This document shows, in pieces, positions 1 through 63,917 of a stretch of DNA of 63,917 bases. Source of the stretch: an uncultured Bacteroidales bacterium (GTDB lineage Bacteria; Bacteroidota; Bacteroidia; Bacteroidales; P3); assembly GCA_900319865.1 (NCBI GenBank), contig ONQD01000010.1, positions 1 to 63,917 on the forward strand, written 5' to 3'. The notes below the pieces were generated by a model, which ran no database searches, was not told the origin of the DNA, and was given only the letters and a program-made list of their open reading frames with translations. The translations under genes and the position numbers were made by a program. Every line of letters starts with the position of its first letter. Within the stretch, counting starts at the first letter, position 1.

Positions 1-111
1 ATCGCCGAAACCCTCTCCACCACCGAAGCCGCTGTAAAACAAAAATTCTACCGCCTCCGTCATAAAATAGACACCCTCAAAAGCCAGTTAAACGATGAAC
101 AAGATGAATAA
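1..111 (+). CDS. ECF-type RNA polymerase sigma factor, C-terminal fragment
   Basis: Only the last 36 codons are inside the window, and the reading frame is open to the left edge. The visible residues (IAETLSTTEAAVKQKFYRLR, then a lysine-rich tail) look like the recognition helix of sigma region 4, which contacts the -35 region of target promoters. The stop overlaps the start of the next gene, so the two are probably co-transcribed and translationally coupled. The missing upstream part should hold region 2. The call rests on the helix-turn-helix pattern alone, so the subfamily is unknown; a LuxR-type response regulator tail is the main alternative. Confidence 0.7.
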   Translation: MAETLSTTEAAVKQKFYRLRHKIDTLKSQLNDEQDE

Positions 112-1027
112 AAACAAAAACAAAGTGTCGACCCCTGAAAGGGTGATGAACACCTCTGAAGATAAATTAGATGAAGTGAATAAGGCACGACCTCTCAGCA
201 ACCCCACACTAAGCGAAACGCAGTGTGGGGAGCAGCGTGGTGACAACCCCATCCCCCCATTCAAACAATCAAACAATCAAACAATCAAACAATCAAGCAA
301 TCCCCCACATCCCCCGACTAACGAATTAACACATTCCCACATTAACACATTCCCGAATTCCCACATTCAAACATTCAAAGAAGACCCCCTCTTCTCCGAC
401 CTCCAGCCACTCTTCGACGACCAGTCGCGCCGCCTCTCCGCTCTCCTCAGCCAGCCCGCCGCACAGCTCCCCACACTCAACTACCGCCGTGCCCTCACCT
501 TCCGTCGGCTGATGCTCTGCTGCTGGCTCCCCCTCGCCATCTTCAGCCTCTCTATCACCATCTTTTGGGCTTTCGACCTTTGGAACTACAACTACGACAA
601 CGCCTACATCCTCTACAACATCATCGCCGAAATCATCCTCATCGTCTGCTCCGTCCATGCCACTGTCGCCGTCCTCGCCTTTCTCCTTCACCATCCCGCA
701 CGCACCTCCCTCCACAGCACCTTGCGCTATGCCCGCTTCTTCAACATGTATTCCCCCTACATGCCCCAGCACTCCTCCTTCCGCGCCCAACGCCGACAGG
801 CGAAACAGCCCCACACCTCCCAACCCGCCACTCCCGCCCTCCAACCCGCCACCCCCGACCTCCATGCTGTCCTCACCCATTTCAGCCGTGTCGCTTGCCT
901 CTGCGGCATCCTCATCCTCTCTCTCCTCACCATCGCCTGTTCCCCATCCCCCTATGCAGCTCCCGCTCCCGACCTCCTCTCCACACAGCACCTCAACCAA
1001 GTCATCAATAACATCAAGCCCCTATGA
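95..1027 (+). CDS. Membrane protein next to the sigma factor (possible anti-sigma role)
   Basis: The predicted 310-aa protein has three hydrophobic segments (about residues 140-163, 174-200 and 266-285) and a proline- and serine-rich C-terminal half. It overlaps the sigma-factor stop by 17 bases and its own end overlaps the next start (ATGA). A membrane protein directly behind an ECF sigma gene is often an anti-sigma factor, but I see no recognisable zinc or FecR-type domain, so this is only context. Residues 1 to about 95 are low in complexity and are encoded by repeat-like DNA (a 9-bp hairpin and a nonamer tandem array), so the conserved protein may start further in. I do not recognise a family. 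Confidence 0.6.
   Translation: MNKMNKNKNKVSTPERVMNTSEDKLDEVNKARPLSNPTLSETQCGEQRGDNPIPPFKQSNNQTIKQSSNPPHPPTNELTHSHINTFPNSHIQTFKEDPLFSDLQPLFDDQSRRLSALLSQPAAQLPTLNYRRALTFRRLMLCCWLPLAIFSLSITIFWAFDLWNYNYDNAYILYNIIAEIILIVCSVHATVAVLAFLLHHPARTSLHSTLRYARFFNMYSPYMPQHSSFRAQRRQAKQPHTSQPATPALQPATPDLHAVLTHFSRVACLCGILILSLLTIACSPSPYAAPAPDLLSTQHLNQVINNIKPL
202..302 (+). repeat. Hairpin plus AAACAATCA tandem array inside a coding frame
   Basis: CCCCACACT (202-210) is perfectly complementary to AGTGTGGGG (222-230), giving a 9-bp stem. From about 264 to 302 the unit AAACAATCA repeats about four times. Both lie in frame inside the membrane-protein gene starting at 95 and read as a Q/N/S-rich stretch. This is the kind of sequence usually found between genes in Bacteroidales. 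Confidence 0.75.
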
Positions 1028-1527
1028 ATACCCACCGTCCTCACCTCTCGTTCCTCTCCAGCTGGCGCGGCACCGCCCTCCTCTGCCTCCTCATCCTCGG
1101 CTTTGCCGCCGCCGTCATCCTTTGGCCTCGTTCCGACGATGCCTCACTCTCACGCCATTACAACCACATACCGGGCATCAAAGCCACCTATTTCAAGGAT
1201 TATCCCATCAACGACACCCTCGCCCTCAACGTCACACTCTTGCAAGCCCTCGACTCCGCCGGCTGGCGCACCCTCCGCAACGACTTCAACATCGCCGAGC
1301 TCGACCCCGCCCTGCAACAACTCATCGACTGCGGCCTCGACCCCATCTTCACATGTCGCGTCAACAAGGACGACTACACGCAATCCGTCGACTCCACCTG
1401 CCCCAACTCACAACTGCTGGCATTCTCCTACACAAGCCAGACCGTCACCCTCTTCCATGTCACCAACAAAGACGAGTTACACGCCGTTATTTATCACAAC
1501 ATTGACAAATCTATAAATCAAAAATAA
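1024..1527 (+). CDS. Single-pass membrane protein of unknown function
   Basis: The product is 167 aa with a short cytoplasmic N-terminus, one membrane segment at about residues 16-34 and a soluble remainder that contains two cysteine-bearing stretches (LIDCGLDPIFTCRV and STCPNSQ). The start codon overlaps the previous stop (ATGA), so the two are very likely translated together and both belong to the sigma-factor operon. I do not recognise the family. The cysteines suggest a periplasmic domain with a disulfide, which is inference. Confidence 0.65.
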   Translation: MNTHRPHLSFLSSWRGTALLCLLILGFAAAVILWPRSDDASLSRHYNHIPGIKATYFKDYPINDTLALNVTLLQALDSAGWRTLRNDFNIAELDPALQQLIDCGLDPIFTCRVNKDDYTQSVDSTCPNSQLLAFSYTSQTVTLFHVTNKDELHAVIYHNIDKSINQK

Positions 1528-1534
1528 CTACATC

Positions 1535-1963
1535 ATGAAGAAAACCATCATCACTGTAGCACTCCTTGCAGTGCTCACATCTCTGGCCGTCAGCTGCCAG
1601 AAAGAAGAAGCGGACATCACCTCCGCAACCCCGTCCACCGTCATCGTCGACAACGCTGCCCTTCGCACGGTCGTCTACACCATCGATGGCGTATCCTACC
1701 GCCTCACCCTTGTCGGCGACCAGGCTTGGCACGATTTCCTCTCTCGCATGTTCGCCTTGGCGGAAGAAGGCCACACCGTCACCTTCTTCAACGAAGAAGC
1801 CGCCTCACGTGTCCTCCCCTCCAAGGTGGTCGAAACCCACTCCACCTCCAACAAAGAAGAGGCGTACCAATGGGCTGAGCAAAAGATAAACGAAGGCTAC
1901 ACCGTCACCGTTGTCTTCGACGAGGAGACAGGCATCTACACCTGCTATGCCTTCAAACGGTAA
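1535..1963 (+). CDS. Small SPII lipoprotein of unknown function
   Basis: The 142-aa product begins with a typical lipoprotein signal (MKKTIITVALLAVLTSLAVSC), with the lipid-modified cysteine at residue 21 followed by a charged QKEE stretch. The rest is a compact alpha/beta-looking domain ending in a TVVFDEETGIYTCYAF strand pair. It starts 7 bases after the previous gene and is probably the last member of the sigma-factor operon, because a 15-bp inverted repeat follows its stop. No domain is recognised. Confidence 0.7.
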   Translation: MKKTIITVALLAVLTSLAVSCQKEEADITSATPSTVIVDNAALRTVVYTIDGVSYRLTLVGDQAWHDFLSRMFALAEEGHTVTFFNEEAASRVLPSKVVETHSTSNKEEAYQWAEQKINEGYTVTVVFDEETGIYTCYAFKR

Positions 1964-1970
1964 TACCCCT

Positions 1971-2024
1971 CCGTCATGCCCCGCCACCATCCAAGGCAGC
2001 CACGCCACCGGCGGGGCATGACGG
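1971..2024. terminator. Perfect 15-bp inverted repeat, probable terminator
   Basis: CCGTCATGCCCCGCC (1971-1985) is the exact reverse complement of GGCGGGGCATGACGG (2010-2024), with a 24-base loop. It begins 8 bases after the lipoprotein stop. There is no T-run behind it, so it may be a processing or REP-type hairpin rather than a classical intrinsic terminator. Confidence 0.6.
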
Positions 2025-2052
2025 AAAACCCCCAACCGCGCCACCCCTCCCC

Positions 2053-2098
2053 TCTATCAAATCTATCATATCTATCGTATCTATCAATTCTATTAATT
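2053..2098 (+). repeat. CTATC-type degenerate tandem repeat
   Basis: Units close to CTATCATAT/CTATCGTAT repeat about five times just upstream of the gene at 2132. The same motif recurs at 9759-9791 after the next gene, so the two large secreted-protein genes are bracketed by it. Confidence 0.7.
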
Positions 2099-2131
2099 TT
2101 TCAACTTTCAACTTTCAATTTTCAAAATCCT

Positions 2132-4363
2132 ATGAAAAAATTCATTTCCCTCTTATTCCTCCTCGCCGCCTCCCTCCCCGCCTTCTCCCAACACTTCGAC
2201 TGGGTGAAGACCTACACGGGAGAGGAGGTCACCTATGGAGTGACGACGAACCAGATATTGGGTTCTTGCGTCGACTCGGCAGGGAATCTCTACATCCTTG
2301 GTGAGTTCTCTCCGCAAGCCCAGTTTTGCGGTGAAAGGCTTCTACCGATGGAAGTCATTACAACACCTATCAAGAGAGCTATCGTAATTGCAAAACTCTC
2401 CCCGTCAGGCGACTTATTATGGCACAAGGCCATCTACAATGGCAAGGAGAGTTGCTATGCCCATGCCCTTCGGATGGTGGGCGATAGCAGCATCATGGCG
2501 ATGGTGCGATTCTGCCTGCCATTCGACAACGGCTATAGCCAGTTTGAAAAAAGGCTCTACTATCTCGACACCCTGCTGATGGGCAACGGCGACTACCTGA
2601 TGCCCACAGACAGCGTGGAAAGTCCGGTCTATACCGCCTTTATCACCTTCGACCTCGACGGGAATGCCGTCGAGCGGCATCTCCTCTGTGTGGGCTATAC
2701 CGACACCAACGGCAATGCGCTGACCTGGCGTTCCACATTGGGGTCTGCCTATACCGACCAGTTGCGTGCAGAAGCCCTGTCGTGGGAAAGTTTCAATGTC
2801 GATAACGAGGGCAACATCTATGTCGTGCGCCAGTCTGGCGATGCCGTTTACGGCCAGTATAATCATAGCACGAATGATGTCTCTTGGTGGAGGATTGATG
2901 AAGGCACCATCGGGGCATTGAAGATTGTGGTCGACGGCACGCACAATATCTTTTACCCCATTCCTTATCCCACCTCTACCGGGAACCAGCAGATTTTGAA
3001 GTTCTCCCCCCATTTCGACAGCCTAATTGATGCCGTGTATGTGTTCGACTCGGCCTTGACATATACAATTAACTCTCCCAATGTAATCGCTTTTGAGATG
3101 GATGCTCAAAACAACTTGTATATAAACATGGAAGGTCTCCATTTCCCCGGAAGGGTTCCTATTGCCAACTCCAACAATTCACTTCATTTGGGCGATAGTG
3201 CATTGAGGACGACCTGGGTTCTCAAATACAACTCTAATTTGGAGGCAACGGGATTGGTCCAATTATCATATGGGACAGCCACAAGACCCCCACAGATGCT
3301 ACTACTATTTCCATATATTGACAACAGTACAAATTCATTGTTCATTCCGGGACTGGTTGGTTGGACTGAAACTGTCAACCATATTATCTATAATAATGAC
3401 ACGCTTGACCTACCGAATGAAACAATTTTTTGGCTTCGTTTGGACTTGGATGACCTACACCTTCTCTCTTATGGACGAGCTCTAACCGGAGAAGACTGTA
3501 AGGGAGGCGCACCAAGGATAGCAGCAAGCAATAATAGAGTTCATGCCCAATTCCATTTTCTATATAGTTTGATTTGGGGTGACTCAACAATATACGCACC
3601 TTACTCTAACTGGGATATAGCATACGCTGCATGGGACTACGATGGTCGAGAAATAGGTATATTCTCCAGATATAATACTGGCTATCAGGGGAATATTTAT
3701 TCTGACATCCATGCATTGGATAGCACTGTGTATCTTACTGGGAGTATTTGGGAGAATGCCACGTTTGGTGATATCACAATAACCCACAACCAAAATGCCA
3801 GTCGGGTGTATATTGCCAAGTATGTTGACCCTGAGTTTGCACATCCTTACGTGCATCCCTCTGGCAGGCAGGAGCAATCCATCGTATGGCAACAAGAACT
3901 CTCTTTCAATCTCACAGACAGTCCGATTCTCATAACCGCCAACGCTACCAGCGGGCTGCCCATTACCTATACCTGTAATGACAGCTCCATCGCCTACTCC
4001 GACGGCACCATGCTCTACCTCCTTCGAAACGGCACCACCACAGTCACCGCCTCCCAACAGGGAGACTACTATTTCCTCCCGGCCGAGCCAGTCACAAAAA
4101 CCCTTCAAGTCAATGACGTGGGCACGGATGCCCTCGCCAACTCTTCTCCACAGATATTTCCCAACCCCGTCTCGGATGCCCTTTTCGTCATCCCCAATGG
4201 GGAACCCATCACCGCCGTCCGCCTCCTATCATCCCTCGGCAGGCAGGAACAGGTAACCCTCTCTAACAACAAAATCAACCTCTCCCACCTCCCCGCAGGT
4301 GTCTATTTCCTTTCAATCATTACCACATCAAATAATTTTCAATTTAAAATCCTGAAAAAATGA
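2132..4363 (+). CDS. T9SS-secreted protein with beta-propeller-like repeats
   Basis: The start at 2132 is chosen because it yields a clean signal peptide (MKKFISLLFLLAASLPAFSQ); the open frame further upstream runs through repeat DNA. The 743-aa product carries SBBP/propeller-like units such as VDSAGNLYILGEF and AKLSPSGDLLWHKA, a bacterial Ig-like (MBG-type) segment at about residues 585-660 and a C-terminal T9SS type A sorting domain (IFPNPVSDALFV ... LPAGVYFLSI). It is expected to cross the outer membrane through T9SS and be attached to the cell surface or released. The stop overlaps the next start (ATGA). The stretch from about 3050 to 3840 is visibly richer in A/T than its flanks, which suggests recombination within the gene. 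Confidence 0.8.
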   Translation: MKKFISLLFLLAASLPAFSQHFDWVKTYTGEEVTYGVTTNQILGSCVDSAGNLYILGEFSPQAQFCGERLLPMEVITTPIKRAIVIAKLSPSGDLLWHKAIYNGKESCYAHALRMVGDSSIMAMVRFCLPFDNGYSQFEKRLYYLDTLLMGNGDYLMPTDSVESPVYTAFITFDLDGNAVERHLLCVGYTDTNGNALTWRSTLGSAYTDQLRAEALSWESFNVDNEGNIYVVRQSGDAVYGQYNHSTNDVSWWRIDEGTIGALKIVVDGTHNIFYPIPYPTSTGNQQILKFSPHFDSLIDAVYVFDSALTYTINSPNVIAFEMDAQNNLYINMEGLHFPGRVPIANSNNSLHLGDSALRTTWVLKYNSNLEATGLVQLSYGTATRPPQMLLLFPYIDNSTNSLFIPGLVGWTETVNHIIYNNDTLDLPNETIFWLRLDLDDLHLLSYGRALTGEDCKGGAPRIAASNNRVHAQFHFLYSLIWGDSTIYAPYSNWDIAYAAWDYDGREIGIFSRYNTGYQGNIYSDIHALDSTVYLTGSIWENATFGDITITHNQNASRVYIAKYVDPEFAHPYVHPSGRQEQSIVWQQELSFNLTDSPILITANATSGLPITYTCNDSSIAYSDGTMLYLLRNGTTTVTASQQGDYYFLPAEPVTKTLQVNDVGTDALANSSPQIFPNPVSDALFVIPNGEPITAVRLLSSLGRQEQVTLSNNKINLSHLPAGVYFLSIITTSNNFQFKILKK

Positions 4364-7300
4364 AAAACTTACTCAAAATCAAACATCTGGCGGCACTCCT
4401 CTTGATGTGCTCCGTCGGATTCCATGCCGGAGCACAGGAAGATAGGGTCACACCTCCCGACCCAGACCCCAACCCCGGCTCCCACCAGTACAATGTCGTC
4501 ATCAACAGCGACTTCGAGTCCAAATGCCTCCTCCCCAACGAGGGACAGTATTACTACGACGAGCTCCCCCATGTCTTGGTGGCTTGCCAAGGACAGGAGG
4601 TCACATACACAGCCTATGCCAGCACCGATGGCGACAACGTCGTCAGCTGGTCATGGCTGGTCACTGGTGCCGCGTCGGTCTCCTACAACGACAACGTCGC
4701 CACCGTCCTCTGGGGCACCGAGGAATCAGGCATGTTGTCCGTCACCATCACCATGGCCTCGGGCTACACCTGTACGCGCCATCAGGCGGTGCGCATCGTC
4801 GAAAAACCTGTCGCCGTGGCATCCTCCGTCCCCGAATACGACGCTTCTCACACCATCTATGTCTGCTATGGCATGGATGTCGAATTCACCGATCAGTCCC
4901 ACACTCAGAGCAGCGACATCGCCGGTTACCTCTGGGAAGGCTGCGGCAGCACATCCTCTACCCGCTCCTTCCTCCTCCAAAATGTCACCACCCCCTGTAC
5001 GGTCACACACCGCGTCTACAACAACTGCGGCTGCTACGACGAAGAAGAATTCTTGATTAAAGTGCTGCAGGGGCATCCCCTGCAACTCGACTGCTACGGC
5101 ACCGTCTGCGAAGGCAGCACGGTCACCTACCACGCCACCTCTCCCTCCTGCACCCAGTACTTTTGGAGCATCGAGGGCGGACACCTCGTCAACGGGCAGG
5201 GCACACCCGACATCACCGTCACTTGGGACAGCCCGCTGGACGGCTACGGCATCATCAGCCTCGACGGCCCCATCTGCGGCAACGGCGCCTGTCAGGGCGG
5301 CCTCAGCGTCCGCGTCCCCATCATCCAAAACGGCGTCTCAGTTGATGGACAGAACACGGCATGTGTGGGCGAGGCGGTGGTTTACAGCGTACCACTCTAC
5401 GGCTCCACACACTACGACTGGAACATCACACCCTCCACGGGGGTGAGCGTTACCCCTCTTAATGGTGCCAATAAAGTCACATGTCTGTTCAACACACCCG
5501 ACACCTTCCGCATCTCCGTCAAATACAAGTGCGACTTTCTGGCTTGTGGCGAGTTCCGCTCCGACACCCTCACCGTCGTCGTCAAGCCCCGACTCGAAAT
5601 ACTTGGCGATAAGGAGGTCTGCCTGACCAACACCATCACGCTGACCACCAACGACGAAAACAACAACCTCTTCACTTGGAACGTTTACGACCTCGCCAAC
5701 AACCAGCTCGTCTATACTTCTCCCTCGCCGACGGACCAACTTGCCTCCAGTGTCATCCCCAATGCAGGCAGATACCGCATCACGGCCGAAAACAGCAACT
5801 ATTGCAACGAGGCAACGTTCGTCCTCACCATCAAAGACCCGCCGCCCGCACCCACCGTGGCAGAGATGGATCCCGATAACCCCACCATAGCTTGCCCCAA
5901 TTCGACCATACGCCTGAACGCCACCCCCTCTAATCCCTATTACAACTTCATTTGGGAACCGACTTGTGGTTCGGCATCGCCAACCTCCGTCTCGGGTGAA
6001 GAGGTCTCGATAACCTATGGCTCGGAGGTGTGCAACGTGGAGGTCTACCACTACGACCGCGAGCTGCAGTGCCGCTCCCTCGACGCCTACACCCATCAGG
6101 TCGCCCAGTTCGCCCTCGCGGAGACCCATCTCCCAAAACGCATCACCGTCTGCCCCGGCACAAGAATCACCTGGGGCAACGATATCGTGCCGGCACAAGA
6201 GATGGTACTGTACGAGTGGCAGATTGAGGATGAAAAACAATGTTATATAACCGTAGACGGGAGTATTCACAGCGGCCCCAATACATTTACGGTAAGTGAT
6301 ATATATACCACGTTCGATTCTGTCCCTTTTCAATTGTATCTGTCCAGACGCTATTGTGGCGACAAAAAAATTGACACGGTTCAAATAATCATATACCCGA
6401 TGCAGCACCCGTCGCTGAGTTTCAACCCACAAGATGCAATTTGTCAAAACACCCAAGTCCAACTCTATGGCTCAGGGTGTACCACTTGTGACGATGCCAA
6501 CGCCATAGGCAGGTACACATGGTCTTTCTCCGATAGCCCACAGACCGAAACAGCACAGACCATATACCACACATTCGACAAACCCGGCGACATCCTCGTG
6601 ACGCTCACCTGCAACCCCTATGATGTCTGCGACAACAGCAACTATCTGCCGTCGGTGACCGGCATCATAAAAGTAGTCCCCAACCCGCCAGCATACTCCA
6701 TCGGCTACGACGGCACCAATGTCTTCTTAGAACCACTGTTGTCCTCGACGGACTATGCCATCCGCTGGGGCCACACTGCTGATACCAACAATACGGTGCC
6801 AGCTTCGCTGGGTGGGGGCGTGGACTATTCCTGCATGATTATTAGTCGCACAAACCCAAGATGCACCACGGAAGTGAAAAACGAGGCTATACTGTGTCAG
6901 CCGCTCCAATTGGGTCCTCCATCCATCGACTATTGCAACAAGACGGTCTCGTTCAGTGTGCTCACCCCCCCGATGCCAATTGTCTGGAGTGTCCTTTCGG
7001 GCGATGTCGGCGGCCAAATCATCAGCGGTTCCCTTAATGAGACCCTGACGCTTCCGGTCTATTCCGTCGGCAACATTGTGGTAAAGGCTCGGGCGGAGGC
7101 CGACGAGCCCTGCTTCTCTTCCACGAAAATGTTCACTGTCGATTTCCTACCAGACTTCTCTTTGCAGAAGGCCTGTTCCTCCATCGTCATCCGGAACAAC
7201 TCCCAATGCATTGATGACAGCAAGGTAATCAAGATAGAAGTGACAGAAGCAGGCGGTAATATCGACTACCTGACTTTCCCCGTCAGTCAATCCGTAATCA

Positions 7301-9696
7301 CATATCCTACAGGCAGTGGGGGACATTTTACCTTCGAATTGTACATGTATGACGGAAATCTATTGGTACCGCCCTGCCCGATTGGCACGGTCAACATCGA
7401 AAACACCGGCAGCCTGACAGTGAGCGTCACTTCCGCCAATCCCGTGAACGGCGACCATTGGACCTGCGACAACACTGCCATCCAGCTGACCGCGTCGCTA
7501 GTGCCACCCACTGCCATTAGCCATACCTATTGGAACTTTGGCGACCAAGGTACCTGCCTTGACAATAATAGCAATACCGCTTATCATACATTTAGACATA
7601 ATTTTGGGGATAATACAGAATACCATATAGTTGTAACTGTCACCGATGTAAATGGTTGTGTACATGATGGAGGCTTAACAATTAGTTCATTTAGAAATGA
7701 ATTAAAAGATCCGTCTGTATGGGTGCCGGCAAACGCACCAGTTTGTCCTGGGAATGAAATATTGCTTGAATGCCGAATAAATAATAGTCCTCTGTATAAT
7801 CCTAGTTGCACCACAACCTACAATTGGAGTGTTACTCCGTCTATGAACTCCTACACGCAGCCCGTCAGCCACACGGGGGACTACAGCGTCATCGTCTCCA
7901 ACGAACACTACTGCAAAACCGAGGCGACCGTTAATGTCCCCTTCAAGAACAAACCCTCTGCTGTCATCATCCCTAAAAAATATTATTACTGCGTTGGAGA
8001 AACCATCACTTTCTATGGACAGCCTGATATGGAATCGCAAAGTAATTATAGTTATGAATGGACAGTGTGCAACAACACGACATCCCAGTGTTCAACATAC
8101 TACACGGGTTCGATTTCGTTCCCCACAGGTGATAATGGCTGTACCTATACCGCGGACTTGATCGTTACGGATAACAATGAGGGCTGTTCCGCTCAGGCCG
8201 AACCAGTGACTATCAGAGTTGTCGCGCCGCCGCCAGCTCCGGGAATTTCCAAAGACCCCGACCAGTACTGCATCGACCAGCACCCATTCAAACTGATTAG
8301 CGACAACCCGTCTCAGTTGCTCCATTGGAGTAACGGCGATTATGGCAACACCGCTTACTACCATTATCCCGGCCCAGCTATCGCCTATTACTACGACCCA
8401 GTGTCCGGCTGCCGCTCCGATTCTGCTGTCATCAATATACCCGCAGCTCCCGACTTCGACGCCCTGCTGACAGGCTGCTATAAGGTTTGCGATTCTCTAG
8501 CAGAAACCAGTCTGCCTGTGTATGGTTTGTTACCTTTACTTCAACCTTATGGTTGGGATTGGTACTATAACAATTACCTCTCACAAAATGGACCATTCGG
8601 CTATCAACCCTATCCTTTGATGCTGCCATTGAACGGCTTCGGCTCCTATTACCTCTCGGTAAACTATTTTGAAGAATGCAAATCTACCTCAAAACCCTTT
8701 GTCCTTCAAGAGGATGATGTATGCAAGTGCGACAGCATCGACATCCGTTATGTGTGCAAAGATAGCCACGTCAAAGACTGCCACTTGATTTATGAGATTG
8801 AGGTCACGGTGTGCAATAATTCACATACGACACGAACTTTCAACACATTGACACCTCTGTTTAACCTTACCTCTGGAAATATAACAATTATTAGTAACAC
8901 CTTTACCGCTACCTCTATCAGCTCTGGCAACTGCTACAATTTCACCCTTAAACTTGAGGTGTCGGCACTCAACCCCATGGTGGCCTCATTTATGATTGAG
9001 GGAAGAAAATGCAACGTGGATTTCAGCATCGACCTCACTCCCGACATCAATTGTTCGCAACTGGCTTCTGGGTCGATAACACCCAACAGCACTATCACAG
9101 GTGTTAATACCATCTATTGCGATTTCTCCATCAATGTGTCTGGGGTAACGGATGTGTTGGCTGTATGGAGCAACCCGCAGTCGGTTGTCAATTACACCCT
9201 TACGGGCACAGGAGTGAACGGACTGTGCGCATTCAGCCAAGGTGACCTGTCCGATGGCGTGACCGCCTGTGTATATGCCCTTGTCTGTGTCGATAAGAAA
9301 CTTTGTATCTACTACTACTGTGTCCCGGTGGCTGACTTGTTGGCATCTCCCAAGTCCTCCCCGATCGAAAGGGCTGGACGCGATGCTGACGGCTCTCCCG
9401 ACCTCACACTAAAACCCAACCCCACCACTGGTGAGGTCGCGATTGAAATGAGCAACCCCCTTTCAGGGGTCGCGATTGAAATGAGCAATCCCCTTTCAGG
9501 GGGCTCCGTCGTCGGCACCTCCTACAAAGTCCTTGAAATCCTCGTCATGGACATGAACGGCCGCACCGTGGCCACCTTCACAGGCTCCGACCACTTCAAC
9601 ATCTCCAACCTCCCCTCCGCCGCCTACATCGTCCGCATCAAAACCAAACACGACAATGCCGATAAAATCACCTACCTCAAACTCGTAAAGAAATAA
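4360..9696 (+). CDS. Giant multi-domain T9SS-secreted surface protein (PKD/Ig-like)
   Basis: The 1778-aa product has an N-terminal signal peptide ending near HAGAQ. A long series of beta-sandwich modules of roughly 80-100 residues follows, each with a C.G..V.Y or CPG-type start (for example ACQGQEVTYTAYAS, CPGTRITWGND, CVGEAVVYSV) and PKD-like YTWSFSD or YWNFGDQ motifs. It ends in a sorting domain (LKPNPTTGEV ... LPSAAYIVRI). It is unusually rich in cysteine, which suggests many disulfides and an extracellular adhesin or matrix role. It overlaps the preceding T9SS gene by 4 bases, so the two are one expression unit. Segments near 6180-6480 and 7560-7800 are more A/T-rich than the rest. The ligand is unknown. 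Confidence 0.8.
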   Translation: MKNLLKIKHLAALLLMCSVGFHAGAQEDRVTPPDPDPNPGSHQYNVVINSDFESKCLLPNEGQYYYDELPHVLVACQGQEVTYTAYASTDGDNVVSWSWLVTGAASVSYNDNVATVLWGTEESGMLSVTITMASGYTCTRHQAVRIVEKPVAVASSVPEYDASHTIYVCYGMDVEFTDQSHTQSSDIAGYLWEGCGSTSSTRSFLLQNVTTPCTVTHRVYNNCGCYDEEEFLIKVLQGHPLQLDCYGTVCEGSTVTYHATSPSCTQYFWSIEGGHLVNGQGTPDITVTWDSPLDGYGIISLDGPICGNGACQGGLSVRVPIIQNGVSVDGQNTACVGEAVVYSVPLYGSTHYDWNITPSTGVSVTPLNGANKVTCLFNTPDTFRISVKYKCDFLACGEFRSDTLTVVVKPRLEILGDKEVCLTNTITLTTNDENNNLFTWNVYDLANNQLVYTSPSPTDQLASSVIPNAGRYRITAENSNYCNEATFVLTIKDPPPAPTVAEMDPDNPTIACPNSTIRLNATPSNPYYNFIWEPTCGSASPTSVSGEEVSITYGSEVCNVEVYHYDRELQCRSLDAYTHQVAQFALAETHLPKRITVCPGTRITWGNDIVPAQEMVLYEWQIEDEKQCYITVDGSIHSGPNTFTVSDIYTTFDSVPFQLYLSRRYCGDKKIDTVQIIIYPMQHPSLSFNPQDAICQNTQVQLYGSGCTTCDDANAIGRYTWSFSDSPQTETAQTIYHTFDKPGDILVTLTCNPYDVCDNSNYLPSVTGIIKVVPNPPAYSIGYDGTNVFLEPLLSSTDYAIRWGHTADTNNTVPASLGGGVDYSCMIISRTNPRCTTEVKNEAILCQPLQLGPPSIDYCNKTVSFSVLTPPMPIVWSVLSGDVGGQIISGSLNETLTLPVYSVGNIVVKARAEADEPCFSSTKMFTVDFLPDFSLQKACSSIVIRNNSQCIDDSKVIKIEVTEAGGNIDYLTFPVSQSVITYPTGSGGHFTFELYMYDGNLLVPPCPIGTVNIENTGSLTVSVTSANPVNGDHWTCDNTAIQLTASLVPPTAISHTYWNFGDQGTCLDNNSNTAYHTFRHNFGDNTEYHIVVTVTDVNGCVHDGGLTISSFRNELKDPSVWVPANAPVCPGNEILLECRINNSPLYNPSCTTTYNWSVTPSMNSYTQPVSHTGDYSVIVSNEHYCKTEATVNVPFKNKPSAVIIPKKYYYCVGETITFYGQPDMESQSNYSYEWTVCNNTTSQCSTYYTGSISFPTGDNGCTYTADLIVTDNNEGCSAQAEPVTIRVVAPPPAPGISKDPDQYCIDQHPFKLISDNPSQLLHWSNGDYGNTAYYHYPGPAIAYYYDPVSGCRSDSAVINIPAAPDFDALLTGCYKVCDSLAETSLPVYGLLPLLQPYGWDWYYNNYLSQNGPFGYQPYPLMLPLNGFGSYYLSVNYFEECKSTSKPFVLQEDDVCKCDSIDIRYVCKDSHVKDCHLIYEIEVTVCNNSHTTRTFNTLTPLFNLTSGNITIISNTFTATSISSGNCYNFTLKLEVSALNPMVASFMIEGRKCNVDFSIDLTPDINCSQLASGSITPNSTITGVNTIYCDFSINVSGVTDVLAVWSNPQSVVNYTLTGTGVNGLCAFSQGDLSDGVTACVYALVCVDKKLCIYYYCVPVADLLASPKSSPIERAGRDADGSPDLTLKPNPTTGEVAIEMSNPLSGVAIEMSNPLSGGSVVGTSYKVLEILVMDMNGRTVATFTGSDHFNISNLPSAAYIVRIKTKHDNADKITYLKLVKK
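9436..9501 (+). repeat. Two tandem 33-bp units inside the T9SS gene
   Basis: Two copies of a 33-base unit (9436-9468 and 9469-9501) differ at one position and encode VAIEMSNPLSG twice, just after the PNPTTGE motif that opens the sorting domain. Each unit ends in a CCCCTTTCAGGGG palindrome, which resembles REP-like hairpins at 131 and 10141. Confidence 0.9.
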
Positions 9697-9702
9697 CCAA
9701 CC

Positions 9703-9750
9703 GTGGAGCGATAGGGGCTGCCCTTCCACGCAGCCCCTATCTCCCTCCAC
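9703..9750. terminator. Hairpin terminator after the giant T9SS gene
   Basis: ATAGGGGCTGC (9711-9721) pairs perfectly with GCAGCCCCTAT (9730-9740), and an outer GTGGAG/CTCCAC pair (9703-9708 with 9745-9750) extends it. It begins 6 bases after the stop. No T-run follows. Confidence 0.7.
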
Positions 9751-10162
9751 AATCCCCCTATCCAATCTATCATATCTATCCCCTCTATCGTATCTTTTTC
9801 GATATAATGCAAAACGGAATACACATTAGGTGCAAAAAGACTATCTGGTGCCTTGTGGTAAGAATGCACACCGACACGCTACGAAGGCGGAATAGTAATC
9901 TTCTGAGAAAAATCCAGCTTTGCTTCCTGTTCACTTTCAAATCACTCTTTTTTAAGGCATTCTTCACTGCTGTGGTGAATAGAAGCTTACTAAGGGGGTA
10001 ATAAGAGCTTAAGAGTTGGCGGATTTGGAATGGAGATGGAAAAGTTGCTTTTAGGTTGATAATACTCTACTGAACAATATAAGATGTTGCGCCCATTGGG
10101 CTGCTACACGTACATTGTTTGTACAGTGATATTGATGGTTTCACCCTGAAGGGGTGAATAAT

Positions 10163-10353
10163 CCCAATCCGGTCATTAGGACAACTTTCCCTTTCGGCAT
10201 CTTGGCCTCATCGCAGTCTTGCCGTAGCCTTGTTTTCTCCGATTCGCTATCGAAATCATCCACTGGATGCTTTTTTCACACCTTCGACAGCGATGCGGCC
10301 AATCTGTTCGAAACAAATACTAATCTGACATAAATCCTAATGGCCGAATTGGG
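10163..10353. repeat. Dispersed repeat, inverted pair of the CCCAATCGGTCATTAGG motif
   Basis: CCCAATCCGGTCATTAGG at 10163-10180 matches, in inverted orientation, CCTAATGGCCGAATTGGG at 10336-10353 (16 of 18 positions). The inverted copy continues outward into a sequence homologous to the repeats at 25283 and 63664 (TTTATG.CAGATTAG.ATTTG read on the minus strand, 10314-10335). It lies just downstream of the minus-strand lipoprotein stop at 10401. Confidence 0.75.
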
Positions 10354-10400
10354 TTTAAAGGGTGGTCTTGATGCTAGGAGCGACAACTGTCGCCAATAGA

Positions 10401-12113
10401 TTACTGCACATTCTTTACCAAACGGACGGAACAACCTTTCTTTCTATCAAGCCAAGCTGCAGCTCCAGTGGTTGCATCTATATATCTAGCAGTAGTACCA
10501 CTTCCGGATCCGCCTTGGGTAGTCCAATAATATCCAGTGGTTTGAATATCGCTGAATGTGTTGGTACCGCTTCTATATCCTGCGGCAGGCAGGAACCATA
10601 CACCTTCTTCTTCTAACAAAGCCCATTCTGCAGCGGTATAGGGGTGGCTGGAACTAAAATTGACGTCTACTTGGTTGATAGAGTTGGGATATGGTACATT
10701 AACTGGCCAGTGCAATTGGTCGGGGAAGATAAAGGTTCCCTTAATGTCCTTGTTGTCAATATGCAGCGTCACACATGCGAAACGGGCATTCTCAGTGCCG
10801 TTAAGGGGTGAGGCATTGCGGGTGTTCATCAAAATATTCCATTCATCAGGGGTTAATGTGCGCCAGCCAGTACCCAAATGATAACTACCGTTCACTCCCC
10901 AGTCATAAGCAGTACCAGCTATAGAGGTGCTACCGGGACCATAGTTAGAGTTGGTAGTATTGGCATAACAACCAAGTCTAACATAATGGCCGTTATCAGA
11001 ATTATTGGCTTGAGCTCCTGTAAAATTCCCTACTCCACTTGTGCCCCAACCGAAGAGGTCTATCCACTTGTCACCGGTCCCGGCGTTATTAGTGGCGAAT
11101 GTATGTTTAGAATAGGTTTCCTTAGCATAGATATAATTATTGGAACCGCTAACAGTGCCAGTAACGCTGCTGCTGCCGATAAAATCATATTGATGGGCGG
11201 CAAATCTAAATTCACCAAAATCCCACGTGTGATTTTTATACTGTAAGTTGCCGGGGGCGGAGATTACTTTCAGGGTGCCTACTGTTGTGGCACCGATTGG
11301 ATCCAATTGGGCGGCAGTTGTCACATTCAGGCGGGCGGATGCGATGGTGTTGATGTCTAAAAAAGAGATTGTGCGGGTGCGACTGAATACTTTGTTGTCG
11401 GTGGTGGTGACGGTAATGGTGATGTCGTTTTCTGCAGCAAATGGGGCTACAACGATGTAGAAGTCTTGTGATGTGGCAGAGGGTGCTACGCTCACACCGC
11501 TGCCGAGGTCGAGCTCCACCTCTTTCCCACCGTTTGTGGGTGTGCCGGCTGTTACAGTGCTGCTACTAACCGTGAGAGCCATTGTGCCACAGAGAAGATT
11601 GTCCGAGGAACGCACGCTAATTTTCTTCAGAGATAGTGTAGGGCCGTCGGTGATGTTGTTCGACACGGACACTTTCAACAGCGAGCAGAGGTTGTAGAAG
11701 AATAGATGCTTATTGCTATTGTCGGAATAAGCGACCATGGGAAACTTTATCTTGTTGGCATCATATGTCTGGGAGGCGGGGATGATGATGCTGGCGTTAC
11801 TGGCGTTGCTTGTAGCCATTTCGGCAGGATAGATTGCCAAATAGGAAGTGCTTGATGTCACACCCTTTATTTTCGCATAGGTTCCGTCGCTGGTGCTGAT
11901 ATCGCTAATTACCCTCGTATCGTCACCATTTACCCATACAGGGTCATTGGAATCCCACAAAGGTTGGTTGTCGGAGGAAAGATGTACTTTAGCGATGTTA
12001 TTGTCGTTTGCAATGCTTGCTCCGAGGGTTACAACTTCGCTTTCTTTCTTGCAGCCTACGGCAATAAATATAGCCATAGCGGCTGCTATAATTGATATTG
12101 TTCTTATTTTCAT
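10401..12113 (-). CDS. Fimbrillin-like/FISUMP-like surface lipoprotein (module 1)
   Basis: The 570-aa product has a lipoprotein signal ending AVGC (lipid cysteine at 21) and a fimbrillin-like N-terminal half (PLWDSNDPVWVNGDD, YLAIYPAEMA). Its C-terminal half looks like a FISUMP domain (GWRTLTPDEWNILM, GVWFLPAAGYR, GYYWTTQGG, SVRLVKN). Surface exposure is likely from the family but not proven. It follows a 57-aa peptide gene by 49 bases on the same strand, and the pair shares one promoter. The same architecture recurs at 60769-62699, with matching motifs in the same order, so the two are paralogues. The function is unknown; fimbrial tip or shaft subunits are the nearest idea. Confidence 0.75.
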   Translation of the reverse strand: MKIRTISIIAAAMAIFIAVGCKKESEVVTLGASIANDNNIAKVHLSSDNQPLWDSNDPVWVNGDDTRVISDISTSDGTYAKIKGVTSSTSYLAIYPAEMATSNASNASIIIPASQTYDANKIKFPMVAYSDNSNKHLFFYNLCSLLKVSVSNNITDGPTLSLKKISVRSSDNLLCGTMALTVSSSTVTAGTPTNGGKEVELDLGSGVSVAPSATSQDFYIVVAPFAAENDITITVTTTDNKVFSRTRTISFLDINTIASARLNVTTAAQLDPIGATTVGTLKVISAPGNLQYKNHTWDFGEFRFAAHQYDFIGSSSVTGTVSGSNNYIYAKETYSKHTFATNNAGTGDKWIDLFGWGTSGVGNFTGAQANNSDNGHYVRLGCYANTTNSNYGPGSTSIAGTAYDWGVNGSYHLGTGWRTLTPDEWNILMNTRNASPLNGTENARFACVTLHIDNKDIKGTFIFPDQLHWPVNVPYPNSINQVDVNFSSSHPYTAAEWALLEEEGVWFLPAAGYRSGTNTFSDIQTTGYYWTTQGGSGSGTTARYIDATTGAAAWLDRKKGCSVRLVKNVQ

Positions 12114-12162
12114 GTTCTTTAATCTGTTTATAAAGTGAAACTACCTGTATGGATAATATCTG

Positions 12163-12336
12163 CTAAAAGTAGCCCTCATCTCCGTTCAATGAGGTGGAAG
12201 CGAATTTCTGGGTTCCTTTGTCTAGACCTACCTGTTTGTCTGTGGTCAAATCAGAGGGGGCGAATCCTCTCTCTATTAGAAAGGATACAACTTTTACTTT
12301 CGGAGTGGTGTACTCCTGTTTCTTGTTTTTGTTCAT
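12163..12336 (-). CDS. Short peptide gene upstream of the lipoprotein (module 1)
   Basis: The 57-aa product starts at MNKNKKQEYTTPKVKVVSF and is predicted to be soluble, without a signal peptide. The start is the ATG at 12336, about 37 bases after the predicted transcription start. The core Y-x-x-P-K-V-x-x-V-x-F-x-x-E-x-G is shared with the 78-aa peptide at 62463-62699, which stands in the same position before a paralogous lipoprotein. Short proteins of this general YxxP type occur widely in Bacteroidetes genomes, but I know of no assigned function. Confidence 0.7.
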   Translation of the reverse strand: MNKNKKQEYTTPKVKVVSFLIERGFAPSDLTTDKQVGLDKGTQKFASTSLNGDEGYF

Positions 12337-12379
12337 TTTATTGGATTTTGAATTGTTTATATCTGTAGTTATCAAAATG

Positions 12380-12410
12380 CAAAAATACAAATAATATTTT
12401 ATTTTACAAG
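12380..12410 (-). promoter_or_regulatory. Promoter of peptide/lipoprotein module 1
   Basis: On the minus strand, TATTTTTG (12387-12380) fits the Bacteroidetes -7 consensus TAnnTTTG, and CTTG (12410-12407) sits 19 bases upstream as the -33 element. Confidence 0.65.
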
Positions 12411-12758
12411 TTTTACTATGGTTTATGTATGTAAGATATTGATAATAAGTGATGTTTTTTTTTCTTTTATTCGGTACTGAGAACGTGTTGTTTGGTATTC
12501 CAGAAGATAAAAAATGTTAATTTTCCCACCCCTCTTTCCTGTCCTGTAACCTATTGTGCTGGTCCCTGCTCGTTTCGACAAGTAGGTCGGCACGCTGTGT
12601 TGACGAAGCAGGGGCGTTGCTGGCCCGATGCAGGGAACGGCATAGGAACACTCAAAGAATTAAGTTGCAACGATGGTACAACGGGTAGAGATTGAGGCTG
12701 TTGATGCACCGGTGTTTTCTTAATGAATGATAAAAATTGCGGGATTTGAGAGAAAAAG
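12411..12758. other. Gap upstream of rplU, no gene seen
   Basis: The stretch separates the divergent module 1 and the ribosomal protein operon. It holds one imperfect hairpin (CCCTGCTCGT at 12564-12573 with ACGAAGCAGGG at 12603-12613, one bulge). I find no supported reading frame and no tRNA-like fold. Confidence 0.5.
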
Positions 12759-12789
12759 TTTGTGGATTTGAAAATTAGTTGTATCTTTG
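12759..12789 (+). promoter_or_regulatory. Bacteroidetes promoter of rplU-rpmA
   Basis: TTTG (12759-12762), 19 bases, TATCTTTG (12782-12789): an exact match to the consensus spacing. Transcription should start near 12796, about 63 bases before rplU. Confidence 0.85.
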
Positions 12790-12858
12790 CAATCTCTTTT
12801 GTGGATACTGTGTATCCGTAAATGTGCAATAATCAACAAATAAACAATTATAAAGCAA

Positions 12859-13167
12859 ATGTACGCAATTGTAGAAATCGCAGGAAAGCAATTCAAGGTA
12901 GCTCAAGATCAGAAGATCTTTGTGAACCGTCTGCACAATGACGAGGGTAGCGAGGTATCTTTTGACACCGTGATGCTTAAAGACAATGACGGCAATGTGG
13001 AGGTTGGACAACCTTATATTGCTGGTGCTAACGTAAAGGCCACCGTGCTGAAACACCTCAAAGGTGACAAGGTTCTGGTGTTCAAGAAAATCCGTCGTAA
13101 GGGTTATCAGAAGATGAACGGCCATCGTGACTATCTGACTCAGATAAAGATCGATAGCATCAATTAA
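12859..13167 (+). CDS. rplU: 50S ribosomal protein L21
   Basis: The 102-aa product matches L21 from its first residues (MYAIVEIAGKQFKVAQDQ) to the C-terminal KKIRRKGYQKMNGHRDYLTQIKI block that binds 23S rRNA. The length is normal. It is followed 36 bases later by rpmA, the standard pairing, and is preceded by a consensus promoter. No anomalies were seen. Confidence 0.97.
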   Translation: MYAIVEIAGKQFKVAQDQKIFVNRLHNDEGSEVSFDTVMLKDNDGNVEVGQPYIAGANVKATVLKHLKGDKVLVFKKIRRKGYQKMNGHRDYLTQIKIDSIN

Positions 13168-13203
13168 TTAAGTAGAGTAACAAACCTTTTAAAAACATTC
13201 ATT

Positions 13204-13467
13204 ATGGCTCACAAAAAAGGTGTCGGTAGTTCCAGTAACGGTCGTGAATCCGAAAGCAAACGTTTGGGTGTAAAGATTTTTGGCGGTCAGCACTGTGTTG
13301 CTGGTAACATTATCATCCGTCAGCGTGGCACTGTCCACAATCCCGGCAATAATGTAGGTATGGGTAAGGACCACACCCTTTATGCTCTCTGCGACGGTAC
13401 CGTCCAGTTCAAAAAAGGACGTAAAGACCGTTCGTTTGTTTCGGTAATACCCGAAGCTGCCGAATAA
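13204..13467 (+). CDS. rpmA: 50S ribosomal protein L27
   Basis: The 87-aa product begins [20 protein letters not shown], the hallmark N-terminus of L27 that reaches toward the peptidyl transferase centre, and continues with [17 protein letters not shown] and GKDHTLYAL. No N-terminal extension for cleavage is present, unlike in Firmicutes. It is co-transcribed with rplU and followed by a T-rich terminator. Confidence 0.97.
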
Positions 13468-13493
13468 ATTAGGTAATCCAAAAGAAAGAAAAT

Positions 13494-13522
13494 AGCGTGC
13501 CTTCCGGGGTGCGCTTTTTTTT
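13494..13522 (+). terminator. Intrinsic terminator of rplU-rpmA
   Basis: An imperfect GC-rich hairpin (AGCGTGCC ... GGTGCGCT) is followed by eight T residues at 13515-13522, 27 bases after the rpmA stop. Confidence 0.8.
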
Positions 13523-13684
13523 GTTTGTGGTTGGAATAGATTTCTTTGGTGGATTGGTATTTGGGTTTGTCGGTATAGGGGAAGAGCGATGTGTGGAGTG
13601 AGGGTGAAGATGAAATAGACCGATATGCGGGAAAGATATGATAGGGGTGTGCAATAAATAGAACGGTTTTGCGTTAAAGTGACG

Positions 13685-14758
13685 ATGAGCGAAAAAGTAC
13701 CATATATAATTGCAGGTCCATGCAGTGTGGAGAGCCGCAGCCAGTTGTCTGAGGCTGTGGCTGCTTTGACCGCGATGCCACAGGTGTCGATGATACGCTG
13801 TGGAGTGTGGAAACCTCGTACCCGGCCGGGAGGATTTGAAGGCTGGGGAGAGGAAGCATTGGTATGGGTGAGAGAATTGCGAGAAGAGATGAAAATCCGC
13901 AAGGAGATGCCGTTTTGCTGTGAGGTGGCAAAACCCGAGCATGTGGAGAAAGCCATAAAGTATGGAATGGACGCAGTATGGATAGGGGCGCGAACAACAG
14001 CAAATCCGTTTATGGTACAAGAGCTGACCGAGGCATTGCGCGGCACGGGATTGGCAGTGTTGGTGAAGAATGCGCCAAGTCCGGATGTGCGGTTGTGGAT
14101 TGGCGCGTTGGAGCGCTGCATGCAAGTGGGGATAAAAGATGTTAAGGCTGTGCACAGAGGTTTTGATGTGTTTAAGAACGATAAATACAGAAATAACCCA
14201 TTGTGGGAGATACCGATAGAACTGCGTAGGCGGATGCCTGAAGTACCGATATTGTGTGACCCAAGCCATATTGCCGGGCGGAAGAAGCTGTTGCTGATGC
14301 TTGCCCAGACAGCGATGGATTTGGGCTTTGAAGGGTTGATGGTGGAGTCTCATCCCAACCCGGCTGAGGCGTTGACCGATGCCGAGCAGCAGGTGACCCC
14401 GGAGGAACTGGGCGAGATGTTGGGGCAGTTGGTGCTGCGGAGCACGGACAGTCGCAAGGCGGACGAGGAGCTGCGAGTGTTGAGGGAACAGATAGATCAT
14501 CTGGACCGACAGACATTACAGATATTGGCTGCCAGGTTCGAGGTTTCGAAGCAGATAGCGCGAGTGAAAGCAAAGGATAATCTTGCAGTTTTTCAACCTA
14601 AGCGGTGGGACTCGTTATTGCAGCAGCGTATGGATACAGCACGCGAATTGGGTTTGCGTGAGGAGTTTGTGAAGGAGATGTATGAGAAGATACATGCGGA
14701 GAGTGTGCGTGTGCAGACGGAGTATACAGATTCACTGAAAGAGAGTAATAATCAATAG
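13685..14758 (+). CDS. Bifunctional DAHP synthase / chorismate mutase
   Basis: The product (357 aa from the ATG at 13685; an in-frame GTG lies 6 bases earlier) has a KDO8P/DAHP-synthase-type barrel at about residues 6-265 (YIIAGPCSVESRSQL, GVWKPRTRPGGFEGWG, LCDPSHIAG) and an AroQ-type chorismate mutase helix domain at about 275-350 (LREQIDHLDRQTLQILAARF). It should condense PEP with erythrose 4-phosphate and convert chorismate to prephenate, with the mutase domain possibly conferring feedback control by prephenate or chorismate. The 28-base gap to the next gene suggests an operon with the lipoprotein/radical SAM pair. The DNA before it (13523-13684) is G-rich with no clear promoter. AroF and AroG are both used for this fusion, so I give no symbol. 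Confidence 0.9.
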   Translation: MSEKVPYIIAGPCSVESRSQLSEAVAALTAMPQVSMIRCGVWKPRTRPGGFEGWGEEALVWVRELREEMKIRKEMPFCCEVAKPEHVEKAIKYGMDAVWIGARTTANPFMVQELTEALRGTGLAVLVKNAPSPDVRLWIGALERCMQVGIKDVKAVHRGFDVFKNDKYRNNPLWEIPIELRRRMPEVPILCDPSHIAGRKKLLLMLAQTAMDLGFEGLMVESHPNPAEALTDAEQQVTPEELGEMLGQLVLRSTDSRKADEELRVLREQIDHLDRQTLQILAARFEVSKQIARVKAKDNLAVFQPKRWDSLLQQRMDTARELGLREEFVKEMYEKIHAESVRVQTEYTDSLKESNNQ

Positions 14759-14786
14759 TAATAAACAATATAAACTCTATATAGAA

Positions 14787-15407
14787 ATGAAAATTCGTTT
14801 TTTGAAACTGAAAAATTGGCTCTTGTTGACGGCAATGGGATTGTTTGGTGTGACAGCTTGCCAAAGCAGCAAGTCGGCAGTGAAGCCAGAGGAGGTGAAC
14901 GGCAAGAATGCATCCGAAGCATCCGAAGAGATAGGGAATGCGGTTGTGATGTACGGAACTCCTACGGTTAAATACGACACACAGGAACGCTCTGAAACAG
15001 CATTGATGTATGGTGTGCCCACGATGGATTTTGTGTTGAAAGGAAAGGTGAAAGACGAGAAGGGTAACCCAGTGAGCGGAATGCAGGTGATTTTGGTAAA
15101 TGGTACGGTGGATATTACTCCCGAGTCTATGCAGGAGGATAATCCCTATGTTCAGGATTATATCGCTGAGGCTTCGGATTTGACCGACGGGACGGGTAAT
15201 TTCGAGTGCCATGTGAAAGACGTTCCGAGAGAGGTTCAGCGTGTCATTATTCGCGATGTGGACGGTGAAGCAAACGGGAAGTTTGAGTCGCAGATGGTGG
15301 AGATTACTTTCACAGAGGCCGATCAGACCGGAGAACGCAAGGGTTGGTATATGGGTACCCGTACCAAGGATGTGGACATTACTGTGAAAAAAGTGTCGGA
15401 AAAGTAA
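14787..15407 (+). CDS. Lipoprotein partnered with a radical SAM enzyme
   Basis: The 206-aa product has a lipoprotein signal with the lipobox GVTAC (Cys25). A linker carries two related motifs, MYGTPTVKYD (residues 55-64) and MYGVPTMDF (74-82), and is followed by a carboxypeptidase-regulatory-like beta domain (FVLKGKVKDEKGNPVSGMQVILVNG). The radical SAM/SPASM gene begins 66 bases downstream. This arrangement fits the paired families I know as lipo_with_rSAM and rSAM_w_lipo. The lipoprotein may be the substrate of the enzyme, with the YGxP motifs as modification sites; that is inference. Confidence 0.8.
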   Translation: MKIRFLKLKNWLLLTAMGLFGVTACQSSKSAVKPEEVNGKNASEASEEIGNAVVMYGTPTVKYDTQERSETALMYGVPTMDFVLKGKVKDEKGNPVSGMQVILVNGTVDITPESMQEDNPYVQDYIAEASDLTDGTGNFECHVKDVPREVQRVIIRDVDGEANGKFESQMVEITFTEADQTGERKGWYMGTRTKDVDITVKKVSEK

Positions 15408-15472
15408 GAACAGGATTTTGCAGCAGCCTGCCTTGATTGCCATTTTCGGAGAGAATCGGCGAATGGTAGTAT

Positions 15473-16567
15473 GTGGTTAATTACACAGAGGTCGAAAAAC
15501 AGGATAGAATAAGAGAGCTGATGGATTTGAAACAGGAACTGTGGCGTCAGTACCGCCACAATAATGCGAAGTTGCATCCGCTGCGAACCCTTTTCTGGGA
15601 GTGTACGCTGAGATGCAATATGCATTGCAGGCATTGCGGTAGCGATTGCAAAGTGAGTGCCGAGACCCCGGATATGCCGGCTGCTGACTTTTTCAGGGTG
15701 ATAGACGAGATTACCCCACATGTGAACACTCATGAGGTGTTTGTGGTGTTTACTGGCGGAGAGGCGTTGCTGCGCCCCGACCTGGAGGAGTGTGGGTTGG
15801 AACTATATAGACGGGAGTATCCTTGGGGGGTGGTGAGCAATGGCTACCTGCTTGACGAAAAGAAACTGGATGGATTGCTGAGAAGCGGTATGCATTCTAT
15901 CACCATCAGTTTGGATGGTTTGGAAGAAGAGCATAACTGGATGAGGCAAACACGCGGCAGTTTTGCCCATGCCAGCGAGGCCATCCGGCTGCTGGGGCAG
16001 GAAAAGGATTTGCTTTGGGATGTGGTGACATGCGTAAATCCACGAAATTATGGACAACTGGACCAGTTGAAGGAATACCTTATATCGTTGGGCACGAAAA
16101 GATGGCGACTGTTTGCCATATTCCCGATGGGACGTGCCGCAAACGACCCTGAACTACAGTTGGGGGATGATATGTTTACGGGTGTGCTGGATTTTGTGAA
16201 ACGCACGCGGGAAGAAGGCCGAATAATATGCAATTATGCCTGCGAGGGCTATTTAGGGTCGTACGAAAAGGAGGTGAGGGATTTATACTTTTATTGCCGG
16301 GCGGGTGTTGAGGTGGCGTCGGTGCTGTGTGACGGCAGTATTTCGGGCTGTACGAGTATCCGCAGCAATATGCATCAGGGCAATATTTACAAGGATAGTT
16401 TCTGGGATGTGTGGGAAAACCGTTTTGAGCAGTATCGCGACCGTAGCTGGGCCCGGAAGGGTCAGTGCGCCAAGTGCAAGGTGTGGCGTTATTGCGAGGG
16501 AAACGGGTTGCACTTGTATGACGACAACGGTGATTTGTTGTCTTGTAGCCTGCACCGGATTGTTTAA
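15473..16567 (+). CDS. Radical SAM/SPASM protein paired with a lipoprotein
   Basis: The product (364 aa from GTG 15473; ATG 15521 is the alternative start) has the CX3CX2C cluster motif CNMHCRHC at residues 48-55, followed by GSDC. A TIM-barrel half carries FTGGEALLRPD and SLDGLEEEHNWMR. The C-terminal SPASM-type cysteines (CRAGVEVASVLCDG ... CTS ... GQCAKCKVWRYCEGNG) would bind auxiliary iron-sulfur clusters. SPASM enzymes usually modify peptides or proteins, which fits the adjacent lipoprotein. Its stop overlaps the convergent aroK stop by 4 bases, leaving no room for a terminator between them. Confidence 0.88.
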   Translation: MVNYTEVEKQDRIRELMDLKQELWRQYRHNNAKLHPLRTLFWECTLRCNMHCRHCGSDCKVSAETPDMPAADFFRVIDEITPHVNTHEVFVVFTGGEALLRPDLEECGLELYRREYPWGVVSNGYLLDEKKLDGLLRSGMHSITISLDGLEEEHNWMRQTRGSFAHASEAIRLLGQEKDLLWDVVTCVNPRNYGQLDQLKEYLISLGTKRWRLFAIFPMGRAANDPELQLGDDMFTGVLDFVKRTREEGRIICNYACEGYLGSYEKEVRDLYFYCRAGVEVASVLCDGSISGCTSIRSNMHQGNIYKDSFWDVWENRFEQYRDRSWARKGQCAKCKVWRYCEGNGLHLYDDNGDLLSCSLHRIV

Positions 16568-17070
16568 TGACTGGCGGAGATTAGTTCTGCCAGTTGGTTG
16601 AGGTCTGGTTTGTCGGCAGGGAAGATAATATGAGCTTTTTTGTAGAAGGGCATTCGTGCGTCGAGTTGCTGTTGGATGTAGGCGGCGCGTTCTTCTTCGG
16701 ACTTGCCGGCGAGGATGGGACGTGGTTTTTTTGATTGGGCGGCGCGGCGTAGGAGGGTTTCGACCGAAACATCGAAGTAGATGGAACACCCATGAGTGTT
16801 TATCCAATTCATATTGTCGAAATGGCAGGGGGTTCCGCCACCGGTGGAAATGACCACATTGTCTTGGTCGGCAGTGGTGTGCAGTAGTTTCTGTTCCAAT
16901 TTGCGGAAAGCTTCTTCACCATAGTGTTTAAAGAAGATAGGTATGGAGGTGTGGAACTGGGTTTCGAAGAATTGGTCAAGGTCAAGCCATCGATAGCCCA
17001 ATTTGATTGCCAGTTTGCGACCGATAGTGGTCTTACCACTATACATATAGCCGATGAGATAGTATTTCAT
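16564..17070 (-). CDS. aroK: Shikimate kinase
   Basis: The 168-aa product carries the Walker A loop GYMYSGKT (residues 7-14), the shikimate-contact motif LDLDQFFE, the GGGTP loop (about residues 76-80) and a lid with RPIL. It phosphorylates shikimate with ATP. It lies convergent to the radical SAM gene, and a DAHP synthase sits 2 kb away, so two steps of the aromatic pathway flank the lipoprotein/radical SAM pair. The length is typical. Confidence 0.92.
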   Translation of the reverse strand: MKYYLIGYMYSGKTTIGRKLAIKLGYRWLDLDQFFETQFHTSIPIFFKHYGEEAFRKLEQKLLHTTADQDNVVISTGGGTPCHFDNMNWINTHGCSIYFDVSVETLLRRAAQSKKPRPILAGKSEEERAAYIQQQLDARMPFYKKAHIIFPADKPDLNQLAELISASH

Positions 17071-17085
17071 GATAGCAAGGAAAGA

Positions 17086-18129
17086 TTATTGACCTATTGG
17101 GCGTGGTGTTTTGCGCCTGAACGCTTGCCGCAAAGCAGGAGAAAGGGCGGAGGAGTCGGTCCAGAGGGAGTCTTGGATGATGGGCAACTGGTAGGTGTAT
17201 TTAGCATTGCCGGCAAAGATTCCGAGGCCACCGTGAATGTTGGAGTAGGTGGGTGCGGGTTCTGTGATGAGCTGGGTGATGCTGGTAGATTGGTTGAGCG
17301 ATTGGAGATAGCGCAGGCGTTCGGGGGTGATGGTCTCGATATTGAGTATATACTGGTGAAGGAAGTATCCCACCTCGTTTGTGTCGCGCAACATCATGAG
17401 ATAGAGAGTTGTGCTGATGTTTTGCCCGTCGAAGGCTTTATCGTCGGTAAGCAATTGTGTGAACATAAAAGTGCCGAGAACATCGGCGGTGGCACTGGAG
17501 AAAAAGTCGTCCGACTGGCTGGCAAGAGAAGTGAGGCGAGGGTCGGTGCAGAAAAACATGGTGGTGCGGACAGTGTCGATAGTGTCGTATTTATCAAGAA
17601 ATGGGATATAGCGGCATCCGCTGTCGCGTTGTGATATAGAGATGCGGTAGTAATCGGAATAATTGGGGTGGTCGTCGATATTGAATCTAATTTTCTTAAA
17701 GCGGAAAGAGCTATTGGTGTCGATAATTTGCGGGGTGCTGATGCGTGGCTTCCGTGGGATGTAGGTGGAGGCTGTTACTGAATCATCGCCCACCAGTATG
17801 CGGATAGAAAGTTGGTCATCTTCCTGAGGGATATAGTCGAAGAAATAGTTGCAACGGTTGATACGGGTGGGTTGGTATTGGCGGCCGTTGACAAAGACCG
17901 TTATGTCGGCATTCGAGACGGGGTGGTAGTTGCTGGTGTCGAGGAATAGGTGGCTATAAGAAAAATAGACAAATAGTTGTTTCTCGGCCGAGGGCACAGC
18001 GTTGAGTACCAGCACGGGTTGAGATGAAGAGGGGTCGAAAGGGATGATTTTCTCGCAGGAGGAGAAAAGTAATGGCATCCAAATCAGAAAGAGGACGATG
18101 GATATGCGGGTGGATTTATGCTGTTTCAT
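17086..18129 (-). CDS. DUF4249-family lipoprotein, partner of a TonB receptor
   Basis: The 347-aa product has a lipoprotein signal (LLFSSC, Cys25) followed by EKIIPFD and a beta-rich domain (VLVLNAVPSAEKQLFVYFSYS, NADITVFVNGRQY) characteristic of DUF4249. Such genes routinely follow a TonB-dependent receptor, and here the receptor ends 12 bases upstream on the same strand. It is likely the surface or periplasmic partner of that receptor. The substrate is unknown. Confidence 0.85.
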   Translation of the reverse strand: MKQHKSTRISIVLFLIWMPLLFSSCEKIIPFDPSSSQPVLVLNAVPSAEKQLFVYFSYSHLFLDTSNYHPVSNADITVFVNGRQYQPTRINRCNYFFDYIPQEDDQLSIRILVGDDSVTASTYIPRKPRISTPQIIDTNSSFRFKKIRFNIDDHPNYSDYYRISISQRDSGCRYIPFLDKYDTIDTVRTTMFFCTDPRLTSLASQSDDFFSSATADVLGTFMFTQLLTDDKAFDGQNISTTLYLMMLRDTNEVGYFLHQYILNIETITPERLRYLQSLNQSTSITQLITEPAPTYSNIHGGLGIFAGNAKYTYQLPIIQDSLWTDSSALSPALRQAFRRKTPRPIGQ

Positions 18130-18141
18130 ATTGATATGTGA

Positions 18142-20562
18142 TTAAAAATATAACGTGTAGGCCACAGAGGGCAGGATGGGGAAGATGGAAAGCTGCATGA
18201 GGGCTTTGCTGTAGCCTTGGTAGGAGTATTGGCTACTGGTGTATGTGATGTAGGGGTTTTGCTTGTTGTAGAGGTTATAGACACTCACATTGATGGTGCG
18301 GTGGCAGTTTTTGCGTTTGAATTTGCGGTGGAAGTTGACGCTGATATCGGCACGATGGTAGTTGGGCATGCGGAAGTTGTTCCGGGAACTGACATAGGAG
18401 AGAGTGTTGGAGAGGTTGGAGTTGCCGTCGTAGGCATCGGGGTCGTCGGAAGCTACGGGATATTTCTGCATGGCGAGGGTTGCGGTGTTGCCGGTGCAGA
18501 ATACCCATGTGGCACTGGCATCGCACCAGTCGGTGAATTTGTATGTCAGAACAATGGAGAAGTCGTGTCGGCGGTCGTATTTGGCGGGGAAGGGATTGCC
18601 GTTGTTTAGTTCCTGACCGGGGCGGTTGAAGAGGTGTGTGGTGCGGCTCCAGGTATAGGCGAGCCAACCGGTAAGCCGTCCAAATGTGCGTTGGGCAAGG
18701 AATTCAACGCCGTAGGTCCAGCCGTCGCCGATGCATACAAGGTCTTCCCAACCGGCAGTGGAGCCGAATGTGGTGACTCCGTCACGGTATTCGATGATGT
18801 TGTTCATGTGCTTGTAGTAACCTTCAACACTCAGGTCTACAATCATGGGGATGGTGTAGTTTATTCCGGCAGCCACTTGTTGTGCAGTCATGGGTTTAAT
18901 GCGTTTGGTGGAGGGTACCCAGAGGTCGGTGGGGAGGCTGACGCTGGTGGTGGAAAGCAGATGCATGTATTGCGACATATAGGCATAGCCGAGTTTCACA
19001 GAGAGGTTCTCGCCCAGAAGAGCGCGGCTGGAGATGCGTGGCTGAAGGGAAGGATAGAAGATGTTCTCAACCTCGAAAGCACTGAAGTGGAGGCCGGCGT
19101 TGACTTTGAAGATGTCGTTGATGCTCCAGTCGTCCTCGGCAAAGGCAACCAGTTCGTTGGCACGTGTAGTATCGTCGCGTAGGTTGGCCTCTATTTTCCA
19201 AGGTTCGGTCATTTGAATTTGGTCGTAGTAGTCGACGCTACCAGTGGCCACACTGGGGATGATGCGGTGACGCGTATAATAGGATCCGAATTGTATGTTG
19301 TGTTCGGGGAGAGGTGTGTAGGAGAAGTCGAGCCGAGTGGTGAGGTCTTGTATACGGGAAAGATAATTGCCTGTGATTGTGGAGTTCTGCACGCTGTCTG
19401 TAGTAATCTGGGCGATTTTTTCTATGCCCACATTCATGGTGTTAGTATACTGTGTGTAGGATAGGCTGAGGTTCATGAACAGTTTGGGATTGATGACGTA
19501 GTTCCAACGGAGGCCACCCACAATGTTGCCCCAGTTGTTGGTGTAGTCGAGGTATTGGTCTTCGGCCAGACTGCTTTCGGTACGCAGGCGGGTATAGACA
19601 TCGTCGTTGCCCATATAGAAAGTGGCATGCAGACGGCTGCGGTCAGAGAATTTGTGAGTCAGTTTGGCGTTGGCATCATAGAAGTAATAGCCTGCTGAAA
19701 GCTTGGTTTTACCGTCGACATCGGTGGCGAGTTTACGGATTAGTGGCCGCATAAGGAAGTCGGCGTAAGTACGCCTTGCCGATAGACAGAAGGTGGTCTT
19801 CTCTTTGATAATAGGACCTTCAAGGTTGAACTTGGCCGAGATGGCACCCAGCGAGACGTTGCCGTGGATATGCTTATCATTGCCATTATTGGTGGTGACA
19901 TCCAGCACACTGGACAGCCTGCCGCCGAACCGTGCGGGGAAGCTGCCTTTGAAGAGGGTGACGTTCTTTACGGCGTCAGCATTGAATGCAGAGAAGAAGC
20001 CGCCTAGGTGGTTCACGTTGTAGAGGGGAATGCCGTCGAGAAGGAACAGATTCTGGTCGGGGCCGCCACCTCGCACATACATGCCTCCTGTGCCCTCGTT
20101 GCCCGATTGCACTCCCGGTAGCAGCTGGATGGCCTTGATGATATCCGCTTCACCAAAGAGGACAGGCACAGCCTTGAGTTGTTCGACGGGCATTTCGAGA
20201 GCACTCATTTGAGACGATTCGCGTGAATTGATGCGTTCGGCAGTGATGACAATTTCGTTGAGTGTGATGCTGGGTCGGAGATTGTAGTTGCGTGAGGGGT
20301 TGCCGGTGAGTGGAACCGTGTCATAAAGGGGTTCATAGCCCACAAAGGTAATGCGAAGTAATGCTTCATTCCCTTTGAGGGTGAGGGTATACCGACCATT
20401 GGAATTGGTAATAGTGCCTTTGCCGCTGCGGGTGTCGAGAACCGTGGCACCAATAAGTGTCTCGCCGGTGGATTGGTCGGTGATGGTGCCGCTTACTGTA
20501 TGTTGTGCCCAAAGCAGGGTGGGACTCAACAGTAGCAAAAGCACGAACAGGTGTCGGGACAT
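18142..20562 (-). CDS. TonB-dependent outer-membrane receptor with carboxypeptidase-like N-domain
   Basis: The 806-aa product starts at MSRHLFVLLLLLSPTLLWAQ. The longer open frame upstream is folK DNA in another frame, so I reject it. A carboxypeptidase-regulatory-like domain (HTVSGTITDQSTGETLIGAT, residues 21 to about 95) precedes a TonB plug (IIKAIQLLPGVQSGNEGTGG, VRGGGPDQNLFLLDGIPLYN, FKGSFPARFGGRLSSVLDV) and a beta barrel ending in SVAYTLYF. It should import a substrate across the outer membrane using TonB energy. Its start lies within the 3' end of folK (37-base overlap), and the DUF4249 lipoprotein follows. The substrate cannot be told from sequence. Confidence 0.88.
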   Translation of the reverse strand: MSRHLFVLLLLLSPTLLWAQHTVSGTITDQSTGETLIGATVLDTRSGKGTITNSNGRYTLTLKGNEALLRITFVGYEPLYDTVPLTGNPSRNYNLRPSITLNEIVITAERINSRESSQMSALEMPVEQLKAVPVLFGEADIIKAIQLLPGVQSGNEGTGGMYVRGGGPDQNLFLLDGIPLYNVNHLGGFFSAFNADAVKNVTLFKGSFPARFGGRLSSVLDVTTNNGNDKHIHGNVSLGAISAKFNLEGPIIKEKTTFCLSARRTYADFLMRPLIRKLATDVDGKTKLSAGYYFYDANAKLTHKFSDRSRLHATFYMGNDDVYTRLRTESSLAEDQYLDYTNNWGNIVGGLRWNYVINPKLFMNLSLSYTQYTNTMNVGIEKIAQITTDSVQNSTITGNYLSRIQDLTTRLDFSYTPLPEHNIQFGSYYTRHRIIPSVATGSVDYYDQIQMTEPWKIEANLRDDTTRANELVAFAEDDWSINDIFKVNAGLHFSAFEVENIFYPSLQPRISSRALLGENLSVKLGYAYMSQYMHLLSTTSVSLPTDLWVPSTKRIKPMTAQQVAAGINYTIPMIVDLSVEGYYKHMNNIIEYRDGVTTFGSTAGWEDLVCIGDGWTYGVEFLAQRTFGRLTGWLAYTWSRTTHLFNRPGQELNNGNPFPAKYDRRHDFSIVLTYKFTDWCDASATWVFCTGNTATLAMQKYPVASDDPDAYDGNSNLSNTLSYVSSRNNFRMPNYHRADISVNFHRKFKRKNCHRTINVSVYNLYNKQNPYITYTSSQYSYQGYSKALMQLSIFPILPSVAYTLYF

Positions 20563-21041
20563 TCTGATAAAAGTGTTGATAATGTTTTGTTTAATAATGG
20601 GTGAATATAATTGGGTGCGATGTCGCACAGGGGTTTCAATACAAAGCGCCGCAGATGCATGCGGGGGTGGGGAAGAGTGAGGGTAGGGGTATTGATGACG
20701 AGGTTGCCAAAAAAGATAAGGTCGATGTCGATAGGGCGGGAGGAGTAGGTGCGGAGGTTGCTGGATGAAGGGAGGCCGATGCGTTGGCGGCCGAGTTCTT
20801 TTTCGATGAGGAGGGCGGCGGAGAGTGCTTGAAGGGGGGTAAGGTTGGTGTTTACAAGGAGGGCGATGTTGAGGAACGGCTGGGTGTCGGGGTCTTGGAA
20901 GTTGCCCCATGGTTCGGTTTCGTAAATATGAGAAGAAGCAAGGACAGACCCGATATGTTGTTGTATCAGGTCTGTCGCATTGCTTATTATCTGTTGGCGG
21001 TTGCCTTGGTTACCGCCGATAAGCAGATAGAGAGGTGACAT
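20526..21041 (-). CDS. folK: 2-amino-4-hydroxy-6-hydroxymethyldihydropteridine pyrophosphokinase
   Basis: The 171-aa product has the HPPK signatures LLIGGNQGNR near the N-terminus, YETEPWG, TQPFLN and RPIDIDLIFFGN. It transfers pyrophosphate from ATP to the pterin in folate synthesis. The ATG shares its A with the last base of the upstream lipoprotein stop (TAATG on the minus strand), so translation is probably coupled. Its own 3' end overlaps the TonB-receptor start, an unusual fusion of a folate gene into a surface-protein transcript. Confidence 0.93.
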   Translation of the reverse strand: MSPLYLLIGGNQGNRQQIISNATDLIQQHIGSVLASSHIYETEPWGNFQDPDTQPFLNIALLVNTNLTPLQALSAALLIEKELGRQRIGLPSSSNLRTYSSRPIDIDLIFFGNLVINTPTLTLPHPRMHLRRFVLKPLCDIAPNYIHPLLNKTLSTLLSECPDTCSCFCYC

Positions 21042-21508
21042 TATTTCACTTCGTTGAAAACCATCTCGATGGTGAAGGGCTCGCCATCCTCTTCGACTCC
21101 GGTCTGGGAGATTTTGATGGTATTGTCTTTCTTGTTGTAGGTGAAAGGAATGGTTTCGGGCTTGCCAGTTTCTTCATCTACGCCGGTGAGAGTTCCTTTT
21201 TCACCATCGAAGGTGTAGGTTAAGTCAGTGGTAAAGGATTCATTCATTCCAGGCATAGGCATGGTCTGGCCACCCATGGTGGCGGTGGCACTAGTGGTCA
21301 GGGTCATAGAGGCTTTGGAGGCATCGATGAATTTGAGGGCGCCGTTAATGGTGATGGTGAGGGTGGCTTCTTCTTCTTCGTCTCCCCAGTCTTCAGTGGT
21401 AACGACTTGGGCCTTCCAATTGGTGCCGATCAAGGTTTTTTCTTTTTTGCATGACACAAACATCATGGTAATGCAGGCCAGAAAGGCCACAAACAATGTT
21501 TTCTTCAT
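21041..21508 (-). CDS. Small lipoprotein, lipocalin-like beta protein
   Basis: The 155-aa product has a clear lipobox (MMFVSC, Cys20) followed by KKEKTLIGTNWKA. The rest is a run of short beta strands (ATLTITINGALKFID, ASMTLTTSATATMGG, TYTFDGEKGTLTGVD, KKDNTIKISQTG) typical of small calycin or lipocalin-like lipoproteins of Bacteroidetes. It is the first gene of the folK-receptor-DUF4249 string. No specific function is recognised. Confidence 0.75.
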   Translation of the reverse strand: MKKTLFVAFLACITMMFVSCKKEKTLIGTNWKAQVVTTEDWGDEEEEATLTITINGALKFIDASKASMTLTTSATATMGGQTMPMPGMNESFTTDLTYTFDGEKGTLTGVDEETGKPETIPFTYNKKDNTIKISQTGVEEDGEPFTIEMVFNEVK

Positions 21509-21575
21509 TTTTTTAGTTTTTGTTGATTAATAAATGAGTTACTTAAAATGAATTTGTTATTTCAGTGAAGTTGGA

Positions 21576-23081
21576 TCAACCGCAGTGCATGAAGGATTCA
21601 ACTAGGCTGAGAATCTTTTCCGGGTCGTTGCCTATTTCGGCACGCAGGGTGCGGTCGTTGTATGAACGGAGTTCTTTCAGAATACCGTCAATAAGGGCGG
21701 GGGCGAAAATGCCTTTCTCTTCATAGATGGCGCGGTCACGTTCCAGCAGGTCGGCACTGGCGGCACAGCTATCGGGCAACACATCGAGACGCTTCAGCAC
21801 CTCTTCGTGCTCAAAGATATTCACGCTGACATAGCGGTCTTTGGCATATTGAACTGCATTTTCCATCTCGAAGCCGTGACGGGCGGCAACTGTCATACCA
21901 GCCAATAAGAGATAGACATTGGCACTGCCGTCGGGAGTGCGAAGCTCGATGGTCTGCTTGTAGCTGAAATCCACTTCCTCGTTCTTCTCCAAAGGATTGC
22001 AATGGGCCATCATGTTGCCGCTACCTTTGGTCCAACCCAGGGGCACGCGCACCATTGCACTACGGTTGCGGTCGCCCCAGCAGATGTTGGTGGGGGCTTC
22101 CTGGTGGGGCACCAGACGGAAATAGCTTGTCGGGTTGGTGTCGCCGAATGCAGTGAGCGAACCAGCCAGATTCAGGATGCCGGCAATGGCTTTGTGGGCC
22201 ACTTCGGTCAAGCCGTTTTCACTGATGTACATATTTTTGCCATTCTTGCTGATGCGGGTGTGGATGTGCATACCGCTGCCTGCTTTGCCCACAGTGATTT
22301 TGGGTGCGAACGTGACGGTGATACCATACTGGTAGCCCAAGGTGCGCATAATCCATTTGGCTATCACTAGTTGGTCGGCAGCATCCTCCAGTGTTGTGGG
22401 GAGGAATTCTATCTCATTCTGCTCGTACATGGTGTCGCCAACACAGAAGTTTCCTACTTCGCTATGGCCATACTTAATCAGACCGCCGCTTTCGGCAATG
22501 AGTTTCATGGCTTCGGTGCGGAAGTTCTCGAATTTGCAGAAGGGGGAAGAGGCGTGATAACCACGCTGGTCGGCTGTAAGATATTGTTCCTCCTTGGGTG
22601 CGATGACGTAGTACTCCAGTTCGCCCATCACTTCGAATTCCATGCCTCCTGTGGTTTCACGGAATGCTTTGCCTGCTTTGGCTAAGGTATATTCTGGAGC
22701 CATTTCGAAAGGCTCTCCGTCCTTAGTGTAGAAGTTGCACAGCAAGTCCAGTGTTGGCAGTTCTGCGAAGGGGTCAAGGAATGCAGTGCGGAAACGGGGT
22801 ATTACATACAAGTCACTGCTACCGGCCTCCAGGAAGGGGAACAGGCTGCTTCCGTCCACCCGCTCGCCGGAAGTGAGAATTTCATCGGCATGTTGCAGGC
22901 TGTTTATTACAAAATTCAGCGTCTTCAAACGCCCGTCGTTCGCCATGTAGCGGAACTTGATCATCTCTATTTCGAACTCCTCGATGACCCGGAGGATATC
23001 AGCTTTTGTGAACTCGCGCATGGGCTTTTGCAGAAATTGCACCAGTCGGTTCGGGTTAAGTTTCAGTTCTTCTTGTGTCAT
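21576..23081 (-). CDS. glnA: Glutamine synthetase
   Basis: The 501-aa product (start MTQEELKLNPN at 23081, chosen because upstream codons overlap the promoter) has the glutamine synthetase beta-grasp part (DGSSLFPFLEAGSSDLYVIP), the metal and glutamate site region (GSGMHIHTRI) and the ATP/ammonium region (HQEAPTNICWGDRNRSAMVRVP). It forms glutamine from glutamate, ammonia and ATP. The length is close to the prokaryotic type I class but the sequence is somewhat divergent. It is transcribed from a promoter that faces away from the pepP promoter across a palindrome. Confidence 0.88.
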   Translation of the reverse strand: MTQEELKLNPNRLVQFLQKPMREFTKADILRVIEEFEIEMIKFRYMANDGRLKTLNFVINSLQHADEILTSGERVDGSSLFPFLEAGSSDLYVIPRFRTAFLDPFAELPTLDLLCNFYTKDGEPFEMAPEYTLAKAGKAFRETTGGMEFEVMGELEYYVIAPKEEQYLTADQRGYHASSPFCKFENFRTEAMKLIAESGGLIKYGHSEVGNFCVGDTMYEQNEIEFLPTTLEDAADQLVIAKWIMRTLGYQYGITVTFAPKITVGKAGSGMHIHTRISKNGKNMYISENGLTEVAHKAIAGILNLAGSLTAFGDTNPTSYFRLVPHQEAPTNICWGDRNRSAMVRVPLGWTKGSGNMMAHCNPLEKNEEVDFSYKQTIELRTPDGSANVYLLLAGMTVAARHGFEMENAVQYAKDRYVSVNIFEHEEVLKRLDVLPDSCAASADLLERDRAIYEEKGIFAPALIDGILKELRSYNDRTLRAEIGNDPEKILSLVESFMHCG

Positions 23082-23107
23082 ATGAATTATTTTTTTGAAT
23101 TGGGACT

Positions 23108-23138
23108 GCAAAGATACGAATATTTTTCGTATCTTTGC
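23108..23138. promoter_or_regulatory. Divergent overlapping promoters glnA / pepP in a palindrome
   Basis: GCAAAGATACGAA (23108-23120) and TTCGTATCTTTGC (23126-23138) are perfect 13-bp inverted arms with a 5-base centre. Each arm holds a -7 box: TATCTTTG at 23130-23137 for the plus gene and its mirror at 23116-23109 for glnA, 13 bases apart. The -33 position of each promoter falls within the other's -7 arm, so polymerases should exclude one another. Confidence 0.75.
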
Positions 23139-23163
23139 AATCTCAAACGAAAAATTATTTATT

Positions 23164-24552
23164 ATGTTCAAAAAAGAGACTTATATTGCTCGCCGTGAGC
23201 AATTACGTAAAGACATCGGCCATGGTATTATTATCATTCAGGGCAACCATGAAGCACCTTGCAACTACCCTGATAATACTTATTGGTTCCGTCAAGACAG
23301 TACTTTTTTATACTTTTTCGGTCTTCAGCGCGAAGATTTAATCGGTGTACTCGACTGCGATAGTGGAAAAGACTATGTTTTCGCCAACGACTACGACATT
23401 GACGACGTTATTTGGACGGGTCCCCTGCCCAGTGTCAAGGAATTGGCAGCAAGTGTGGGTGTTGAAAACAGTGGTGATTTGGCAGCGTTACAGACATTTT
23501 GCAACAATGCTGTTTGCCAAGCCCGTCGCATCCATTATCTACCTCCCTACCGGGCCGACAACCAGCGTCAGCTCAGTCTCCTGCTCGGTCTCCGTTACGA
23601 TTCGGTAAAGACTCATGCCTCTATGGATTTGATTCTTGCCTGTGTCAAACAACGCAGCATCAAGAGTGACGAGGAGATTGTAGAAATCGAAAAAGCTATT
23701 GCCACAGCCTATAACATGCATGTGGGAGCCATGAAGATGGCTATGCCTGGTCGCTATGAGTATGAGCTGGCAGGTTTCATGCAGGGCGAAGCATGGAAAG
23801 GCAACGGTCCTGTCTCCTTCCCGGTCATTATGACTATTCACGGCGAAACACTCCATAATCACAACCACAATCACAAACTCGAGCTTGGACGTATGCTTGT
23901 GATGGATGCCGGCTGCGAAACAGAGATGAGCTATTGTTCAGACATTACACGCTCTGTACCCGTGGGCGGCCGTTTCGATGCACGTCAGAAAAGTATTTAC
24001 GAGATAGTCCTTGCCGCCAATCTGGAGGCCATCCGTGTAACCCGTCCAGGCATCACTTATCAAGAAGTTCACACTGCCGCCAGCCGTGTATTGGCTCAAG
24101 GCTATAAGGATCTTGGCATTCTTCGTGGCAATATTGACGACATTGTGGCCAATGGTGCACATAGTCTCCTCATGCCTCACGGTCTTGGCCATATGATGGG
24201 TCTTGATGTCCACGATATGGAGAACTATGGCCAGATTAACGTGGGATACGATGATGAGACACGTCCAAGCACCCAGTTCGGTCTAGGAAGCCTACGCTGC
24301 GGTCGCCGACTGCAACCCGGCTTTGTCATTACCGATGAGCCCGGTTGCTACTTCATCCCTGCTCTTATTGATCAATGGCATGCCAATGGCACCAACAAGG
24401 ATTTCATCAACTTCGACGAGTTGGAGCATTGGAAAGACTTTGGCGGCATCCGCATCGAGGATGACGTCCTTGTCACTTCCGACGGCTGTCGTGTCCTTGG
24501 CAAACCCATTCCCAAGACAGTTCAGGAAATAGAAGCTACAATGAATAGCTAA
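23164..24552 (+). CDS. pepP: Xaa-Pro aminopeptidase (M24B family)
   Basis: The 462-aa product has an N-terminal aminopeptidase-P domain (residues 1 to about 165) and a pita-bread metallopeptidase domain with the five metal ligands in order: MDAGCE, SDITRSVPV, HGLGHMMGLDVHD, TDEPGCYF and RIEDDVLV. It removes N-terminal residues that precede proline, probably in the cytoplasm since no signal peptide is present. The start at 23164 lies about 20 bases downstream of the predicted transcription start. A hairpin follows the stop. Confidence 0.92.
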   Translation: MFKKETYIARREQLRKDIGHGIIIIQGNHEAPCNYPDNTYWFRQDSTFLYFFGLQREDLIGVLDCDSGKDYVFANDYDIDDVIWTGPLPSVKELAASVGVENSGDLAALQTFCNNAVCQARRIHYLPPYRADNQRQLSLLLGLRYDSVKTHASMDLILACVKQRSIKSDEEIVEIEKAIATAYNMHVGAMKMAMPGRYEYELAGFMQGEAWKGNGPVSFPVIMTIHGETLHNHNHNHKLELGRMLVMDAGCETEMSYCSDITRSVPVGGRFDARQKSIYEIVLAANLEAIRVTRPGITYQEVHTAASRVLAQGYKDLGILRGNIDDIVANGAHSLLMPHGLGHMMGLDVHDMENYGQINVGYDDETRPSTQFGLGSLRCGRRLQPGFVITDEPGCYFIPALIDQWHANGTNKDFINFDELEHWKDFGGIRIEDDVLVTSDGCRVLGKPIPKTVQEIEATMNS

Positions 24553-24581
24553 ACATCTTTCCTATTTACCTAGATATAACA

Positions 24582-24611
24582 AGGGTGTTGAGCCGATTGG
24601 TTCAACACCTT
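24582..24611 (+). terminator. Terminator after pepP
   Basis: AGGGTGTTGAGCC (from 24582) pairs with GGTTCAACACCTT (to 24611) across a GATT loop, allowing one G-U. A short TTTGTTTATT follows. Confidence 0.75.
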
Positions 24612-24655
24612 TGTTTATTATTGATAGTGATTGTTGCCCTATCCATTTAATCAGA

Positions 24656-25174
24656 CTATTCCCAATAGCATAGTTTGTTGTATGTCTTACGCCGAGTGTC
24701 TTTCTTAATGTCAACGATGGTGAAACCGTTTTGGCGTATACTGCCTATGTATTCTTTCTCGGGCTTGTATTTTAATTGTCCCAGTAAGTCGCCTTCATAG
24801 TTGTATGTGGTGATTTTCCCTTTGTCGTCTACCAAGAAAAAATCATCCCCCCATCCTACAACTTCTCCTTTAGTCCTTACGGTGCAAAGCATTTTGTTCC
24901 CTGCGCCATAGACTTTGAATTCATTGGCTTTGGTGTTGACAATATTCTGGATTATACCGGAGGAAACAGTTTTCTTCTTCTTCTCATCCGGCTGTTTTTT
25001 TGTTTGTGTACTTTTATTCCTAACTCGTTTTGTGTTGACAGTGTCTCTGGTAACGCCGTGTTTTGCCAATTCCATGTCAACTTCATGTTTTTTGTCTCTC
25101 TTATCATTATACGATACAATAATACCCACTATCGCAATGAACACCAATATAATTAATATAGTAGCTTCTTCCAT
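24656..25174 (-). CDS. Membrane-anchored protein of unknown function
   Basis: The 172-aa product has one N-terminal membrane segment (ATILIILVFIAIVGIIVSY, about residues 4-22), a lysine-rich charged linker (about 23-75) and a C-terminal domain with a repeated beta pattern (ANEFKVYGAGNKMLCTVRTKGEVVGWG, DDKGKITTYNYEGDLLGQLKY). Base composition is low in GC compared with its neighbours. A possible -7 box (TATATTTG on the minus strand, 25248-25241) precedes it. No family is recognised. Confidence 0.65.
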   Translation of the reverse strand: MEEATILIILVFIAIVGIIVSYNDKRDKKHEVDMELAKHGVTRDTVNTKRVRNKSTQTKKQPDEKKKKTVSSGIIQNIVNTKANEFKVYGAGNKMLCTVRTKGEVVGWGDDFFLVDDKGKITTYNYEGDLLGQLKYKPEKEYIGSIRQNGFTIVDIKKDTRRKTYNKLCYWE

Positions 25175-25282
25175 ATATTTACAATATTAGTTTGATTATT
25201 TGTAAATTAGTTAATATGAGTGTATGAACTATTCATAATGCAAATATACATATTTTTCTTATTTTGAAAGAAAAAAGAGTTT

Positions 25283-25470
25283 AACCCCAATCGGACATTA
25301 AGGTTTATGCCAGATTAGCATTTGAAAACCTACCGCAGTAGGTTCGCTCTACCTTCGCCCCTCAGAGCGAACCTAAGGCGGACACAAATTGTCTCTTCAA
25401 CAGGATTGGAAACTCCCCGTGCTACAGCTTCAGTTGCTACAGTTCCATTCCCTCCCAATCGGTCATTTGG
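25283..25470. repeat. Dispersed repeat, copy A
   Basis: The element opens with CCCAATCGGACATTAAGG (25286-25303), continues with GTTTATGCCAGATTAGCATT, then an inverted pair around GGTTCGCTCT/AGAGCGAACC (25341-25372), and a second same-strand motif CCCAATCGGTCATTTGG at 25454-25470. It aligns by eye with copy B at 63664 for about 140 bases. It ends 7 bases before the stop of the convergent-side CDF gene. Confidence 0.8.
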
Positions 25471-25477
25471 ATTTCTC

Positions 25478-26476
25478 TCAGCAGTCGTGACTGTGGCAAT
25501 GAGATAGTGGTGTCTCCATCTCCAGGGTGCTGTGGGCTATACCTTCTTTTTCGAGCATCTCTTTCAATTGGTGTGTTGTTTTATCCAATTGTTGACAATC
25601 GGCTATAACAACATGTGCGGTCAGAGCGGTCTCAGTGGTGCTTATGGACCAAATGTGTACATGATGCACATCCATCACTCCTTCTTGTTTCATCATCTGC
25701 TCCACCACTTCATCCACTTCAATCCCCTCTGGCACAGCATCTACACTCATTCGTAGACTCTCCGAGAGCAACTCCCATGTCGACACCAGTATCACTCCGG
25801 CTATCACAAGCCCCATTATCGGGTCTATTATCGTCCATCCGGTATAAGTAATCACTATGCCGCTTACAACCACCCCGGCCGAAACCAACGTGTCTGCCAG
25901 CATGTGCAGGAATGCCCCACGGGTATTGATATCGTGCTGCCTTCGCGATAGCATCCATGCGGTCAGTCCATTCACCAATATGGCTACTACTGCTGTCCAA
26001 GTTACCAATGCCCCATTGACATCGGCTGGATGCGAGAATTTGCGAACACTCTCCACCACAATTCCCCCCACAGCCACCAACAATATAATGGCGTTCAGCA
26101 ACGAAATCAGTACAGAACTCTTTTTATACCCATACGTATACCGTTTTGTGGCATGTGTCTGCGATAGTTTCAGCGCCACCATTGCAAGCAACAGGCAGAA
26201 CACGTCGCTCAGGTTGTGCCCGGCATCCGACAGCAGTCCCATCGAGTGCCCCACTATGCCCGCCACTGTCTCTGCTCCCACAAAAAGCAAGTTTATTACT
26301 ATGGCCACCACGTATATTTTCCCCATTTCTCCGGCAGGAACATGATGGTGGTGATGATGTCCGTGACCATGGTGATGTCCGTCTTCGTGATGGTGCTCAT
26401 GACAATGGTCATGCATTTGTTCCTCTTTGTGTAGAGGTTTTTCTACTGCATTATTTTGATTGTTTGGTGTTTGCAT
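25478..26476 (-). CDS. czcD: Cation diffusion facilitator (zinc/cobalt-type efflux)
   Basis: The 332-aa product has a histidine-rich N-terminus (about residues 21-46, alternating HHHEDGHHHGHGHHHHHH), six membrane segments and the paired metal-site motifs SDAGHNLSD and LHMLADTLVS. A cytoplasmic ferredoxin-like C-terminal domain follows (VDEVVEQMMKQEGVMDVHHV) and the protein ends in SHCHSHDC, another metal-binding tail. It exports divalent cations, most likely zinc, in exchange for protons. Its 3' end abuts repeat copy A. The symbol is by family resemblance. Confidence 0.88.
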   Translation of the reverse strand: MQTPNNQNNAVEKPLHKEEQMHDHCHEHHHEDGHHHGHGHHHHHHVPAGEMGKIYVVAIVINLLFVGAETVAGIVGHSMGLLSDAGHNLSDVFCLLLAMVALKLSQTHATKRYTYGYKKSSVLISLLNAIILLVAVGGIVVESVRKFSHPADVNGALVTWTAVVAILVNGLTAWMLSRRQHDINTRGAFLHMLADTLVSAGVVVSGIVITYTGWTIIDPIMGLVIAGVILVSTWELLSESLRMSVDAVPEGIEVDEVVEQMMKQEGVMDVHHVHIWSISTTETALTAHVVIADCQQLDKTTHQLKEMLEKEGIAHSTLEMETPLSHCHSHDC

Positions 26477-26503
26477 AATATTCTACTTTTCTTTTTCTGC
26501 ATA

Positions 26504-26534
26504 CAAAAGTATTCCTTTTCCCATTTCCCCACAA
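26504..26534 (-). promoter_or_regulatory. Probable promoter of the CDF exporter
   Basis: TACTTTTG on the minus strand (26511-26504) fits TAnnTTTG, with TTG (26534-26532) 20 bases upstream, 28 bases before the start codon. Confidence 0.5.
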
Positions 26535-26633
26535 TCGCTATTTCTCGGTATAATTGTGCATTCGATTTGGCGATGCAACAAAAACGTAACAATTATTTAA
26601 CCGAAAAGTAACCGCTGTTTTCCTCCCGCTTGC

Positions 26634-26641
26634 TATTTTTG
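26634..26641 (+). promoter_or_regulatory. Possible -7 box for the Na/Pi transporter
   Basis: TATTTTTG fits TAnnTTTG, but no good -33 element stands 18-20 bases upstream. It would give a leader of about 90 bases. Confidence 0.4.
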
Positions 26642-26736
26642 CAATGTCGTTTGGATGTCGTCCGCACATTTGGGGAAACCAATAACGGCGTTAATTATAA
26701 ACAATTAGATTACATACATTCTATTCAATTACTGTC

Positions 26737-28470
26737 ATGCATCTCGGTCAAATCCTGATCATCATTATCAATTTTGCAGGCGCTCTTGCCATTTTCCTTT
26801 TCGGAATGAAACTCATGAGTGAGGGTCTGCAGAAGTTTGCTGGCAACAAAATGAGGTCCATCATTGGCAAGGTTACCAGCAACCCGCTCCGTGGTATCCT
26901 CACCGGTGCCGCTGTGACTACTGCCGTCCAGTCCTCTTCGGCAACCACAGTCATGGTGGTTTCGTTTGTAAATGCGGGTCTGCTCTCTTTGGCAGGCGCG
27001 GTGGCCGTAATCATGGGTGCCAACATTGGCACCACCGTCACAGCATGGATTATCACTCTCTTCGGTTTGGGTGAGAGTACCAGTGCTTTTTCTCTCCCCA
27101 TGTTGTTGGGTGCGGTGGCACTACTTTTCATGTTTGCCAAGAGCGACCGTCTCAAGTATATAGGTGAGTTCATTATTGGTTTGGCTCTGTTGCTTGTCGG
27201 CATGACTTTTCTCCAGAAGGCAATGCCCAATCTTGAGCAGTATCCCGACTTTCTGGCTTTTCTTGCCCGCCTGTCCGATTTCGGCTTCTGGTCCATACTC
27301 ATCTTTATCCTGATCGGTGCCTTGCTCACCTGCCTTGTCCAGGCTTCCGCTGCCATGATGGCCATTACTCTGGTTATGTGCTACAATGGTTGGATTGGTT
27401 TTGATGTTGCGGTGGCACTTGTCATGGGTCAGAATATCGGCACCACCATCACTGCCAACATTGCCGCCATGGTGGCCAACACCAATGGTAAGAAAGCGGC
27501 CCGTGCCCATTTGGTTTTCAATGTTATTGGTGTCCTTATCACCTTGGCGGTATTCCGTCCGGTACTCGATCTCATCGCTCATTTCACTGTTGGCATAGTA
27601 GGCAGCAGCCCTTACACCGCTGTCAATGCCGCTGGCTATAGTCCCAATGCCATTCCTATGGCTCTGTCACTTTTCCATACCTTCTTCAATGTGGTCAATA
27701 CATTCATTTTGGCTTGGTTTATCCCCGGCATCCTCCGCATCGTCAACTGGATGGTCAAAGGTCAGCCCGAAGACGAGGAATACATCTACAAACTCAAGTA
27801 CATCGGTGGTACTTGGATGAGCACTGCCGAACTCAACCTCCAGGCTGCCGAGCGTGAGATTACCGAGTTCTCAAAGCGTATCCTCCGCATGTATTCGTTC
27901 CTGCCAACTCTCCGCACCGCCAAAACCGACGAGGAGTTTAATCAAACCTTGGAGCGTATCGAAAAGTACGAGGAGATATCCGACCGTATGGAAATGGAAA
28001 TATCCTCCTTCCTCACCCGTATTGCCGAAGGCGACCTTTCGCATCAAGGCTCTCAGCGCATCAGTGCTATGCTCTGTGTGGTGGACAATCTTGAGAGTAT
28101 CGGCGACACCGTCTACCAAATTGCCGCTACACGTAAAAACAAACGTGAAACTGCCGTCCATTTCGACCAGCATCTAAACGACAACCTGGAACACATGACC
28201 TCATTGGTGCAGCACTCCCTCGACATCATGGATGCAAATCTCAACAACGACTACTCTCATGCCGATATCCTTCATGCCACCGAGGCCGAGGAGGCTGTGA
28301 ACCACTACCGCGACACTCTCCGCGACGAGCATCTCGACGCTCTCAAGCATGGCACATATAATTTCGCCATAGGCAACGCATACAGCAGTCTCTATGCCCT
28401 CTACGAGAAACTGGCCGACTATGTTATCAATGTCACTGAGGCCATCAGTGTGAAATTTGTTGAGAAATAG
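26737..28470 (+). CDS. Na+/phosphate cotransporter with PhoU-like C-terminal domain
   Basis: The 577-aa product has two inverted transporter repeats, marked by the signature QSSSATTVMVVSFVNAGLL in the first and QASAAMMAITLVMCY in the second, each followed by a GxNIGTTxTA motif. A soluble C-terminal part (about residues 350-565) is helical and PhoU-like. Family members import phosphate with sodium across the inner membrane, and the PhoU-like part may regulate this. The gene stands alone, with a strong terminator 30 bases after the stop. It fits a sodium-based economy together with the nqr operon. Confidence 0.9.
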   Translation: MHLGQILIIIINFAGALAIFLFGMKLMSEGLQKFAGNKMRSIIGKVTSNPLRGILTGAAVTTAVQSSSATTVMVVSFVNAGLLSLAGAVAVIMGANIGTTVTAWIITLFGLGESTSAFSLPMLLGAVALLFMFAKSDRLKYIGEFIIGLALLLVGMTFLQKAMPNLEQYPDFLAFLARLSDFGFWSILIFILIGALLTCLVQASAAMMAITLVMCYNGWIGFDVAVALVMGQNIGTTITANIAAMVANTNGKKAARAHLVFNVIGVLITLAVFRPVLDLIAHFTVGIVGSSPYTAVNAAGYSPNAIPMALSLFHTFFNVVNTFILAWFIPGILRIVNWMVKGQPEDEEYIYKLKYIGGTWMSTAELNLQAAEREITEFSKRILRMYSFLPTLRTAKTDEEFNQTLERIEKYEEISDRMEMEISSFLTRIAEGDLSHQGSQRISAMLCVVDNLESIGDTVYQIAATRKNKRETAVHFDQHLNDNLEHMTSLVQHSLDIMDANLNNDYSHADILHATEAEEAVNHYRDTLRDEHLDALKHGTYNFAIGNAYSSLYALYEKLADYVINVTEAISVKFVEK

Positions 28471-28500
28471 CTGCCCGATAATCCGGCCAAGCAATCCCAA

Positions 28501-28538
28501 CGGTGATTAGTACATTTACCTAATCACCGGTTTTTTTT
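28501..28538 (+). terminator. Intrinsic terminator of the Na/Pi transporter gene
   Basis: CGGTGATTAG (28501-28510) pairs perfectly with CTAATCACCG (28520-28529), followed by an unbroken T-run to 28538. Confidence 0.92.
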
Positions 28539-28539
28539 C

Positions 28540-28569
28540 TTTGTATATAGAAAAAAGTGCGTATCTTTG
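28540..28569 (+). promoter_or_regulatory. Promoter of the T9SS fibronectin-repeat gene
   Basis: TTTG (28540-28543), 18 bases, TATCTTTG (28562-28569). The -33 element begins one base after the preceding terminator's T-run, so terminator and promoter are packed end to end. Confidence 0.8.
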
Positions 28570-28600
28570 CACATTATTTCACTTTTAAACATTGTACGTT

Positions 28601-30625
28601 ATGATGAGAAAATGTTTATTATTCGGGCTTGCCTCGTTGTTTCTCTTTGTGGGCACCCTTCATTCCCAAACACGTATGAACGTTCCTAACGGCAGTTTTG
28701 AACATTGGACCACCCAGTCCGGCTACAACATTTCTGTGCTGGGCATGTCCCTTCCAGTGTACGAAAGCTATTCCATACCCAACGGTTGGAATCATCTGTC
28801 ATATCCTGTTAACGAGAGTTTTTCGGTGTATGGCACTTCCATTTCCATCAACACTTCACTCCCCCTAATCAAAGTGAGCCAGGAGACGGGCGTTGTCCCC
28901 GATAGTAGTTATGCAGTCAAGTTGCAAAGCTTCATGCTTAACGACATAGTCACTGGTCTTGTCTATACTCTGGCCGCTCCCCAGCTCGACACCATGCTCA
29001 CTCAAACCGTGTTCCCCAGCATCCTCTCAACCGGTGCTGTCAATCTGGATACGCTCATACCTATTGTCACCAACCTCTTCTCCAACTTCGACAGTGTGGA
29101 AAGCATACTCATGTCGCTGGCCTCTATCAACGTCAACAACATGGTCTCTGGTGGCATTGCCCTAGGTGGTTTCCTCCCCACCCGCATGACCGGCAGTTAT
29201 AAATACCATGCTGCTGGCAGTGGCGACAACGGAGGTGTACTCCTGCTTGGCACACGCTACAACTCCACTACCCACCGTCGCGATGTGGTGGGTGGGGGTG
29301 TCAATATCGCTCTAAACGATGTTACCAACTACAGCCCGTTCACTGTGGACTATATGTCGCTCCACGACCTTGATGCCTCTTTCCCCGACCAAACTCCCGA
29401 CTCACTGGTCATTCTGCTACTTTCTTCGGCCAGCACGACCATGCAACAGGGCTCCTGGCTCTGTGTTGATAATCTGGCCCTTTGGAACGACACTACCGTG
29501 GTAGTGGACTCCAGCACCTGTGCCGACATAGTGGCTCTTGCCGCCACTCCCGATATCCACGAGGCCGTTCTCAATTGGAGCACCACCGATGTGGTGAGTG
29601 GTTTCGACTTGGAATACGGCCCTGCAGGGTTTGTCCGCGGCAGTGGCACTGCTATGACCCTCACCAACAATACTGTATCGTTCAGCGGCTTGGATGCCAA
29701 CACTCTTTACGATGTCTACCTCCGCACACGCTGCAATGACAGCATTTATGGCGACTGGACTTCAATCCAGTTCTCCACCCTTCCCGACACTTGCGCCAGC
29801 GTGCGTTGGATTGAGACGGTCAATGTGGCGGGTTATGATGGTCCTTTCCCCCAAATAGAATTGCAATGGCAGGGTGGATCCCAGCCCGACCACTGGGAAG
29901 TGGAGTACGGTCTGCAAGGCTTCGAACTGGGCAGCGGCACCTTGGTTGAAACCAATGCGACCAGTTTAGCCATCTATGATTTGGAAGAGCAGGGAGTGTT
30001 ACAACCCAATACTTGGTACGACTTCTATGTTCGCTCTGCGTGTGAAGATGGTGTGTATGGCGAGTGGGACTCTGTGCACTACCGCACATTCTGCGCCACT
30101 GTGGAAGACCTTACGTTGGTTGACGACAATATCAGCGTCAATGCTGACAATCTCATAGAGGGCTACAGTGTGACATGGGTTGACAATAGCGGCACTAATC
30201 AGTGGTTGGTGGGCTATGGCTCGCCTAATTCTACTATGCAGACTGTGACGGTGAATGAGCCTATGTTCCAGTTGCCACCTCTTATGCCCAACACACGTTA
30301 TGCAGTGGATGTTATGCCTCTGTGTGGAGAGGGCAACTATGGTGATGTGCGCTATGTGGAATTCACCACTATCACTGTCGGCATTGCCGAGGCTGATGCG
30401 TTGTCGTTGTCGGTCAGCCCCAATCCAGCCGATGGCCGTTGCACGGTGACCCTTTCCGACAACGCTCCCGCTCTGCTGAAACTCTACAGCACCGATGGCC
30501 GGTTAATCCAAACTATAAACTATTCCGGTGCCCCCGTCGAGCTGCTTCTGCCCGCTCAGGGAGTGTATCTCTTGCACGCCACTTCCGCCAACGGCACTTC
30601 CATGCTCAAAATTGTAAACAAGTAA
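28601..30625 (+). CDS. T9SS-secreted protein with fibronectin type III-like repeats
   Basis: The product (about 674 aa from ATG 28601) has a signal peptide ending LHSQ and an N-terminal carbohydrate-binding-like domain (MNVPNGSFEHWTTQSGYN ... WLCVDNLALW, about residues 25-300). Two or three fibronectin-like repeats with the same pattern follow (FDLEYGPAGFVRGSGT ... LYDVYLRTRC and WEVEYGLQGFELGSGT ... WYDFYVRSAC), and the protein ends in a T9SS sorting domain (SVSPNPADGRCTV ... GVYLLHAT). It is expected on the cell surface. The nuclease lipoprotein follows 12 bases later, probably in the same transcript. Confidence 0.82.
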   Translation: MMRKCLLFGLASLFLFVGTLHSQTRMNVPNGSFEHWTTQSGYNISVLGMSLPVYESYSIPNGWNHLSYPVNESFSVYGTSISINTSLPLIKVSQETGVVPDSSYAVKLQSFMLNDIVTGLVYTLAAPQLDTMLTQTVFPSILSTGAVNLDTLIPIVTNLFSNFDSVESILMSLASINVNNMVSGGIALGGFLPTRMTGSYKYHAAGSGDNGGVLLLGTRYNSTTHRRDVVGGGVNIALNDVTNYSPFTVDYMSLHDLDASFPDQTPDSLVILLLSSASTTMQQGSWLCVDNLALWNDTTVVVDSSTCADIVALAATPDIHEAVLNWSTTDVVSGFDLEYGPAGFVRGSGTAMTLTNNTVSFSGLDANTLYDVYLRTRCNDSIYGDWTSIQFSTLPDTCASVRWIETVNVAGYDGPFPQIELQWQGGSQPDHWEVEYGLQGFELGSGTLVETNATSLAIYDLEEQGVLQPNTWYDFYVRSACEDGVYGEWDSVHYRTFCATVEDLTLVDDNISVNADNLIEGYSVTWVDNSGTNQWLVGYGSPNSTMQTVTVNEPMFQLPPLMPNTRYAVDVMPLCGEGNYGDVRYVEFTTITVGIAEADALSLSVSPNPADGRCTVTLSDNAPALLKLYSTDGRLIQTINYSGAPVELLLPAQGVYLLHATSANGTSMLKIVNK

Positions 30626-30637
30626 TTCCATTTGTAA

Positions 30638-31432
30638 ATGACTCTGTTTTCGCACTATTTGGCCTACTGCTCACTGATATCCCTATTGGTGGGCAGTTGC
30701 TCCTTTCCGGCTGCCCGGACTGAGGCCGACTCTACCGAATCTTTCCCAACCTCACTGGAGCTTCCAAACTATGGTAATGGTGAGGATATTATATGCTACG
30801 AGGGTTTCACTGTGTCGTACAACCATTCAACCCTCATCCCCAACTGGGTGGCCTATCAACTCACTGCCGACGAACTCGACGGATACTACAACAACAAGAG
30901 TTCCATTTTCAGTCGTGACCCCAATCTGAAGGGACGTCAGGCCTCGCGCGAGGACTACTCCCACTCTGGATGGGACAAAGGGCACATGTGCCCCAAAGCC
31001 GACCTTAGGTGGTCGGAAAAAGCCTACTGGCAAAGCCATTATTTCCCCAATATATGTCCGCAAAACCACAATCTCAACGGAGGTGACTGGAACTCGCTCG
31101 AGAAATCGGTTCGCCGTTGGGCCAAGCGCTATGGATGTGTGTGGGTGGTGTGTGGCCCTGTGATAGACTCTTGCCGTTATGGCACCATCGGAGATGCTAT
31201 GGTGCAGGTGCCCGATGCCTTCTTTAAAGCTGTCCTGGTCCACGACGGTTCTTCGTTCCATGCTGTGGCTTTCGTCATGCCCAACCGTTCGGGTCACCAG
31301 TCTTTGCGTCGTTATACCTGCACGGTCGATCAGCTTGAGTCAATCCTCGACCGCGACATCTTTCCGGCTCTCGACGACGATGTGGAAGCCTCGGTCGAAT
31401 CCTCCTCCAACTGGAAGGCTTTCGGCTTTTAG
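30638..31432 (+). CDS. Lipoprotein DNA/RNA non-specific endonuclease
   Basis: The 264-aa product has an N-terminal lipoprotein-type signal (LVGSC, Cys21) and a His-Me-finger nuclease domain of the NucA/EndoG type: the catalytic block reads SGWDKGHMCPKADL, with Lys where most members have Arg (DRGH), and the metal-site Asn falls in PQNHNLNGGDWNSLE. It should degrade nucleic acid outside the inner membrane, either for nutrients or for biofilm DNA. A bidirectional hairpin separates it from the convergent receptor gene. Confidence 0.85.
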   Translation: MTLFSHYLAYCSLISLLVGSCSFPAARTEADSTESFPTSLELPNYGNGEDIICYEGFTVSYNHSTLIPNWVAYQLTADELDGYYNNKSSIFSRDPNLKGRQASREDYSHSGWDKGHMCPKADLRWSEKAYWQSHYFPNICPQNHNLNGGDWNSLEKSVRRWAKRYGCVWVVCGPVIDSCRYGTIGDAMVQVPDAFFKAVLVHDGSSFHAVAFVMPNRSGHQSLRRYTCTVDQLESILDRDIFPALDDDVEASVESSSNWKAFGF

Positions 31433-31454
31433 CCTTTTGGTCTCTGTACTATAA

Positions 31455-31493
31455 GAAGTGGGTGACTCAGAATTTTCCTGGGTCACCCACTTC
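31455..31493. terminator. Bidirectional terminator between convergent genes
   Basis: GAAGTGGGTGAC (31455-31466) is the exact complement of GTCACCCACTTC (31482-31493), with an A/T-rich loop that can pair further (CAG/CTG). It serves the nuclease gene and the receptor gene. Confidence 0.8.
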
Positions 31494-31562
31494 CAGTTTA
31501 TTGTCTTGGGCTCAATGCCCGTTATGCTGTCTCTCGGAGATGATGCAGCCGAAGCATGCGGC

Positions 31563-34013
31563 CTATCGGCTCGTGTCTTCGGTGGCTCCGGTCTTGGCGC
31601 GGCTCTCCAATTCCATTTTGCCAAAACGCAGCGTCAGGCCGAAACTAATGTATCGGCTGGTCCACTTATAGTTCGACGTGCTGCTGTTGTAGGGGTTGAG
31701 CTCGGTGGTATTCCAGCTGTTCCAGTTGAATATATCGTTGCAGTTCAGATAGAGTGACAATTTACGGTCGAAGAAGTCGGCACTGGCGCCCAGATTCAAA
31801 CCCTTACGTGGCTCGTCCAAACTCATCAGTGACCACGCGCTCAGTCCGCGGCTGCTGTAGTCTCCCGAGGCAAATACCTCTACTTTGTTCCACAACTTGG
31901 TCCATACTCTTATCCTCGCGTTCCAGGAGGGAACACCGTTCTCTACAGGATTCTCGTTAGGCCGCAGCTGCAGGCGGTACCATCCATAGGCAAATCCACC
32001 GCTCAGACGCACATTAAACAACGCCGAGGGACGGTACATAATGTTGAAGTTCAAGTCAAACCGGCGGGTGTCTCCAACGTTGTTGGGTTTTGAATAGGTC
32101 ACTACCCGTCCAAAAAAGTCTACATAGCGGGCATCGGTCAGTATGGAATATTCGTTTATCTTGGAACGGAAACTGCTGTTCACCCCCACCGAGCCGAATT
32201 TGGTGAAGAACTTGTTCCATGAGAAATCGACATTGTGATTGTAGATTGGTTGCAGTACGGGGTTGCCGGTCGAATAGCTCTCAATGCCGTAATCCTCGTA
32301 AGTCGAATATTCTGAAGCATCCGGGTGGTTGGTGCGCATCACATAGCTCAAGCTGAAGTTGTGCATGCTCTTGGTGCTGTAGCTTAAGTGGATGGAAGGT
32401 ACTGGTGCCCACGAATGTGTGTCTACGTCGTATTGCGGTTTATACAGGTGTTTCGAGGTGCTGTGACTATAATTGAGTCGCATGCCCAGTTTCAGAGAGA
32501 AACCTCCCCATTTGCGTCGCCAGGTCAGGTAGGCTTCGGCGCTTTGTCTGTTGTCGCGGGCACTGTCCGAACGGAGCAAATCCGTGCGCCAAACATTATC
32601 GGCGGTGAGTGTGTCGCGCAACTTGTAGTGGAAGTCCCTTCCCAGTCCCAATTCCACGCCAGCTTCAATCTCGCCGTTCTTGCTGTAGGGTAGCGAGTAG
32701 TTGAAGCTCAATGAGCCGTTTCCGCTCATTTGGTTGCTGTTTGAATTCTGGTCGTAGTTCAGCTGGGTCTGCCTTTCGTAATGTCGCAGGTCACTGCTCT
32801 GATTTTTCCAACCCCACCAGCTTCCGTTTGTCGAGATGGAATATTGGTGTCCCTCGTTGTTGAACTTGTGCGTATACCACAATCCCCCATATCCACCGTG
32901 GTTGAACGAGTTTGCCTTGCTTTGGGTAATGTAGTTGAAATTGGCAGGCTCAAGGTTCGGAAGCATAAAGTCGGTGCGTATGGTAGTGTCGCTTTCGTTG
33001 CTTCTCCGCCAGCCGGGATAGGCGCCAAACCATCCGTTAATGCTGTTCATCGAGTCAAATTCGTAGCTGGCATTCAGGTTTCCCCAGATGTTGTTACGAC
33101 TCGAGATATCCGCACCGCTCGAACTCCAGATGCGGGCAGTGTCTATGGTGTTGTGCATCATGTGGCCCGACTGTGATTCTATGGTGGTGTTGTTCGCCCC
33201 GCTGTAGCTCAAGTATGCACTGATGTGCAACTTCTCGTTGCTGAATACATACGATGCCCAGGGCGAGATAGAGGGGCGTGAGGTGCCGTTGGCTCCGAAA
33301 CTTACAAACGAATTGCGCATCATGCGTTGGTTTGTCACTATGTTCACCACCGGGCCGTTACTGCCGTAGCGTGCCGATGGGTTGCGGATTACTTCGATGC
33401 GGTCTATACTGTTGGCGGGCAGAGTTTTGATATACTGCTTCAGTGCTTCCCCTTCAAGGTTCGACGGGCGGTCGTTAATCCACACCGTCGCTGTCGCACC
33501 GTTCAGCGTCACGTTGCCTTCCACATCCACCTCAACTCCCGGGGCGTTCTGCAGAGCATCGCTGGCGTTGCCGGTCTGTATCGTGGCATCCTCGGCCACA
33601 TTGTACAGGTCTTTCTCGCCGTCTACGGCATAAAGCGGCCGTGTGTCCACTATCTTAATCATATCAAGCAGCATTGCACCTTCGCTCAGCTCAATGGTGC
33701 CCATGTCGATGGTGCCCAGCCCTGTGGGTCCCCCGTAACGTGTGTTCGGTACTGCCACAAATATTGTGCCATATCCCATGGCGGAGAGACGGAGCACCGT
33801 GGGTACGGTATCGTTCTTCAGGCTGAATACACCCTTTTCGTCCGTCACCGTTCCCCGGACAAAAGTGCTGTCTTCGGCGCGCAACATGGCCACATTGGCA
33901 TACATCAAAGGCTGCTTGTCCTTGTTGCTGACCATTTTACCGGTCACTACGTGTTGCCCCGCCGCAGCCAGCACAATTGCGGTGAACAACAGTGTCATAA
34001 TGGTTTTCTTCAT
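31563..34013 (-). CDS. Outer-membrane beta-barrel receptor (TonB-receptor-like)
   Basis: The 816-aa product has a signal peptide (MKKTIMTLLFTAIVLAAAGQ), a carboxypeptidase-regulatory-like domain (HVVTGKMVSNKDKQPLMYAN, residues 21-100), a plug-like segment (DALQNAPGVEVDVEGNVTLNG, LPANSIDRIEVIRNPSARYG) and a long beta barrel of the outer-membrane beta-barrel family type (FRSKINEYSILTDARYVDF, YISFGLTLRFGKMELE). No SusD or DUF4249 partner lies beside it. A -7-like TATCTTTG on the minus strand (34143-34136) stands about 120 bases upstream. The substrate is unknown. Confidence 0.85.
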   Translation of the reverse strand: MKKTIMTLLFTAIVLAAAGQHVVTGKMVSNKDKQPLMYANVAMLRAEDSTFVRGTVTDEKGVFSLKNDTVPTVLRLSAMGYGTIFVAVPNTRYGGPTGLGTIDMGTIELSEGAMLLDMIKIVDTRPLYAVDGEKDLYNVAEDATIQTGNASDALQNAPGVEVDVEGNVTLNGATATVWINDRPSNLEGEALKQYIKTLPANSIDRIEVIRNPSARYGSNGPVVNIVTNQRMMRNSFVSFGANGTSRPSISPWASYVFSNEKLHISAYLSYSGANNTTIESQSGHMMHNTIDTARIWSSSGADISSRNNIWGNLNASYEFDSMNSINGWFGAYPGWRRSNESDTTIRTDFMLPNLEPANFNYITQSKANSFNHGGYGGLWYTHKFNNEGHQYSISTNGSWWGWKNQSSDLRHYERQTQLNYDQNSNSNQMSGNGSLSFNYSLPYSKNGEIEAGVELGLGRDFHYKLRDTLTADNVWRTDLLRSDSARDNRQSAEAYLTWRRKWGGFSLKLGMRLNYSHSTSKHLYKPQYDVDTHSWAPVPSIHLSYSTKSMHNFSLSYVMRTNHPDASEYSTYEDYGIESYSTGNPVLQPIYNHNVDFSWNKFFTKFGSVGVNSSFRSKINEYSILTDARYVDFFGRVVTYSKPNNVGDTRRFDLNFNIMYRPSALFNVRLSGGFAYGWYRLQLRPNENPVENGVPSWNARIRVWTKLWNKVEVFASGDYSSRGLSAWSLMSLDEPRKGLNLGASADFFDRKLSLYLNCNDIFNWNSWNTTELNPYNSSTSNYKWTSRYISFGLTLRFGKMELESRAKTGATEDTSR

Positions 34014-34135
34014 TTTTTCGCTATCTATTATTCTTTGTTGTGAAATCTTTTCTATCTATCAATTAATTGGATTACACCTTTTTGTGAAAAGGAAATGTGG
34101 CATTTTCCCCTTCCGAAGGCATCAAAGATGACGTG

Positions 34136-34143
34136 CAAAGATA
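34136..34143 (-). promoter_or_regulatory. Possible -7 box of the outer-membrane receptor gene
   Basis: TATCTTTG on the minus strand matches the consensus exactly, but no clear TTG is found 18-20 bases upstream. Confidence 0.5.
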
Positions 34144-34500
34144 CATACTTTTTGTTATATGGGTATTGTTTGCTAAAAATTTTTTTTCTCTCGAATATTC
34201 TCACTCTCAACCCACCACCAACAGTTTCGCTGCCGCGCCGTTCCGTCAGCATCCCGCCTCCTTTCCCGTTCAAGTGCAGCTTCGCTATCTCTTCATCTCT
34301 TATTAAGCTTCTCATAAGTTTCTCTTAAGCGTAAGACACAATAAGGATTAAGCATGTGATAGACAAGTGCTTATATATTAGCGAATTTGGAACAAAGCGG
34401 GATTGATTGGCGAGTTGATGTGTATGTGATTGATTATTGGTGGGTAAAGATGGGGACTATAGGCGATGGGCGAGAAGGGTTAGTGGCGGTTGGGTACGGG

Positions 34501-34665
34501 ATGGTTCATCTGCTTTTCATGTGTATGACTGTCGGTTTGGCTATTTCGGCTTGTCAAGGAATCGGTCGGGTTGGTGAGGGGGAATTTGTGCAGGGAAGGG
34601 TGGACGCGGAGGAGAGAGTGGTGAGGGGTGAGCGGACAGCGGTTGGGGATGGAATGAGGGTGTGA
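34501..34665 (+). CDS. Possible 54-aa small lipoprotein
   Basis: From ATG 34501 the frame reads MVHLLFMCMTVGLAISACQG, a plausible lipoprotein signal with Cys18, followed by a short charged stretch. There is no recognised homologue and no clear ribosome site, and the purine-rich bias of the region could produce this by chance. Confidence 0.25.
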   Translation: MVHLLFMCMTVGLAISACQGIGRVGEGEFVQGRVDAEERVVRGERTAVGDGMRV

Positions 34666-34760
34666 AAATAGTGTAGGGCGTGGGAGGATGCAATTGCAGC
34701 GATTGTAGGTGGGGTGAAATTATATTTTTAAAAAGGAGTGATAATATCGGGAAAATTATG

Positions 34761-34797
34761 TAAATTTGCAAATGGAAAATTGTGGGCATTGCCCACA
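34761..34797 (+). promoter_or_regulatory. -7 box and 5' hairpin at the head of the nqr leader
   Basis: TAAATTTG (34761-34768) fits TAnnTTTG. TGTGGGC (34781-34787) and GCCCACA (34791-34797) form a tight hairpin just after the predicted start. No clear -33 element is seen. Confidence 0.45.
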
Positions 34798-35170
34798 CAA
34801 TTGTTTATGTGGTAAAGAGATGCAGCGAAATGGTGTGAAATAAAGGGGTGTGAAAAAGGTGTTGAGGGTTTGAAATATGAGGAAAAATGCGGTGGAGAGG
34901 TTGGTGGTTGTTGAAAAAAAACATCATTGAAATAGTGGTTGGAGAAGGGTGCTGAGAATTGGGTGAGGAGAGGAGAGATTGGCGGAGTGGATGGAGGATG
35001 TGAGAGTATATGCGGAAGCCGGGGATAAGGGTATTGAGGGACTGGAGAGGTGGCAGAGATGATGTTTGAAGAATGGACGCGGAGTATGGAGAAAGGTAGA
35101 GGAGAATGGCTTTTGTGGTAGAGAAGAATGGTTTTTAGTACAAGAAACAGAATAAATTAGATATAGTGAA

Positions 35171-36571
35171 ATGATAAAGATAAAAAAGGGCTTGGATTTG
35201 CCGATAGAGGGAGCTGCGGAGAAGCGCACGACGGATGCGCGCAGTATAGCCTGCTACGGTATTAAGCCTACCGATTTTGTCGGCTTGGTGCCCCGCCTGT
35301 TGGTAGGAGAGGGTGATGAAGTGAGGGTGGGGGATGCCTTGTTTTGCGACAAAAGAGATGAAAGAATCCGTTTTACATCGCCGGTTGCAGGCCGTGTGAA
35401 GGCTGTGGTGAGGGGTCCGAAGAGACTTCTGCTGGCGGTGGTGGTAGAGAAACATGACGAGCAGGCATTGCTTAGGTTCGATGGCGACGTGAAAGAGCGT
35501 ATGATGCAGACCGGTTTGTGGACCGCTTTGCGTCAGCGTCCGTTCGGAACGGTGGCCAATCCCGACGACCGGCCGAAGGCCATTGTGGTGAGCTGCTTCG
35601 ACAGTGCCCCGTTGGCACCCGACTACGACTATGTGATGCAGGGCCGCGAAGAGGTCTTGTGGGAGGGACTGGAGGCTTTGAGCACATTGACCGACGGCAA
35701 GCTCTATGCCTGTTTCAAGGCTGGACAGCGGCTGGGCCGCGAGGCTGAGAAAAGGCTGGTGAAGAGCGGGCGCATTTCGGTGGAGTATTTCGACGGTCCT
35801 CACCCGGCAGGTAACGTGGGTACTCAGATTGCGCATCTGTGCCCCATAGACAAGGGTGATGTGGTTTGGACGATGGGTGTGCAGGACGCTGCGGTGCTTG
35901 GACGCTTGATGAGAAGCGGTGAGTACTGTCCGGAACGCCTGTTGGCTGTGGCTGGCCCTGAGGTGCGTAGCCCGCACTACTACCGCATTGTGGCTGGAGC
36001 CTGCGTGGAAGGGATTGTGAGTGCGCAACGCAGCAACCCCAACTATCCGGCATTGACCAACGGAGAGAAGGTTGAAGGAGTCAGGGTGATTTCGGGCAAT
36101 GTGTTGAGCGGCAGTTGTATTGAGGATGACGGTTTTGTGGGTGCATACGATAGTTTGTTAACCCTGATGCCCGAAGGGAATTACTATGACTTTATGGGCT
36201 GGCTGCTGCCGGGACTGAACAAGTATAGTTTCTCCCGTACGTTCTGGAGCGGATTTGTGCCGTCGTTTATGCATGATATTTTCGGACAGGTTCCCCGCAT
36301 GATGGCACCCAAGTTCGATACTAACATGCACGGCGGTGTGAGACCGTTGGTGTTTACAGGCAATTTCGAAAGGGTGTTTCCCTTTGATATTTACCCGTTG
36401 CAACTGCTCAAGGCCTGCATTATAGGCGATATTGACTTGATGGAGAAACTGGGAATATACGAGGTGGAGCCTGAGGATTTCGCTCTATGTGAGTATATTG
36501 ACCCGTCGAAGACGGATATACAGCCTATCATCCGCGAGGCGTTGGAAAAATTAAGAAAGGAGGCTTTGTGA
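35171..36571 (+). CDS. nqrA: Na+-translocating NADH:quinone reductase subunit A
   Basis: The 466-aa product matches NqrA from MIKIKKGLDLPIEGAA through FVGLVPRLLVGEGDEVRVGD and FTSPVAGRVKAVV to the C-terminal ICEYIDPSKTDIQPIIREAL-like end. NqrA is the peripheral cytoplasmic subunit near the quinone site. It is the first gene of nqrABCDEF, and its stop overlaps the nqrB start (TGATG). Confidence 0.94.
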   Translation: MIKIKKGLDLPIEGAAEKRTTDARSIACYGIKPTDFVGLVPRLLVGEGDEVRVGDALFCDKRDERIRFTSPVAGRVKAVVRGPKRLLLAVVVEKHDEQALLRFDGDVKERMMQTGLWTALRQRPFGTVANPDDRPKAIVVSCFDSAPLAPDYDYVMQGREEVLWEGLEALSTLTDGKLYACFKAGQRLGREAEKRLVKSGRISVEYFDGPHPAGNVGTQIAHLCPIDKGDVVWTMGVQDAAVLGRLMRSGEYCPERLLAVAGPEVRSPHYYRIVAGACVEGIVSAQRSNPNYPALTNGEKVEGVRVISGNVLSGSCIEDDGFVGAYDSLLTLMPEGNYYDFMGWLLPGLNKYSFSRTFWSGFVPSFMHDIFGQVPRMMAPKFDTNMHGGVRPLVFTGNFERVFPFDIYPLQLLKACIIGDIDLMEKLGIYEVEPEDFALCEYIDPSKTDIQPIIREALEKLRKEAL

Positions 36572-37752
36572 TGTTTGACAATTTAAGAGGATTTATAGAT
36601 AAGATAAAGCCCAACTTTGTGAAAGGCGGCAAGTTTGGCTGGCTGCAAAGTACGTTTGAGGCTTTTGAGACTTTTGCTTTCACTCCCAACACGGTTACGG
36701 CAAAGGGTAGCCATGTGCGCGACGGTGTGGACATGAAGAGGGCAATGATAACTGTGGTGATAGCGTTGGTGCCCGCTTTGCTGTTCGGCATGTGGAACAT
36801 TGGGTATCAGACCATGCTTCACGGTGAGAATTGGCCTTTCGAGCCGGGGACGGCAGCCAGCTGGTGGTATTGCCTGTGGTTCGGCTTTTTGCGTATGTTG
36901 CCCTTGATAGTGGTGAGTTATGTTGTGGGTCTTGGCATAGAATTTATGTTTGCCCAGATACGCCACCACGAGGTGAATGAGGGCTTCTTGGTGACGGGAT
37001 TGATAATACCGATGATTGTGCCGGTGACTACGCCCTTGTGGCAGTTGGCTCTGGCAGTGGCTTTTGCTGTGGTGATAGGCAAAGAGGTGTTTGGCGGAAG
37101 CGGCATGAATTTCCTGAACCCAGCATTGGTGGCGAGAGCATTCCTGTTTTTCAGCTACCCAACCCATATGTCGGGCGACCAAGTGTGGATAGCTGCCGAC
37201 TTGTGGGGGACAGATGCCATTGCAGGTGCCACCACTATGGGAGAGCTGGCCACGGGTATGAGTCCGTCGGCCTCGGCATTGGATATGTTTATAGGTACGG
37301 TGCCGGGCAGCACTTGCGAGACCTCGGTGATTGCCATATTGCTGGGTGCATTGGTGCTGCTGGTGAGCGGCATAGCCAGCTGGAGGGTGATGCTGAGTGT
37401 GGTGCTGGGTGGCGGAGCAATGGGTCTTCTCTTTAACGCCATCGGTGCCAACGACTATATGCAATTGCCTTTCTACTATCACTTCCTGATGGGTGGCTTT
37501 GCCTTCGGAGCAGTGTTTATGGCTACCGACCCGGTGACCTCGGCACAGACCAATGCGGGCAAGTGGATTTACGGTTTGCTGATAGGAGCTTTTGCAGTGA
37601 TGCTGAGAGTTCTGAACCCTGCATACCCGGAAGGCATGATGCTGAGCATTCTGTTAATGAACTGCTTTGCACCGCTGATAGACCACTGTGTGGTGCAGCG
37701 TAATGTAAAGATGCGTGAGAGACGCGCTTTGGGAAAGGAGGTGAGACAATGA
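36571..37752 (+). CDS. nqrB: Na+-NQR subunit B
   Basis: The 393-aa product (ATG 36571, preceded by a strong AGGAGG at 36558-36563, rare in this window) is a multi-helix membrane protein with FLVTGLIIPMIVP, NFLNPALVARAFLFFSYP and the covalent-FMN threonine region IAGATTMGELATG. NqrB holds a covalent FMN and riboflavin and forms the sodium path. It overlaps nqrC by 4 bases (ATGA). Confidence 0.94.
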   Translation: MFDNLRGFIDKIKPNFVKGGKFGWLQSTFEAFETFAFTPNTVTAKGSHVRDGVDMKRAMITVVIALVPALLFGMWNIGYQTMLHGENWPFEPGTAASWWYCLWFGFLRMLPLIVVSYVVGLGIEFMFAQIRHHEVNEGFLVTGLIIPMIVPVTTPLWQLALAVAFAVVIGKEVFGGSGMNFLNPALVARAFLFFSYPTHMSGDQVWIAADLWGTDAIAGATTMGELATGMSPSASALDMFIGTVPGSTCETSVIAILLGALVLLVSGIASWRVMLSVVLGGGAMGLLFNAIGANDYMQLPFYYHFLMGGFAFGAVFMATDPVTSAQTNAGKWIYGLLIGAFAVMLRVLNPAYPEGMMLSILLMNCFAPLIDHCVVQRNVKMRERRALGKEVRQ

Positions 37753-38372
37753 AAACATTCAGCAACAGATATATCTTTATATACTCGACAGTGCTGGTGG
37801 CGGTGGTGGCCGTGATATTGGCGGTCGTTGCCACATCGCTGAAACCGATGCAGGAGCGCAACCAGCGGGTGGAGACCAAACAGATGCTGCTCCGCACGAT
37901 AGGAGTGGCAAGCACGAAGGCGGATGCAGAGGATCTGTATTCGAAATATATCAAAGAGACGCAGACCGAGGACGGGAAGCCGTACTTCCTGTTTGACGGA
38001 GGCGTGGTGATACCGCTGAGGGGAACCGGTTTGTGGGGACCCATCTGGGGTTATATGGCCTTGGACGGAGAGGGCACGGTGCTGGGTGCCGTGTTCGACC
38101 ACAAGGGCGAGACTCCCGGACTGGGTGGAGAAATCTCTACCGACAAGTTTGCCGCGCGTTTTGAGGGTAAGAAGATGGACACACAGCCCATCCGCCTGAA
38201 GAAACATGCCAACCCGCAGGACAACTACGAGGTGGACGCCATAAGCGGAGGCACTATGACCAGCAACGGTGTGACGAACATGCTGGCAGCAGCCTTCGAG
38301 GACTATTCAACACTACTTAGCAACTTTAACCCGGAAGCCGGGTTGCAAACAACCAACAGCCATGAGCAATAA
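37749..38372 (+). CDS. nqrC: Na+-NQR subunit C
   Basis: The 207-aa product has one N-terminal membrane helix (YIFIYSTVLVAVVAVILAVV) and a periplasmic FMN-binding domain with the attachment motif SGGTMTS near residue 178, the second threonine being the expected covalent FMN site, and GHKGETPGLGG-like DHKGETPGLGGE. It relays electrons within the Nqr complex. It overlaps nqrD by 11 bases. Confidence 0.93.
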   Translation: MKTFSNRYIFIYSTVLVAVVAVILAVVATSLKPMQERNQRVETKQMLLRTIGVASTKADAEDLYSKYIKETQTEDGKPYFLFDGGVVIPLRGTGLWGPIWGYMALDGEGTVLGAVFDHKGETPGLGGEISTDKFAARFEGKKMDTQPIRLKKHANPQDNYEVDAISGGTMTSNGVTNMLAAAFEDYSTLLSNFNPEAGLQTTNSHEQ

Positions 38373-38982
38373 GAATTGGAAATTGATAACGATGCCGTGG
38401 AACAAGAACAACCCTGTGACGGTACAGGTGTTGGGTATCTGCTCCTGTTTGGCAGTGACGGCGCAGCTGAAGCCCGCCGTAGTGATGGCATTATCGGTGA
38501 CGGTGGTGGTGGCTCTTTCGAACCTCATCATCTCGTTGATGCGTAAAACTATACCGCCGCGTATACGTATTATAGTACAGCTGGTGGTGGTTTCGATGCT
38601 GGTGGTGTTAGTGGACCAGTTGTTGAAGGCCTATGTGTATGATGTGAGCAAGCAGCTCTCGGTGTTTGTGGGGCTGATAATTACCAACTGCATAGTGATG
38701 GGACGACTGGAGGCATTCGCCATGAGTAACCCTCCGATTCCCTCGTTGTGCGACGGTATAGGCAATGGACTGGGATATAGCATTATTCTGGTTACGCTGG
38801 GTTTTGTGCGCGAGCTGTTGGGCAGCGGTACCGTATGGGGTTATCCCGTGATGGAAAAACTGGGTATTTATAATATCGGGTATGAAAACAACGGATTGAT
38901 GATAATGCCCCCGATGGCACTGATATTGGTGGGAATAATCATCTGGATACAGCGCACCCGCAACAAAGACCTATGTGAATAA
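38362..38982 (+). CDS. nqrD: Na+-NQR subunit D
   Basis: The 206-aa, six-helix membrane protein carries LVDQLLKAY, the conserved helix break GLIITNCIVMGRLEAFA with the cysteine that helps ligate the inter-subunit iron centre, and GFVRELLGSG. It pairs with NqrE. A 101-base gap to nqrE follows, the first real gap in an otherwise overlapping operon. Confidence 0.94.
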   Translation: MSNKNWKLITMPWNKNNPVTVQVLGICSCLAVTAQLKPAVVMALSVTVVVALSNLIISLMRKTIPPRIRIIVQLVVVSMLVVLVDQLLKAYVYDVSKQLSVFVGLIITNCIVMGRLEAFAMSNPPIPSLCDGIGNGLGYSIILVTLGFVRELLGSGTVWGYPVMEKLGIYNIGYENNGLMIMPPMALILVGIIIWIQRTRNKDLCE

Positions 38983-39083
38983 GAAAGAGATGTGACAACA
39001 AGTCGGTAGCCGCTGATGCGGACCCTCCCATGACACGGTGGGTGTAGCGGAACGGCGAAGGACGATAAAAATACATTCGGAAA
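38983..39083 (+). other. 101-base gap between nqrD and nqrE with hairpin potential
   Basis: The nqrA-D genes overlap, but this gap separates D from E. It contains nested short complements (CCGCT/AGCGG and CCCA/TGGG around 39011-39051). It may be an RNA processing or stability element. Confidence 0.4.
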
Positions 39084-39695
39084 ATGGAATACATCAATAT
39101 ATTCATCAAGTCTATTTTTGTAGACAATATGATTTTCGCCTTCTTTCTTGGCATGTGCTCGTATTTGGCAGTGTCGAAGACGGTGAAAACGTCGGCGGGT
39201 TTGGGTATCGCCGTAACATTTGTACTTCTGATAACCGTGCCCATCAACTGGGTGGTCAACAAATATATGTTGGCTCCCGGTGCGTTGGCATGGATTAGCC
39301 CCAAGCTGGCCAATGTGGACCTCTCGTTTCTGAGCCTCATCATGTTTATTGCCGTGATTGCGGCCATAGTGCAGATGGTGGAGATGATAGTGGAGAAGAC
39401 ATCGCCGGCACTATACAACTCGCTGGGTATATTCCTGCCCTTGATAGCAGTGAACTGTGCTGTGATGAGTGGGTCGCTTTTTATGCAGGAAAGGGCATAT
39501 AATTTCGGAGAGGCGGTGAGCTTCTCGCTGGGCAGCGGCATAGGTTGGTTTTTGGCCATTGTGACCATTGCAGCCATACGCGAGAAACTGCGCTACTCGC
39601 ATATCCCGCCTGCATTGAAGGGTGTGGGTATCACGTTTATAATTACAGGACTCATGGGAATGGCCTTTATGAGTTTTATGGGAATAAAATTATGA
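39084..39695 (+). CDS. nqrE: Na+-NQR subunit E
   Basis: The 203-aa membrane protein carries SIFVDNMIFAFFLGMCSYLAVSK and the second half-helix cysteine motif LIAVNCAVMSGSLFMQER, mirror-related to NqrD. Together D and E hold the iron centre between them. nqrF follows 36 bases later. Confidence 0.95.
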   Translation: MEYINIFIKSIFVDNMIFAFFLGMCSYLAVSKTVKTSAGLGIAVTFVLLITVPINWVVNKYMLAPGALAWISPKLANVDLSFLSLIMFIAVIAAIVQMVEMIVEKTSPALYNSLGIFLPLIAVNCAVMSGSLFMQERAYNFGEAVSFSLGSGIGWFLAIVTIAAIREKLRYSHIPPALKGVGITFIITGLMGMAFMSFMGIKL

Positions 39696-39731
39696 TGGAG
39701 CAGGCTCCAAGGTTATTAACACAAAAATAAT

Positions 39732-41024
39732 ATGACTACAACAATACTTACTGCACTCATTGTCATCGTGGCTGTAATACTGCTGCTGGTGGCATTGTTG
39801 TTGTTCCTGCGAGCCAAGTTGATACCGCAGGGCAATGTGACCATCACCATTAACGACGATAAGAAATTGACTGTTCCGACAGGGAACACCCTTATATCCA
39901 CACTTGCCGAACAGCAGATATACCTGCCGTCGGCCTGTGGAGGCAAAGGGTCGTGCGGACAATGCAAATGCCGTGTGCTGGAGGGTGGCGGTTCCATCCT
40001 GCCCACAGAGGTGGGATTCTTTACACGCAAGCAGATACAGGACCATTGGCGTTTGGGCTGCCAGGTGAAGGTGAAAGAGAATTTGAAAATAGCAGTACCG
40101 CACTCGATTCTGAGCATCAAGGAATACGAATGCACCGTGATTAGCAACCGCAATGTTGCCACATTCATGAAAGAATTCAAGGTGCAGCTGCCTGCCGGTG
40201 AGCATATGGATTTTGAACCTGGCTCGTATGCGCAGATAAAGATTCCCAAGTTCGACTTGAAATATTCCGATTATGACCGCGATTTGATAGGGGAGGAGTA
40301 CCTGCCTGCATGGGAGAAGTTCCATATGTTCGACCTCCGTTGTGTGAATCCGGAACCGACAGTGCGTGCTTATTCCATGGCCAACTATCCCGATGAGGGT
40401 GATGTGTTCATGCTCACCGTCCGTATCGCAACCCCACCGTTCAAGCCGGACCGTTCAGGATTTATGAATGTGAATCCGGGTATAGCCTCATCGTATATCT
40501 ATTCGTTGAAGCCGGGCGACAAAGTGATAATGTCCGGTCCTTATGGCGATTTCCATATCAAGAACCATCCGGCAGATATGCCCAACAAGCCCGAAATGAT
40601 ATGGGTGGGTGGCGGTGCCGGTATGGCTCCGTTGCGTGCCCAGATTATGCATTTGACCCGCACGTTGAATACCCGCGACCGCAATATGCATTACTTCTAT
40701 GGTGCACGAGCTTTGAACGAGGTGTTCTACTTGGACGATTTCAGACAATTGGAAAAGGATTTTCCCAATTTCCATTTCCACTTGGCGTTGGACCGTCCCG
40801 ACCCGGCAGCCGATGCGGCAGGAGTACCTTACACTGCGGGGTTTGTGCATAACGTGATGTACGAGACCTATTTGAAGGACCATCCCGCCCCCGAGGATAT
40901 TGAGTACTACATGTGCGGTCCCGGCCCAATGAGTTCGGCAGTGGTGAATATGCTGGACAATTTGGGCGTAGCACCCGAGAATATTTTGTACGACGATTTT
41001 GGAGGAGGCGCACCCAAGAAATAA
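39732..41024 (+). CDS. nqrF: Na+-NQR subunit F (NADH-oxidising)
   Basis: The 430-aa product has an N-terminal membrane anchor (about 3-26), a 2Fe-2S ferredoxin domain with CGGKGSCGQC (ligands C69, C75 and C78) plus a further Cys near 111, an FAD domain (RAYSMANYPDEG) and an NADH-binding domain (GGGAGMAPLRAQI, YYMCGPGPM). It takes electrons from NADH into the complex. Confidence 0.95.
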   Translation: MTTTILTALIVIVAVILLLVALLLFLRAKLIPQGNVTITINDDKKLTVPTGNTLISTLAEQQIYLPSACGGKGSCGQCKCRVLEGGGSILPTEVGFFTRKQIQDHWRLGCQVKVKENLKIAVPHSILSIKEYECTVISNRNVATFMKEFKVQLPAGEHMDFEPGSYAQIKIPKFDLKYSDYDRDLIGEEYLPAWEKFHMFDLRCVNPEPTVRAYSMANYPDEGDVFMLTVRIATPPFKPDRSGFMNVNPGIASSYIYSLKPGDKVIMSGPYGDFHIKNHPADMPNKPEMIWVGGGAGMAPLRAQIMHLTRTLNTRDRNMHYFYGARALNEVFYLDDFRQLEKDFPNFHFHLALDRPDPAADAAGVPYTAGFVHNVMYETYLKDHPAPEDIEYYMCGPGPMSSAVVNMLDNLGVAPENILYDDFGGGAPKK

Positions 41025-41138
41025 ACAAATCACAGTGTTGGGGAACGATATCCAATAATTAGGCTTACAAGTTTGGTTGTGGAGCGGACCGACAAACAAG
41101 ACAATTTTAATTTTAATATAAACCCAAACATAGCAATA

Positions 41139-42098
41139 ATGAATTTACCAAAAATCCATTCCATTTCCAAGAAGATATGCGTGGCACTGCTGGGCGGTTT
41201 CCTGCTAATCTTCTTGTTGTTCCATGCCTGTGCCAACCTGTGCATATTGCGTCATGACGACGGTGCATGGTACACTGCTTTTTGCCACTTTATGGGCACG
41301 AACTATATAGTCAAGGTGTTCGAGGTGGTGTTGATAGGAACTATCCTGCTCCACATCTGTTTCACTGGATGGCTGTGGCTTACCAACCGACTGGCCAGAC
41401 CGGTGCGTTATCACCAACAGGGGAAGAGCAAGACCCATCCGGGGTCCAAACTCATGATGTGGACCGGTATCCTTATTTTCGTATGTCTGTTTGTCCACTT
41501 CACCGATTTCTATTTTGTGAAAATGGGATGGGTGAAAGGCGATTACATGGTAAAAGTTGACAAGCTTGCCACAGATGATGCCATAGGCATGATGGAACTG
41601 GCATCGAATATGGAAATGACTCCGGAGGAGCTTATAAACTACTTGGAAGAAAATGCAAGCTCGTATGCCGAGACTGAAGAGGAAATGGCCGAAGCAGAAG
41701 AGTATGTGTCTAATCTGAGAGACCAGCTGGGAGTGATGAATATTGTGCAGAGAGCCTATGATGAAGGTAATCTGAGCGCAGACAAGAAATGGATACGCCA
41801 CCTTACTTACGATGAACGCCAGTTGTTGCGCGAGGTGGCTCCTGAGAGCGACCCTGAGCCTGACTTCTATTATATGGCCCGCGAGAAATTCAAGAACCCC
41901 TTCATGGTGTTGTTCTATCTAATTTTCTTTGTGGTTGTGTGGATTCACATGCGCCATGCATTCCCTTCGGCTTTCCAAACTTTGGGGTTGAACAATTATA
42001 AATACAGCAAAGCCATTGATGTGATAGGGCAGATATACGCATGGGTAGTGTGTCTGATGTTCGCGGCTGTGGTGATACTGGTTTACCTTGGCTTGTAG
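41139..42098 (+). CDS. sdhC: Succinate dehydrogenase/fumarate reductase cytochrome b subunit, with large insertion
   Basis: The start at 41139 is chosen for the clean membrane-protein N-terminus (MNLPKIHSISKK). The 319-aa product has five membrane segments (about 13-36, 57-81, 105-128, 253-272 and 292-316) and histidines at positions suited to two b-type hemes (29, 72, 120 and 270). Between helices 3 and 4 lies an acidic insertion of about 100 residues (138-242; for example LEENASSYAETEEEMAEAEE) that I do not expect in this family, whose members are usually near 220-230 aa. It anchors the flavoprotein and iron-sulfur subunits and exchanges electrons with menaquinone. Confidence 0.85.
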   Translation: MNLPKIHSISKKICVALLGGFLLIFLLFHACANLCILRHDDGAWYTAFCHFMGTNYIVKVFEVVLIGTILLHICFTGWLWLTNRLARPVRYHQQGKSKTHPGSKLMMWTGILIFVCLFVHFTDFYFVKMGWVKGDYMVKVDKLATDDAIGMMELASNMEMTPEELINYLEENASSYAETEEEMAEAEEYVSNLRDQLGVMNIVQRAYDEGNLSADKKWIRHLTYDERQLLREVAPESDPEPDFYYMAREKFKNPFMVLFYLIFFVVVWIHMRHAFPSAFQTLGLNNYKYSKAIDVIGQIYAWVVCLMFAAVVILVYLGL

Positions 42099-42187
42099 CC
42101 AACAAAACTGAACTGCCGACAGTTGCATGGTTTTGCTTCAGCAACAGCAGGAATGTTAATGTATTATTTTAACAATCAACAATCGAC

Positions 42188-44152
42188 ATGAATTTAGATT
42201 CTAAAATACCCGAAGGTCCCCTTTCAGAAAAATGGACCAACTATAAAGCCAGTCAGAAGCTGGTGAATCCCGCCAACAAGCGGAAAATAAATATCATTGT
42301 TGTTGGAACCGGATTAGCCGGTGCCTCGGCCGCTGCTTCTTTGGGAGCAATGGGCTTCAAAGTGGATATTTTCTGCATTCAGGACTCGCCGCGCCGTGCG
42401 CACTCCATCGCTGCACAGGGTGGTATCAATGCAGCCAAGAATTACCAGAATGACGGCGACAGTGTGGAGCGTTTGTTCCGCGACACCATTAAAGGAGGTG
42501 ACTACCGTGCCCGTGAGGCCAATGTGTACCGTTTGGCCGAAGTGAGTGGCAACATTATTGACCAGTGTGTGGCGCAGGGAGTTCCTTTTGCCCGCGACTA
42601 TGGCGGATTGCTTGATAACCGTTCGTTTGGCGGTGCACAGGTGAGCCGAACATTCTATGCCCGCGGTCAAACCGGTCAGCAGTTGTTGCTGGGTGCTTAT
42701 GGTGCACTGAGCCGTGAGATAGCCCGTGGCAGTGTTACACTGCACGAACGTCATGAGATGATGGACCTGGTGGTGGTGCCCGACAAGGACGGTAAGCCCC
42801 GTGCCCGTGGCATTATAGTACGCAATTTGGTAACCGGTGAGCTGGAACGCTATGCCGCCCATGCTGTGGTGCTTGCTACAGGTGGTTATGGCAATGTGTA
42901 TTACCTTTCGACCAATGCCATGAACAGTAACGGAAGTGCGGCTTGGGTATGCCATAAGAAGGGTGCAGCCTTTGCCAACCCCTGTTTTGTTCAGATTCAC
43001 CCCACATGTATTCCTGTGCATGGCGACTATCAGTCGAAACTTACCCTTATGAGTGAGAGTCTGCGCAACGATGGCCGCATTTGGGTGCCCAAGAAGAAAG
43101 AGGATGCCGAGGCAATTCGTCGTGGCGAAAAAGGCCCCAACGACATTCCCGAAGAGGAGCGCGACTACTATCTTGAACGCCGTTACCCCGCATTCGGTAA
43201 TCTGGTGCCACGCGACGTCGCTTCGCGTGCCGCCAAGGAACGTTGCGATGCCGGTTATGGTGTAGGTTCGACTGGCCTTGCTGTATACCTCGATTTTGCC
43301 GATGCCATTCAGCGCTTGGGACGCGATGTTGTGGAGCAGAAGTATGGTAACCTCTTCCAGATGTATCAGAAGATTGTGGACGTAGATCCTTATGAGAATC
43401 CCATGATGATATACCCCGCAATCCACTACACTATGGGTGGTCTTTGGGTGGACTATGAACTACAAACCACTATCCCTGGTCTCTTTGCCGCCGGTGAAGC
43501 CAACTTCTCCGACCATGGTGCCAACCGTCTGGGTGCATCTGCATTGATGCAGGGATTGGCCGACGGCTATTTCGTGTTGCCGTATACTATGCAAAACTAT
43601 TTGGCTGACCAGATTTATGTGGGCAAGATTTCCTCTGATACTCCCGAGTTTGACCAGGCCGAGAAGGATGTTCGCGAACGTTTGGACGCTCTTATGACCA
43701 TAGGCCAGAAAGAACAGCCACACCACACCGTAGACCATTTCCATAAGGCTTTGGGCAAGATTATGTGGGAATATGTGGGTATGGCCCGCAACACCGAGAG
43801 TCTCACTATTGCCCAGCGCGAAGTTGCCGACCTTGAGAAACATTTCTGGGAAGAGGTCTTTATTCCCGGCAAGGTGGAGGAATTCAACACCGAGCTGGAG
43901 AAAGCCTACCGTTTGGCCGACTATTTCGAGTTGGCTCGCCTTATCATCGCCGATGCCATGCACCGTGAGGAATCGTGCGGTGGCCACTTCCGTACAGAAC
44001 ATCAAACAGAGGATGGTGAAACTCTTCGCGACGACGAGAACTTCATGTATGTTGGAGTTTGGGAATATCAGGGACACGATGTTCCAGAGACCATGTCGAA
44101 GGAAGACCTCAAATACGAATATATCAAGATTGCAAAACGTAATTATAAATAA
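42188..44152 (+). CDS. sdhA: Succinate dehydrogenase/fumarate reductase flavoprotein subunit
   Basis: The 654-aa product has the FAD dinucleotide fold ([21 protein letters not shown]), the flavin-attachment region around [17 protein letters not shown] with the expected covalent histidine, and the substrate-site blocks QIHPTCIP and [12 protein letters not shown]. The C-terminal [11 protein letters not shown] motif is typical. It interconverts succinate and fumarate. With nqr upstream and no sign of aerobic oxidases here, the fumarate-reducing direction is likely in an anaerobe, although the genes cannot tell the direction. Confidence 0.94.
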
Positions 44153-44155
44153 GCC

Positions 44156-44914
44156 ATGAAATTCAAATTACATATCTGGAGGCAGGAAAATGCCCGTGCC
44201 AAGGGCCATTTTGAGACATACGAAGTCGATAATATCTCGCCAGAGTGTTCTTTCCTTGAAATGCTTGACATTCTCAACGAACACTTGGTGAACGACCAAA
44301 TTGCCCATCCTGTCTGTTTCGACAACGACTGCCGCGAAGGCATTTGCGGAATGTGTGGCCTCTATATCAATGGCAGACCCCACGGCAACGACGATGGCAT
44401 CACTACCTGCCAATTGCACATGCGCAAATTTAACGATGGCGATGAAATATGGATTGAGCCATGGCGTGCCAAGGCCTTCCCTGTAATTCGCGACCTTGTG
44501 GTTGACCGTACTGCATTTGACAAAATTATTCAGGCTGGCGGCTATATTAGCACTACTACCGGAGGTGTGCCCGACGCCAACACTATTCCTATCGCTAAAC
44601 ATAAGGCCGACCAGGCCATGGATGCTGCTGCATGCATTGGTTGTGGCGCTTGTGTGGCAGCTTGCAAGAATGCCAGTGCCATGCTCTTTGTGGGTGCCAA
44701 AGTGAGTCATCTTGCCTTGCTACCCCAGGGCAAAGTGGAGGCCGCTGACCGTGTTAAGAAGATGGTGTGCAAGATGGATGAGCTGGGTTTTGGCAGTTGC
44801 ACCAACACCTATGCCTGCGAAGCCGAATGCCCCAAGCAAATCAAACGCCAAAACATAGCCCGTCTGAACCGCCATTGGATTGGATCCCTGTTCGGGCGTG
44901 ACCGCAGAGATTAA
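44156..44914 (+). CDS. sdhB: Succinate dehydrogenase/fumarate reductase iron-sulfur subunit
   Basis: The 252-aa product has the plant-type 2Fe-2S motif [10 protein letters not shown], followed by a C in TTCQLH, and the bacterial ferredoxin motif [15 protein letters not shown], with later cysteines ([14 protein letters not shown]) for the 3Fe-4S and 4Fe-4S centres. It starts 3 bases after sdhA, so the two are translated together. A perfect terminator follows at 44972. Confidence 0.94.
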
Positions 44915-44971
44915 TATTGTCTTCTAATTTCTCCATCGGTGTTACCCCTTTGTGGATAGTGCCGAGTCTTT

Positions 44972-45014
44972 CAATAGGATATCTATGATTATATGGATAT
45001 CCTATTGTTTTTTT
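44972..45014 (+). terminator. Intrinsic terminator of the succinate/fumarate operon
   Basis: CAATAGGATATC (44972-44983) pairs perfectly with GATATCCTATTG (44996-45007), followed by seven T (45008-45014). Confidence 0.95.
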
Positions 45015-45246
45015 GACGAATACCGTTGTTTGCTCGCATGTGAATGTGTTGCCATTGCCATCCTGTCAATACTCTGCTTCACCGAATAAGGTTCGAAGTA
45101 TGAGCGTTTTTGTGTCGACACAATATTTTTGGTCTTTCATCGTTATACAAAATGATTGTCTTAAAAGGTTATGCATCCGGAGAATTGCCTTGATGAATAC
45201 CTTGGCATTCTCTTCTAGGCTTTTCAATCGGTAATAAAAGTAGAAT
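45015..45246. other. Gap upstream of cls
   Basis: No gene is supported. A -7-like TATTTTTG (45124-45131) could start the cls transcript with a leader of about 110 bases, but no -33 element stands at the right distance. Confidence 0.4.
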
Positions 45247-46473
45247 ATGAAAGTATTAGGCATAATATTGTTTTTATTGACAGCCTGGCTGGTATGGATA
45301 ATTGGCAAGCCCCGTAATATCAAGTTAATTGATCAGGAATATGAATCCCGTCTGGAAAGAGTCATGCCGGACAATGTGGTGGACGGCAACTGGGTGACAA
45401 CATATACCTCTTTTGAACCCATGTTCAATCAGATGTTGAAGGATATTGACAGCGCAAAACATCATGTTCATGTTCAATTTTTCAAGTTCGAGGCTGATGC
45501 TACGGGTCAACGGTTGGGCGATGCACTTGTGTCTAAATCGGGACAAGGCGTAGAAACCCGTTTGATTTATGATGATTTCTGCAGCCGGTCATGGAAATGG
45601 TTTTACAATCATTTAGGCGAACAAGGAGTGCAGACCGCCCCTTTCGGCAAGATTAATTATCCTTTTATCAAGCCCCGCGACTATTACCGTAATCATCGTA
45701 AGGTGGTAGTGGTCGACGGTCGGGTGGCTTATGTAGGTGGTATGAATATCGCCGACCGCTACGGGCAAGGCCTCTCTTGGGGCTGTTGGCGCGATACGAT
45801 GATACGTATCGAGGGGCCTGCTGCAGCAGCACTACAGCATTCCTTTTTGGCCGATTGGTGTTATTCCACAGGCCAGTTGATAGATTCTAAAGCCTTCTTC
45901 CCTGTTGTGCCGCATGTGGGTGATTATCCCATACAAATTATCACCTCTGGCCCTATTGGTTCGGGGCCGGACATTATGCACTATACTGTTGATCTTCTGA
46001 ATCGAAGCACAAAGTACGTCTATTTCGAATCGCCCTATTTCCTTCCGCCCGTCGAGGTGATGGAAGCCATGTGTAATGCTGCCTCCCGTGGGGTTGATGT
46101 CCGCCTTCTGCAACCGCTCCGCGGAGATAGGGGAGAGGTCACTCAGTATGCTTCCATGTACAACTATGCCCACGCAATGTCGGCAGGAGTGAAAATCGGC
46201 ACCTATCAGGCAGGTTTCCTCCATTCCAAGACTATCGTATCCGATGATAGGGAGGCTGTGGTTACTTCCTGCAATATTGACCCCCGCAGCTATCTTTTGT
46301 GCCAAGAGGTTGCTGCCATAGTTCAACATCCCGACTATGCAAAAGAAATGAAGGCAATATTTCTTGCCGACGAACGGCAGTCGCTCTACATAGATCCGCA
46401 GCTGTGGAGTCGTCGTCCTTTGGCAAACAAATTCAAGGAGTCAATGTCCCACATCATCGCCCCCCTGCTATAG
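45247..46473 (+). CDS. cls: Cardiolipin synthase (phospholipase D family)
   Basis: The 408-aa product has one N-terminal membrane segment (residues 2-20) and two HKD catalytic motifs: NHRKVVVVDGRVAYVGGMN near residue 154 and HSKTIVSDDREAVVTSCN near 322. It condenses phosphatidylglycerol to cardiolipin at the inner membrane. Many Cls proteins have two N-terminal helices and are longer (about 480 aa); this one has one. Convergent to a PepSY-like gene across a REP-like element and a terminator. Confidence 0.9.
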   Translation: MKVLGIILFLLTAWLVWIIGKPRNIKLIDQEYESRLERVMPDNVVDGNWVTTYTSFEPMFNQMLKDIDSAKHHVHVQFFKFEADATGQRLGDALVSKSGQGVETRLIYDDFCSRSWKWFYNHLGEQGVQTAPFGKINYPFIKPRDYYRNHRKVVVVDGRVAYVGGMNIADRYGQGLSWGCWRDTMIRIEGPAAAALQHSFLADWCYSTGQLIDSKAFFPVVPHVGDYPIQIITSGPIGSGPDIMHYTVDLLNRSTKYVYFESPYFLPPVEVMEAMCNAASRGVDVRLLQPLRGDRGEVTQYASMYNYAHAMSAGVKIGTYQAGFLHSKTIVSDDREAVVTSCNIDPRSYLLCQEVAAIVQHPDYAKEMKAIFLADERQSLYIDPQLWSRRPLANKFKESMSHIIAPLL

Positions 46474-46521
46474 ATTCCGCCACAGAACGCTTCTGCTATT
46501 TAATAAGAAGACTTCTATAAA

Positions 46522-46616
46522 TCACCTCGAAGGTGAGACTATTAATAACACGGTACAAGCCGAAGGCGCAGTACCGTGATACTCAGATAACAGAGAATTG
46601 CGTCCCATAAGGACGC
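46522..46616 (+). repeat. Composite of three consecutive hairpins (REP-like)
   Basis: TCACCT-CGA-AGGTGA (46522-46536), CACGGTAC ... GTACCGTG (46549-46556 with 46571-46578, with an inner GCC-GAA-GGC) and GCGTCC-CATAA-GGACGC (46600-46616) follow one another. All three stems are perfect. A TATATATATATA tract follows. The set resembles extragenic palindromic repeats rather than a gene. Confidence 0.75.
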
Positions 46617-46669
46617 GACATATATATATATAATCATTATAGAACCCTTTTTATAGATCCCTCCATAAT

Positions 46670-46705
46670 AGAAAAGTGTCCCGAACTCAATCGGAACACT
46701 TTTCT
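46670..46705. terminator. Terminator between cls and the PepSY-like gene
   Basis: AGAAAAGTGTCCCGA (46670-46684) pairs with TCGGAACACTTTTCT (46691-46705), with one G-U pair. A/T tracts on both sides would let it act on both strands. Confidence 0.8.
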
Positions 46706-46741
46706 CTTATTTGAAACTCCCCTAATGCCGGGGCGTCATGC

Positions 46742-47167
46742 TTAATCGTCAACGTGAGTGACACGTCCCTGCATATCAAACTGTATCTCAAGTCCGTTAG
46801 CCAATTCTATTTCATATCCTCCACGCATCTTCTCACATTTTATTATCAGCTGTTTCGGGAAACGGTTAACCACATAACGGGTTATGTTGCCGGGCACCAA
46901 AGTCACGGGAAGACCATCGGTGCATTTCATTTCCTTCCACACACCTTTCATGTCAAACTCAATCAATGTGCCGTCCGACAACAGCACTTCGTATTCGCGG
47001 CCATCGATATAGGCCATATCGATAACGCATGATGGCCAGTGTTTCTGAATGGTGGTTGTGGCGGCTTGGGGCAAGCGGTCGGGGTCTATTACCTTTTTGC
47101 GACCGTCAGCATAGGCACTTCCGGCGATCAACACTAAAGTGAGTAATGTAAGGATGAACTTTTTCAT
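46742..47167 (-). CDS. PepSY-like (DUF2874-type) periplasmic protein
   Basis: The 141-aa product has a signal peptide (MKKFILTLLTLVLIAGSAYA) and two similar beta-alpha-beta units (YEVLLSDGTLIEFDMKGVWKEM and YEIELANGLEIQFDMQGRVTHV) typical of the PepSY-like BLIP-type fold. The first follows LPQAATTTIQKHWP, a classic helix of the family. Proteins of this type are periplasmic and their role is not known. It ends near a terminator shared with cls. Confidence 0.82.
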   Translation of the reverse strand: MKKFILTLLTLVLIAGSAYADGRKKVIDPDRLPQAATTTIQKHWPSCVIDMAYIDGREYEVLLSDGTLIEFDMKGVWKEMKCTDGLPVTLVPGNITRYVVNRFPKQLIIKCEKMRGGYEIELANGLEIQFDMQGRVTHVDD

Positions 47168-47201
47168 AATGTTGGGAATTTGTTTGATGTATAAAATGGT
47201 G

Positions 47202-48542
47202 TTATTTAATGAATTTCAATTGCATGGCAGTACTCTGTTCGGCCGGCATACCGTTCAGGAACACTTTACGCACCCTCGTGTGCAGCGTTTTGCCCTCCAA
47301 TGGGCTCCACTTGCACTTGTAAAGTAGGCTTTCGCGCGTCACAGTGGTCTCGCCCGGCTCCAAAATCACTAAATCGGCATAGTATCCTGGCCGGATGAAG
47401 CCTCTCTCGCTGATACCGAAAAGTGTGGCAGGATTGTGGCACATTTTTGCCACCAGCAGTGGAAGCCATTCCTGCAGCACCTCGTCGTGGTCCTCCCGTT
47501 GGAGAGCTGCCGGATTGAAAAATCCTTCCAGCATCATCTGCAGCGAGTGCTGGATTGAGGGAATGCCGCCGGGTGCCTCAAAGTAGCGTTTCTCTTTGCT
47601 CGCCAGCGTGTGGGGTGCATGGTCGGTGGCAATGGTATCAATCAGTCCATCCACAAGTCCGCCCCACAAACCCAGACGGTCGTCGTTGCTCTTGATGGCT
47701 GGGTTGCATTTTATCTTGTTGCCCAGTTCCTCATAGTCGCGGTCGTCAAACCATAGGTGGTTGGGCGTTACCTCGGCTGTGATGTTTTTCTCTTCAAGGT
47801 CTCGGTTGCTCAACAGCGATAGCTCGGTCGATGTGCTGACATGGGCTATATGCAGCCGGGTGTTATATTTGCGGGCTCTTTCTATGGCCTTGTACGACGA
47901 TACGAAACAGGCCTCTGTATTTCTAATCTTTGGATGCAGGGCGGCTGTTTCGCGGTCGGTGTTGGCATATTCAAGTTTGTAGTTGTGCAGATTGGCCTGT
48001 ATGATATTTTCCTCTTCGCAGTGGGCCACAATCAGCTTTTTGCTTTCGGCAAACAACTTGTCCAGTGCTTGGGGTTGATTCACAAGCATATTGCCCGTGC
48101 TGCTGCCCAAAAACAATTTGATGGCGGCATAGCGTTCTACCGGTATCGACAGCAGGTCGTCGATATTGTCGTTGGTGGCTCCCAGCATAAAGCCGTAGTT
48201 CACCGCACTTTTCGTGGCCGCTATGCGCTCCTTGGCCTCAAGGGTCTGGAGTGATGTGGTTTGTGGGTCGGTGTTGGGCATATCTATCACCGACGTAACC
48301 CCTCCCGCCAGAGCAGCCTGGCTCTCGGTGGCGAAATCTGCCTTCTCAGGGAATCCGGGGTCGCGGAAATGCACATGCGTATCGATAACTCCCGGCAGCA
48401 CATAGCACCCTCCCGCTTCGAATATCTGCGGCTTGCGCAGCATCTCCTCACGCTCCACCAAACGCCCCTCATGTATGTAGAGGTCGCGTTTGGTCAAGCA
48501 GCCTTCATTGACCACTGTGCCGTTCTTGATGATATAGTCCAT
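47202..48542 (-). CDS. pyrC: Dihydroorotase
   Basis: The 446-aa product (ATG 48542, giving MDYIIKNGTVVNEG) is an amidohydrolase with the zinc ligands DTHVHFRDPGF (near residue 48), the expected carbamylated-lysine region AIKLFLGSST, HCEEE, HIAHVST and the catalytic DHAPH. It cyclises carbamoyl-aspartate in pyrimidine synthesis. The WG-repeat gene starts upstream and ends 10 bases before it on the same strand, so they may be co-transcribed. Confidence 0.92.
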   Translation of the reverse strand: MDYIIKNGTVVNEGCLTKRDLYIHEGRLVEREEMLRKPQIFEAGGCYVLPGVIDTHVHFRDPGFPEKADFATESQAALAGGVTSVIDMPNTDPQTTSLQTLEAKERIAATKSAVNYGFMLGATNDNIDDLLSIPVERYAAIKLFLGSSTGNMLVNQPQALDKLFAESKKLIVAHCEEENIIQANLHNYKLEYANTDRETAALHPKIRNTEACFVSSYKAIERARKYNTRLHIAHVSTSTELSLLSNRDLEEKNITAEVTPNHLWFDDRDYEELGNKIKCNPAIKSNDDRLGLWGGLVDGLIDTIATDHAPHTLASKEKRYFEAPGGIPSIQHSLQMMLEGFFNPAALQREDHDEVLQEWLPLLVAKMCHNPATLFGISERGFIRPGYYADLVILEPGETTVTRESLLYKCKWSPLEGKTLHTRVRKVFLNGMPAEQSTAMQLKFIK

Positions 48543-48552
48543 TGCGAACCTT

Positions 48553-49929
48553 TTAGAACTTGCGCTTGGTGCCCCACTGGCGTGCTGCCACATAGGCGTC
48601 GGCCGAGTTGTTATAGATGGGTTTCACCACAAACTGACCGGTATGGTCTATGCAGCCCCAACGGCCTTCCTGTTTGGCGGGAGCAACACGGTTGTTCCAT
48701 TTAAAGATGAAGGGTTTGGCATCCTCCAAACGGGGCTGTATCACCCATTCGCCCTCAAAGTCCACATATCCCCAATGGCCGGTGCCCGGTTCCTGTATGG
48801 GGAAGAGCCAGTGACCCAGTTCGGCATCCTCTATACCTTTCTGGTTGTCGTCCCATTCCTTGCCAGCCTTGGCAGCCTCGCTCGAAAGGGTGAATACGGG
48901 TTTGGACAACAGGCGGCCATCCTCGTGTATGCTGGCCCAGAAGCCGTTCTCGCACTTTGCGGTGGCAAAGAGGCCTGTGTCGTTGGGGAAGTTGGAAACC
49001 TCCAGATATATAGGCTGTATGGCCCATGTGCCGTCGGCTTTCACCCAGCCCCACAGATTGGTGTCGGTGCGCATCTCGGGCAATCTCCAGCCGTCAATGT
49101 CGCGGCCGTGCTCTATCTGGGACAGGGCATACACACAGTCTTTCTCGTTGCTGAATATGAAGTCGCTGATTACATTGCCGTTACGGTCGATATTGCCCCA
49201 GCGGCCGCCCTTCAAGGCTTGAGTGTAGATATAGTTGTGCTCGCCGGGAAATTGGCGTATCATGGCATATTGCGGCTGAACCACCCAGCGACCCAAGTAG
49301 TTGACTATGCCCCACTGGTTCTCGTTGCGGGGATTGGTCACGGCAATGCGCCATGTGTCATAATGACGCCCCACAATCCACTGGTGACCAGCTTCGGTGG
49401 CGTCCTCTTCGTTCTCGAACACGTTGTTTATAACCAAGATGCCTTTTCCGTCAATGCATCCCCAACGTCCTTCCAGTTTTACGGGTGCAAAGTTCATGGG
49501 CTCTTGGCCATAGTATTTCCCGGCCCCTTCATACTGAGGCTCATATTTCCACAAGCCATAGTAATTCACAAATCCCCATTTATGGTCGGCAGGATTCTCG
49601 GCAGGGTAAATCCATTTGCCCGGTTCCTCGGCGGTATACCATTGGTCGCCAGCTTCCTGAGCCTCCTCCTTGGTGCGGAAGATATTGCGGACTATCATGT
49701 TTCCGCTTTCGTCAATGCAACCCCAACGGCCGTCGTATTTCACAACGGCAAATTTGCGGTCTTGATGCTGGAAAGCGAAAGCCACCTGGTACTTCGGAGC
49801 TATCTGCCAGGTGCCGTTACTGTTTTTGTAACCATATTTCATGCCGATATCATCAAAGGCTAACGTTTGAGCTAAAGCGCTGCCGGTCAGCATGCATAAA
49901 GTGGTGAGGATGAAGATGTATCGTTTCAT
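48553..49929 (-). CDS. Exported WG-repeat protein
   Basis: The 458-aa product has a signal peptide (MKRYIFILTTLCMLTGSALA) and about seven WG repeats with the pattern G.WGCID..G..VI and WGFVNYYGLW..EPQYE (for example KYDGRWGCIDESGNMIV, EGRWGCIDGKGILVI, EGRWGCIDHTGQFVV). WG-repeat proteins are thought to bind ligands through beta-hairpin arrays and are often outside the cytoplasm. It precedes pyrC. A -7 box (TATCTTTG, minus strand, 49958-49951) lies 22 bases upstream of the start codon. Confidence 0.85.
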   Translation of the reverse strand: MKRYIFILTTLCMLTGSALAQTLAFDDIGMKYGYKNSNGTWQIAPKYQVAFAFQHQDRKFAVVKYDGRWGCIDESGNMIVRNIFRTKEEAQEAGDQWYTAEEPGKWIYPAENPADHKWGFVNYYGLWKYEPQYEGAGKYYGQEPMNFAPVKLEGRWGCIDGKGILVINNVFENEEDATEAGHQWIVGRHYDTWRIAVTNPRNENQWGIVNYLGRWVVQPQYAMIRQFPGEHNYIYTQALKGGRWGNIDRNGNVISDFIFSNEKDCVYALSQIEHGRDIDGWRLPEMRTDTNLWGWVKADGTWAIQPIYLEVSNFPNDTGLFATAKCENGFWASIHEDGRLLSKPVFTLSSEAAKAGKEWDDNQKGIEDAELGHWLFPIQEPGTGHWGYVDFEGEWVIQPRLEDAKPFIFKWNNRVAPAKQEGRWGCIDHTGQFVVKPIYNNSADAYVAARQWGTKRKF

Positions 49930-49950
49930 ATTTCAAATATTTCAAAGTTG

Positions 49951-49958
49951 CAAAGATA
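49951..49958 (-). promoter_or_regulatory. -7 box of the WG-repeat gene
   Basis: TATCTTTG on the minus strand is an exact consensus match at a natural distance from the start codon. The -33 element is poor. Confidence 0.55.
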
Positions 49959-50772
49959 CATATTTTTTTTTGATTATTAAAAATAATCAGTGCCAACAGG
50001 GCAACATTGTTGTTCCAAGCCTTTATCAGGGTGGTGTCAAGGCGGTTGGGTGACGCAGTTTTTCCATAGTCTTATTGTTTTTTCCCAAATTAGTATTTGT
50101 TGTGTCCCTATCCTTGCACCGTAATGTTAAAAAAACGCAGAACAATCCCCCCCATTCAGTCGTCCAGTCGGTTGCATAGGGAAGAATGATTGGTGTATGA
50201 GCCTATTTGCGAGGCGGAAGCGCCTGGAACCGTCGAGTGACAACAGTCTGCACCAAGTTGAGCTTTGTCCCCACACACGTGCTCCTTTCTTCCGTTAGAC
50301 GTGACTATTTGTTTGCTGCCTGATAATCAGCTGCATATTCTTAAATTTAGGAGCCGCTGGTTGTTGCCTCTGGGTTCGCTGTAGGTTCGCTAAATATTCA
50401 CCCTTTATTAAGCCTTTAGTTAGTTCTTCTTGAGCCCAAGCTTCTAGAAAAGGAAAGGAAGGAATGAAGAAAGGGTGAAGTGATGACGAAGGCGTGGCGG
50501 AGGCAGGATGGAAGCAGAGCGGAAGTAAGGCGGATGATGGATTGGTGTGAGGGGAGGAAAAATATGTTGCGGGAAGAGGAAAAACGGAACTTTGGGGAGA
50601 GTGAAAAATGAACTTTGGGGTGGGGAAGAACATGGTATAGGGAGGGAACGATTGGTTTGTGGCAGAATATTATTGTGTGGATAAATAGATTGAACAGGCT
50701 GGTGCATAGACTTTTGTCTTTTGAGGATGGAAAATGGGAGGCATAAAACACTTTTTTATTAAGAATTTTTTG
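49959..50772. other. Gap between WG-repeat gene and glyA
   Basis: No gene is supported. The part near 50087-50106 carries CCCAAATTAGTATTTGTTG, related to the dispersed repeat family at 10314 (ATTAGTATTTG). The TTCGCTGTAGGTTCGCT near 50373-50390 resembles the inner part of copy B at 63664. From about 50440 to 50740 the plus strand is strikingly G/A-rich and C-poor. Confidence 0.45.
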
Positions 50773-50780
50773 TATATTTG
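50773..50780 (+). promoter_or_regulatory. -7 box of glyA
   Basis: TATATTTG fits TAnnTTTG, 41 bases before the glyA ATG. No clear TTTG at 19 bases upstream (a T-run is there instead). Confidence 0.55.
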
Positions 50781-50821
50781 CATTTTGTAAACATAATTGT
50801 GTAATATATTTATTAATTGAT

Positions 50822-52102
50822 ATGCAAAGAGATACAGCAATTTTCGATCTCATCCAGAAGGAAAGAGAACGTCAGACCAAAGGCATTGAGCTCATTGCCT
50901 CTGAGAATTTTGTAAGCGACCAGGTGATGGAAGCCATGGGTTCCGTCATGACCAACAAATATGCTGAGGGTTATCCCGGAAAGCGTTACTATGGTGGTTG
51001 CCAGATTGTTGACCAGAGCGAGACTATCGCTATAGAGCGTGCAAAGAAGCTTTATGGCGCTTGCTGGGCCAATGTGCAGCCCCACAGCGGTGCACAGGCC
51101 AACATGGCAGTGTTTTTGGCCTGCCTCAACAGTGGCGACACCTTTATGGGCATGGACCTGAACCACGGCGGTCACCTCAGTCACGGCAGCCCCGTCAACT
51201 TCAGCGGTATTAACTACAAGGTGGTTGGATACCAGGTGAAGGAAGAGACCGGTATGGTTGACTACGACGATATGGAGAAGAAGGCTCTCGAGCATCATCC
51301 CAAGCTCATCATTGGCGGCGGTTCCGCCTATAGCCGTGACTGGGATTGGGAGCGTATGCGTGCCATCGCCGACAAGATTGGCGCCATCCTCATGGGCGAC
51401 ATCAGCCACCCCAGCGGCATGATTGCCAAGGGCTATCTGAACAATGCATTGAAGTATTGCCACATTGTTACCACCACTACCCACAAAACTCTTCGTGGAC
51501 CCCGCGGCGGTATGATTCTGATGGGTCAGGATTTCGACAATCCTTGGGGCAAGACCACTCCTAAGGGTGAGATTAAGAAGATGAGCGCTCTGCTCGACAG
51601 CGCTGTGTTCCCCGGCACCCAGGGTGGTCCTCTGGAGCATGTTATCGCTGCCAAGGCTGTGGCCTTCGGCGAGGCTCTTACCGACAGCTACGACCAGTAT
51701 ATCCAGCAGGTGATGAAGAACGCCAAAGTGATGTGCGAGGCATTCATCAACAAGGGTTACAAGGTTATCAGTGGCGGTACCGACAACCACCTTATGCTCA
51801 TCGACCTCCGCACCAAATTCCCCGAGTTGACCGGTAAGGAGGCTGAGAACGCATTGGTGGCAGCCGACATCACTGTGAACAAGAACATGGTTCCTTTCGA
51901 CAGCCGCAGCGCCTTCAAGACCAGCGGTCTGCGTGTCGGAACACCCGCTATCACCACCCGTGGCCTGAAGGAGGGCGACATGCAGGTGATTGTTGATATG
52001 ATCGACACCGTTCTCTGCAACCCGACAGACGAGGCCGTACGCGCCAAGATTACCGGACAGGTGAACGAGATGATGCAGAACCGTCCGCTTTTCGCTTGGT
52101 AG
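50822..52102 (+). CDS. glyA: Serine hydroxymethyltransferase
   Basis: The 426-aa product has the SHMT signatures [30 protein letters not shown] and the PLP lysine in [14 protein letters not shown], with normal length. It makes glycine and methylene-tetrahydrofolate from serine. It heads a neighbourhood concerned with one-carbon units and PLP (metK and pdxJ follow), and is closed by a strong terminator at 52116. Confidence 0.97.
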
Positions 52103-52115
52103 TCTGCTCATAACT

Positions 52116-52165
52116 AAAGCCCTTAAGACTCTCCCTGAAGTACCGGATAGTCTTAAGGGCTTTTT
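52116..52165 (+). terminator. Intrinsic terminator of glyA
   Basis: AAAGCCCTTAAGACT (52116-52130) is the exact complement of AGTCTTAAGGGCTTT (52149-52163), a 15-bp stem running into five T. Confidence 0.95.
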
Positions 52166-52194
52166 GTATACTTTCAAAAAAGGGAATCAGCGTC

Positions 52195-52356
52195 ATGACA
52201 ATGGAATTCGACAGCCGCAAGAGGGAGGGCAAGCCAGGCTGTTTATACAAGTTCTTTAAGGTTGCGATAACTATTGGGGTGTTTGTTATTGCGATGTTCT
52301 TTCTGCTCATGGTGATATTCCCTGCGGGGGGCTGGACTCAGCTATTTTGGAAATAG
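52195..52356 (+). CDS. Small membrane protein (53 aa)
   Basis: The frame reads MTMEFDSRKREGKPGCLYKF and then a single hydrophobic span (about residues 22-43, VAITIGVFVIAMFFLLMVIF), ending PAGGWTQLFWK. A basic stretch before the span favours the N-terminus inside. A second ATG stands 6 bases later. It lies between the glyA terminator and the metK promoter, so it needs its own promoter, which I do not see. The coding shape and charge pattern are convincing for a small membrane protein, but no family is known to me. Confidence 0.6.
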   Translation: MTMEFDSRKREGKPGCLYKFFKVAITIGVFVIAMFFLLMVIFPAGGWTQLFWK

Positions 52357-52490
52357 TCTTTCCTTTGAACAGAAGGCGTTGATTGTTGGTGCGGAGAGGA
52401 TTCGTTAATGCTTTTAAATGAAAATGAGGTGAGGTGCAGGTGGAAATTTGAGTATTTGGTAAGAAAAAATTTTATTTGAAAAAAAAAGTG

Positions 52491-52498
52491 TATCTTTG
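52491..52498 (+). promoter_or_regulatory. -7 box of metK
   Basis: TATCTTTG is an exact consensus match and would start the transcript near 52505, at the very start of the SAM-II-like aptamer. A canonical -33 TTTG at 19 bases is not present; one stands only 12 bases away (52475-52478). Confidence 0.65.
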
Positions 52499-52504
52499 CA
52501 CCCG

Positions 52505-52555
52505 CAAAGTGGATAGATTTGTAATGATTGCAACCACGTGAAAAAATGCTAAACA
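52505..52555 (+). promoter_or_regulatory. SAM-II-like riboswitch aptamer in the metK leader
   Basis: The order of conserved blocks matches the SAM-II class: a 5' arm GTGG (52509-52512), GATTTG (52516-52521), ATTGCAA (52527-52533), the complementary arm CCAC (52534-52537), GTGAAAAAA and the closing GCTAAA (52548-52553). Known SAM-II RNAs bind S-adenosylmethionine as an H-type pseudoknot and block translation. Its target here, SAM synthetase, is the natural feedback gene. It is separated from the ATG of a 22-codon ORF by only 3 bases. I did not verify the pseudoknot pairing. Confidence 0.8.
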
Positions 52556-52556
52556 C

Positions 52557-52625
52557 ATGATTTCCAATTTCACAATCACTTATTCTTACCACCTTTGCTT
52601 TTTTATGGTTTCATCAAAAAAGTAA
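52557..52625 (+). CDS. Upstream ORF / leader peptide of metK (22 aa)
   Basis: ATG 52557 stands right behind the aptamer core and opens a frame encoding [20 protein letters not shown] plus two lysines. The stop at 52623-52625 lies 7 bases before the metK ATG, in another frame. If ribosomes starting here are controlled by the riboswitch, metK could be translationally coupled to it. It could also be a chance frame, since the leader is A/T-rich. Confidence 0.4.
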
Positions 52626-52632
52626 AAGTATT

Positions 52633-53892
52633 ATGAGCTATTTCTTCACATCTGAATCTGTGTCGGAAGGACATCCCGACAAAGTTGCTGACCAAATTTC
52701 CGATTCCTTATTGGACGAGTTCCTGCGCCGGGACCCCAACAGCCATGTGGCCTGCGAAACGCTTGTTACCACCGGTTTGGTGGTTGTGAGTGGCGAGGTG
52801 ACGTGCGACGGCTATGTAGAAATACAGGATACCGTGCGCAACGTGATACGCAATATCGGCTATACCAAAGGCGAGTATATGTTTGAGGCCAACTCGTGCG
52901 GCATACTCTCCACCATTCATGGACAGAGCGGCGATATTAATCAGGGTGTGGACCGCAGTACCCTCGAAGAGCAGGGGGCAGGCGACCAAGGCATGATGTT
53001 TGGCTATGCCTGCAGCGAGACCCCGGAGTTGATGCCGCTGCCTATCACATTGGCACATATTTTTCTGCAAGAACTTACCAAGATACGCAAGGAGGGGCGG
53101 CAGATGACTTATTTGCGTCCTGACGCCAAGAGCCAGATTACAATAGAATACAACGACAACGGCAAGCCCCAGCGTATCGAGGCTATAGTGATTTCGACCC
53201 AGCACGATGATTTTGACGAGGAGTCCAAGATGCTGGCACGTATCAAGGAGGACGTGAGGGCGATTCTTATCCCCAGAGTATTGAACAGGTTGAGCGACGA
53301 GAACCGTGCTCTCTTTGCCAGCGAGGACTATAAACTATTTGTGAACCCCACAGGCAAGTTTGTGATAGGCGGTCCTCATGGCGATACGGGTTTGACGGGA
53401 CGCAAAATTATTGTTGACACCTATGGTGGCCGTGGAGCCCACGGTGGCGGTGCCTTCTCGGGCAAGGATGCCTCGAAGGTGGACCGCTCGGCAGCCTATG
53501 CCACACGCCACATTGCCAAGAACATGGTGGCAGCAGGAGTGTGCGACGAAGTGCTGGTGCAGGTAGCCTATGCCATCGGGGTGGCGGAGCCGGTAGGTTT
53601 GTATGTGAATACTTATGGCACTAGCCACGTTGAAATGAGCGACGGCGAGATAGCCCGGAGGATAGGGCAATTGTTCGATATGCGTCCGTATGCCATCATT
53701 GAACGCTTCGGGTTGAAGAACCCCATATATGCACCCACTGCCGCCTACGGCCATATAGGGCGCGACCCCTATAGTGCTCCTGTCACTCTCTACGATGCCG
53801 AGGGTAAGGAATACACCAAGACGGTGGATTTCTTTGCATGGGAGAAATTGGACTATGTGGAGCAAATACGCGAAGCTTTCGGTTTGAAATAG
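52633..53892 (+). CDS. metK: S-adenosylmethionine synthetase
   Basis: The 419-aa product starts [20 protein letters not shown] and carries [13 protein letters not shown] and the signature [20 protein letters not shown], with the GGGAFSGKD loop. It makes S-adenosylmethionine from methionine and ATP. It stands behind a SAM-II-like leader, which implies feedback by its product, and is followed directly by a DUF4491 gene and pdxJ. Confidence 0.96.
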
Positions 53893-53917
53893 AATGTTTT
53901 CTTTAATCCCATATACA

Positions 53918-54220
53918 ATGAATTTTACAGGATTGATTATCGGGTTGTCCACCTTTCTGTGCATCGGAGTATTCCATCCGATAGTTATTAAGGCAGAATA
54001 CTACTGGGGCGTGAAATGCTGGTGGGTGTTCCTGCTGTTTGGAATGGGATGCGTGGTAGGTTCTCTGTTTGTGCAAGGGCTGTATCTGCCAACATTGATG
54101 GGTGTGGCGGGATTCTCAAGCCTGTGGTCAATTATAGAGCTGTTCAAACAGAAGAAAAGGGTGGAGAGGGGTTGGTTTCCGCGCAATCCCAAGCGCAGGT
54201 ACGACAATGATAAGTGCTGA
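53918..54220 (+). CDS. DUF4491-family small membrane protein
   Basis: The product of about 100 aa ([20 protein letters not shown]) has three membrane segments and the DUF4491 pattern [28 protein letters not shown]. An ATG 24 bases earlier, just after the metK stop, is possible but adds residues that do not fit the family start. The function is unknown. It is probably in one transcript with metK and pdxJ. Confidence 0.82.
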
Positions 54221-54252
54221 AAGACAATAGAACACAGTATAAAATTAAACAA

Positions 54253-54966
54253 ATGACAAAGTTAAGTGTAAACATCAACAAAGTGGCCACGTTGCGCAAT
54301 GCCCGCGGGGGCAATTTGCCCAACGTGGTCAAATTTGCCTTGGACTGCGAGCGGTTCGGGGCACAGGGCATCACTGTCCACCCAAGACCCGACGAGCGGC
54401 ACATCCGCTACAAGGATGTGTTCGATTTGAAACCGGTGCTCACTACGGAGTTCAACATCGAGGGCAATCCCGTGCCACGTTTTGTGGAGTTGGTCAAAGA
54501 GATCAAGCCCGCACAGGTGACACTCGTTCCCGATGCCGAAAACGTGATTACCAGCAATGCCGGATGGGACACTGTCAAGAACCAGTCCTTTCTTGCCGAG
54601 ATGGTGGCCGAGTTCAAGTCGTGCGGTATCCGTGTCAGTATCTTTATCGACCCTGTGCCGGACATGATAGAGATGGCGGCACGGACGGGTACGGACCGAG
54701 TGGAGCTATACACCGAGGCATACGCCCGCCAGTATCCTGCCGACCGGGCTAAGGCAATTGCTCCATATGTTGAGGCAGCAACCGTTGCACGACAGTGCGG
54801 CTTGGGCCTCAATGCGGGACACGACCTTTCGTTGGAGAACCTCCAGTATTTCCATCAACAGATATACTGGCTCGATGAAGTCTCCATAGGTCACGCCATC
54901 ATCAGCGATGCCCTCTACTTGGGCATTGAAGAGACCATCCACCGCTATCTGCAGTGCCTGCGTTAA
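54253..54966 (+). CDS. pdxJ: Pyridoxine 5'-phosphate synthase
   Basis: The 237-aa product matches PdxJ ([75 protein letters not shown]). It closes the pyridine ring from deoxyxylulose phosphate and the amino-acetone phosphate. Vitamin B6 supply near a PLP enzyme (glyA) and metK suggests a shared one-carbon theme. The start is ATG 54253, 32 bases after the preceding gene. Confidence 0.95.
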
Positions 54967-54993
54967 TAGTTTTAACCCATTAATATCTGAGTT

Positions 54994-55632
54994 ATGAAGA
55001 GAACAATTCTTATGTTGGCAGCCGCCACACTGTTGGCCGCAGCCTGCCAGACCGAACCACAACCCGTCGTCAACGACCCCGCCGAGGTGGTGATGACAAA
55101 CATACTGAACCGTAAGAGCGTCCGCTCATACACGGGCGACACCATACCTGCCAAGGTGATGGAGAACTTGCTGCGTGCGGCTATGGCGGCCCCGTCGGGG
55201 AGAAACATCCAGCCGTGGAGTTTTGTGGTGTTGAACGATACCAGCCGTTATGACGAGATATTCGGCGAGAATTTCAATATGGGCATGTACAAGCAGTCGG
55301 CGGCTGTGGTGGTGGTTTGTGCCGACACCACTGTAGTGCGTCCTCCGCGCGACAATCCCGATGCACCGGCAGTGCAGCAACCCAACGGCATTTGGCGCGA
55401 TGACATGGGTGCCGTTACCGAGAACTTGTTGCTGGCTGTGGAGGCTCATGGCCTAGGGGCATGCTGGACCGCTTGCTATCCCTACGCAGACCGCATGGAG
55501 CCTGTGAAGAAGGCTCTCGGATTGCCCGCCACGGTGGTGCCTTATAGCGTTGTGCCTATTGGTTATCCCGCCGGAGATGAGCAACCGAAGGACAAGTGGG
55601 ATGCATCAAGGATTCATTATAACAATTGGTAG
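54994..55632 (+). CDS. Nitroreductase-family lipoprotein
   Basis: The 212-aa product has a lipoprotein signal (LLAAAC, Cys18) and then an FMN-binding nitroreductase domain with RKSVRSYTGD, AAMAAPSGRNIQPW (FMN phosphate site), GAVTENLLLAVEAHGLGACW and VVPIGYPAGDEQP. Most family members are cytoplasmic, so a lipidated copy should sit in the periplasm or outer envelope. The natural substrate is unknown. It follows pdxJ by 27 bases. Confidence 0.85.
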   Translation: MKRTILMLAAATLLAAACQTEPQPVVNDPAEVVMTNILNRKSVRSYTGDTIPAKVMENLLRAAMAAPSGRNIQPWSFVVLNDTSRYDEIFGENFNMGMYKQSAAVVVVCADTTVVRPPRDNPDAPAVQQPNGIWRDDMGAVTENLLLAVEAHGLGACWTACYPYADRMEPVKKALGLPATVVPYSVVPIGYPAGDEQPKDKWDASRIHYNNW

Positions 55633-55649
55633 TCCAGGCTGTGAGTGCC

Positions 55650-55672
55650 GTGGGCTGAAGGCTTTAGCCCAC
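55650..55672. terminator. Hairpin between convergent nitroreductase and aat genes
   Basis: GTGGGCT (55650-55656) pairs with AGCCCAC (55666-55672) over a loop that can itself pair (AAGGCTTT). It lies just before the aat stop. No T-run on either side, so it may be a REP-type hairpin. Confidence 0.6.
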
Positions 55673-55680
55673 TGGGCTGG

Positions 55681-56373
55681 CTAACCAATCTCGCTCCAGT
55701 TTCCTTGCAAGGTGTTGACAGCTCGGATGGCGTTCAGCTCCTTGAGGTATTCGCTGCGGGGGATGGGGCGTGCGCCGAGGCTGGACAGATGTTCTGTCTC
55801 CTGTTGTGCATCGATAAGACGGAACTGATGCGCCTTGCAAAACTCTACCAACCGAACAAAGGCCACCTTCGAGGCATCGGTCATGGTGTGGAACATCGAC
55901 TCGCCGAAGAAGAAAGGGCCCAGACTGAGGCCGTATAGTCCCCCGACAAGGTTTCCGTCGTGATAGGTCTCGAACGAGTGGGCCAGTCCCAACCTATGGA
56001 GTCTCACGTAGGCGTCAATCATGCTTTCCGTAATCCATGTTCCGTATTGGTGTTGCGCTATCCGGGACACGTTGGCGCAGTGCCGCATCACCTCTTCAAA
56101 CTGCTGGTCGATGCGGACTTCGTACTTGCCTGACGAAACCACACGGCGAAGGCTTTTGCTATAGCGGAACTCGTCGGGGAACAGCACCATGCGTGGGTCG
56201 AGTGACCACCACATGATGGGTTCTCCGTCCGAAAACCAGGGGAATATGCCACAGCAATAGGCGTTGATGAGTCTTGGTACCGAGAGGTCGCCGCCTATGG
56301 CCAGGAGACCGTCGGGCTCTGCCTCTTCGGGATTGGGGAAACCGGGATAATCGGGGTCGAGCCTGTATATCAT
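55681..56373 (-). CDS. aat: Leucyl/phenylalanyl-tRNA-protein transferase
   Basis: The 230-aa product has the family blocks FPNPEEAEPDGLLAIGGDLS, FPWFSDGEPIMWWSLDPRMV, HSFETYHDGNLVGGLYGLSL and GPFFFGESMFHTMTDASKVA. It adds leucine or phenylalanine to proteins with basic N-termini, marking them for ClpS/ClpAP. It overlaps the upstream phosphatase gene by 4 bases (ATGA), so the two are translated together. Confidence 0.94.
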   Translation of the reverse strand: MIYRLDPDYPGFPNPEEAEPDGLLAIGGDLSVPRLINAYCCGIFPWFSDGEPIMWWSLDPRMVLFPDEFRYSKSLRRVVSSGKYEVRIDQQFEEVMRHCANVSRIAQHQYGTWITESMIDAYVRLHRLGLAHSFETYHDGNLVGGLYGLSLGPFFFGESMFHTMTDASKVAFVRLVEFCKAHQFRLIDAQQETEHLSSLGARPIPRSEYLKELNAIRAVNTLQGNWSEIG

Positions 56374-56849
56374 GGCAAGAGAGGAATTAGTTCGTTCAGC
56401 AAGGCTTGGCAGCCTATGGTGATATCTTCCCAGGCGGCATCGAAATTGCGGGTGTACCAGGGGTCGGCTACGTCGCGATGGTGGTGGGCTTTGTCGGCCG
56501 GGTCGGTATGGTCGAGCAGCATGCTGATTTTGCCCTCGGGGTCGTTGGGCAGGATGCGGCGAAGGCCGAGGAGGTTTTCGCGGTCCATTATAATGAGGTA
56601 GTCGAAACGGTTGTAGTCGGCTGGAGACACTTGCCTTGCGGAGTGTTTAGCCCCTTTGATGCCGTGGGATTCAAGGGTGCGGAGAGCCATGGGGTAGATG
56701 GGGTTGCCGATTTCCTCGGTGCTGGTGGCGGCAGAGTCGATTTGGAAATGATGGCTTAAGCCGGCGTTGTCCACCAGTTGTTGAAATACGAATTGGGCAG
56801 TTACACTGCGGCAGATATTGCCGTGACAAATAAAGAGTATCTTTTTCAT
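56370..56849 (-). CDS. Low-molecular-weight protein-tyrosine phosphatase
   Basis: The 159-aa product (start MKKILFICHGNICRS at 56849, 21 bases after the -7 box) carries the C-x5-R loop CHGNICRS (Cys8, Arg14) and the general-acid motif DPWYTRN near residue 128. It may dephosphorylate tyrosine residues of exopolysaccharide kinases or have another substrate. It overlaps aat and faces the hexosaminidase gene from a shared divergent promoter. Confidence 0.92.
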   Translation of the reverse strand: MKKILFICHGNICRSVTAQFVFQQLVDNAGLSHHFQIDSAATSTEEIGNPIYPMALRTLESHGIKGAKHSARQVSPADYNRFDYLIIMDRENLLGLRRILPNDPEGKISMLLDHTDPADKAHHHRDVADPWYTRNFDAAWEDITIGCQALLNELIPLLP

Positions 56850-56869
56850 CTTTTTTTCCGTTGAAAGTG

Positions 56870-56898
56870 CAAAAATACAAAAAATAATTGTAATTTTG
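56870..56898. promoter_or_regulatory. Divergent overlapping promoters, phosphatase / hexosaminidase
   Basis: TATTTTTG on the minus strand (56877-56870) and TAATTTTG on the plus strand (56891-56898) both fit TAnnTTTG and are 13 bases apart. This is the same geometry as at 23109-23137 between glnA and pepP. Confidence 0.7.
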
Positions 56899-56931
56899 CA
56901 ATTTGTTTTCACAATAGCACAAACGACATAT

Positions 56932-59625
56932 ATGAATAAAGGTTCTGAATATTCAACATCTTATGCGGAGGTTTACTCGCACAGCATACATTTTGGCATG
57001 AGTGCCACCATGTGCCCAATGGATGATTGCCAACCATTGCCCAGCAAACCTTGCAAGGGGTTAGGGCAAAGGCTGAAAGGCGTGGTGGTAGCTGCATTGC
57101 TCTTTATGTCAGGCAGTATTGCGGCCCAAACGGGTAGTACCAATATTGGTGTGATACCCACTCCCCAGCAGGTGGTGATGGGGCAGGGGACAGTGGCTTT
57201 GGGCAAGAGTGCCCCAAGGCGCAACTTTGTGGAATCGATAGAGGGGGCCAGCAATCAGGCACAGGCATACAAGATAGAGATAGCACCCGACGGAGTGCGG
57301 GTTTGGTGTGTGAGCAACGAGGGTTGGGGCTATGCCATGAAGACACTTGACCAACTGAAAAAGATATACAAGGACAATGTGCCCTGCATGACTATAACCG
57401 ACTGGCCGGCATACGAGTACCGTGGATGGCTTGACGACATCAGCCGCGGGCCTATACCGAGCAGGCTGTTCCGTCAGAAGACGAGAAGTTTTGCAGAACG
57501 ATACAAAATGAATTTCGGAAACTATTATACCGAACACACCCTGTACAACGAAGAGTATCCGGACATTTCGGGCAACAGCGGCATCGGCGACTATGAATAT
57601 GCCAATGACCCGTATATGATGGCTAACTTGCAATGTTTTGCCCATTTCGAAAAAACGCTTCGCATACCCTACTATCAGAATATTATGGACAGCCCCACGA
57701 ATGTCAATCCCGGCAAGGAGGAGACATACTCTTTTCTGCGCGAGCAGATAGAGAATGCAGTGGCTGCCTATTACAGCAGTCGTTTCTTTAATATCAACTG
57801 CGATGAGACTGAGGCGTTGGGCAGCGGACGTGCACGGAACTATGTGAGTGAGCATGGTGCCGATGAGGTATATTGTCAGCATATCAACCGGGTGTATGAC
57901 ATCATACAGCAAAGCTACCGCGAAGCTCATGGCATCAACAGTAAAATGGGTGTGTTGATGTGGGGCGACATTGTGGGGAAGAATCCCGAGATGCTTCAGA
58001 AACTGCCGTCCGACATGCAGTATATTGTATGGAGCTATGGGGCGCAGGAGAGTTATGCCCATATGATAGCTCCGTTTGCCGCCATTCACCGTAAGCAGGG
58101 CAACGCATTCTGGGTGGCTCCAGGAGTGAGCCATTGGAGCAGTACTCCCCAGGTGCGTAATTATATCCAAAACATTGCTTATCTGGCCCGCGACGGATAC
58201 TTGGCAGGGGCCTGTGGTTTGATGAATACCGCATGGGACGACAGCGGCGAGTCGCTGTTGGGCGATTCGTGGCATGCTATGGCCTGGGCTGCAGAGATGG
58301 CATGGCACCCTATTACCGCTACCGACCCTGAGCAAGCCCGTGAGGAAATGAGTCGGCGCGAGAAACAGTTCAATGCCAACTACGACCGACTGGTGGCACT
58401 AGAGATGCGCAAGACCAATCCCGACATTCAAAATATCGAATCCAAATCCATAACACGCATGATTTATGCGGTAGGTGATTTGAACAGCAATCCCTGGGTG
58501 GGCGACTGGTTTAACACCCGTGCCTTGATGCAGCCATTGCTGGAATTCAATCCTACCGATGTGGACGAAGCCATGCTGCGCCGCTGTGACAGCGTGGAGT
58601 CGGTGGTTCGCCGCACATTGCGTAATGTGGACAGTGCAATGGTGCCGCACTTTGCCTATGCCTGCCATCGCATTCTCTGTGTGGCGGAGAAGAGCCGGCT
58701 GCGGGTGATGCTTTATCAAGCCTTGAAGGAAAACGGCGACTATGTGCAGCTGAAATATAATATCCAGGCTGCCAGCCGGCAGTATTTCTATCATCTTCAC
58801 AGTTTGAAACGGGAATACCTCAGGCTTTGGGATGAAGAGTGTACCGACTATAGCCGCGACACCATTTGCAACCGCTACGACCGTTTGGGCCGCGAGGTGC
58901 AGGAGGCCCGGCAACGGGTATTCATTTCAAACGAGTATCGCGACGGCAAGATGTATGTGACACTCAAGACCCTTTTCGACGACCGCCCGATATACTTTAC
59001 AGTAGATGGTCGCAAACCCTCAAAGGGTGCCAATTTGTACAAGCGGCCTTTCACCATAGGGCGTAGCTTCACGGTGCGTGCGGTGAGTTTCAACAAGTGG
59101 GATGAACCCGTGTACAGCGAGCAGTATTTGCTGTATCACAAGGGCATCGGCAATATAAAGCGTCTTAATACGCACTATAGTGATTACCGCAATGTGTATA
59201 GCGGCGGGGGCGACAATGCCCTATCCGACGGTATACTGGGCAGCGACGAGGCATACGACGACGGCCATTGGCAGGGCTACTGGGGGCAGGATGTAGATGC
59301 AGAATATGATTTCGGGAACACCACTCAGGTGAAAACCATCACGATGCGTTTCCTGCAGAATACCAATGCTTGGATTCTGGCTCCCGAAACCATAGAGGTT
59401 TACTCTTCAAACGACGGGACGAATTGGAAACTGATACGCACCGAGCATTTCACGCCCGACTTCCACTATTATGGTGCCATTGTACATACGCATGCTATAC
59501 GTAACCTTAAAGTCAACAGCCGTTACCTGCGAGTGGTGGCCAAAAATCCCGGCAAACTGCCCCAATGGCATCCCGGCAAGGGAGGCGACAGTTATCTCTT
59601 TGTTGACGAAATTGTGATTGAATAG
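56932..59625 (+). CDS. GH20-like beta-N-acetylhexosaminidase with C-terminal discoidin-type domain
   Basis: The product (about 897 aa from ATG 56932; ATG 56998 is an alternative) has a hydrophobic export segment late, at about residues 53-69 (GVVVAALLFMSGSIAAQ), then an N-terminal GH20-type subdomain (IPTPQQVVMG, ITDWPAYEYRGWLDD). A barrel carries FFNINCDETEALGSG, in the place of the catalytic Asp-Glu pair. The C-terminus has a chitobiase-type Ig-like part (IYFTVDGRKPSKG) and an F5/8-type discoidin domain (LSDGILGSDEAYDDGHWQGY ... RYLRVVAKNP). It would trim N-acetylhexosamines from host or cell-wall glycans. The long stretch before the signal is odd. Confidence 0.72.
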   Translation: MNKGSEYSTSYAEVYSHSIHFGMSATMCPMDDCQPLPSKPCKGLGQRLKGVVVAALLFMSGSIAAQTGSTNIGVIPTPQQVVMGQGTVALGKSAPRRNFVESIEGASNQAQAYKIEIAPDGVRVWCVSNEGWGYAMKTLDQLKKIYKDNVPCMTITDWPAYEYRGWLDDISRGPIPSRLFRQKTRSFAERYKMNFGNYYTEHTLYNEEYPDISGNSGIGDYEYANDPYMMANLQCFAHFEKTLRIPYYQNIMDSPTNVNPGKEETYSFLREQIENAVAAYYSSRFFNINCDETEALGSGRARNYVSEHGADEVYCQHINRVYDIIQQSYREAHGINSKMGVLMWGDIVGKNPEMLQKLPSDMQYIVWSYGAQESYAHMIAPFAAIHRKQGNAFWVAPGVSHWSSTPQVRNYIQNIAYLARDGYLAGACGLMNTAWDDSGESLLGDSWHAMAWAAEMAWHPITATDPEQAREEMSRREKQFNANYDRLVALEMRKTNPDIQNIESKSITRMIYAVGDLNSNPWVGDWFNTRALMQPLLEFNPTDVDEAMLRRCDSVESVVRRTLRNVDSAMVPHFAYACHRILCVAEKSRLRVMLYQALKENGDYVQLKYNIQAASRQYFYHLHSLKREYLRLWDEECTDYSRDTICNRYDRLGREVQEARQRVFISNEYRDGKMYVTLKTLFDDRPIYFTVDGRKPSKGANLYKRPFTIGRSFTVRAVSFNKWDEPVYSEQYLLYHKGIGNIKRLNTHYSDYRNVYSGGGDNALSDGILGSDEAYDDGHWQGYWGQDVDAEYDFGNTTQVKTITMRFLQNTNAWILAPETIEVYSSNDGTNWKLIRTEHFTPDFHYYGAIVHTHAIRNLKVNSRYLRVVAKNPGKLPQWHPGKGGDSYLFVDEIVIE

Positions 59626-59636
59626 CATGATAGGTT

Positions 59637-59708
59637 ATGCCGGATTGAGAGCGGTATGGATAAAAGCTGGAGGCGGAAGTGATTCTTATCGGAATGATAT
59701 TCCGGCAT
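59637..59708 (+). repeat. 8-bp inverted pair ATGCCGGA/TCCGGCAT
   Basis: ATGCCGGA (59637-59644) and TCCGGCAT (59701-59708) are perfect complements 56 bases apart, in the gap between the hexosaminidase and LicA-like genes. A similar ATGCCGGC/GCCGGCAT pair lies at 60650-60680 after the LicA-like gene. Confidence 0.5.
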
Positions 59709-59755
59709 GATAGAACAGAGAACAGGTTAATTCAAACACTTATTATACAATCTAT

Positions 59756-60625
59756 ATGAACGTAGAAGAATATATCATCGCGCGCGTCAATGCCCTTATG
59801 CATACCGAGGACGCGGCAATTGTGAAACGACTTGAAGGCGGCATGAGTAATTATACTTATGTGGTTGAAACCCGAGGCAAGAAGTATACCTACCGAGTAC
59901 CAGGAAAGTATGCCGAAAAGTTTGTGGACCGCGTGGAAGAGTGGGACAATATCCAGGAGGTGAATAAATTGGGGTTGAACAATGCTACTTCCTATGTGGA
60001 GATTATTTCGGGTGAGAAGTTGGCGGAATATGTGGAGGGGACTATTTTGTCCGAAACCGACGTGGTGAGTTATAACGACATGTCGGTGGCGGCACTGAAG
60101 CATATCCACAATAGTGACCTTCACTTCAAGGATTATAACGCCTTCGGGCGCCTTGACGATTATGAGCGTTATTGCCGCGAGATGGGGTTCACCCACCCCA
60201 AGGAGTACGTGGAACTGCGCAACAAGCTCAATGCAATGCGGCAGACCCATGCAGGGGTCAAGATGGTGCCCTGTCATTGCGACTATCAGCCGACCAATCT
60301 GGTGGTAAACGGTGACAAACTATATGTGCTCGACTGGGAGTTTGCCGGCATGAACGACCCGTTCTACGATATTGCCTGCTATGGTAATGCCGGTTTCGAT
60401 AAGGCCCTCTCGCTGCTTGAAGCCTATGTGGGGCATCAGCCTACCCGGGAGGAGCTGCAACGCCTATATTTCCACCGCTCGTTCCAATGCCTGCAGTGGT
60501 ATAATGTGGCAATATTCAAAGACCGTGTGGGTCTCAGCAAGGACCTCAATATGGATTTTAACCAAGTGGCTGCATTCTTTTTCAATATGGCCAAGGACTT
60601 GGCCGACCAGTACGAGACATTGTAG
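59756..60625 (+). CDS. LicA-like choline/ethanolamine kinase-family protein
   Basis: The 289-aa product is a protein-kinase-fold phosphotransferase with EGGMSNYTYVVETRGKKYTYRV (nucleotide-binding loop), the catalytic block CHCDYQPTNLVV and the metal site LDWEFAGMNDPFYDIACYG. Homologues phosphorylate choline, ethanolamine or sugars (LicA, thiamine kinase). Cell-surface phosphocholine decoration is possible, but no LicC or LicD neighbour is present. A strong hairpin follows. Confidence 0.85.
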   Translation: MNVEEYIIARVNALMHTEDAAIVKRLEGGMSNYTYVVETRGKKYTYRVPGKYAEKFVDRVEEWDNIQEVNKLGLNNATSYVEIISGEKLAEYVEGTILSETDVVSYNDMSVAALKHIHNSDLHFKDYNAFGRLDDYERYCREMGFTHPKEYVELRNKLNAMRQTHAGVKMVPCHCDYQPTNLVVNGDKLYVLDWEFAGMNDPFYDIACYGNAGFDKALSLLEAYVGHQPTREELQRLYFHRSFQCLQWYNVAIFKDRVGLSKDLNMDFNQVAAFFFNMAKDLADQYETL

Positions 60626-60706
60626 TTGATTGTCTTTTCTTACGAATATATGCCGGCTAAAAGGATTCATTGGCCGGCATAATGAATGTATATACCTATT
60701 AATAAA

Positions 60707-60750
60707 AACAATATCCTCGCGATGCCCTTGTGCATCGCGAGGATATTGTT
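60707..60750. terminator. Perfect 19-bp hairpin between convergent genes
   Basis: The arms AACAATATCCTCGCGATGC (60707-60725) and its exact complement (60732-60750) enclose a 6-base loop. This is the longest perfect stem in the window. A/T-rich sequence on the left provides a T-run for the minus-strand direction. Confidence 0.9.
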
Positions 60751-60768
60751 ATGCCCGTATATCAAAAA

Positions 60769-62424
60769 TTATTGGGCAAGTGTTGTGTCGTGAACAAGGC
60801 GATAGGCCATTTTGGGATATGGTTGAGAGCTGCTCACTAGTTGACTTACAAAAATAGCAGAAGCAACAGTAGTACTGCCAACTGAGAAATAAAGATATTT
60901 AAAGTAATAATTATTACGACTATAGGAGCCATCTTTTGTCCAATAATAACCCATACCTTCGTTCTCATATCCACTATTACTATTAGATATTTTTCCTGTA
61001 GCTGGCAGGAAGACACATCCTTCGGGTATTTGTTGAATGTCTGGATATGCATTTAATGAATTAGGGTGATTAGTTTGATAAGTAGTCCCAGCGTAATTGT
61101 CGGGATAAAGCAATAATCCTAATATGTTGCCGAGTCTAACAATATTAAAACAATAACCTTCGCCTTGTCCTCCCTTGACTGTTCTTGGGTGTCCTCCTCC
61201 AGCTATACCGAGAATGTTAAGCCATTGACTTTCTGAAAGGGTTTTCCATGCTCCAGTTCGGCAGGTTATATCCCCAACTTTTATGGCAATATTTGCACCA
61301 ATGTCGTAGGTGGTAGAGTGATTATTCATATCATTAGGATAGAATAAGTCTGTGTTGGTTGTCGCTGCAGAATGTAAAGCACTTTCTTGCGACGTGTGAA
61401 AGCTGTATACGCCCGTAGCGTAAGAGCTACTTCCTGTCCATACCAGATTTCCTTGAGCGAACATGACTTTGTGGCGGGAATTGTTTCCTTGGTCAGAAAA
61501 GAAGCTGTGGATAGATCCTGCAATCCATGTATCTGCCTGTGCGGTCTCTGTTGCGCTATTTGTCATATAGGGAACAGCGGCATATTGGCTGAGGCCTACG
61601 TTTCCAGAACCAGCATTGGATTGTTCTTTCTCATAGATATATACGGTGCCACCGATATGGGAATAGATAGTTATCTTGTATCTGTTGTCTATGCTGCCCG
61701 ATACCGAAGGCACGTATAAATAGAAGGTCTTTGTCTCGTTGGTTACCAAAGTATCTAAGTTTCCTTGTTCGCTTAGCTTTGCAAGGCTTATGATGCGGTG
61801 ATTTGCAATCTCTGTTTCGGTGAGGCCTGTGCTGCTAACTTCGTATGCGCGGTCTGAGGAAGTGATGTCGTTCACCGTTGCGGTTCCCCACAAAAGCACG
61901 GGGCTGGTGCCGACTGTCTGCACAGCAATGGAGTCAATCACAAGGTTGTTGCGGTCGCTTTTGTCGTTTTTCACAGCAATTGCCAGCAATGCACCCATAT
62001 TGGTGAATTGAAGATTGCTGGAACCACTTACAAATGCCCCCATCGGAGCCTTGACTACTTGTCCGTTTGTGGTGGTTTCGTAGGCTTGCACTCGGGGGAT
62101 ATTCAAAGTGACAGTGTAATTTCCCAATTGGTTTCCATTGGTTGCGACCAAGTCATTCGGGTATACTGCCTGATAGGCATTGCTGGTGGGTGCCTCGATT
62201 GTGGATGTTGTTGTTGAAACACTGACAGTGCATGGAGTACCATTCACATTTACAAGGTCGCCCGTTTCCCATCGGGGTGTGCTTGTGCCATATATATATA
62301 CTTTCGACTCATTGCTGAAGGGACTGATGCGTGCTTTTAGGGTAGTGGTGTCCTTTTTGCATCCAGCCATCAGAAATGTAACTATTGCTGCCAAAATTAA
62401 CAGACTGATATTTCTTTTTCTCAT
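60769..62424 (-). CDS. Fimbrillin-like/FISUMP-like surface lipoprotein (module 2)
   Basis: The 551-aa product (start MRKRNISLLILAAIV at 62424) has a lipobox FLMAGC (Cys22). Its N-terminal half is fimbrillin-like (PRWETGDLVNVNG, YQAVYPNDLVA) and its C-terminal half FISUMP-like (AWKTLSESQWLNILG, GCVFLPATGK, GYYWTKDGS, AYRLVHD). The motif order equals that of the 570-aa lipoprotein at 10401. It follows a 78-aa peptide gene by 38 bases. Base composition is lower in GC than neighbouring housekeeping genes, perhaps from transfer or relaxed selection. The ligand is unknown. Confidence 0.75.
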   Translation of the reverse strand: MRKRNISLLILAAIVTFLMAGCKKDTTTLKARISPFSNESKVYIYGTSTPRWETGDLVNVNGTPCTVSVSTTTSTIEAPTSNAYQAVYPNDLVATNGNQLGNYTVTLNIPRVQAYETTTNGQVVKAPMGAFVSGSSNLQFTNMGALLAIAVKNDKSDRNNLVIDSIAVQTVGTSPVLLWGTATVNDITSSDRAYEVSSTGLTETEIANHRIISLAKLSEQGNLDTLVTNETKTFYLYVPSVSGSIDNRYKITIYSHIGGTVYIYEKEQSNAGSGNVGLSQYAAVPYMTNSATETAQADTWIAGSIHSFFSDQGNNSRHKVMFAQGNLVWTGSSSYATGVYSFHTSQESALHSAATTNTDLFYPNDMNNHSTTYDIGANIAIKVGDITCRTGAWKTLSESQWLNILGIAGGGHPRTVKGGQGEGYCFNIVRLGNILGLLLYPDNYAGTTYQTNHPNSLNAYPDIQQIPEGCVFLPATGKISNSNSGYENEGMGYYWTKDGSYSRNNYYFKYLYFSVGSTTVASAIFVSQLVSSSQPYPKMAYRLVHDTTLAQ

Positions 62425-62462
62425 ATTGTTATTGATTTCAATTAAAACGTTTTGTGTTGTTT

Positions 62463-62699
62463 TTACCAAGTCCACCCAGACTCTCCTCCAAAGGGGTTAT
62501 AGTCTGTTGTGGATGAATTGTTATTATCGTTGCCACCCCAGAACTTGTCTGAGTTGTTATTCACAGAATTGTAATTTATTAGCGATGGTAATTCAAATGT
62601 CGAATCACCACCACTTGCCCCAGTACCCAACTCAACCTTGAATTTGACCGTTGTGACTTTGGGCGGCAAATAATACTTTCTTATAGTTTTATCATCCAT
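62463..62699 (-). CDS. Short peptide gene upstream of the lipoprotein (module 2)
   Basis: The 78-aa product begins MDDKTIRKYYLPPKVTTVKF and shares Y-x-x-P-K-V-x-x-V-x-F-x-x-E-x-G with the 57-aa peptide at 12163. The remainder is Asn/Gly/Ser-rich (NNNSDKFWGGNDNNNSSTTD) and ends FGGESGWTW. It has no signal peptide. It is the first gene of the module-2 transcript. Its conserved start with a variable tail is what one would expect of a leader-type or exported substrate peptide, which is inference. Confidence 0.7.
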   Translation of the reverse strand: MDDKTIRKYYLPPKVTTVKFKVELGTGASGGDSTFELPSLINYNSVNNNSDKFWGGNDNNNSSTTDYNPFGGESGWTW

Positions 62700-62854
62700 A
62701 TATATTGTTTTAAATTGTTTGTCCTCTCAATAAAAAAATAGACACCACAAAGGTAATTGCATTTTACTCTCCGGCATCAGGCTCTCCAATACCGGCATTC
62801 AGTAAGGCTTTTTTCCTATGTATGTGTCATTAATAGACTTTTTAATCCAACTTG

Positions 62855-62883
62855 CAAATATACTATTTTTTTTTATTTTACAA
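62855..62883 (-). promoter_or_regulatory. Promoter of peptide/lipoprotein module 2
   Basis: On the minus strand TATATTTG (62862-62855) matches TAnnTTTG, with TTG (62883-62881) 18 bases upstream. It would give a leader of about 150 bases. Confidence 0.6.
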
Positions 62884-63240
62884 TTGTTTTTTTATTATAT
62901 TAAGATGTTACTATCTTGTTCATTATGTAATTAATAGTTTATGAATCAATAATATGCCATGTGCATAATTATCATGATTTTTTTGTAATAATAGTTTTTC
63001 TTGTTCCTATAATAATTACTACTAAAAAAATACTCTTTCTTTTTTTATCGACTATTTCACAACAATGCAAAATAGAGGTATTTATAATTGTGTTCAGACA
63101 CAGATTGTTAGACGTTTCCAAATTCTTTGTTGTCTTTTAATTCATTGATTGTTATTGTGTTGTTAGTTGTTTTCCCATTCTAGTCACCTCTTTGTGAAAA
63201 TCTGTATAATGAGAAATGTAGCATATTCCGCTTTTTTTCT
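62863..63240. other. A/T-rich gap, no gene seen
   Basis: This divergent region between module 2 and the YjbR-family gene is the most A/T-rich part of the window, with long T and A tracts. Apart from the two promoters at its edges I see no structure. Confidence 0.5.
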
Positions 63241-63248
63241 TATCTTTG
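63241..63248 (+). promoter_or_regulatory. -7 box of the YjbR-family gene
   Basis: TATCTTTG is an exact consensus match about 80 bases before the start codon. The -33 position has no TTTG. Confidence 0.55.
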
Positions 63249-63328
63249 CATCCAGAGACTCGACAGATTGCGGGCCTTTTATACTTTATGTTTCAGCATG
63301 TTGTTCTATCTTTAGCTACGTTGTAGAT

Positions 63329-63700
63329 ATGAATATTGAAGAATACCGCTCTTTCTGTCTCTCGTTGGGGTCCGATATAGAGGAACGCATGCCCTTTGGT
63401 GCATTCAAGGCTGCACAGGGTGTGCTCGCTTTCTATGTCAAGGGGCATATTTTCTCATATTTCAATATTGACAATTTCACCATCGTCAATCTCAAGTGTC
63501 AGCCAGACCGCATTCTCAGTCTTAAGGAGCAATACCCATGCATTTCCAATCCCTACAATATGTCGTCAAAACATTGGATTGGTGTCGACCCCACAATGGC
63601 CAGCTCCCAGCTTCTCCGTTCTCTCACGGAGAATTCCTATCAGCTTGTAAAACAGAAATACATGAACCCAAATCGGTCATTAGGGTTTATGGCAGATTAG
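63329..63700 (+). CDS. MmcQ/YjbR-family protein with repeat-derived C-terminus
   Basis: The 123-aa product starts MNIEEYRSFCLSLGSDIEER (ATG 63329; the frame is open further upstream but without homology) and shows the YjbR pattern MPFGAFKAAQGVLAFYVKGH, FTIVNLKCQPDR and SSKHWIGVDP. These small proteins have a CyaY-like fold and uncertain function. The last 12 codons (MNPNRSLGFMAD) and the stop are encoded by the first bases of dispersed repeat copy B, so the natural C-terminus was probably replaced when the repeat arrived. Confidence 0.82.
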   Translation: MNIEEYRSFCLSLGSDIEERMPFGAFKAAQGVLAFYVKGHIFSYFNIDNFTIVNLKCQPDRILSLKEQYPCISNPYNMSSKHWIGVDPTMASSQLLRSLTENSYQLVKQKYMNPNRSLGFMAD

Positions 63701-63825
63701 CATTTGAAAGCCTACCGCTGTAGGTTCGGTGTAGGTTCGCTCTACCTTCGCTATAGGTCCGCCCCCTAGAGCGAACCTAAGGCGAACTCCAAAGGGAGCT
63801 TCAACAGATGTGGAAACACCGGTTC
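63664..63825 (+). repeat. Dispersed repeat, copy B
   Basis: The element opens with CCCAAATCGGTCATTAGGG, then TTTATGGCAGATTAGCATTT, two GTAGGTTCG units, the inverted pair CGCTCTA/TAGAGCG and AACCTAAGGCG. It aligns by eye with copy A at 25283 from end to end, including TTCAACA...TGGAAAC near its right edge. Its left end is in frame inside the YjbR-family gene. Confidence 0.8.
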
Positions 63826-63917
63826 ACCTGCAAACCTCTGTGTTTAGGCGTAGATTCTAGTTAGTCGGAAGAAAAAGAAACAGAGGTCATGGACACCTCG
63901 CAAAGACTTACGGAAGG
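63826..63917. other. Window end, no feature assigned
   Basis: The last 92 bases show no convincing reading frame, RNA or repeat beyond the flanking copy B. They may belong to a gene outside the window. Confidence 0.4.

Follow-up and report, generated by a model that had tools for sequence, protein, structure and literature searches.

A SAM-II riboswitch leader upstream of Bacteroidales metK with a proposed three-strand translational platform

We analysed a 63,917-nt stretch of DNA from an uncultured Bacteroidales bacterium (assembly GCA_900319865.1, contig ONQD01000010.1; hereafter the window), in which a SAM-II aptamer precedes metK. Pairing patterns in this leader and its relatives suggest, with a probability that we would put at roughly 70%, that this leader works as a SAM-II riboswitch through a three-strand, translational OFF platform. 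The central strand, M, lies about 20-54 nt past the aptamer core; two partners complement it, the aptamer's 5′ half (strand P) and the A-rich initiation region of metK (strand S).

At low SAM, the aptamer would not hold, and P could capture M; the A-rich 3′ strand of the aptamer would then close an inner hairpin, leaving the metK start free. When SAM is plentiful, P would be locked into the aptamer and M released, and the released strand would fold onto S, hiding the metK start, with the consequence that less of the SAM-making enzyme would be synthesised. The aptamer match, the gene, the fit of M to both partners and its matching within lineages are observed, and from there we infer SAM binding, the direction of the switch and its action on translation.

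Table 1. Features of the metK leader and their positions in the window
Feature	Position	Strand	Basis or description
-7-like promoter box TATCTTTG	52491..52498	+	Read from sequence
SAM-II aptamer (RF01726)	52503..52562	+	Rfam covariance-model match, 52.9 bits
Strand P (aptamer 5′ half)	52504..52530	+	Predicted pairing; M's partner in the proposed SAM-free state
Inner helix, SAM-free state	52538..52573	+	GTGAAA 52538-52543 with TTTCAC 52568-52573
22-codon ORF	52557..52625	+	ORF list; judged incidental
Strand M	52573..52607	+	52573-52598 as the anti-aptamer part and 52583-52607 as the anti-start part
Strand S (metK start codon with its A-rich initiation region)	52612..52637	+	M's partner when SAM is bound, as proposed
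metK, S-adenosylmethionine synthetase, 419 aa	52633..53892	+	Pfam PF00438, PF02772, PF02773

Results

A SAM-II aptamer precedes metK

The long-loop SAM-II model RF01726 matched the window over its full length (positions 1-60 of 60) with 52.9 bits against a gathering cut-off of 44 (E 5.2e-9 for 1.2 kb), a score far beyond chance, and it was the only Rfam family above cut-off in the whole window. The ordered blocks that a preliminary description had read from the leader are all present on the plus strand: GTGG (52509-52512), GATTTG (52516-52521), ATTGCAA (52527-52533), CCAC (52534-52537), GTGAAAAAA (52538-52546) and GCTAAA (52548-52553). The RF01726 alignment shows the P1 stem and the core GATTTG / TTGCAACC / AAAAAATGCTAAA. 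Across 15 selected close leaders, GATTTG, TTGCAACC and AATGCTAAA showed no variation (15/15). By eye, the loop AUG at 52524-52526 is complementary to CAU at 52556-52558, a pairing that may form pseudoknot P2. The alpha-proteobacterial model RF00521 stayed below threshold (12.3 bits, cut-off 36), and SAM-V was absent from the eight Rfam matches with E ≤ 10 in a covariance search of 52000-53200. A SAM-V aptamer, alone or in tandem with SAM-II, was rejected for want of a match there. The same description's identification of the element as SAM-II was borne out by the full-length match above the gathering cut-off; the aptamer is an ordinary SAM-II aptamer and presumably binds SAM.

Two further observations concern the aptamer itself. 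Its conserved tail AAAAAATGCTAAA contains an ATG of its own: window positions 52546-52560 read ATG CTA AAC ACA TGA. This is a frame of 4 codons, and its TGA and the start of the 22-codon ORF overlap. In four leaders of the window's genus (L120, L122, L123 and L125) a hairpin-like insert lies between CCAC and the A-rich strand; these have a true long loop, and short-loop relatives exist in that one genus.

The product of the downstream gene has three Pfam S-AdoMet_synt domains, which confirms metK as the regulated gene that had been named. Among its nearest titled relatives, that of RUG12038, an uncultured Bacteroidetes bacterium, shows 81% identity, and those of Bacteroidales MAGs reach 77% (goat reticulum) and 71% (yak rectum). 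Upstream of metK lies glyA (SHMT) and downstream pdxJ. Between glyA and metK the window holds a 53-codon ORF with a hydrophobic stretch (52195-52356), for which Pfam gave nothing at E ≤ 0.001. An imperfect inverted repeat with a T-rich tail, 3′ of glyA at 52101-52180, was seen in sub-threshold Rfam alignments and is perhaps the glyA terminator, though a simple terminator scan did not report it.

The -7-like box described earlier ahead of the aptamer is present, and TAnnTTTG occurs at most 20 nt upstream of the RF01726 match in 121 of 130 family leaders. With the exact spacing of the -7 / -33 motif taken as usual, no TTTG is visible by eye at the -33 distance upstream of the window's box. The Bacteroides thetaiotaomicron promoter motif is described as having centres at -7 and -33 (PMC7366714). 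Transcription probably starts at 52502-52507; a start after 52506 would remove part of P.

The aptamer-metK arrangement is widespread in the family

RF01726 was found at E ≤ 0.001 in 155 of 190 family genomes (above cut-off in 149). At the level of the order it is present in 216 of 295 genomes at least 90% complete, five of them from the window's own family. Passages of PMC2864571 give the range of this model as Bacteroidetes and marine sequences. A subset of the RF01726 matches supplied 131 family loci, 31 taken with searches and 100 by coordinates. metK follows the aptamer in 130 of the 131, including every one of the 130 in which the motif located the aptamer; the remaining locus, L063, where the motif was not found, was excluded, and 129 of the 130 leaders are distinct. 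GCTAAA and metK are 79 nt apart in the window, 65 to 300 nt across the family and 3 to 146 nt in 50 leaders from the order sample and named relatives.

In three leaders (L047, L068 and L127) the spacer is 166-167 nt long and carries an insert, ACCCCACATGAGC..AATGTGGGG, that is rich in G+C and looks like a dispersed repeat. Genome G011 has two SAM-II matches (L039 and L042), each before metK on a different contig, and G066 has two that lie 2.9 kb apart, one of which is L105 (G066:C4); such pairs may reflect a second metK copy or a mixed assembly.

One spacer strand is complementary to both the aptamer and the metK start

In the window, P (52504-52530) and the anti-aptamer part of M (52573-52598) form 22 predicted pairs at -19.5 kcal/mol, and only 1 of 100 shuffles allowed P an equally good pairing with the spacer. 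The M:S hairpin (52583-52637) is predicted at -10.5 kcal/mol. Both helices use 52583-52598 and are therefore mutually exclusive. The inner helix of the proposed SAM-free state is predicted at -6.2 kcal/mol, and the last base of its TTTCAC also serves M. For a 12-nt segment fitting both partners, 2 of 60 shuffles were as good (p 0.02 with 200 shuffles); taken separately, the 12-nt P:M and M:S pairings reached only p 0.075 and 0.080.

The unconstrained minimum-energy fold of the window's leader is OFF-like (-24.3 kcal/mol, compared with -21.9 when P:M is enforced), and the expected number of P:M pairs in its free ensemble is only about four. The computed change in openness of the metK start is small, from 0.33 free to 0.25 masked. 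These energies, like those below, leave out the pseudoknot and co-transcriptional folding.

The plan is kept in other leaders with different letters. By eye, the three strands read GTAAAAG / CTTTTAC / GTAAAAG in L057, AAATGT..AGATTTG / CAAATCTGTTACATTT / AAATTGTAACA in L126, and CAAAATGTGGAAA / TTTCCATTTTGTT / AACAAAATG in L006, where the start codon is included. Five leaders (L105, L106, L108, L111 and L130) have a partly self-complementary insert in the M:S apical loop and retain the stem.

The pairings are matched within lineages

The leaders are too different for a single alignment. Of three same-genus groups, B had P:M in its consensus fold, and A and C had the aptamer stem with a pre-start hairpin. 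We compared each leader with its own dinucleotide shuffles, asking how well one 12-nt segment fits both P and S; 12 of the 130 family leaders, with spacers beyond the set length limits, dropped out. In 77 of the 118 remaining, at most 3 of 60 shuffles were as good, where about 1 in 15 leaders would be expected to do so. Among leaders from the order sample and named relatives the count was 13 of 47 (11 of 44 without L132-L134, which duplicate family loci), and in genus g6 it was 0 of 4.

After thinning to 49 unlike family leaders, 25 passed at p ≤ 0.05 (Fisher 6e-20), against 4 of 49 (Fisher 0.34) in a reversed-spacer control; the halves taken singly gave 11 of 49 for P:M and 14 of 49 for M:S. 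The leaders share ancestry, so that even after thinning these tests are not fully independent. P alone paired with the spacer at a mean z of -1.89, and in 68 of 130 leaders at most 5 of 100 shuffles were as good.

When spacers were swapped plainly between genera, the own spacer paired at -18.9 and foreign ones at -15.9 kcal/mol on average (n=127), and it beat every foreign one in 15 of 127 leaders. The own spacer had no advantage in four genera (g9, g11, g4 and g3) and one of just 0.1 kcal/mol in a fifth (g6), in part because the core of the aptamer is conserved and foreign spacers match it as well. We chose double-centred energies for the own-partner tests because they allow for a core common to all aptamers, and applied them to unlike family and order leaders with 5000 permutations.

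In each of the four own-partner tests (loop, P, start region and inner helix), 0 of 5000 permutations were as low. The aptamer loop prefers its own spacer (z -7.6, n=94; own value negative in 38 of 53 family leaders and 32 of 41 others), as does P (z -4.9, n=93; 34 of 52 in the family), for which 21 of 41 leaders outside the family, from the order sample and named relatives, were negative, that is, no preference. The A-rich 3′ strand of the aptamer likewise prefers its own post-aptamer sequence, the partner in the inner helix (z -5.9, n=94; own preferred in 69 of 94, made up of 40 of 53 family leaders and 29 of 41 others).

The metK start region prefers its own spacer as well (z -10.6), with own values negative in 78 of 94 leaders (47 of 53 in the family, 31 of 41 elsewhere). 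In a control on 87 other genes, each start tested with its upstream 69 nt, z was -1.8: 47 values were negative, and 192 of 5000 permutations reached as low a figure. The metK-start effect may thus be partly general, though only to a small degree. The spacers of the control genes, at 60% A+T, are richer in G+C than those of the metK leaders.

In ensemble folding with the aptamer masked, the metK start was unpaired at 0.36 on average; shuffled spacers gave 0.46, and 94 of 116 leaders were below theirs. The free-minus-masked difference in openness was 0.080 versus 0.041, and 73 of 116 leaders exceeded their shuffles. The start was also more paired than with shuffled spacers when the aptamer was left free (83 of 116).

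The 22-codon ORF is most likely incidental

The preliminary description had given the geometry of a 22-codon ORF between aptamer and gene correctly: its ATG (52557) lies three bases past GCTAAA, its TAA (52623-52625) ends 7 bases before the metK ATG (52633), and the first start codon behind the aptamer is accordingly its own and not that of metK. It had gone on to propose that this ORF couples translation to metK. The ORF is not beyond chance: about 5.5 kb contain 89 ORFs of at least 20 codons, and in 20 ATG-bearing genus leaders shuffled middles would already give 7.65 ORFs stopping at -10 to +5 of the metK start, against 11 observed. An ATG occurs within 12 nt of GCTAAA in 46 of 129 distinct family leaders, and an ORF from such an ATG stops at -15 to +5 of the metK start in 18 of 129. 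Within the window's own genus, 52 of 72 leaders keep the aptamer and metK without an ATG within 8 nt of GCTAAA, a case that the preliminary description had itself named as refuting the coupling; two of these, L098 and L097, are among the six leaders with the metK nearest to the window's.

In the 20 same-genus leaders that do have the ATG, the ORF runs from 5 codons (L102) to 36 (L111). Its stops are scattered from -69 to +4. Conserved blocks fall in all three frames: CTTTGC, present in 13 of 20, lies in frames 0, 1 and 2 in 4, 5 and 4 leaders, and CAATCA, present in 17 of 20, in 3, 11 and 3. Ungapped differences over codons 2-8 (517/565/587 by codon position) show no codon-position bias. These data on length, frame, stop and codon position argue for constraint on the RNA rather than on a coding sequence, and a conserved small ORF was rejected. 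The ORF is most likely a by-product of RNA pairing: its start coincides with the last aptamer positions, among them the CAU that perhaps closes the pseudoknot, and beyond these the ORF would be strands M and S read as codons. It is probably untranslated. Of the earlier reading, then, the aptamer, metK and the first start stand, and the coupling ORF is not supported, given its lack of conservation in same-genus leaders and of coding bias.

It is improbable, in our view, that the ORF is nonetheless gated by SAM, which would mask its AUG and, when absent, let translation reach metK by coupling or by melting M:S. The ATG does sit in the last aptamer positions after an A-rich stretch, the stop falls at -10 to +5 of the metK start in 11 of the 20 ATG-bearing leaders, and PMC11260477 offers the precedent of a switch-controlled translated leader. 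The missing ATG in most genus leaders, the variation just described and the 7.65 such stops already expected from shuffled middles speak against it.

The remaining explanations are improbable

A second account, just as improbable, is direct or stand-by control, in which the pseudoknot covers an A-rich landing site and the ribosome initiates at metK some 80 nt beyond it. It could appeal to Sinorhizobium meliloti metA, which needs the riboswitch SD and starts 74 nt downstream (PMC9373788), compared with 79 nt here. It predicts, however, a spacer unlinked to the metK start and aptamer loop, both of which are matched within lineages; the GCTAAA-metK distance varies over the ranges given above, and Bacteroidetes mRNAs lack SD sequences (PMC6847099).

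Transcription attenuation, with the alternative hairpins as terminator and antiterminator, is the least probable: it is common for proteobacterial SAM-II (PMC1273637, PMC2258182), and TTTTTT follows the P:M helix in the window and close relatives, but a simple scan of 52090-52720, covering short loops and G+C-rich stems only, found 0 intrinsic terminators, the logic is wrong for a metK terminator because the T-run trails the SAM-free-state helix, five or more consecutive T occur in 43 of 94 spacers, and the M:S hairpin extends into the metK start codon.

Discussion

SAM-II aptamers are well studied. The window's aptamer does not differ from the long-loop SAM-II of RF01726, which it resembles in the whole-model match, the core sequences and the SAM gene downstream. 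The three-strand anti-RBS / anti-anti-RBS logic of translational riboswitches is textbook, for example in TPP thiM, and is common to the window's leader. Unlike that class, the window would hide an A-rich, SD-free start region together with the start codon, and its competing strand would be the 5′ half of a SAM-II aptamer, loop included. What would be new here is the proposed SAM-II platform, which awaits probing; the aptamer and the three-strand logic are already known. Main-text passages of PMC2864571 describe no platform for the Bacteroidetes RF01726 form, and in the literature searched, which included few subscription papers and supplements, we found no description of a Bacteroidetes SAM-II expression platform.

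The premise of the preliminary description, that SAM-II masks the ribosome site of the regulated gene, was too narrow: many SAM-II RNAs bear putative terminators (PMC1273637, PMC2258182), and S. meliloti metA uses AUG2 as its start, 74 nt past the riboswitch SD (PMC9373788). In metA, as here, the AUG that first follows the aptamer does not serve as the start of the gene, which begins about 75-80 nt downstream; for metA, translational OFF by SAM is supported (PMC9373788). The two differ in that the in-riboswitch SD of metA is masked and acts at a distance, whereas the window's spacer apparently pairs with the aptamer and the metK start alternately. The same source reports alternative folding of post-aptamer sequence for S. 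meliloti metZ SAM-II, with a predicted terminator of a kind that the simple scan did not find in the window. A leader ORF between switch and gene also occurs in a B12 system, where the riboswitch controls a translated leader ORF with termination-reinitiation; that ppe2 ORF is reported as translated and needed (PMC11260477), whereas the window's ORF is unconserved.

A translational platform fits the phylum, because Bacteroidetes mRNAs lack SD sequences and upstream A and start-site structure tune their initiation (passages of PMC6847099). A broader reading, for which we see about even odds, is that Bacteroidales SAM-II mimics the metK start: P and S would be rivals for M, each lineage with a matching trio, and the hidden site could include the start codon; a short ORF gated by SAM might act as a second opener in the lineage of the window.

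For work on similar leaders the locus carries a caution, that short ORFs beside riboswitches can arise as by-products of RNA pairing. If the mimicry reading is true, it shows one way of building a translational switch in a phylum whose initiation does not use Shine-Dalgarno pairing, and the platform, if real, would show how translational riboswitches can operate in a major gut phylum.
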